DNA from: a virus
Strand: one strand, 5' to 3'
Length of the DNA stretch: 29,181 bases
IMG/VR virus record: IMGVR_UViG_3300017788_000122
Coordinates: 1-29,181 of that record
Position numbers and translations under genes: made by a program. This document shows, piece by piece, positions 1 to 29,181 of this stretch (positions are counted from its first letter, which is position 1; every line of letters starts with the position of its first letter). Below the pieces are notes generated by a model. That model searched no databases and had not been told where the DNA came from. It saw nothing but the letters and a program-made list of their open reading frames with translations.

Positions 1-759
1 ATCATATCTGGCACAGCTGGGTATGCATTCTTTGAAACTTATGATGGTTATGTATTTAAATCTTATGATCAACTCATTAAATCTAACGAGAAACATAAGG
101 AATACTTATATGGTTATGCACAAACACCAGAGAGTGATGCGGAAAAAAATGCTTTTAAAATTTTAAATTACTCTTTTGGATCACAAGAAAATATTCTAAA
201 GAAGATGAGATATGGTGTGTATTCTTCGATGATTGCATTCTTTAATCCTTCTACACTTGAGTATGAAGAGTATATGTTCTCGCTTGATAAAGAATATCAA
301 CAGATGGCACACCTTGGAACAGATGAAAAGATACCAGATCAAATTAGAAACTTTTCTAAGTATCCATCAAGAGTCATGCTTCAGTTCTATGATCATGAAA
401 CCTATCATGCTGGAACTGATATAGCAAATCCACAGCAAGCAGGATCAAAAGGTGGTACACCATTCCCAGATTTCAGAAAGCAATGGATGGCTCAGTCGAT
501 CAGCAGAAGTATTATAATGAGAAATCAGATCCTAAATATTACTATACCCATCAATTTTGAGTTGAGGGCTGGTGATAAGATACGAATTAAATTGCCCAAT
601 CAATCTGTTTCATCAGAAAGAGAAAAGCAATTATATGATGAGAAAAATAGCGGAGTTTATTTAATTAATAAAATCTCCTATGAAGTATTAAGAGACAATT
701 CTAAGGGGTTGATTGCGGTATCAAACGTCGAACTAATTAGAGACAACTTAGGTAGTTAA
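1..759 (+). CDS. Baseplate hub protein, gp27-like (3' part; 5' end outside the window)
   Basis: The reading frame is open from the first base and stops at 757-759, so 252 C-terminal residues are visible and the true start lies upstream. The visible part begins with an aromatic, beta-rich stretch (AGYAFFETYDGYVFKS) and ends with a barrel-like segment containing LRAGDKIRIKLP and then GVYLINKISYEV. This 'RAGD...I.L ... Y.I..I.Y' pattern is common in hub proteins that support the central spike in contractile tails. Position supports this: it lies upstream of a gp5-like OB-fold protein and a spike protein, as gene 27 relates functionally to gene 5 in T4. The gp27 assignment is an inference from pattern and context; another baseplate structural protein is possible. 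The stop codon directly abuts the ATG of the next gene, which suggests translational coupling. Confidence 0.6.
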   Translation: MISGTAGYAFFETYDGYVFKSYDQLIKSNEKHKEYLYGYAQTPESDAEKNAFKILNYSFGSQENILKKMRYGVYSSMIAFFNPSTLEYEEYMFSLDKEYQQMAHLGTDEKIPDQIRNFSKYPSRVMLQFYDHETYHAGTDIANPQQAGSKGGTPFPDFRKQWMAQSISRSIIMRNQILNITIPINFELRAGDKIRIKLPNQSVSSEREKQLYDEKNSGVYLINKISYEVLRDNSKGLIAVSNVELIRDNLGS

Positions 760-978
760 ATGGCATACGATAACATTGATGAACACATCAAAGACAATAA
801 AGAAAAATTATATGATCCTATGACTTCTTCGCAGGCAAGAAGACATGTAGAAGAAGAGTTGGAAGCACTTGAAAAATTTGCAGTTAATCATCCTAATAAA
901 AAGAATGATCCGACATCGTTAGAACTTTTTTGTGACAGCCATCCAGACGCAGTAGAATGCAAAATCTTTGACGTATAA
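760..978 (+). CDS. cp12: CP12-like Calvin-cycle regulatory protein (auxiliary metabolic gene)
   Basis: This 72-residue protein has the CP12 signature. A charged helix with RRHVEEELEALEKFA (about residues 27-41) is followed by DPTSLELFCDSHPDAVEC and a short acidic tail. Cys58 and Cys67 are separated by eight residues, like the C-terminal redox pair of plant and cyanobacterial CP12. The N-terminal cysteine pair of full CP12 is absent; the protein has only these two cysteines. CP12 is a disordered linker that binds GAPDH and phosphoribulokinase and shuts down the Calvin cycle. Cyanophage versions are thought to divert reducing power to nucleotide synthesis. The gene starts directly after the preceding stop (TAAATG) and ends five bases before the hub gene, so it is embedded in a late structural operon. 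It would act in the host cytoplasm. Confidence 0.85.
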   Translation: MAYDNIDEHIKDNKEKLYDPMTSSQARRHVEEELEALEKFAVNHPNKKNDPTSLELFCDSHPDAVECKIFDV

Positions 979-983
979 TAATC

Positions 984-3608
984 ATGCTATTACCTGAATT
1001 AAATACTCCTGCTGGATTTGCTGGTAAAGATGGTTTTTATTGGTGGATAGGGCAGGTAGAAACTGGAAAGGATATTAAAAATTCTAACAGATATAAGGTT
1101 AGAATTGTTGGTCAGCATCTGAAGAGTTGCGAAGCAATTCCTTATGATGATTTGCCATGGGCAACTATCATGCTGCCAGTCACTCACCCAGCAAGTTTAG
1201 GTAATAGTAATTATACACCAGCAAGATTGCAGAAAGGTGATTGGGTAATTGGATTCTTTTTAGATGGAGCATCAGGTCAACACCCTGTTATTATGGGGCA
1301 GATGCAGAGAGTTACTGCATCAACAAATAAAGATTCTTTAGAAACTAAACAAAACGCAGATGCCTGTTTAGGGTTTTCTACATATGTTCCCCCAACAAAT
1401 CCAACTGTTGCTATGCCAGCAGGATCTGGAGACACAGCATCGGCAAGGCAGACAGGCACAGCAGCACCATCAACAGCACTACAAGCATCTGGTGGGGAGA
1501 ATAATCCAGGCAATCCTATGGGTAGATATGCCTGTCATCCTATAGCAGATGCTGGTTGTAAAGACACTGGAACTGCTAAAACAAAATTAGAGCAAGCGTT
1601 CACAGAAATTTTTGGAAGTATTTCTAAAAATGGCGGTACAATTGGAACCAAAATGCTCAGTGAAGCTAGCGGACAAGTGTTTGATTATGCTAAAGCAGCA
1701 AGAGGATATGTTACAAGAGTATTTGGTATAGCAAATGCATATCTTAGAAACGCAAAGTTTAAACTAATTGGTCTAGTTAAACAGGGAGTCGAGCAAGTTA
1801 TCAAATGGTTAATGGGTATTCCCACACCGCCAAAAGGATCTCCAAAATCAGGACCAGTAACAAAGAAAAAAAATGTAGGATTTCTTGGTAAATTAATTCA
1901 ACAGTTGAATGATTCTCTCAGTAAAATAAACTGTCAATTTGTAGATTTTGAAGAACGTTTATTTAATTTTCTTAGTAATTTAATTACTGAACTACTTACC
2001 GATGTAGTCAACGCAGCAACCTGTGTCATAGAATCAATTATCAGTAAAGTTTTAAGTGAAATTGAATCATTTCTTACTGGAATTATCGATTTAGTTCTTG
2101 GACCAGTTCAATCTATTCTTGGTATCATCGCCAGTCCTCTAAACATCTTAGGAGCAGCTCTACAATATATCTTTCAGTTAATAGGACTCAGTTGTACAGG
2201 ACCAGATAATAAGTGTAGTGAAAAAACACAACATTGTACTGGTCCAGCAAATAAAAAGAAACCAGGCGAAGATGATTTTGCAAAGTTAGATGCACTGATT
2301 GCTGATATAGAATCTAAAGGAGTAACACCTTTACAAACAAGTTGTGAAGAAGCATACTCATTACCATGTCCAACTCCAACTACAGCTGGTGTTAGTGGAG
2401 GTACTCCAGGACCAGGAAGCGAACCTGGCACACCACCATTAGATCCCCCTGATGATGAATACGAAATTGTTTTACCGCCACTTGATGATGGAGATTCCGA
2501 CGACGTAGATGATACTACACCATCTCCTGTATTTCCACCAATTAATGTAGAGATTGATAGTTTCACAACACTAATTTTATCTGGTGAGGAAGATGTATCT
2601 ACATCCTTAGCAACGAATAGTATTTACTCTGCAAAATCTTCTACAAAAATTAAACTTACTGGGTCATCTGCAATTACATTTATTCCAAGTATTGTTACAC
2701 CTACAGTAAGTTTAGATTTTCTTTTAACATCTAATAAAACAAGGGTAACTGCATCTGAAAATATTTCATTCACTCTTACTGTTACTTCTGGATCAGTTCC
2801 AGATGGAACAGAATATGATTACCTTATGTATGGAAGCATACAGAGAAGCGATTTTACAAGTAACACGACAATAGGTAAGATTAGAATGGTCGGTGGTGTG
2901 GGTGTTGCAACCATTACTTTGTCTGATACGTTGAGTATTACATCTGACACAAATGTAATTTTTAGTGTGCTCGGTCCGAGATTGACGAGAGAGTTTACAA
3001 TGTATACGAATGTCGCCACCCCAGAAACAACTATACCTAATATTTTTGTACCACCAACGTTAGGTGATCCTATCGTAGATGGAAATGGTAAGATAGTATC
3101 AATTCCAATTGTGGATCCTGGCGACCCGTATTTAAGCCCTCCATTCGTAACGATTTATGGAGATGGAATAGGTGGATTTGCTTCAGTTGAATTGGATGAT
3201 GTAGGCAAATTAAAAAAGGTTGTAGTCGATCGACCAGGCACAGGATATACACCAACAATTACTGCTAATGATAACTGTTATATTGATGGATTTATTATTA
3301 TTCGTCCAGGTTATCGTTACACATCAGAACCAACAATATATGTTGATGGAGATCCAACAGTAGCAAGAGCTATTATAAACTCTGCTGGGAATTTAGTTTC
3401 GGTGAAAATAATAAATAAAGTCAAGACGTTTGGTGCATTTCCTTCTATTGAGATTGTGGGTGGTGGAGGAATGGGCGCTAAAGCAATACCATCTTTAAGT
3501 TGTATTGAACCTACGTTGTACAGAAAATATGTCACCAGTGTATCACCAACTGGTGCTGATAGCGTGGTTGATTGCCCCAATGGCGATTGCGATGATTGTA
3601 CTGTGTGA
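984..3608 (+). CDS. Baseplate hub/spike-base protein, gp5-like OB-fold
   Basis: This is an 874-residue protein. Residues about 17-115 look like the OB-fold of T4 gp5 and related spike proteins (GFYWWIGQVETG, RYKVRIVGQH, LPWATIMLPV, GDWVIGFFLDG, HPVIMGQM). T4 gp5 continues with a lysozyme domain, but no lysozyme catalytic pattern is visible here. Instead there is a long hydrophobic, helical stretch at about 318-405 (including LVLGPVQSILGIIASPLNI), a Pro/Gly/Asp-rich linker at about 462-526, an Ig-like beta region at about 526-690, and a C-terminal part with GTGYTP and GYRYTSEP motifs. It ends with Cys864, Cys869 and Cys872 (C-x4-C-x2-C). The T4 triple beta-helix is also absent and appears to be supplied by the next gene. 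It likely sits at the tail tip between hub and needle. The role of the hydrophobic stretch is unknown. Confidence 0.75.
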   Translation: MLLPELNTPAGFAGKDGFYWWIGQVETGKDIKNSNRYKVRIVGQHLKSCEAIPYDDLPWATIMLPVTHPASLGNSNYTPARLQKGDWVIGFFLDGASGQHPVIMGQMQRVTASTNKDSLETKQNADACLGFSTYVPPTNPTVAMPAGSGDTASARQTGTAAPSTALQASGGENNPGNPMGRYACHPIADAGCKDTGTAKTKLEQAFTEIFGSISKNGGTIGTKMLSEASGQVFDYAKAARGYVTRVFGIANAYLRNAKFKLIGLVKQGVEQVIKWLMGIPTPPKGSPKSGPVTKKKNVGFLGKLIQQLNDSLSKINCQFVDFEERLFNFLSNLITELLTDVVNAATCVIESIISKVLSEIESFLTGIIDLVLGPVQSILGIIASPLNILGAALQYIFQLIGLSCTGPDNKCSEKTQHCTGPANKKKPGEDDFAKLDALIADIESKGVTPLQTSCEEAYSLPCPTPTTAGVSGGTPGPGSEPGTPPLDPPDDEYEIVLPPLDDGDSDDVDDTTPSPVFPPINVEIDSFTTLILSGEEDVSTSLATNSIYSAKSSTKIKLTGSSAITFIPSIVTPTVSLDFLLTSNKTRVTASENISFTLTVTSGSVPDGTEYDYLMYGSIQRSDFTSNTTIGKIRMVGGVGVATITLSDTLSITSDTNVIFSVLGPRLTREFTMYTNVATPETTIPNIFVPPTLGDPIVDGNGKIVSIPIVDPGDPYLSPPFVTIYGDGIGGFASVELDDVGKLKKVVVDRPGTGYTPTITANDNCYIDGFIIIRPGYRYTSEPTIYVDGDPTVARAIINSAGNLVSVKIINKVKTFGAFPSIEIVGGGGMGAKAIPSLSCIEPTLYRKYVTSVSPTGADSVVDCPNGDCDDCTV

Positions 3609-3620
3609 TGAGGAAAGCAA

Positions 3621-5426
3621 ATGGCAACTAGTTGGTTAGACCTACAAGAGAAATTAAGATCTGGTGAAGCATTTTTTCCTAAACCCACACCAGGAAAGTG
3701 TGGTACGGGAACTCGAACCGCAGACACTAATGTAAACCTTGGACTGCCAGCTTTAGATGGTATTGCTGGAGAAGTAAATGGTGTTCTTGGTGATGTACAG
3801 GGAGTCATCGACCAATTCGGTTCGGAAGTAATGGGTGTGCTTCAAGATATTGGAGCTTGGATTCCTTCCGATTTATTATCTGGTGGTAGTAGTTCAGAAG
3901 AAGCTCAGCAAGCAGCAAAGATAGCAGACGTTACTAAACAAAACACACAAACAATTGAAGGTGGAAACATTGCAACCACCACGGGTCACAACGAACAAAC
4001 AGGACAGTCATTTTATCAGATCAAGATGAGTTCTGGAACTGGAATGGCATTTGATACTGATGGTTCTATTCGTTTCAATGCTGCTGCTGATCCACCTGAT
4101 AGTCCTATTGCTGGTGATTTTGAGATCACACGGTGCAATAGTTTTTTGGCAAACATAGAAGAATGTTGTATCATAACTGTCAATAATAAAAATAATATTT
4201 GTGGCGGCAAAGATTCTGCAATCAAAAAATCATTAATGATTCTTGTCAATGGTGGTGACGTTGATTTAGAAGTGACTGGTGGAGATGTCAAAGTAAAATC
4301 CTCAGGTAACATATCTTTAGATGCTGGCAAAACATTAGAACTGAGAGGTGCAGATATTAGATTGTTTGCTGGTGGTGGTGCAGCTGACTCAAAGAAAGCA
4401 GGACAAGCAGCGGGTGAACAATATGGTGGCATGATTGATTTGAGATGTGCCACATATAGAAACAGTGCTACTACAAAACAAACTATAGAATCTGCAAAGT
4501 ATAGCACAGTCAAAGGCGAGTTGACAATTGCCATGGAGGATCCAATGGCACGATTCAATATCGTATCAGCTGGTCATTTCATGGTAGATGTTTCTGGTGA
4601 TATCTTAGAGGAAAGTAGAACTAAGGCAACGATTGTTGGTAGAATTCCTAAGGTAGGAATTCCAGCGTTACCTATAGTAGGCAATTTACTTAGCCAAAAC
4701 GCACAATATACTGTTGTCAATGATCGTCCTAATATACCAGAACCAGCAGCAGGATCCACGGAATCTCCTGTTTCTCAACCAATGATGCAAATTGTTAATA
4801 GTGCAAGTGCTCAAGGAGGACTTAAAGTTAATTTAATGCGAGGAGATATTATCTTTAGTACAAAACAAGGTAATCTCATCATGGGCAATGAAAAATCATT
4901 GATTGCGGATATTACCAAACCAAGTACAGATGTTTCATTGTCTCCAGCAATTGTCAAAGGTGCTAAAATTCCAGGCATGTATGTTGGATCTGATGCATCT
5001 CCTTTCCTTGCATTATACAACGCTTCTTCTACTTACATGACTGCGGGTAAATTCACTCCAGGTCCAACACCGAGCGTAAATTCAGTGGTTGTTACTCCAG
5101 CATCAGTTAATCTTACTGCTTCAGCAATGACAAATAAAGTTATAGGTGCTATGGTCAATAATTTGAAAGGAGCAGTAACAACGGATATTGCTGGCACAAA
5201 TACTCTCAATATTAAAGGTGCAAAAATTGAGAATATTACAGGTGCTAAACTTGCTAATGTTACGGGTCTTATTACTGACAAATCACCTACTGGTGTGGTT
5301 ATAGATAGTCCAGGAACAATCACAATTAAATCACAGGGAGCAATGAATATTACTGCTGGTGGTGCGATGACAATCAATGCAAGCGGTAATTTAACTATGA
5401 CTGCTTCGGCAATTCTTCTTAACTAA
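3621..5426 (+). CDS. Tail spike/needle protein with gp5C-like beta-helix repeats
   Basis: This 601-residue protein has a GAGGAAAG ribosome-binding site a few bases before the ATG. The N-terminal 100 residues are mixed. From about residue 200 it becomes a repetitive beta structure (VDLEVTGGDVKVKSSGNISL, LELRGADIRLFAG). The end (about 565-601) consists of octads: GAMNITAG, GAMTINAS, GNLTMTAS. Octapeptide repeats with a leading Gly are typical of the triple-stranded beta-helix of T4 gp5 and VgrG proteins, which pierces the outer membrane. A cysteine group lies at residues 172, 182, 183 and 194. The gene directly follows the OB-fold gene, so the two together may replace a single gp5. Trimerisation and membrane puncture are inferred from the family. 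Confidence 0.65.
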   Translation: MATSWLDLQEKLRSGEAFFPKPTPGKCGTGTRTADTNVNLGLPALDGIAGEVNGVLGDVQGVIDQFGSEVMGVLQDIGAWIPSDLLSGGSSSEEAQQAAKIADVTKQNTQTIEGGNIATTTGHNEQTGQSFYQIKMSSGTGMAFDTDGSIRFNAAADPPDSPIAGDFEITRCNSFLANIEECCIITVNNKNNICGGKDSAIKKSLMILVNGGDVDLEVTGGDVKVKSSGNISLDAGKTLELRGADIRLFAGGGAADSKKAGQAAGEQYGGMIDLRCATYRNSATTKQTIESAKYSTVKGELTIAMEDPMARFNIVSAGHFMVDVSGDILEESRTKATIVGRIPKVGIPALPIVGNLLSQNAQYTVVNDRPNIPEPAAGSTESPVSQPMMQIVNSASAQGGLKVNLMRGDIIFSTKQGNLIMGNEKSLIADITKPSTDVSLSPAIVKGAKIPGMYVGSDASPFLALYNASSTYMTAGKFTPGPTPSVNSVVVTPASVNLTASAMTNKVIGAMVNNLKGAVTTDIAGTNTLNIKGAKIENITGAKLANVTGLITDKSPTGVVIDSPGTITIKSQGAMNITAGGAMTINASGNLTMTASAILLN

Positions 5427-5443
5427 TAGGTGATTTCAAAATT

Positions 5444-5465
5444 GACCTTTAAATACCAAAAGGTC
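5444..5465 (+). other. Hairpin after the spike gene
   Basis: GACCTTT (5444-5450) and AAAGGTC (5459-5465) form a perfect 7-bp stem with an 8-base loop, 18 bases after the spike stop codon. On the + strand it is followed by GCAAAAAAAA instead of a T-run, so it is not a canonical intrinsic terminator. It could be an RNA 3'-end stabiliser or a weak terminator for the late baseplate transcript. Confidence 0.4.
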
Positions 5466-5507
5466 GCAAAAAAAATCTCGGCAAATTTTTGGTCAAAAAA
5501 GTCGAGC

Positions 5508-5536
5508 TTGACAGAACCCCTATATACCTGTACAAT
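5508..5536 (+). promoter_or_regulatory. Host-type sigma70 promoter for the tRNA/cpeT cassette
   Basis: TTGACA (5508-5513), a 17-base spacer and TACAAT (5531-5536) differ from the sigma70 consensus by one base. Upstream lie A/T tracts at 5468-5475, 5483-5490 and 5495-5500, which could act as an UP-like or curved element. The next gene starts at 5567, giving a leader of about 24 bases if transcription starts about 7 bases after the -10. Such promoters are used by host RNA polymerase for early phage genes, so this cassette is probably expressed early, unlike its late neighbours. Confidence 0.85.
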
Positions 5537-5566
5537 AGCAATGTGGCGCTTTGAGATCTGTGTCTT

Positions 5567-5755
5567 ATGAATCTTAAAAATCTTTCTGAGCAAGCTCTTG
5601 ACAAAATCTCCATAGACCTCTATAATAAGAAGGTAATCATCAGAGGCGAACATGGAACCACTCTCACCTTTAGATGTGCTACAATTAATGAGTTAGTTGA
5701 GTTAGTTGACAAGTGTAAAAAACTTCTTAAAACTGATATAGTTATTTGTCGATAA
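5567..5755 (+). CDS. Small hypothetical protein (62 aa)
   Basis: I do not recognise this 62-residue protein. It starts with a short helix (NLSEQALDKISI), has a central beta hairpin (KKVIIRGEHGTTLTF) and ends with a leucine/lysine-rich helix (INELVELVDKCKKLLKT). It contains three cysteines and no membrane segment or signal peptide. It is the first gene after the strong promoter at 5508 and ends 7 bases before the tRNA that follows, so it lies on the same transcript. The ribosome-binding site is weak. A real gene is likely because it fills the gap between promoter and tRNA in the direction of transcription. The function is unknown. Confidence 0.6.
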   Translation: MNLKNLSEQALDKISIDLYNKKVIIRGEHGTTLTFRCATINELVELVDKCKKLLKTDIVICR

Positions 5756-5762
5756 CTTTTTT

Positions 5763-5835
5763 GGGAGTGTAGCCCAGCGGAAGAGGCAAACGACTTAAAA
5801 TCGTTCAAGGGTGGGTTCGAATCCCACCACTCCTA
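5763..5835 (+). tRNA. tRNA with anticodon UAA (Leu by codon, short variable arm)
   Basis: A full cloverleaf can be drawn. The acceptor arms GGGAGTG (5763-5769) and CACTCCT (5828-5834) form 7 bp including one G-T. The D arm starts GCCC and has a C-A mismatch at its inner pair. The anticodon stem is AACGA/TCGTT with loop CTTAAAA (5794-5800), giving anticodon TAA at 5796-5798, which reads UUA (Leu). The variable loop is only CAAGG, and the T arm is GTGGG-TTCGAAT-CCCAC. The discriminator is A5835, and CCA is not encoded. Bacterial tRNA-Leu normally has a long class II variable arm, so the short arm is odd; the anticodon is nevertheless clear. Confidence 0.9.
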
Positions 5836-5860
5836 TTCCACTAAATATATTGTAGTGGAA
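5836..5860 (+). promoter_or_regulatory. Hairpin between tRNA and the 88-aa gene, covering its ribosome-binding site
   Basis: TTCCACTA (5836-5843) and TAGTGGAA (5853-5860) form a perfect 8-bp inverted repeat with a 9-base loop. It begins at the base after the tRNA discriminator. Its right arm contains GGAA, the only Shine-Dalgarno-like sequence before the ATG at 5866. It may guide tRNA 3' processing, limit translation of the next gene, or both. The loop region also includes TAAATA (5842-5847), the core of the T4-type late promoter, without the full TATAAATA. Confidence 0.5.
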
Positions 5861-5865
5861 ATGTT

Positions 5866-6132
5866 ATGAAATACACACTCTCTCAAGCATATGTTTTCTA
5901 TATGGGTGAGGTTGTTCGTATGTATTTCATTCAAGATCTACCCTATACGTTTGATGAACTTCCTCAACTTATACAAGATCATCCCTCAGTTCAAACAGAA
6001 GCATTAAGTCATCGTGATTACGATGATGAAGAGATGTTTAAAATTTCTAATTATCTTATAATGGAAGAAATGCATCCGCTTATGTTTGAAATAGAAATTG
6101 AAAATCCAGAATTATTGCCAAAAGATGATTGA
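5866..6132 (+). CDS. Hypothetical protein (88 aa) upstream of cpeT
   Basis: This is an unrecognised acidic protein of 88 residues. It begins with an aromatic helical segment (SQAYVFYMGEVVRMYF) and ends with an acidic stretch (FEIEIENPELLPKDD). No signal peptide, cysteine or catalytic motif is visible. It overlaps the cpeT start by 8 bases (6125-6132), so the two are probably translationally coupled. Its own ribosome-binding site lies in the stem of the hairpin at 5836-5860. Its position next to cpeT makes a joint role possible, but nothing in the sequence proves one. Confidence 0.6.
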   Translation: MKYTLSQAYVFYMGEVVRMYFIQDLPYTFDELPQLIQDHPSVQTEALSHRDYDDEEMFKISNYLIMEEMHPLMFEIEIENPELLPKDD

Positions 6133-6595
6133 AGAATTTTTTCGTTATTTTGAAGGCACTTTTAATAATTGTATGCAAGCAATGTCGCACCCTACTAAGT
6201 TTGCGATGATTGAACTAATTCATGAAAAACTTGATGGCAACCGCTTTCACTGCATTCAGCAGTATTATGTTGACAAGATTCCATATCGGAATACAATCAT
6301 CGAAGTAGTTTCGCATGGTTCTCATCTGATTCTCAAAAATTACAAAGATGAGGGATTGACATACTTGACTGGATGCGATATAATTATGGAGAAGCAGGGT
6401 TCTCAGTTTATCGGCAAAAATCTTTGTACTGAATGTTTTGTAAAATGGCGTGATAAACAAACCCGTCTTCATACAACCAGTGTTCTTGGTGATGATTACT
6501 ATCATGTAATTGATCAAGGATACGATGTAAATACCGACGAACAAATTTGGGGATCTTATCATGGTCCTTTTCAGTTCGTCAAATTGCCTGAGTAG
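6125..6595 (+). CDS. cpeT: CpeT-type phycobiliprotein chromophore lyase (auxiliary metabolic gene)
   Basis: The 156-residue protein starting at 6125 has the CpcT/CpeT lyase pattern: N-terminal EEFFRYFEGTFNN, a central QQYYVDKIPYRNTI, GCD at residues 83-85, GKNLCTECFVKWR at about 97-109, and C-terminal DQGYDVNTDEQIWGS...GPFQF at about 130-151. CpeT enzymes are calycin-like barrels that bind phycoerythrobilin and attach it to a cysteine of phycoerythrin beta. Cyanophage versions are known; at least one binds bilin without the full host activity. An in-frame ATG at 6098 would add nine residues, but 6125 fits the family's start and gives an ATGATTGA overlap with the preceding gene. The stop codon (6593-6595) lies within the tRNA-Thr gene. 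It would act in the host cytoplasm on light-harvesting pigments. Confidence 0.9.
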   Translation: MIEEFFRYFEGTFNNCMQAMSHPTKFAMIELIHEKLDGNRFHCIQQYYVDKIPYRNTIIEVVSHGSHLILKNYKDEGLTYLTGCDIIMEKQGSQFIGKNLCTECFVKWRDKQTRLHTTSVLGDDYYHVIDQGYDVNTDEQIWGSYHGPFQFVKLPE

Positions 6596-6659
6596 CTCAG
6601 CTGGATAGAGCAACGGTTTTGTAAACCGTAGGTCGTCGGTTCAAGTCCGACCTTGGGCT
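6586..6659 (+). tRNA. tRNA-Thr(UGU)
   Basis: The cloverleaf is complete. The acceptor GCCTGAG (6586-6592) pairs with CTTGGGC (6652-6658) using two G-T pairs. The D arm is GCTC...GAGC. The anticodon stem is ACGGT/ACCGT with loop TTTGTAA, giving anticodon TGT at 6620-6622, which reads ACA. The variable loop is AGGTC and the T arm is GTCGG-TTCAAGT-CCGAC. The discriminator would be T6659, which is unusual because bacterial tRNA-Thr usually has A, and CCA is not encoded. The first ten bases overlap the end of cpeT, so the tRNA must be cut from the cpeT messenger. Confidence 0.93.
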
Positions 6660-6680
6660 TCCGTGTGAAGGAAGACGCAA

Positions 6681-6707
6681 AAGCCTGGAGACCCCTCCAG
6701 GTTTTTT
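6681..6707 (+). terminator. Intrinsic terminator closing the tRNA/cpeT cassette
   Basis: CCTGGAG (6684-6690), loop ACCC, CTCCAGG (6695-6701) and then six T (6702-6707) form a textbook rho-independent terminator. The A-run before the stem can pair with the T-run. It lies 21 bases after the tRNA-Thr and ends just before the late promoter, so it would separate early cassette transcription from the tail-fibre operon. Confidence 0.92.
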
Positions 6708-6709
6708 CT

Positions 6710-6717
6710 TATAAATA
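6710..6717 (+). promoter_or_regulatory. T4-type late promoter for the tail-fibre operon
   Basis: The exact octamer TATAAATA, the late promoter element recognised by the T4 gp55 sigma factor with the sliding clamp, lies 37 bases before the ATG of the giant fibre gene and directly after the terminator. It would start late transcription of the genes from 6755 onward. Confidence 0.8.
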
Positions 6718-6754
6718 ACTCAGAAGAAATCACCATAGTACGGGTAACTGAGTA

Positions 6755-9700
6755 ATGCCATTAACGAGATTAGATAATCTACTTTCAAGTAAAACTGGTA
6801 AGTATCTTTATGTTTCTCCTGACGACTTTAATGCGACAGACGCTTTAGATAATAGAGGAAATTCACCAACCAGACCATTTTTATCAATTCAGCGTGCGTT
6901 TCTTGAAGTAGCAAGATTCTCGTATCTACCTGGGATTGATAATGATCGTTTTGATCAATTTACGATCATGCTGTCTCCTGGTGTACACCATATTGATAAT
7001 AGACCAGGCACAGACAACGTAGATGATCTTCCTGTATTCCAGTATAATCAGGCACTTGGCGAGTGGGAAACAAATAGTAATGTAAGTTTTAATCTTAGCG
7101 ATCCTAATAATATTCTTTATAAGTTCAATGGTCGTGATGGTGGTGCTACTATTCCAAGAGGTACATCTCTTGTAGGTATGGATTTGCGTAGAACTCAGCT
7201 ACGCCCACTATATGTACCCGATCCTGCAGATAAAGATGTTTCTCGTTGTGCTCTATTCAACGTAACTGGTGGTTGCTATTTCTGGCAATTTACCATTCAA
7301 GATGGTGACCTTTCTTCTAATTCACCTTTATATGATGCAACTGTTGGTCTCGGTAAAGTTTACACACAACCAAATGATACTGTTACTAAATTAGTACCAG
7401 AATTTTCTCACCATAAGATCACAAACTTTGTATTTGCCGATAGACAAGATCTTGGTCTTCTTTACAGAAAAATTTCGCATGTTTTTAGTGATTATCAACC
7501 ACCGATTGATGATGTATTTGTAGAAGGAGAAACTCAAGCAATTACACAATATTGGTCTTCGACTGTCAATTATTCTGCTGGTGATAAAGTTCTTTATAAC
7601 GGTCAAGCGTATCAGGCGGCTGCAAGTTCTATCAATACCAGACCAAATACGAATCCAGCAAAATGGTCCTTGATGGTCATTCGCAGCAGAGAGTTTGATT
7701 TTAGAGTACAGGAAAACAGAATTGTTGGACCTCTGCAAGATGCTATTCGTCTTGATGAAGTAAGAGTTGACGATTCAGTACCTGCTGGTATTACTACTCT
7801 TACTGTTCGCACAAAAATTAATCATGGATTTTTTCCTGGTCAGTATGTTGCTATTACTAATAACGGTCTGAATGATACACTGAATGGTGTATTCCAAGTA
7901 GCAAGTATTAGTGCAACTGATCCAAAAGTATTTACTTATCGTGTTCCTGCTACAGCGACTGGATTGGGTCTTGTAAGCGGCACTACTTACACTGCAGCAT
8001 CTTCACCTCCTCTCGATACTAACGCCACCGTACAAGCGGAGGTAGATAGCGTAGAATCGGCATCTCCATATGTCTTCAACGTTTCGATTAGATCCACCTG
8101 GGGTATTTGTGGTATTTGGGCAGATGGTAAGAAAGCCAGTGGTTTCAAATCAATGGTTATCGCTCAGTACACGGGTGTTTCGCTACAGAAAGACGATAGA
8201 GCGTTTATTCGCTACGACGAGTTTAGTAACACATGGAACCAGGCACCATTAACTGATGCGTTCGCAACCACTCCTTACCACATCAAAGGTGATGCATATT
8301 GGAAGGATGATTGGAGAAACTTCCACGTTAAGGCATCTGATGATTCCTTCATTCAGTGTGTTTCGATCTTCGCTGTTGGTTTTGCTGATCACTTCCTAAT
8401 GGAAAGTGGTGGTGACATGTCGATCACCAACTCTAACTCCAACTTTGGTAATACTTCTCTACATGCGATTGGTTTCAAGGGATTTGCATTCAACCAAGAC
8501 AAGGGTGGATATGTCACTGATATTATCCCGCCAAAATCTCTTTCTACTTTAAATGTAACCAGAAAACAGTATTACACTTTTGATGTTCCCCTTGTTAGGG
8601 GAACTTCATTAAATCCAAACTCAACAAGATTGTATCTTGGAACTGAAGATGCTCGTAATCCAGAAGATCGCCCAGCAGCTTCTATTGATGGATTTAGATT
8701 GGGCGCAAAAAGAAACGAAAAAATCTTTGTGAAATTAGATGCTTCTGGTGCTAAATCTGCAGATCTTATTCACTCTGGTTTCAAAAAGTGGACTGCTTCA
8801 CTCTCCACTTTGAACCCAACTGGTGTAGGATTTACCACGGAGTTTAATCTGAAGCAAGATGCTGCTAACTTGATTGATGCTAACAAGACATTCATTCAAG
8901 CAGAGGCATTTGGATATATTCTTGATAAATATCCAAATCTTCAGAATATTCCTTATGTCAATCCAAACATCACTTCCGAAACGGGTAGATATAGAGATGC
9001 TTCAACATTAATCAAAGCAAACAGACAAGAAATCATTGATTATGCATTCTCGCAGATGCAAACTGCGTTCCCTGCATTTGTTGTTCCTGGTGGTGGGAAT
9101 GCAAATGAAAAATGTAAGCGTGATATTGGATACATTGTAGATGCTATTGCTAATGACTTGTATAGTGGTGGCAACTCCAATATGGTTGATGCGACTAAAT
9201 CATATTTTAATGCTTCGGGTCAACCAATCAGCAATGGACTTGCTGGTGAAGAAACTCAATCTATTTTTGCTTTTAATCGAGCAAAAGATTGGTGCAAAAA
9301 AGCAATTTCAAACTTACTAACAAGCACTTCATTGCTTGATAGCCCAGCATTGTCTGCTTCTGGTACTACTGTTACAGTAACTACTGCAACTCCGCATAAT
9401 TTGCAGGCAAATGATTTTGTAACAGTTGGTGGTGCTACGCAAACAGCATTTAATGGTAAGTATCAAGTTCTTTCTGCTGGATTAACATCAACACAATTCA
9501 GATATACTGTTCCTGCTGCTCCTTCTGTGGCAAATGCAACAGGCGCAGTATACGTTTCCACAATTACTATTGATCCAGTAAATGATGATGCAAACGTGGG
9601 TAGGTTCAAAGATGCAAGCAGATTGATTACTAATAATAGACAAGAAATTATTGATAGAGCAGCAGCAGAAATTGCTGTACAACACCCAGATTTTTACTAT

Positions 9701-12700
9701 CCTGGTGACCCACAAACTACATCAACATCAAGATACAAAGATGCATATCGTTTAATTCACCAAAATAAGCAAGAAATTATTGACGGTGCTTATGCTCAGA
9801 TAGCAATTGATTATCCATCTTTTACAAATCCAAATGAAACCAAGTGCAAAAGAGATATTGAATTCTTTATTGACGCAGTTTCTCTTGATATTGTGCAAGG
9901 CGGTGGTAATGTATATTCTCGTAAGTTTGTTCAGCAATATTTTGTAAATGCAACTACTCCATTACCTAATGGATTGCTTGGTGAAGAAGGTCCATCCGTT
10001 TCTGCGTTTACAAAAGCTCGTAATTTAATGAAGTCGGCTCTTGCGAACCAACTTACAATCAAGGATCTTACTGTTACTGCTGGTCCAGCAAACTATAACG
10101 GTACTGGTGGAAATATCGCAAATACAAATCCAGGATCCTGTGCTGACGTTCAACTTGCGATTGACAACCTATCATTCTTAATTACTTCAGTAATTAGTGC
10201 AGGAAATCTTACTGGACTTCCAAATGAATCTGTTGGATCATCTCCTGCTGGAGAAACAAAGTGCAAAAGAGATATTGGTTATATTGTTGATTCGATTGCT
10301 CAAGATATTTTCTGGGGTGGTAATGAGTTTACTGTTGGCGCAGTAAGAGAATATTTCACTCAAGCAGGAACACCACTGGTAAATGGTCTTGTTGACGAAA
10401 CTGTAGAATCTGTTACTGCATTCAACAAAGCAAGAGAGTGGTGTAAGAGAGCTGTTACCAATCAGTTATACACAAAGAATCTAAATTTATCTGTTGGTCC
10501 TGCTGTTGCTGGTGGATCTGGAGGAAATATTTCTTATACTCAATCTGGTAATGGAGCAACATGTACTGATGTTCAGTCCACAGTAGATTCACTCTTCTCT
10601 ATTGTAACTACTGTTGTTAGTGCTGGTAGTATTACATCTCTTCCTGCAGTGGATAATGGTGATTGGGATTGTGCTAATGTGCGTCAAACTATTGATACTT
10701 TAGCAAATATTATCAATAGTTCTCTACTTGCTGGTAATCTTAATAATTTGCCAGTGAGAAATGTTGGTCCTTGGTCTCAAGTAAGCGATGCAAGCAAGTG
10801 TAAGCGTGACATTGGATATATTGTGGAAGCAATTACTTCTGATTTAAGATTGGGAGGAAATGTCAATACAATTAATGCCGCTGAGGCATATTATGTTGGC
10901 ACGCAATTAGATTATATTGAAAACGAAAAACTCGAAACTCTTGATGCATATCGATATGTGAGAGATTTGGCGATTTCTGCAATGAGAAATCACAATACTT
11001 ACATTCCTAATGCATCGACAACTAATGGATCTTCGATTGTAACAGTACCAAGCACAGTTGGTCTTGCAATAGGAATGAAAGTTCGCAGTGTTGTCGCAAT
11101 TCCAGTAAATGCTCAAAGTACAGTTACATATACTGCAACTATTCCAACTACAGCATATATCAAAAAAATTGGCGATGGTGTAAACGGTCTCGCAACGAAT
11201 CAAGTTCAACTTGGTACTCAAGGAAGCAAGTTTGATATTGGTTCGAATGTTAATGCTACTACTACCTCTACTGGTGTTAATTTATATGTTGAATTGACTC
11301 AGGGAGTTTGGAGTACTGCATTAGCTCCATCTACAGATTCAAGTGTAATTCAAGATTATAACTATCTTACTCCTGGTGATATTGCAACTGGCGCTCCTGG
11401 TGGTGAGTGTGCAAGCGTAGCAAGCACTTTGGTTAATTTTTATCAAATTCTTTCCACTATTATTAACAGTGGGGTTGGAACGGTTCCTAGAGTTGCTTCA
11501 ACTCTGAATACTGGTGGTCTTGCTCAGAGAGCAACATTGTTCTCTCTTACTGAATATGATAGCACTGGTGTTCCAACAACTAACCCACACCAACTGGAAA
11601 CAGGAACTCCTATTCGTCTTGTTCCAAGAGCAAAAGCAGGAATTACCGTTGATAAGAGAGTAGTTCGTCTTCCAAAAGGTTTTGATACAAATACCGTATA
11701 TTATGTAATTGCTCCTGGTAGAAAAACTGATCCATACGATTATTCTAGTATCGGATCATTTAATGGCACTAATCAACAAAATTTATTGCTTGCAACCAGC
11801 TCAGAAAATGCTGCAGCAGGTATTTACATCTATTCTTCAGAAACAGATGGTATCGACCCTGGTGTTGAAATTGATGTATATCAATATGTTTTAGATATTA
11901 ATTATGATCTACATCAATATCAAACTAAAATTGCATCTGGATCTGCTATAATTCTTGAGACAGATAGACCTCATGTATTTGACAAACCAGCAACTAATAT
12001 CACTCCACAGTTAGTATTCTTCCGCCCAGGATCTGATATTGTAGGATCATCTCTTCCTACATTATCTTCTACATTTGGTGGTGGTACGATTTCTGGTAAA
12101 AATCTTTACTTTGTGCGCTATGTAAGTAGCACAAGATTTACAATTCACGAGACATCTGCAAATGCTCGTGATAACATCAATCCAATTTCATTCCAACCAG
12201 GCAGCACTGCAGTATTCTACACATTTGCAGATAAGCGTAGATCTCCACTAAGATATGATCCTAAGATTGGTACTTCACCTACTGATGGATGCTGGTATCT
12301 GGAAACTCTATCTGCTAGCAACACTATCATTCCTAGAATGAAGCAGTCAGATTATGCTGGTAGATTGAGAACAACTGATTCTTTCTTTGAAAGAATTGAA
12401 GACAGCAGAACAAAAGAAGATAGAATTTATCGTTTGCGTTATGTAGTACCCAAGAATCTTAAGACAGTTCGTGATCCTATTAGAGGATTTGTACTCAAAG
12501 TTCGTACAGACGAGAAGAGAAGATTACTACCACAGAAGATTCTTCTCAAGCCAACTTCAACTGGTGCAGACACAGCAACTCTGCTTGCTCCTGTAAGCGG
12601 TGAGCGCCTTGGACTAACTCTACAAGAGCAACTTACTCTCAATCCAAACTTCTCTTCTACATACGATCCATCACCTTTTGGTAATCCAAAGAGATTGGAG

Positions 12701-15700
12701 ACAAATGCGAAAGTAGCGTTTACTGTTCAATCTGCTAGAAAAGTTTCTTTAAGTGGTAAAAATTATTTACAATTGAATGTTTTTGATGTTGGCATTGATG
12801 CAGAAGCTTATAAAACTAAAATTTTTACTACAGTTAAAGTTTCTTCACCTGAAGGTGGAAATGGATCTTTTGTAGCAAGCGTACCAAATTCAAACAATAC
12901 TAATAAGATTACATGGTCTGGTAATTCTTCTGGTACTGCATATGTTCATGGATATTTTGCATATGCAAACGAATACTACATGATTCTGAAAGATTTTACT
13001 GGTAATTCTTTTATTGATTATAATTCAGTTACACCAACTGTCTTCACCCAGGGATCTGTAACTGCAACATTACTTGATGAACCTAATAGCGGTAGATCTG
13101 ATATCACCAAGTATCCATATGTTGTTGAAGGCGCAAATGTTTATACGTTAACTCCTGGTGATAGAGTAAATGATGATAATGGTGTTTCTTATACGATTGC
13201 AAAAGTAGAAGATGTTCCAGATATTGAAAATACTTTCTACATCTTTGATATTAATACAATTCGCAGAAGAATTCCTGGTCAGCAAGATGGTATTTACTAT
13301 CTAACTTGTATTCGTGGTGATATCAGCCCATATCCTACTGGTTCTGGTGTTGGTACAAACTTTAGAAACTTTAAGTTCTCTCAACCAGTTTCTAAATTAT
13401 ACCCAGAGTTCTATAAGAACGATCCAGAATGGTATAAGGGAGTTGATTTAACAACCACAACTCTATCTGATCCACCTCCTACAGTATCTACTGCTGACAA
13501 TTACATTCATGGTCTTGTTACGGTTAATGACTCCAAGAATAGTTTAACAAAAGAATTGGTTCTTGATTTCATTAAAGATCCTGGTACTGGTGGATATACA
13601 TTTGCTGGGAATAGTGCAATTACAGCACAATCTGGCACAGCATCTGCTGGATCAGAAAGTAGAAAAATTTCCATCAGTGGTAACTCACCATATCCAACAG
13701 AAGGAAAACTTTATGTAGAACTTCGTAGACCATCGATTGCTCGTGCAGGTAACCATACATTTGAATATCTTGGTTTTGGTCCTGGTAACTACTCAACTGG
13801 TCTTCCTGCACGCCAAGAAATTGTTCTTACTGATGTACAGGATTTCTATGCTCAAGCTAAGAGACAAGATGCTGGTATTGTATTCTATACTGGTCTAAAC
13901 TCCAATGGTGATCTTTATATTGGTAATCGTAAGATCAACGCAATTACTGGTGAAGAAACATTCTTAGAATCTGCAAAACTTGTAGAATCTTCGGATGAAG
14001 TGGATGTAATTGGTGGTCTTGTTACTACATTTGATACTGCAGTAACGTTCAACGAAATTATTACAGTAAATGGATCAGAAGGAAAGGCAGAAAGCTTCTT
14101 CAATGCTCCAGTTGTAATCAATAACACAACAGCATTTGGATCTGTAGAAAACTTCCCATCATTGAGAATTGTCACTGGAGAAGGAACTGCTATAGGTTAT
14201 GATCCATATCTGGAAGTCAATGTTTCGCAACAAAAAACGGGAGATGTTATCCTTCATCAAGGCAGAATTCAAACTACAGTAGTTGATCTTAATCCAAGAG
14301 GATTACAAGATTATCAGATTATGACGGCGTTATCAAACAGAACGCCAGATCTTGCAAATACTTTTGGTATTACAACTAATGGTCCCACACAACTACAGAA
14401 TACTGACTTAGGAACCAAATTCCCTCTTGCATCTGGATTGATGCAACTGAAAGGAAATCAAACACTCTTTACTGGTTCTCTTGGGTGGATTTATGCTAAT
14501 GATTATGTTCGTATTGAAAATCGTTCGGGTGGTGGTTTTAATGCCCAAGTTATTGGTATTCAGGGTGCAGCTACAGGCACATTGGTTCGTTTAACGTGGA
14601 ATGTTGGTATTACTAATACAGCACTACAAATTACATCATCATCACAAATTCGTATTACGGGTGCAACTGGTTCTCTTGCTCCCATTAATGGCGTTTGGCC
14701 TGTTTATAGTACAGTTGGATCTCCATTTGTTCCTACTGCTAATTTTGTAACTATTATTGTTAATAATAATTTACCTCAATATACTGCAATTCCACTTCCT
14801 AACAATGGATATCCAGTTGACGCTGTAGCGCAACCAAATATTGTAATTGAGAAATCAAAAGCCGCATTCAAAGAATTTGGTGTTCTTGGTTCTGAATCTA
14901 TTAGAACAGAAACAGAAACAATTGGTGATTATAAAGTTGGTGTTAACACAGTTGCTCGTTCTGCACATTCTGCATATCAAACTGCATTTGTTGACGCTTC
15001 AACAACTCCAAGAGCAAACCTTGACGTTGTTGGTAATACCTTTATTAGTGGTAAAAAGATTCTTTCTTATCTCACTGAAACTGGTACTACAAAAACAGAA
15101 ACAAATCAAGATGCTGCTTTCTTAGTTGGTGGAGATAGTGCAAATCCACTCACTAATGCAGCAACTTTAAGAGTTGCAACTACAAACAGCGGTAGAGTTG
15201 GTATTAATGTCAACAATGCTAATCTTGATAGAACACTAGTGGTTGGTGGTAATGGTAGAATTACTGGTGATTTCAAATTTGAATCTGATATTGAAGTAAA
15301 TGGTGGTGATATTACAACCACTAATGCAGTATTCAATATTGCAAATCAATCAAATGCTCTAACATTCTCTGCTGGTGCTTTTGCAACTACAGCAAATCTA
15401 TTTAATAGTGCAACTGCTTCACAAACAATTAATATCGGCACTGCAGTAACAGCAGATGGAACTTTAAATATTCACACAAATGTTTATAATTCTACTGTAA
15501 ATCTTGCAATAACTGATGACATAATTGATCCTACTACACCATCCTTTGCACCTTCTTCGTTAATTACATTAGGTGGTGCATATATTAATCAGTCACAAAG
15601 TATTTTTAGAGTTAAAAACTATCAAACAGTACTTGATGGTACTTTAGAAATCAGAGGCGATAGAATGTTTGCGACGACACCAACTGGTGTTTTCACAATG

Positions 15701-17944
15701 TTCCCAACAAACTTATCTGCAATTAGAATTGCTCCTACTGCAGGATCAGTTGAGATTGGTGGCGTTGCTGGCACAACTACTCTTAGAAATGGTCTGAGAG
15801 TTAATAATACTGCTATTTTTGAAAGTGATATAGTTCAAAATGGTGGATTTAGAAATGCTGGTGTTGGAGTTTCCAGAAATGTATTTGGAACAATTCGAAT
15901 TGCTTCTATTTCTCGAACAGGAACTACAGCTACAATTACTACTACTGCTGCACATGGATTAACAAGTTCACAACAAATAGAAATTGCATGTAGCAATGAA
16001 ACTTTCAGTAGTATCGGTTCAGTAATAATTACTGTTACTTCACCAACAACATTTACCTATACGACAGTTTCGAGTGGGAATGTTGCTACAGTTGCAGCAA
16101 CAGGAACTGTCATAGTGCCTAATATTGGCAGAACACACGCACAAGGTAGTTTAGCAAATCTAAATGTAGATTATTATGCTTCAATACCAAATTTTGCCGC
16201 TATTTTGGATATTGGTGCTTTAGTTGGTATAACAACTCCAGTAAATTCTACTAAAATTTTAGTATCTAATAATTATCTTGTTCCTGGCAATGCGGTTAGA
16301 TTTGTTGCTTTGGGTAATATTACTGGTGTTTCGACATCAACAATTTACTATGTTGTTGAATCTGATTCTGCTGGATTTACTATTTCAACAACTTCTGGAG
16401 GAAATCCGATAGTTGTTAATTTAGCTGGCGGTGCCACTGGTCCAGGCGCAGCGAAGATTACACTTGATAAAACGTCTATTGATAATCCAGGAAGTTCTTT
16501 CCTCAGTGCTACGCAAACCACGATTCCTATTAATAGTTCAAGTAACTTCGGTATTAATGAATTTTATCTTATTGGTGGAGTTGAGATTGTAAAAACAACA
16601 AATCTTCCTTCACTAACATATCCATTTACAGTTGAAGTTGTAAGAGGACAAGAAGGAACTGCAGCAGTTGCTCATGGAGATAATGCAACCATTGTTAAAT
16701 TAGGAAGAACTGAAAATGCATCATACATTTTCCCAAATGCAATTGATGGAACTACAACAACTGTAAATCTTGCCGAATTTAGTGGCACGTTTGCTCAGGG
16801 CGATTTCTTGAGAATTGATAAAGGAACCAGTGCAGAAGAATATGTCAGAGTAACAGTTATTAATGAATCTGATGCACAATCATTCTCTATTAATAATGGT
16901 TCCACTTCAAACAAAATTACAACTTTCAATGTTGTAACTACTTCTGGTAATACTGATATTCTTGGTGATGTAACAATTGGTTTTGATAATGGAACTACAT
17001 CTAGCACATCTAGCTTGTCTGGTACTACCGTTGTTACTGGTGGAGGAAATCTTAAAGTACATAATTCTATTGAATTAAGTGGCAATTCTTCTACTGCATT
17101 GCCAGAAAAACAATATTTTGTTATTACAAATGGTTCAGCTCCTAAGTTATATGTAGAAACTGCAACAGGAAACACCAAACTTTACACTGGAGCAAATCTA
17201 CAAATTTTCAAAGATTCTTTCTTCTCTTCTGGAGTATTTGATAAAACGAGAATTGACACTGCTTCTGATATTGCGTTTGAAGTTCTTGGTGCTTCTGGAA
17301 ATACCAGAATTGCTGGCACTTTAAATGTTGGTAATGACTTTACTGTTGAAAATAATCTTGGCGGCACTGATACATTTACTGTTGATGCACAAACAGGTGA
17401 TACTTATGTCGGTAGACATCTAACAATTAATGGTGCCTCAAGCGCAACTCCTGCGCCTGGAGTTGTAACTCTTGCTGTAAATGGTATTGGCGTGAGTGGC
17501 AACAAACCATTTAGAATTAAGCAAGATGCATCAATTAATGCTTTTGGTAGAAATAATTTCTACAATAAGAATGGTGGCAGAAGAACCATTATGATTAATG
17601 ACACAGGAGGAACAGTTACACAAGCACTTGAACCAAATACACAATACCTAGTAAGACCAACGAGTAATTTAATTCTCAATCTACCTGCAACAGCAGAAAC
17701 TGGAGATATTATTAGATTCGTTGATGTTCAGGGGTCGCTAAATTATAATGTTTCTCTGCAAGTAAGAGCTCCTATTTCGGTGGCAGTACAAGGATCTACA
17801 GCAGGATCTGGTGGATATGCTGGTGGTGAGTTAATTGTTAATACACCAAACGCTGGATTTGCTCTAATCTATGTTGGTCTTGAAGATTCTGATGGAAATG
17901 GTGTAACGGATACAAATCGAGGTTGGTGGTTGGTGGAGGTATAA
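6755..17944 (+). CDS. Giant tail-fibre/virion structural protein (3729 aa)
   Basis: One uninterrupted frame encodes 3729 residues, roughly 400 kDa. Residues about 17-130 resemble the start of a pectate-lyase-like beta-helix (KYLYVSPDDFNATD, then PTRPFLSIQRAFLE). Residues about 743-1590 hold repeated modules. R-[YF]-[RK]-D-A-x2-L-I-x2-N-[RK]-Q-E-I-I-D occurs at 745, 950 and 993. CKRDI helices occur at 787, 1031, 1170 and 1349. C-x-[DNS]-V motifs occur at 1129, 1270, 1306 and 1552. A small 'HGL-type' beta module occurs at about 343-409, 866-935 and 3048-3121. The last 1200 residues are Thr/Asn/Gly-rich beta repeats (LDVVGNTFISG, FEVLGASGNTRIAG), typical of fibres, ending in NRGWWLVEV. No enzyme motif is seen. 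It follows a late promoter and precedes collar-domain fibres, so a long tail-fibre or baseplate-attached fibre is most likely. Confidence 0.8.
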   Translation: MPLTRLDNLLSSKTGKYLYVSPDDFNATDALDNRGNSPTRPFLSIQRAFLEVARFSYLPGIDNDRFDQFTIMLSPGVHHIDNRPGTDNVDDLPVFQYNQALGEWETNSNVSFNLSDPNNILYKFNGRDGGATIPRGTSLVGMDLRRTQLRPLYVPDPADKDVSRCALFNVTGGCYFWQFTIQDGDLSSNSPLYDATVGLGKVYTQPNDTVTKLVPEFSHHKITNFVFADRQDLGLLYRKISHVFSDYQPPIDDVFVEGETQAITQYWSSTVNYSAGDKVLYNGQAYQAAASSINTRPNTNPAKWSLMVIRSREFDFRVQENRIVGPLQDAIRLDEVRVDDSVPAGITTLTVRTKINHGFFPGQYVAITNNGLNDTLNGVFQVASISATDPKVFTYRVPATATGLGLVSGTTYTAASSPPLDTNATVQAEVDSVESASPYVFNVSIRSTWGICGIWADGKKASGFKSMVIAQYTGVSLQKDDRAFIRYDEFSNTWNQAPLTDAFATTPYHIKGDAYWKDDWRNFHVKASDDSFIQCVSIFAVGFADHFLMESGGDMSITNSNSNFGNTSLHAIGFKGFAFNQDKGGYVTDIIPPKSLSTLNVTRKQYYTFDVPLVRGTSLNPNSTRLYLGTEDARNPEDRPAASIDGFRLGAKRNEKIFVKLDASGAKSADLIHSGFKKWTASLSTLNPTGVGFTTEFNLKQDAANLIDANKTFIQAEAFGYILDKYPNLQNIPYVNPNITSETGRYRDASTLIKANRQEIIDYAFSQMQTAFPAFVVPGGGNANEKCKRDIGYIVDAIANDLYSGGNSNMVDATKSYFNASGQPISNGLAGEETQSIFAFNRAKDWCKKAISNLLTSTSLLDSPALSASGTTVTVTTATPHNLQANDFVTVGGATQTAFNGKYQVLSAGLTSTQFRYTVPAAPSVANATGAVYVSTITIDPVNDDANVGRFKDASRLITNNRQEIIDRAAAEIAVQHPDFYYPGDPQTTSTSRYKDAYRLIHQNKQEIIDGAYAQIAIDYPSFTNPNETKCKRDIEFFIDAVSLDIVQGGGNVYSRKFVQQYFVNATTPLPNGLLGEEGPSVSAFTKARNLMKSALANQLTIKDLTVTAGPANYNGTGGNIANTNPGSCADVQLAIDNLSFLITSVISAGNLTGLPNESVGSSPAGETKCKRDIGYIVDSIAQDIFWGGNEFTVGAVREYFTQAGTPLVNGLVDETVESVTAFNKAREWCKRAVTNQLYTKNLNLSVGPAVAGGSGGNISYTQSGNGATCTDVQSTVDSLFSIVTTVVSAGSITSLPAVDNGDWDCANVRQTIDTLANIINSSLLAGNLNNLPVRNVGPWSQVSDASKCKRDIGYIVEAITSDLRLGGNVNTINAAEAYYVGTQLDYIENEKLETLDAYRYVRDLAISAMRNHNTYIPNASTTNGSSIVTVPSTVGLAIGMKVRSVVAIPVNAQSTVTYTATIPTTAYIKKIGDGVNGLATNQVQLGTQGSKFDIGSNVNATTTSTGVNLYVELTQGVWSTALAPSTDSSVIQDYNYLTPGDIATGAPGGECASVASTLVNFYQILSTIINSGVGTVPRVASTLNTGGLAQRATLFSLTEYDSTGVPTTNPHQLETGTPIRLVPRAKAGITVDKRVVRLPKGFDTNTVYYVIAPGRKTDPYDYSSIGSFNGTNQQNLLLATSSENAAAGIYIYSSETDGIDPGVEIDVYQYVLDINYDLHQYQTKIASGSAIILETDRPHVFDKPATNITPQLVFFRPGSDIVGSSLPTLSSTFGGGTISGKNLYFVRYVSSTRFTIHETSANARDNINPISFQPGSTAVFYTFADKRRSPLRYDPKIGTSPTDGCWYLETLSASNTIIPRMKQSDYAGRLRTTDSFFERIEDSRTKEDRIYRLRYVVPKNLKTVRDPIRGFVLKVRTDEKRRLLPQKILLKPTSTGADTATLLAPVSGERLGLTLQEQLTLNPNFSSTYDPSPFGNPKRLETNAKVAFTVQSARKVSLSGKNYLQLNVFDVGIDAEAYKTKIFTTVKVSSPEGGNGSFVASVPNSNNTNKITWSGNSSGTAYVHGYFAYANEYYMILKDFTGNSFIDYNSVTPTVFTQGSVTATLLDEPNSGRSDITKYPYVVEGANVYTLTPGDRVNDDNGVSYTIAKVEDVPDIENTFYIFDINTIRRRIPGQQDGIYYLTCIRGDISPYPTGSGVGTNFRNFKFSQPVSKLYPEFYKNDPEWYKGVDLTTTTLSDPPPTVSTADNYIHGLVTVNDSKNSLTKELVLDFIKDPGTGGYTFAGNSAITAQSGTASAGSESRKISISGNSPYPTEGKLYVELRRPSIARAGNHTFEYLGFGPGNYSTGLPARQEIVLTDVQDFYAQAKRQDAGIVFYTGLNSNGDLYIGNRKINAITGEETFLESAKLVESSDEVDVIGGLVTTFDTAVTFNEIITVNGSEGKAESFFNAPVVINNTTAFGSVENFPSLRIVTGEGTAIGYDPYLEVNVSQQKTGDVILHQGRIQTTVVDLNPRGLQDYQIMTALSNRTPDLANTFGITTNGPTQLQNTDLGTKFPLASGLMQLKGNQTLFTGSLGWIYANDYVRIENRSGGGFNAQVIGIQGAATGTLVRLTWNVGITNTALQITSSSQIRITGATGSLAPINGVWPVYSTVGSPFVPTANFVTIIVNNNLPQYTAIPLPNNGYPVDAVAQPNIVIEKSKAAFKEFGVLGSESIRTETETIGDYKVGVNTVARSAHSAYQTAFVDASTTPRANLDVVGNTFISGKKILSYLTETGTTKTETNQDAAFLVGGDSANPLTNAATLRVATTNSGRVGINVNNANLDRTLVVGGNGRITGDFKFESDIEVNGGDITTTNAVFNIANQSNALTFSAGAFATTANLFNSATASQTINIGTAVTADGTLNIHTNVYNSTVNLAITDDIIDPTTPSFAPSSLITLGGAYINQSQSIFRVKNYQTVLDGTLEIRGDRMFATTPTGVFTMFPTNLSAIRIAPTAGSVEIGGVAGTTTLRNGLRVNNTAIFESDIVQNGGFRNAGVGVSRNVFGTIRIASISRTGTTATITTTAAHGLTSSQQIEIACSNETFSSIGSVIITVTSPTTFTYTTVSSGNVATVAATGTVIVPNIGRTHAQGSLANLNVDYYASIPNFAAILDIGALVGITTPVNSTKILVSNNYLVPGNAVRFVALGNITGVSTSTIYYVVESDSAGFTISTTSGGNPIVVNLAGGATGPGAAKITLDKTSIDNPGSSFLSATQTTIPINSSSNFGINEFYLIGGVEIVKTTNLPSLTYPFTVEVVRGQEGTAAVAHGDNATIVKLGRTENASYIFPNAIDGTTTTVNLAEFSGTFAQGDFLRIDKGTSAEEYVRVTVINESDAQSFSINNGSTSNKITTFNVVTTSGNTDILGDVTIGFDNGTTSSTSSLSGTTVVTGGGNLKVHNSIELSGNSSTALPEKQYFVITNGSAPKLYVETATGNTKLYTGANLQIFKDSFFSSGVFDKTRIDTASDIAFEVLGASGNTRIAGTLNVGNDFTVENNLGGTDTFTVDAQTGDTYVGRHLTINGASSATPAPGVVTLAVNGIGVSGNKPFRIKQDASINAFGRNNFYNKNGGRRTIMINDTGGTVTQALEPNTQYLVRPTSNLILNLPATAETGDIIRFVDVQGSLNYNVSLQVRAPISVAVQGSTAGSGGYAGGELIVNTPNAGFALIYVGLEDSDGNGVTDTNRGWWLVEV
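8981..11460 (+). repeat. Internal cysteine-helix repeat region of the giant fibre
   Basis: Within the giant protein, residues about 743-1570 contain diverged tandem modules. The fullest unit runs R-Y-x-D-A...QEIID, then CKRDIGYIVDAI, then GGN, then Y-F, then PLVNGL-type loops, then AFNKARxWCK, then a C-x-DVQ helix with AGNLTGLP. Copies differ in length because sub-blocks are missing or doubled. The repeats are visible at protein level and are well diverged at DNA level, which argues against recent duplication. Confidence 0.8.
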
Positions 17945-17947
17945 TCG

Positions 17948-19057
17948 ATGGCATACATAGACGCCGCCAATTATAACCGAATAAAGGGAATGAGAGGATT
18001 CCCGATTGGAACAATCGTTCCCTGGTCTGGATCAACAGAAAATATTCCTAAAGGGTGGTTAGCTTGTACTGGGACCATATTAAATATCAACACATATCCA
18101 CTTTTATACGAATGTGTTGGAAATACTTATGGTGGAACAGTGGGTTCTACATTTGGTATACCATCTTTGAACAATAAAGCAATTGTCGATATTTTTCATG
18201 GGCATTATCAATTTTTAAAAACAACGTCGGCAACATATCCCGCTGGATCAAACAATCATCCAATGCAAGGATTGACAGCTGGTGCTTGGTGTCCACAATT
18301 AGGAGTAAATCAAACAGATGATTTATATTGGAAGCAAATAGGAAATGGTACTTCGACTCCTGGTGCGGGTGGTGATACTGGTAGTGTTTCTCAAACTAAT
18401 CATGTTTCCACGATGGATTTGATAGGTGTGAGATCAAATCTTTCTTCTAATTTAACTGCTACTGTTACGAGTGTTTCTTTAACAGACGGTGATTACTCTA
18501 CATCTTTTAATGTTTTAGAAAGAAAACTCGGTGATGGGCATTGGCCTCAACACTCTCATGGTCTCACAGTAACGGGAGAACAAGCTATTGGTCACTCAGT
18601 ACAAGCAGGTCAACAACAATGTCAAACTCCATGGATAGGAGATTGTTATGGATCTGCTCCAGAATGCCCACAAGGTCAATATGCTGTTGATTATAGAAAA
18701 TACTCTACAGGGCAAAACCATTTTAGATGTGGGGGTGGTAGAATCGGGTCAACAACAGAAGAAAGTGGAAATGGATGTTCTGGTGGAGATATGTTATCCG
18801 CCGCAAGCGGAACTAGATATTTTCAAACCAGTTTAAATCAAGTTATTTTGAGATTTAATGAAGTAATTGGTCACACTCATAATTCAGTAAACGTAAAATT
18901 TACCAGTAGATTGATAGCACAAAGTAATTTCACCATCAATGAAGTTGTTCCTGGAGATGTTGCTATTGACAATACTGCTGGAGTAGATGCTGCTACAATA
19001 AATATGTCTAGCACTACACCATCTATAGCAATGATATTCATCATTAAGGCATTTTAG
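17948..19057 (+). CDS. Tail-fibre protein with phage tail collar domain (369 aa)
   Basis: Residues about 17-80 match the phage tail collar domain of T4 gp12-type fibres (GTIVPWSGS, PKGWLACTG, YPLLYECVG, TFGIPSLNN). The central part is Thr/Ser/Gly-rich. Two HxH motifs, His202-Ser-His204 and His309-Thr-His311, recall the metal-binding HxH motifs of T4 gp12 and gp37 tips. Several cysteines cluster at about 218-283. The protein ends in IAMIFIIKAF, a C-terminus shared with the adhesin at 19982-25180. The ribosome-binding site GGAGGT (17935-17940) sits inside the end of the giant gene, seven bases before the ATG. A short fibre or receptor-binding subunit is the likely role. Confidence 0.82.
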   Translation: MAYIDAANYNRIKGMRGFPIGTIVPWSGSTENIPKGWLACTGTILNINTYPLLYECVGNTYGGTVGSTFGIPSLNNKAIVDIFHGHYQFLKTTSATYPAGSNNHPMQGLTAGAWCPQLGVNQTDDLYWKQIGNGTSTPGAGGDTGSVSQTNHVSTMDLIGVRSNLSSNLTATVTSVSLTDGDYSTSFNVLERKLGDGHWPQHSHGLTVTGEQAIGHSVQAGQQQCQTPWIGDCYGSAPECPQGQYAVDYRKYSTGQNHFRCGGGRIGSTTEESGNGCSGGDMLSAASGTRYFQTSLNQVILRFNEVIGHTHNSVNVKFTSRLIAQSNFTINEVVPGDVAIDNTAGVDAATINMSSTTPSIAMIFIIKAF

Positions 19058-19061
19058 AGAT

Positions 19062-19976
19062 ATGGCAACAACATATGCATTTCAGAAAGGAAAATATGGC
19101 GGTCATGTTGGGTGTATTTTTCCTTTTTTCAGAACTATTTCTACAGAATCTCCTTTAGATGCTGAATTTTATGAAAATATCCCTGCTGGATATTTGAAAT
19201 GTAAAGGGCAAATATTGAATGCATCTCAATATCCTAATCTAGCTACTGTGATTGGGATTGGTTCTAGTTGCATTTATAAAAAAACTAATCAAACTTTATT
19301 AAATCAAAATACAGATGGATCTGGTGGACAAATACAATTACCAGATCTCGGTAGTAAATATATTACAGCTTCCAGTACCCCTGGTGGATATTTGAATACA
19401 ACTACAATTAATCCCACGACCAATGCAGAAGTTTTTCGTGCTGGTGTTGAAGTTTCTTTAAGTACAACAACGGTAAATAATCAAGTTTTGTTTTCATATC
19501 AAGGAGATTTTGAAATTCCTGAAACGAATGTTCCTATCAGTGGGTCTATTTTAACAACAGCAAATTCTTCTACTCCTTCTGCATCTGTTTTCGAGACACA
19601 ACTATTAGCTCATGGTCACATGTCTAATATTTCTACGGGAAGATCTATTGCACAAGCAACGATGTTTGTTAAGCAAGTTCCTAGAATTTGGACATATTGC
19701 AATACCGCATATACTATTGGTGGGGAAAATATTCCTAGTGGTATTGAATGGATTAGTGGAGCAGTAGATCAATTTGGATCAACAACTGCTACTACTCACA
19801 CACATGCTGGAGTTTTTCCAAATACTACTTCTCTCAGTAAAGAAGCAAGAATGCTAAGAACTAAAGTTGCTGCTGATTCTTTACAGACCAGTGTTCGTTT
19901 AAATACTGATACTACATTTAAATTAGATTATATTGCTCCAAAATTTATATTATGTGAATACTTAATTAAATTCTAA
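19062..19976 (+). CDS. Tail-fibre protein with collar-like domain (304 aa)
   Basis: This protein is related in plan to the preceding one. Residues about 15-110 carry a collar-like start (VGCIFPFF, then NIPAGYLKCKGQILNASQYP, later IQLPDLG). A beta-rich middle and a C-terminal IAPKFILCEYLIKF follow. HxH motifs are His184-Gly-His186 and His246-Thr-His248. It begins four bases after the previous stop. The collar motif is more diverged than in its neighbour, with a long insertion after FFRT. It is probably another short fibre or tip subunit, perhaps forming a mixed structure with the 369-residue protein. Paralogy by duplication is an inference. Confidence 0.72.
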   Translation: MATTYAFQKGKYGGHVGCIFPFFRTISTESPLDAEFYENIPAGYLKCKGQILNASQYPNLATVIGIGSSCIYKKTNQTLLNQNTDGSGGQIQLPDLGSKYITASSTPGGYLNTTTINPTTNAEVFRAGVEVSLSTTTVNNQVLFSYQGDFEIPETNVPISGSILTTANSSTPSASVFETQLLAHGHMSNISTGRSIAQATMFVKQVPRIWTYCNTAYTIGGENIPSGIEWISGAVDQFGSTTATTHTHAGVFPNTTSLSKEARMLRTKVAADSLQTSVRLNTDTTFKLDYIAPKFILCEYLIKF

Positions 19977-19981
19977 AAGAC

Positions 19982-22900
19982 ATGGCAATTAATGTAACCT
20001 CTCTGACCACTAGTGGTCAAACAACACCAACAACTACAACACCGCAAGTATTTGCTGGAGGGAGTTTAACTTTTAGTATTAGTGCAACTGCAACTGGTGG
20101 AGTTTCTATTGCATACTTGTGGCAAGTAAGTTCTAATGGTGGAGTAACTTGGAATAATTTACCAAATAACGGTAATTCTTCAATTACTATTACTAATATA
20201 GCAGTAACTCAGAATGGAGATCAAATACGTTGTGAATTAACTGCTAATTCTGGTGCGGGGGGAGTTTCTGAAACTGTTTACAGTGATACTGCAACACCAA
20301 ATGGTCATGCGATAACTTTAACAGTATTAACTCCCCCTCAAATATTTGTTAATGATTCCAATCAACCACAATATACAGTAGCAACAGGATCTACTTTAAA
20401 TTTAACTGTTGAAGCTACAGTAGTCAGTAATTTAAGTCAATTTATTAATCAAAATAGTGCAAATATTGACACGGAATTAACTTTTCAATGGCAACAAAGC
20501 ACGGATAATGGAGTTACCTTTTCAAATATTGTTGTAGGACCAAACTTAAGTGTAAATACTAATTTACTTGCTTTCGGAACTACTCCAGAAAGTTATTATA
20601 AACGATCAGTTTTATCAATATCTAATATTGCATTTAGTCAAAATTTATACAGATATAGGTGTTTAATTTCATATACTAAGGATGGAACAACCGCATCTAA
20701 TAGTCCAGTTTCTACGAACGCAGTGACTATTCTTGTCAATCCTCAAATTGTTGTTACTAAACAACCAGGAACAGGAACAGATACTACGTCAGTAATTTCA
20801 TATAATCCAAGCACAGCTGGAAGTGGAAGAGCAACCTTATCTGTTACTGCATATACAACAGCAACAAGTGCGATTACATATCAATGGTCTTATACCTTAG
20901 ATCAAGGTCAAACATATATTAATTTCGCAACCACTAATCCTCAAATAGGAACACCTCCATTTCAATTATTGACAGGAACAAATTCTATCGGTCCTATTTT
21001 AGAATTGGAAAGAATTGTAATTAGTAATAGTAATGCTAATAGTAGGTATGGATTTAGAGTAACGATTTCTGGATCTTCTGGAGAAACGGCTCTTGTTTCG
21101 GATACTGCATTTGTTACAGTTACTCAATCTGCGTCTGGTTTAATTACAGATCCTTCCGATCAATTTGTTATTGAAGATAAGTATGGTGATGTTCCAAATA
21201 GATCCACTTACCCCGAAATTGCTCAAACTGCCACATTTAGTGCTGCTGTTGATGTCAATGCACCGAATGGATTGAGGGGTGGTCCAATTACATTGCAGTG
21301 GCAAAGAAAATATGATGGATCATCTACATTTGAAAATGTTGGTGTGCCAAAAATTGTTTTTGGTACTGATGATCTTGCTGGTGGTAGTACAGCACCAAAT
21401 AGTCCTGGTGTATATGATTACGAAACAGTTCCTCTGAGAAGAGATATAGATCATTTATCACAATATAGATTATCAATTACTTATCCAACTGGAACAACAG
21501 GAACTAATGATACTATATTTTCAAATCCCGCTACTCTGAATGTATACAGAACTGCGTATATTACAAATAATCCAACATCTATTAATCCCTATAATAGACA
21601 AAATGGTACTTTAGTAGTAACTGCTGCTCCTTCTAGTGGTACAACTATTTCTTATCAGTGGCAACATAGTTCTAATGCTTTAAACTGGTTTAATTTACCA
21701 AACACTGTGCCAATTTCTGTTACTTCTATGACGAGAAGTAATTATACAGTAACAGTAACTTGCGCTTCTGCTCATGGATTTTCTGCAGGAAATTTAATTC
21801 TTATTGAAGGATCCACGGACACAGAATATAATGGATCATATACAGTATTAGCAACTGGATTAACTGCAACTTCTTTTCAGTATACTGCGTATAGTATTCC
21901 AACTACTTCTCCTGCGGCTGGATCAATAACAGTTTCATCTGCTCCAAAATATCTCGGTGCATTAACAGATACATTGGCAATTACTCCAATAGCAGCTGAA
22001 AATATGTCGAGAAGGTATTTTAGATGTATTATATCAGTACCAGATTCTTTATCGACAGTTATAACTGACACGGCATTAATTACTATATTGACAGATTCGT
22101 TTTTTCAAATTAGCTCAATAAATGATAGAGCAATTTTTCAATTTAATGGTACGTCTTGGACAGTTACTGCAAACTCTTTAAGTTTGGGAACAGTTTATTA
22201 TCAGTGGCAAAAAAATACAGTTTCTTCAGCAATTACTTCTCCTAACTGGGTCGATATTTCTGGTGCAAATTCAGCAACATATCAAATTTTGAACGCTCAA
22301 CCATCAGATGCAGGATTTTATAGATGTAGAGTAACAAGTTCAGGGCAAACGGTATCGCAAACAAATGCTGCTAAATTAACAGTATTCCCTGTTGCTTTAA
22401 CAATATCCAGAAATATTCCTACTTCTATCACAGTTTTAGAAAATTCTATCAATACATCATTTACTGTTGCTGCTACCTCTACTAATGGTAATATTGTACA
22501 ATATTTGTGGGAAGTTAAACCACCTGGATCGTCAACTTTCCAAACACTGCCAGCAGGATATAATCAATCGTCAGCTACATTTGCTGTTTATAATTTACTT
22601 CCATTATCAAGAACTACTGATAATGGGTCAGTAATTAGATGTAAAATGAATGCCTTAAATGTACCAGGAGATACTTATAGTAATGAGTGTACAATCACCG
22701 TTGACAGAAGATTTTATTATTTTGCAGATGCTGCCACAAAAAATGTACCCGTTGGTCAAGAAGTTACTTTTAATTTACAGCCTACTTTTACAGGTGATGA
22801 TACTCCATCCTATCAATGGCAATCCCGCCCAAATTCCACTGCTGGTTGGACCAATATTTCAGGAGAAACAAATCCTTCATATACCATTTTGGGAACAAAT

Positions 22901-25180
22901 GTGGTTATTGGTTTGAATAATACTGAGATTAGATGTTTAATTACATTAAATCAAGTAACTACATTTCAATATTTTAGAAATGGATCTACAGTAGTACAAA
23001 ACATTAGTCCAGCAGGTACGCAAACACCAACACAAACAATAGTATTAAATGTAACAACAGCAGTTCCTAGGATTTCGTTTTACAGTAAACAGAGACAAAA
23101 ATCGGGAGCTGCTATTGGAACAGTTATTTGTGTTCCAAAACCAGCTGGATATGTTAATGATCCATCTGCAAATACAGATGATGCTGATCGCTGGAAAGTT
23201 GCTCTCACTGGACAAACACCCGCTGGTAGTCCAGTACAGGGAGTTAGTACAAATACTAGACCATATGGACCAAATGATAGATTTCCTGGTTTTATTGAAA
23301 TGCGAGGGCAACTTTTAAGAGCTAGAGATTTCCCAGAATTAGCTAGAATTATGGGAACGCAATATGGTGGAACAATTACGGGAACATATCCATCATATAA
23401 TGTAAACGATACTTTCAGATTGCCTTCTCCATATGGAATGAAAATTATGGGAACTGGTAATGTAGATAATAATCGTGCATCAGCTTCAGTAGTTCCTTTA
23501 TATAGTCCAACATCAATTAGTGGCGGTGCTATTAATATTGCTGGATCTATGGGTGGTGTGTATAATTTTGAAAAACTACCCCAATTACCACCAGGATCTC
23601 CTGGTGATGGTAGTGGTGCAGATGGTGTATCATCTGATACGTTTACTATTGGAACGCATAGAACTGATGGATGGGAAAATTGCACTTCTTCCGTAGAAAC
23701 TACATTTAATGGGCAGTTTACCTGGCAAGTATCGGATAATAATGGTATTGGAGAAAGAGACCTTGGTGCTGGACCACCGCACCAACATATTATAAACACA
23801 ATTAGAGCAACTGGTGGCAGAAGAGGTGCTGGTGGAGGTGGTTCGGCTGCAAAAGGAAATGGTCCAGATGGGGGTAATGTTCTCGATGGTCCAGAAGGTG
23901 TGCCAAGCCCAGGAAGAACTCACAAACATGGTCTTTCTTTTACTGGTGGATCTATAGTTTATACTCCTCCAGGTGGAGGTGGTGGCGGTGGTGGTGGATC
24001 TAGTGGAGATGTTAGTTACAGTGCTCCAGGAACTTATTCTTTTTCCCTACCATCAAATGTCACTTCATTTACATATAGTATAAAATCTGGCGCAGGTGGT
24101 GGTGGCGGTAACGACAATCCAAACCCAGGCGCCCCAGGTGGTTCAGCAGCAGAAGCATCAGGAACAATCAATAATATTCCACCAGGAACAGCAATTGCTA
24201 TTAAAATTGGCGCTGGTGGTGGAGGCGGTACTGGATGTGCTGCGTCTGGTGCTGGGGGGAATGGAGGCAACTCTGGTGGTACTGGATTTGGTGGTGGTAG
24301 TGGTGGAACTTCTGGTTCTTCTGGTTGTTCTGGATCAGGTGGAGGCGGCGGCGGCACTTCATTTATGTACATCGAAACTTTAGGTACAGGATCAAATCCA
24401 TCTGGTTTACAGCGAGGAGATATATTAGTTATTGTTGGTGGTGGAGGAGGTGGTGGTGGTAGTGGTCACCATGGTGGAACTACTGCGACTAGATATCCAG
24501 GTGGAAATGCTGGATCTGGATGGGCAGCATCGAGTATTAATTCTTCAACATTTTATAGTAATCAAGCGAGTTTAATTTTTAGAACTTATGATGGATCTAC
24601 TTCCAGTACTACGCAACAATCTGGTAGAACTGGGCAAAATAGAAATGATGCAGGATCTGGCACCGATGGTGGAGGCGGTGGTGGCGGCGGTGGTGGATTC
24701 ACTGGCGGCGCTCGTGGTACAGTTCGTTTAGGATGTTCTAATAATGATTGTAACTCAAATGGTGGTGCGGCAGGAACATCAGCATATCGATCATCGAATC
24801 ATAGTGGAACGCCATCAATCACAACTGCTGGTGGAGCTGGTACTAGTAATACATCTGGATCTGGTGGTAGTGTTACAATTAGTTATTCTGGAGCAGTAAC
24901 AGTTCCTCCAGTAAGCCCAGGTGGTATTAATAGTGCTGATCATGGTACTGGTATTGGTACAAATGGTGCTCCATTCTTAACTCAGACAATTGATTTACAT
25001 AATGATCAAACTTCTACAGCACCAAGCATGGGTCTTTCAATTAATAATGGACAAGGAACAATGAGTACACGATCAAGAAATATTTGGGATAGTGCATACA
25101 CATTCTATTTGAGAAATAACGAGGTATGCCCGATGATTCAACCATATTTTAGGTTGAAGTATATGATTAAAGCATTCTAA
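19982..25180 (+). CDS. Ig-like tail adhesin with collar and glycine-rich tip (1732 aa)
   Basis: Three parts can be seen. Residues about 25-1020 hold eight Ig-like domains, each with a core Trp in a Y/F-x-W pattern at 47, 170, 302, 440, 560, 742, 843 and 946, often followed by a YRC-type strand. Residues about 1040-1180 contain a collar domain (FPGFIEMRGQLLRARDFPEL, QYGG, FRLPSPYG). Residues about 1275-1635 are glycine-rich with runs of up to ten Gly, interrupted by beta segments (GTYSFSLPSNVTSFTYSI). HxH motifs are at 1267-1269 and 1314-1316, and the end is FRLKYMIKAF. Ig-like domains bind surface carbohydrates, and polyglycine domains form receptor-binding tips in some T-even-like phages. 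Host adhesion is the likely role. Domain 5 is interrupted by an extra module at about 577-655. Confidence 0.8.
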   Translation: MAINVTSLTTSGQTTPTTTTPQVFAGGSLTFSISATATGGVSIAYLWQVSSNGGVTWNNLPNNGNSSITITNIAVTQNGDQIRCELTANSGAGGVSETVYSDTATPNGHAITLTVLTPPQIFVNDSNQPQYTVATGSTLNLTVEATVVSNLSQFINQNSANIDTELTFQWQQSTDNGVTFSNIVVGPNLSVNTNLLAFGTTPESYYKRSVLSISNIAFSQNLYRYRCLISYTKDGTTASNSPVSTNAVTILVNPQIVVTKQPGTGTDTTSVISYNPSTAGSGRATLSVTAYTTATSAITYQWSYTLDQGQTYINFATTNPQIGTPPFQLLTGTNSIGPILELERIVISNSNANSRYGFRVTISGSSGETALVSDTAFVTVTQSASGLITDPSDQFVIEDKYGDVPNRSTYPEIAQTATFSAAVDVNAPNGLRGGPITLQWQRKYDGSSTFENVGVPKIVFGTDDLAGGSTAPNSPGVYDYETVPLRRDIDHLSQYRLSITYPTGTTGTNDTIFSNPATLNVYRTAYITNNPTSINPYNRQNGTLVVTAAPSSGTTISYQWQHSSNALNWFNLPNTVPISVTSMTRSNYTVTVTCASAHGFSAGNLILIEGSTDTEYNGSYTVLATGLTATSFQYTAYSIPTTSPAAGSITVSSAPKYLGALTDTLAITPIAAENMSRRYFRCIISVPDSLSTVITDTALITILTDSFFQISSINDRAIFQFNGTSWTVTANSLSLGTVYYQWQKNTVSSAITSPNWVDISGANSATYQILNAQPSDAGFYRCRVTSSGQTVSQTNAAKLTVFPVALTISRNIPTSITVLENSINTSFTVAATSTNGNIVQYLWEVKPPGSSTFQTLPAGYNQSSATFAVYNLLPLSRTTDNGSVIRCKMNALNVPGDTYSNECTITVDRRFYYFADAATKNVPVGQEVTFNLQPTFTGDDTPSYQWQSRPNSTAGWTNISGETNPSYTILGTNVVIGLNNTEIRCLITLNQVTTFQYFRNGSTVVQNISPAGTQTPTQTIVLNVTTAVPRISFYSKQRQKSGAAIGTVICVPKPAGYVNDPSANTDDADRWKVALTGQTPAGSPVQGVSTNTRPYGPNDRFPGFIEMRGQLLRARDFPELARIMGTQYGGTITGTYPSYNVNDTFRLPSPYGMKIMGTGNVDNNRASASVVPLYSPTSISGGAINIAGSMGGVYNFEKLPQLPPGSPGDGSGADGVSSDTFTIGTHRTDGWENCTSSVETTFNGQFTWQVSDNNGIGERDLGAGPPHQHIINTIRATGGRRGAGGGGSAAKGNGPDGGNVLDGPEGVPSPGRTHKHGLSFTGGSIVYTPPGGGGGGGGGSSGDVSYSAPGTYSFSLPSNVTSFTYSIKSGAGGGGGNDNPNPGAPGGSAAEASGTINNIPPGTAIAIKIGAGGGGGTGCAASGAGGNGGNSGGTGFGGGSGGTSGSSGCSGSGGGGGGTSFMYIETLGTGSNPSGLQRGDILVIVGGGGGGGGSGHHGGTTATRYPGGNAGSGWAASSINSSTFYSNQASLIFRTYDGSTSSTTQQSGRTGQNRNDAGSGTDGGGGGGGGGGFTGGARGTVRLGCSNNDCNSNGGAAGTSAYRSSNHSGTPSITTAGGAGTSNTSGSGGSVTISYSGAVTVPPVSPGGINSADHGTGIGTNGAPFLTQTIDLHNDQTSTAPSMGLSINNGQGTMSTRSRNIWDSAYTFYLRNNEVCPMIQPYFRLKYMIKAF
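20050..23050 (+). repeat. Eight tandem Ig-like domains in the adhesin
   Basis: Eight copies, about 100-140 residues apart apart from one enlarged interval, share YQWQ-type strands around the core Trp, a following W/F-x-x-[IL] turn in most copies, and a YRC or IRC strand near the end. The copies are diverged. The spacing between the fifth and sixth Trp is 182 residues because of an inserted module. Confidence 0.75.
21710..21948 (+). other. HGL-type beta module inserted in Ig-like domain 5
   Basis: Residues about 577-655 of the adhesin read YTVTVTCASAHGFSAGNLIL, then EYNGSYTVLATGLTATSFQY. The same pattern ([TS]-A-x-[PA]-H-[NG]-[FL]-x2-G, then [FY]-N-G-x-[FY]-x-V, then T-x-F-x-Y) occurs in the giant fibre. 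Ig domain 5 resumes afterwards at LGALTDTLAITPI...RRYFRC. Confidence 0.65.
23812..24885 (+). repeat. Glycine-rich low-complexity region of the adhesin tip
   Basis: The DNA is dominated by GGT/GGA/GGC codons encoding Gly runs of five to ten residues. These lie between beta segments starting PGTYSFSLP and a C-terminal GGSVTISYSG. The mixed Gly codons argue for selection on the protein, not simple slippage. Similar polyglycine sandwiches form receptor-binding tips in T2/S16-type gp38 adhesins; the resemblance here is in composition only. Confidence 0.7.
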
Positions 25181-25184
25181 ATAG

Positions 25185-25190
25185 TAAATA
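25185..25190 (+). promoter_or_regulatory. Possible weak late promoter core
   Basis: TAAATA within AGTAAATA lies 21 bases before the ATG at 25212. It keeps the last six bases of TATAAATA but not the first two. This is the only promoter-like signal between the adhesin and the chaperone gene; read-through from 6710 would also explain expression. Confidence 0.25.
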
Positions 25191-25211
25191 AAGGTATTCT
25201 GGGATAATAAC

Positions 25212-26225
25212 ATGTCTTCTGATTTACAAAACATATTATCGGTAACTCTATTTCCAGAGGTTTGGCAATCGCCACAACCAAGAAGAATGGTATATCATGG
25301 TCAATTAATTGTATTGACACAAGAAGAATATGAAGATCTTTATGCAAAATTACCAGAATTTTGGAATACTGATAATGATAAATTAATTAATTTCAGATAT
25401 ACTACGGAAAATACATATTTTTGCGAAAGAGTTAAGAGAGTTTACAATTATGCAACAAAAGAGTGGGTAGACACTTCATATGTTTTTGATGCTGGTAGCA
25501 AAGAAGCAGTTGATGAACTTTTACAAGTATTTGTTACATTTTACCAAGAATACAAACTGAAAGAAGTTAAAAATATTAATGATCAAATTTTAGACAATGT
25601 AAAAGATCTTTCTTATGTTAAAATGATTATTTTAAATTCTCGTGATAGAATGCTAAAAAATACTGATTTTATGTTTACTGCAGATTATAAATTTAAAGAT
25701 GAAAGCATGAAAGAATCATGGTCCTCATATAGACAAGAATTGAGAGACATTACTGATCAAGATGCATGGAAAAATAATGATTATGCAAATATTAAAATTC
25801 CAGTAGCTCCTCTCCCTGTAAATCAATTAGCAGATTTAGTTTCGGAAATTGAATCATATGTTCCAGCGCACTTTAAAGGATTTACAGACGATTCGACATT
25901 AACAGAAAATGTTGAAAATATAGTACAATCAATGACTCAATATATGATTAAAAATCAAATCATTGATGGTATTAGTAAAATGAGTTTACCATTATTTGAT
26001 TTAAGAGTAGGTACGTTTGATATTGTTAAGTCATCTGAGAATGTAGAAACATTTATGTCTGATTTTGATAATTTCAAAGCAAAAATTGATCAGCAACTTC
26101 AAGAAATTGGTAGCACTTTAACTGTGCAAAAAATAGTGAAAGAGATGACATATAAGGCGGCGGAAAAAGAAGTGGGCGATGAAGTATTTGATATTATTAA
26201 TGAATTAAATCAATCAGCAGAGTAA
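25212..26225 (+). CDS. Probable tail-fibre assembly chaperone (337 aa)
   Basis: Residues about 141-181 read LNSRDRMLKNTDFM...SMKESWSSYRQELRDIT. This resembles the 'R..LL..TDW....W..YR..LRDI' motif of phage tail assembly chaperone-like (Tail_APC type) proteins, which often follow fibre genes. The N-terminal part (about 10-120) is globular and aromatic-rich. The C-terminal half is largely helical (QLADLVSEIESYV, then NFKAKIDQQLQEIGS). It is soluble, with no signal peptide or membrane segment. It follows the three collar-containing fibre genes by 31 bases, which fits a factor for folding or joining fibres. The motif is short, so a structural role in the virion remains possible. Confidence 0.6.
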   Translation: MSSDLQNILSVTLFPEVWQSPQPRRMVYHGQLIVLTQEEYEDLYAKLPEFWNTDNDKLINFRYTTENTYFCERVKRVYNYATKEWVDTSYVFDAGSKEAVDELLQVFVTFYQEYKLKEVKNINDQILDNVKDLSYVKMIILNSRDRMLKNTDFMFTADYKFKDESMKESWSSYRQELRDITDQDAWKNNDYANIKIPVAPLPVNQLADLVSEIESYVPAHFKGFTDDSTLTENVENIVQSMTQYMIKNQIIDGISKMSLPLFDLRVGTFDIVKSSENVETFMSDFDNFKAKIDQQLQEIGSTLTVQKIVKEMTYKAAEKEVGDEVFDIINELNQSAE

Positions 26226-26229
26226 TAAC

Positions 26230-26589
26230 ATGAAAAGAGAAAATATTGTAGTTATACAAGATTCTGCCGCAGCATTTGCTAAAATGAGCGGAAAATCAGT
26301 TGCGAGAATCAAAGCTATTGGACCAATGAATTGCCAAGATCCAGAAAAAATAGAAAAAATTTGGCAATTTTATGATGGTAAAATACCCGATTCTGTATAT
26401 GATACCCTCAGAAGTTTTGGAGAGGTATTTTGTTTTTTTGACACACCAAATGAGGCGATTACAAATCTTGAACATTGGTTTCCATCCTTACAACTAATTG
26501 ATGATGATGAATATGATGAGCTTGACAGAGATTACTATATTGCGGTAGAATCTGCAGATCCCACAGGTATTTGGTTATACGGAACTTAA
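26230..26589 (+). CDS. Hypothetical protein downstream of the fibre chaperone (119 aa)
   Basis: I do not recognise this 119-residue protein. Residues 1-30 are Ala/Lys-rich (VVIQDSAAAFAKMSGKSVAR). The rest is acidic and aromatic, with VYDTLRSFGEVFCFFDTP, LEHWFPS, a D/E-rich turn (IDDDEYDELDRDYY) and a hydrophobic end (PTGIWLYGT). No catalytic motif is evident. It starts four bases after the previous stop and ends one base before the next ATG, so it belongs to the same operon as the tail-fibre genes. A role in fibre assembly or as a minor virion protein is only suggested by context. Confidence 0.6.
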   Translation: MKRENIVVIQDSAAAFAKMSGKSVARIKAIGPMNCQDPEKIEKIWQFYDGKIPDSVYDTLRSFGEVFCFFDTPNEAITNLEHWFPSLQLIDDDEYDELDRDYYIAVESADPTGIWLYGT

Positions 26590-26590
26590 G

Positions 26591-27583
26591 ATGAATGATT
26601 TTGAATTTACGTCATTAGAAATTGCGAAAATTTTATCACAATTCAACACCAAAAACGTTAAGTTGGTATTTGAAAATCCATCTGACGTAAACTCAGTGTT
26701 TAATGAAATTTTTCCAATTTTTACACAAGCAGTGGGAAGATTTCATAAGAATAAAAATTATAACAGTAAGGGTTATGAACTTAGTTGTGACCGAATGAAA
26801 GTCACTGCTATGGGATATGGTTATCAATATGCAAATTTACAATTAATATCAGATAAAGATCATAATCAAAATGTACAATCAGTACATGATTTGTTTCCAT
26901 ATTTTTCTTATTTTAGAAAATTACCCGTGGTAGATATTAATGGTATTTTTGGAGTAGATTTATCAGTTGATGAGAAATATTTGCATGGTTATTATTACAG
27001 TATAGTTCCGTATTTTTTGAATGAAGTACCAGAAGAACAGAAATCTGAATGCTTGAATGATATGAAATTATCTCATTCTTGGAGAGATTACATTTTATCT
27101 TATGCAACTCAAGATCAAGCGGTTTATGCCAGTTATGCTGGATTTGATAGTAAAAAGATTTTATGCAAATTGGGGTTTTCTGTAATGATCAAAGATTTTA
27201 TTACCAAAAAATTATCAACATATCATAAGTTTGATAACTTAATTAATTTTTTGACAAACGAAACGCAGTTTTATAACCAAGATTACGAAGAGTGTGGTCT
27301 ACAATTGCCATCAGTAGCCTCTTCTGTATATGAAAATGAATATCTTGGTGTGGAATTAGTGCCGTTTCCTTACGAAAATGGCAGAAGTAGAGAAGAATAT
27401 TTAAATTTTCTCGATCAATATTTTTCAAAAATGATTGAGTATAAGTTAATTACTGAAGAACAAAAATATTTCATATTGAATGACGAAACTACTCAGAGAA
27501 ATAAGGATGGAATTTTAAAATTTAGATGGAAAGATAGCAAAACTTATGGAGTGAAATGGTATAACATTGAAAAAAGGGCTTGA
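26591..27583 (+). CDS. Hypothetical protein at the end of the tail operon (330 aa)
   Basis: This 330-residue protein is not recognised. It is rich in Tyr, Phe and Asn with no membrane segment. Notable stretches are FPIFTQAVGRFHKNKNY (about 41-57), VMIKDFITKKLSTYHKFDNL (about 197-216), and a helical C-terminal part with REEYLNFLDQYFSKMIEYKL (about 271-290). The ATG follows the previous stop after one base. The last codons overlap the -35 element of the next promoter, so it closes this transcription unit. It may be a tail component or accessory factor; no function can be assigned from sequence alone. Confidence 0.6.
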   Translation: MNDFEFTSLEIAKILSQFNTKNVKLVFENPSDVNSVFNEIFPIFTQAVGRFHKNKNYNSKGYELSCDRMKVTAMGYGYQYANLQLISDKDHNQNVQSVHDLFPYFSYFRKLPVVDINGIFGVDLSVDEKYLHGYYYSIVPYFLNEVPEEQKSECLNDMKLSHSWRDYILSYATQDQAVYASYAGFDSKKILCKLGFSVMIKDFITKKLSTYHKFDNLINFLTNETQFYNQDYEECGLQLPSVASSVYENEYLGVELVPFPYENGRSREEYLNFLDQYFSKMIEYKLITEEQKYFILNDETTQRNKDGILKFRWKDSKTYGVKWYNIEKRA

Positions 27584-27609
27584 CAGGGGGTTGACACCCG
27601 TGCTATAGT
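27580..27609 (+). promoter_or_regulatory. Sigma70-type promoter opening the small-gene block
   Basis: TTGACA (27580-27585), an 18-base spacer and TATAGT (27604-27609) form a near-consensus promoter whose -35 overlaps the TGA of the preceding gene (27581-27583). A second TTGACA at 27591-27596 is only 7 bases from the -10 and cannot serve as its -35. The first start codon is at 27634, with AGGA at 27625-27628. Confidence 0.82.
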
Positions 27610-27633
27610 AGCGAAGCACTGAACAGGACACCC

Positions 27634-27864
27634 ATGAAAGGCATCATCGACTACGGCGACGACGGCGTGATTCCGATGATTGATTCTGAGGACGTTGGCA
27701 ACGTTGTTGACAGCATCCTTGAATACGTGGAAGCACGTTTTGAGATTCTTGACAAGCAAGATCGTCATGCTGACATCTTTGCACTCTGTCAAGAGTTTCA
27801 TGAGTGGGGTACTGCAGAAGATGGAGACGAACTCTCCTATTTTGTCTGCCCTACGTTTGAATAA
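27634..27864 (+). CDS. Small acidic hypothetical protein (76 aa)
   Basis: This unrecognised, strongly acidic 76-residue protein contains IIDYGDDGVIPMIDSEDVGN, a central helix (VVDSILEYVEARFEILDKQ) and an aromatic end (DELSYFVCPTFE). Acidic small proteins after an early promoter are often phage takeover or inhibitor proteins, but that is only an association. The ribosome-binding site AGGA lies five bases before the ATG. It is the first gene of the promoter at 27580. Confidence 0.65.
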   Translation: MKGIIDYGDDGVIPMIDSEDVGNVVDSILEYVEARFEILDKQDRHADIFALCQEFHEWGTAEDGDELSYFVCPTFE

Positions 27865-27869
27865 TCCTA

Positions 27870-27875
27870 TATAAT
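27870..27875 (+). promoter_or_regulatory. Possible -10 element before the 41-aa gene
   Basis: A perfect TATAAT lies 17 bases before the ATG at 27893. No acceptable -35 is found at 16-18 bases upstream, so it would need an activator or an extended -10, or is chance. Confidence 0.2.
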
Positions 27876-27892
27876 GTAAACAGGACAGGACA

Positions 27893-28018
27893 ATGACTAC
27901 GCCAAACTGGCAACATCATTCCAAAAAAGAAGCTAAGCGCACGTTGAAACCTCAAGCGATGCGTCAGGCAAAAGCACGCAAACAAGCACTCAAACGTAAA
28001 CTGGAGGTTATTCAATGA
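27893..28018 (+). CDS. Very basic small protein (41 aa)
   Basis: ATG at 27893 to TGA at 28016-28018 encodes 41 residues with eight Lys, four Arg and two His against two Glu. The middle reads KKEAKRTLKPQAMRQAKARK and should form a charged helix. It has an AGGACAGGA ribosome-binding region just before the ATG, like the preceding gene. Its stop overlaps the next ATG (ATGA), which indicates translational coupling. The composition suggests binding to nucleic acid, the ribosome or an acidic protein partner. The family is not recognised. Confidence 0.7.
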   Translation: MTTPNWQHHSKKEAKRTLKPQAMRQAKARKQALKRKLEVIQ

Positions 28019-28197
28019 CTCATTATGATAAACTGATGGATTCTATCGTTGATGAAATCTATTATGTTTGGACTGAAGTATCTGATTGGAATAGTGATGA
28101 ATATACTGTGCGAGAAACAGCACATCGTATTCTTCAACACGTAGAAGAATTTCAAACTAATCGCACAAAAATTGGACAATGGAGAGCATCTGACTAA
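28015..28197 (+). CDS. Small hypothetical protein (60 aa)
   Basis: This unrecognised 60-residue helical protein reads MTHYDKLMDSIVDEIYYVWT, then YTVRETAHRILQHVEEF. It has a strong GGAGG ribosome-binding site at 28003-28007, seven bases before the ATG and inside the preceding gene. Its TAA shares one base with the ATG of the following gene. No membrane segment or catalytic motif is seen. It belongs to a tight chain of small genes that is probably expressed early. Confidence 0.65.
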   Translation: MTHYDKLMDSIVDEIYYVWTEVSDWNSDEYTVRETAHRILQHVEEFQTNRTKIGQWRASD

Positions 28198-28382
28198 TGG
28201 CACACCATACAGTATTGAAAATCAAGAAAAAATCATGGTCTTCTGGTGCGGATTATCATGTAGGGCAACGAAGTTTGGAAACAGAATTTACTGTTAAACC
28301 TGGGTGGACTATTCATACAGAAACTTTTGTTGATGACAAAGGGCATCAAGGTCTTAGGGTCAAAACTTTACGGAGTATTTAA
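28197..28382 (+). CDS. Small basic hypothetical protein (61 aa)
   Basis: This 61-residue protein overlaps the previous stop by one base (TAATG). It looks like a small beta barrel: VLKIKKKSWS, then ETEFTVKPGWTIHTETF, then GLRVKTLRSI. It is net basic with several His. No homologous family is recognised. It lacks an obvious ribosome-binding site of its own, so translation probably depends on coupling to the upstream gene. Confidence 0.6.
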   Translation: MAHHTVLKIKKKSWSSGADYHVGQRSLETEFTVKPGWTIHTETFVDDKGHQGLRVKTLRSI

Positions 28383-28385
28383 AAA

Positions 28386-28595
28386 ATGGCATTATCACAA
28401 TCGGTTGAAGAATCACTTGACGAAGCATCTGCAGCACTTCGTAATGCACTTGCATACGCTGCACGACAAGAACGCCCAGTTGTATGTACTGGTATTTCCG
28501 AACTTCTGTGTCGTATTGATCAGATGAAATCATTTGATGGTATTCTTGATAAACTTGACGACATGATGAAAGATGGTCCTTTCAAAAATCAGTAA
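28386..28595 (+). CDS. Small helical hypothetical protein (69 aa)
   Basis: This unrecognised 69-residue protein has three predicted helices: SVEESLDEASAALRNALAYA (about 6-25), VCTGISELLCRIDQMKS (about 33-49) and FDGILDKLDDMMKD (about 50-63). It contains two cysteines. It starts three bases after the previous stop, within the chain of small genes. No function can be assigned. Confidence 0.6.
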   Translation: MALSQSVEESLDEASAALRNALAYAARQERPVVCTGISELLCRIDQMKSFDGILDKLDDMMKDGPFKNQ

Positions 28596-28675
28596 ATCAA
28601 CACTTGTATTGCGACAACTATAAGTTAAACGAAATATATAGAGATACGTGGCCAAATCTAGGATGGGCAAAACGT

Positions 28676-28906
28676 ATGGATATAAAAGCAGGCGATACGG
28701 TAAAGTTTCTAGGATGCTCACCAGAGCAGGTTAGATGGGGTAACAACGATGACCCAATTGGTATCTTAATCGTAGGTGACAAATACTATGTGGAGCATGT
28801 AGAAGTGCATTCACATCACACTAAGATTCAGTTACGAGGTGTGCTAAAACTTAAGTTTAACTCAGTATGTTTTGAGGTGACACATGACACACGTAGAAAA
28901 GCTTGA
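28676..28906 (+). CDS. Small beta-barrel-like hypothetical protein (76 aa)
   Basis: Starting at ATG 28676 gives 76 residues that begin MDIKAGDTVKFLGCSPEQ, a typical opening of small SH3- or KOW-like barrels ('aGDtVkf'). Further strands follow (IGILIVGDKYYVEHVEV, then TKIQLRGVLKLKFN). A GGA-containing ribosome-binding site lies about 12 bases upstream. The frame stays open back to a TTG at 28604, but that start has no ribosome-binding site. The last 23 bases overlap the next gene. The barrel fold is inferred from pattern only; the function is unknown. Confidence 0.6.
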   Translation: MDIKAGDTVKFLGCSPEQVRWGNNDDPIGILIVGDKYYVEHVEVHSHHTKIQLRGVLKLKFNSVCFEVTHDTRRKA

Positions 28907-29181
28907 AGAAGCAGCAAAACGAGAAGCAGCACTAGAAGCAGTAGAAAAACTGTATGAAGAAAATGGTGATGCTCTCCAAAAACTCGCTGACATTGAAAAA
29001 GAGGAAAAAATGAGAGAAGACGAAAGAATCAAAGTGATTCAAACTGCTTGTGGTGCTATCGATAAGTATTCCGATGCTCTCAAAGAACTTGCTGAAACTG
29101 AAAAGGTAGAGCTACGAGCAGAGTTGGAAGCAAAGAAGAAAGAAAACTTCCAACTGGTTGCTGATGCTTGTATGAAAGAAT
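28884..29181 (+). CDS. Coiled-coil hypothetical protein (5' part; runs off the window)
   Basis: The frame is open from ATG 28884 to the last base, giving at least 99 residues. GAGG at 28874-28877, six bases before the ATG, is a good ribosome-binding site inside the preceding gene. The protein is almost wholly charged helix (KLEEAAKREAALEAVEKLYE, then KELAETEKVELRAELEAKKK), with two cysteines at wide spacing. Two similar blocks (ALQKLADIEKEEK and ALKELAETEKVEL, then TACGAID and VADACMK) suggest an internal repeat of about 33-45 residues. A coiled-coil scaffold or regulator is possible. The end is outside the window. Confidence 0.65.
   Translation, partial: MTHVEKLEEAAKREAALEAVEKLYEENGDALQKLADIEKEEKMREDERIKVIQTACGAIDKYSDALKELAETEKVELRAELEAKKKENFQLVADACMKE

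Follow-up and report, generated by a model that had tools for sequence, protein, structure and literature searches.

Mobile regulatory cassettes of T4-type phages, the PeSLs, were reportedly described by Arbiol et al. in 2010 as an early promoter plus a stem-loop lying between genes. The locus studied here, part of a complete IMG/VR record of 29,181 bases from a T4-like cyanophage (the window), resembles that definition in having an early-type promoter and a terminator hairpin around exchangeable genes in a hyperplastic region, and differs from it in having copies of the promoter within genes, with dissimilar sequence around the hexamers; a direct-repeat search covering positions 5300-7000 found no PeSL-type repeated promoter/stem-loop unit. 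Morons, whose definition for lambdoid phages we take from Nolan et al. 2006 (PMC1524935), have their own promoter and terminator and are expressed apart from the surrounding late operon. Both elements are found in the present cassette, the promoter at the level of sequence and the terminator in 30 of 61 loci, but the cassette differs from a moron in its undeviating G+C content, in its conserved multi-gene core with tRNAs and in belonging to a phage that is not lambdoid.

The slot itself is already known in outline and is not new, since the available portions of Sullivan et al. 2010 (PMC3037559) name a cyanomyovirus hot spot 'near gp5 with tRNAs', enriched in Synechococcus phages, at the same genomic place and with tRNAs and small genes as here. 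The same portions report cpeT in 12 of 16 genomes and predicted promoters that were accepted only if intergenic or at most 10 bp from an ORF start or stop, a filter that excluded intragenic promoters and would have hidden the present sites; they were not found to describe the core gene order, the stop-in-tRNA overlap or the cargo junction presented below. Our best reading adds to this outline intragenic promoters that would feed downstream overlapping tRNAs. Cyanomyoviruses are without alt/mod genes, and early transcription is presumably left to the sigma-70 polymerase of the host in unmodified form, with NATAAATA promoters taking over late (PMC2984593); in phage P-HM2 auxiliary metabolic genes are expressed in the middle cluster, not in the early class (PMC5082946).

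We examined the 1.3-kb gap between the second gp5-like hub gene, whose homologues in relatives carry the annotation 'baseplate hub and tail lysozyme', and the very long fibre gene (Table 1). A preliminary description of this DNA had named a near-consensus sigma70 promoter, two tRNAs, two small genes, cpeT and a strong terminator, all of which are present as placed. Its single promoter gave way to three strong ones and a poorly conserved fourth at 6270, two perfect 12/12 sites having been missed, and because several promoters are present, two of them inside genes, the cassette is not a single-promoter operon. The cpeT product belongs to family PF06206 (82 bits against a gathering threshold of 21), the same family as the phage CpeT lyase of P-HM1 (PDB 5hi8) and the host CpcT (4o4o), both of which also match the profile; its lyase or bilin-chaperone activity is a prediction only. 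With gp5-type genes next door, tRNAs and variable small genes, the gap has the features of the gp5-adjacent hot spot.

Table 1. Features of the gap and of the late genes on either side of it, in window coordinates.
Feature	Position	Strand	Evidence or remark
Second gp5-like baseplate hub/spike protein, late gene 5' of slot	3621..5426	+	phrog_4540, DUF2345/DUF3540 matches
Candidate sigma-70 promoter P1, TTGACA-17-TACAAT, 11/12, intergenic	5508..5536	+	sequence match
orf62, small protein, weak DUF7294	5567..5755	+	Pfam E 0.0021, below gathering
Candidate sigma-70 promoter P2, TTGACA-17-TATAAT, 12/12, inside orf62, 5' of tRNA-Leu	5598..5626	+	sequence match
tRNA-Leu(UAA) of class-I size, lacking a long variable arm	5763..5835 or 5762..5836	+	ARAGORN; Rfam 58.5 bits
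GC730 / phrog_4134 small ORF	5866..6132	+	phrog_4134 E 8.9e-41; 'GC730' is the name in cyanophage annotations
cpeT, auxiliary metabolic gene whose product resembles T-type phycobiliprotein lyases	6125..6595	+	PF06206 E 6.6e-23; phrog_488
Promoter-like site TTGACA-16-TACAAT inside cpeT	6270..6297	+	poorly conserved
Candidate sigma-70 promoter P3, TTGACA-17-TATAAT, 12/12, inside cpeT	6356..6384	+	sequence match
tRNA-Thr(UGU)	6586..6659	+	ARAGORN; Rfam 67 bits
Conserved small hairpin CTTCC-GTGTGAA-GGAAG, 3' of tRNA-Thr and 5' of terminator	6658..6674	+	alignment/folding
Predicted intrinsic terminator, hairpin 6679-6706 plus U-run	6679..6708	+	-17.1 kcal/mol, z -5.7
Predicted T4-type late promoter TATAAATA of fibre gene	6710..6717	+	2 bases past U-tract
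Very long short-tail-fibre-like protein, late gene 3' of slot	6755..17944	+	relatives' annotation 'short tail fiber protein'

The survey of relatives drew on 80 IMG/VR loci and, for the gap, on 12 annotated phage regions, to which cpeT-centred loci were added afterwards; locus statistics refer to 61 dereplicated relatives and gene-presence counts to the 53 loci whose upstream sequence exceeds 4 kb. The core order in relatives is orf62, [tRNA-Met], tRNA-Leu(UAA), GC730, [cpeT], tRNA-Thr(UGU), [tRNA-Ala, tRNA-Asn, denV, 2OG-Fe(II) oxygenase] and fibre, brackets marking optional members. A homologue of orf62 occupies the same place in 30 loci, while tRNA-Leu is present in 46, GC730 in 48, tRNA-Thr in 48 and cpeT in 35 of the 53. 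The comparison of the spike-to-fibre gap across cyanomyoviruses proposed in the preliminary description thus revealed variable cargo, the content not being fixed in all relatives. Promoter, cargo and terminator flanked by conserved late genes, together with the gain or loss of cpeT, would suit an ordinary moron-like insert, in which a foreign metabolic cassette was recently dropped between late genes and the intragenic sites are AT-rich accidents. We consider this quite unlikely, as the core order is common to most cyanomyoviruses examined and the G+C content of the cassette (0.37) is that of the whole record, which rules out base composition as a sign of foreign origin; mobile repeats at the cassette borders are likewise ruled out, with no direct repeats in 5300-7000. 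Neither deviating composition nor a recent insertion between genes adjacent in relatives was found, and only cpeT is cleanly absent in some. Because the core order is shared and the G+C content equals that of the genome, the cargo amounts to cpeT and a few neighbours: the slot does vary in content as a transferable cargo slot should, with cpeT present or absent at a single junction, but the module as a whole is not a one-off insert.

That junction, between GC730 and tRNA-Thr, occurs in three states, holding nothing, cpeT, or an unrelated ORF beginning MFWGKY (L039-L041). The empty state reads GATGATTAATGCC, its GCC being the start of the tRNA, and the cpeT state shows ATGATTGA, the 8 nt by which the end of the GC730 ORF overlaps the start of cpeT. 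Presence or absence is clean; cpeT is an optional insert at this point. On a tree of the fibre protein, the presence of cpeT is strongly clustered and takes no fewer than 5 changes to explain, well-supported branches forcing 3 of these; read from this tree, the history of cpeT is one of gain and loss, yet mostly vertical.

Sigma-70-type sites are concentrated in the gap. Both perfect TTGACA/TATAAT pairs of the window (spacing 15-19, either strand counted) fall within it. The cassette holds 4 instances of TTGACA followed by a -10 hexamer matching in at least 5 of 6 positions, whereas first-order Markov resampling gives 0.016 per copy and never more than 1 in any of 2000 copies. Over the 61 loci, the density of sites matching in at least 11 of 12 positions is 0.87/kb on the + strand and 0.04/kb on the - strand of the gap, compared to 0.14/kb and 0.06/kb, respectively, upstream and 0.02/kb in the fibre gene. 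In an alignment of closer relatives, P1 has an invariant TTGACA and a constant 17-nt spacing, and its spacer sequence is variable. P2 retains exact TTGACA/TATAAT hexamers in 23 of 30 orf62 homologues; where its first residue is Leu, 24 of 25 homologues use CTT (background 23%), and GAC encodes Asp in 25 of 26 (background 56%). The site at 6270 was rejected as a further conserved internal promoter, being confined to the window and two other loci, L013 and L020. The sigma-70 sites of the gap presumably fire; an early timing of the cassette, which was also claimed in the preliminary description, is inferred from promoter type only, and the middle-cluster expression of auxiliary metabolic genes in P-HM2 speaks against it.

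The candidate promoter P3 lies where cpeT encodes Leu-Thr-(4 residues)-Cys-Asp, with a predicted leader of ~195 nt to tRNA-Thr. Among 75 different phage genes with this peptide, compared with a background taken from elsewhere in the same genes, the Leu codon is TTG in all 75 (background 16.5%), the Thr codon is ACA in 63 (32%) and the Asp codon is GAT in all 75 (72%); in 72, the -10 hexamer fits TAnnnT. When a single gene stands for each cluster, TTG is found in 16/16 at 60% identity and 11/11 at 50% identity. The codons of the intervening conserved Gly and Cys vary. Some cpeT loci were found through the P3 peptide itself; since that search used degenerate codons, the codon result is not circular. 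Sites matching in at least 11 of 12 positions occur in 56 of 97 cpeT genes, against 5.5 under synonymous-codon resampling. Judged by its codons, P3 is conserved as DNA and not merely as protein. Such conservation of intragenic sites at synonymous positions, far above chance, and the 75 TTG codons in particular largely contradict the AT-rich accidents supposed by the moron-like explanation.

It is also unlikely that TTG-ACA was kept in cpeT for a reason other than transcription, such as codon-specific translation pausing, mRNA structure or a Leu-Thr constraint on the protein. Leu and Asp are indeed conserved in the protein as well, and the motif is close to conserved residues, but the constraint picks out the separate elements of a single promoter, which keep their distance from each other while the codons between them vary. 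Host homologues (34 cyanobacterial cpeT loci, 28 with a readable motif) keep the equivalent Leu with any of its six codons and then have mostly Glu, not Thr, and none of the 34 has a site of at least 10/12 within the gene. Furthermore, in three phage loci that lost the P3 motif (L068, L076, L081), another site matching 12/12 is found at a shorter distance from the tRNA.

P3 apparently serves to switch on the tRNA gene into which cpeT runs at its 3' end. Of the cpeT-like genes with an adjacent tRNA, 67 have a site matching in at least 10 of 12 positions and 10 have none, versus 6 and 12 of those without such a tRNA (Fisher P = 1e-5, the counts not being independent of descent); in a tree-based test with only 1-2 informative pairs, nearly all went in the expected direction. 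The 6 genes with a site and no adjacent tRNA are L010, L096, L157, L161, L170 and L171. Unlike cpeT here, the cpeT genes of P-HM1, a phage listed with 0 tRNAs (PMC3037559, Table 1), and of ACG-2014f have no tRNA behind them, and no intragenic promoter site was found in either. A general rule by which every tRNA-overlapping ORF carries a promoter was discarded, given Syn19 and a second cpeT paralogue that overlaps tRNA-Leu and has no such site.

At the downstream end, the stem of the terminator shows compensatory double changes at all 6 consensus pairs, pairing thus being kept despite sequence change, even though the alignment (A2) contains one misplaced row (L028) that weakens the statistics and does not help them. 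The detector that found the terminator in 30 of the 61 loci gave no hit among 305 control segments taken from the fibre gene. A simple terminator scan lists the hairpin only on the - strand, apparently because the stem absorbs the T-run, our guess; the + strand was settled by folding and alignment. As claimed beforehand, a late promoter follows directly. Its sequence TATAAATA lies just 5' of a late gene, as expected of the T4-type NATAAATA late promoter (PMC2984593), and is found once in the 29 kb, both strands included; of the 61 loci, 60 have NATAAATA no more than 80 nt upstream of the point where the fibre gene starts. The late restart is accordingly a general feature, whereas the terminator, at 30 of 61, is lineage-specific. 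Of the self-contained closed unit once proposed, its own promoters, the terminator and the late promoter thereafter stand, but since half of the lineages are without the terminator, the module is not always closed. The slot lies inside the late region on the same strand, as would suit one continuous late transcript from upstream late promoters, with the sigma-70 sites as silent relics; we regard this as very unlikely, because the sigma-70 sites are strongly conserved and the gap is set apart from the fibre gene by a terminator with compensatory changes and by a late promoter of that gene's own.

The analysis establishes the parts and their conservation, a constraint that acts on the intragenic sites as DNA, the overlap of cpeT with the tRNA, and the gain and loss of cpeT. 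We consider it likely that the gap holds a sigma-70 module for host polymerase, situated in a long-standing accessory slot at the hub/fibre junction of T4-like cyanophages, with intragenic promoters feeding downstream overlapping tRNAs. P1 (5508) would give a long transcript of orf62, tRNA-Leu, the GC730 ORF, cpeT and tRNA-Thr up to the terminator, after which the late promoter would start the fibre gene afresh. P2 and P3, written into orf62 and cpeT, would produce shorter, tRNA-rich transcripts for the tRNA genes behind them, and cpeT would be replaceable cargo that moves with its own intragenic promoter. A photosynthesis-related auxiliary gene would in this way be tied to tRNA supply within one overlapping unit, and intergenic-only promoter filters in cyanophage gene maps would miss a conserved class of regulatory sites. 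The module offers a simple test case for the early expression of phage metabolic genes located in late regions, and for how phages handle the conflict of message and tRNA on the same stretch.

This conflict stems from the end of cpeT, whose stop codon TAG is formed by positions 8-10 of tRNA-Thr. RNase P cutting the long transcript at the 5' end of tRNA-Thr would remove the stop codon, and because that codon lies inside the tRNA, each long molecule would be used as message for CpeT or as precursor of the tRNA but not as both, CpeT and tRNA presumably being mutually exclusive per transcript. A P3 transcript, having no cpeT start codon, would yield tRNA-Thr alone and avoid the conflict. The joint is easy to form, since TAG at positions 8-10 is common in tRNAs and one frame in three would stop there; its interest lies in its consequence, not in its formation.

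This ease, by which an ORF entering a tRNA often ends there, together with the six promoter-bearing cpeT genes without a directly following tRNA, favours a plainer explanation, which we give somewhat less than an even chance: the internal promoters merely raise the dose of downstream genes (tRNAs and, elsewhere, denV and the 2OG oxygenase), and the stop overlap is genome compaction without regulation. Overlap is the rule for cpeT, however: of 78 cpeT-like ORFs with a nearby tRNA, 68 extend into it, the partner being tRNA-Thr, tRNA-Asp or tRNA-Val; the overlap is exactly 10 nt in 45 and, once the ARAGORN start is corrected, 10 nt in 8 others. With overlap as the rule, competition between translation and tRNA maturation would be hard to avoid on a shared transcript. 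More tentatively still, cpeT and its tRNA may form a nested either-or unit, in which the DNA of cpeT doubles as the tRNA promoter, the 5' end of the tRNA provides the cpeT stop, excising the tRNA ruins the message, and tRNA made from the intragenic promoter is free of that cost. Partners (tRNA-Thr, tRNA-Asp or tRNA-Val) and genome position would change while the joint stays, and promoter constraint would have fixed a Leu-Thr pair mostly missing in host enzymes. In Syn9 and Syn19, cpeT sits 5' of gp5 instead and is joined to tRNA-Val, and other ORFs show the same stop-in-tRNA joint before tRNA-Ala, tRNA-Asn, tRNA-Leu and tRNA-Met.

The tRNA-Leu(UAA) of the cargo slot between the gp5-like hub gene and the fibre gene is of class-I size, whereas the tRNA-Leu usually found in the same slot belongs to class II. 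A pattern search for this type matched at least 120 IMG/VR stretches, so the class-I-size tRNA-Leu(UAA) is a widespread phage tRNA, one that LeuRS may or may not charge. Two hairpins were also observed in this gap. The CTTCCGTGTGAAGGAAG hairpin is almost invariant among relatives; at locus L040 it remains beside the terminator, although some 440 nt separate tRNA-Thr from the fibre gene downstream.

Coordinates of the features discussed (nt, window)
Feature	Position	Remarks
CP12 gene	760-978	Immediately upstream of gp5
tRNA-Leu(UAA)	5763-5835	~73 nt; short variable loop
8-bp hairpin	5836-5860	Lies between tRNA-Leu and the start codon of GC730; folding energy -8.5 kcal/mol (z -3.7)
CTTCCGTGTGAAGGAAG hairpin	6658-6674	Between tRNA-Thr and terminator
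Strong sigma-70-like sites	26522-27609	Three, at 26522, 27251 and 27580
Series of small ORFs	27634 onward	Directly preceded by the site at 27580

The position upstream of gp5 is a second cargo slot: in the window it carries CP12, coding for a Calvin-cycle inhibitor, whereas in the cyanophages Syn9 and Syn19 it is occupied by cpeT and tRNA-Val. A second cpeT-like paralogue, recognizable by the motif CDKLEG, was observed at three compared loci (L059, 5394; L063, 1237; L165, 472), where it ends approximately 10 nt within a tRNA-Leu; these three copies contain no intragenic promoter. A cpeT gene of the phage type, linked with tRNA-Thr and tRNA-Ala, also occurs on contig CAJXMP010000233.1 (L183); this contig is assigned to an uncultured Lewinella MAG but is probably cyanophage DNA placed in the wrong bin.

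Near the 3′ end of the window, the three additional sigma-70-like sites and the small ORFs probably show where a region of early genes begins.
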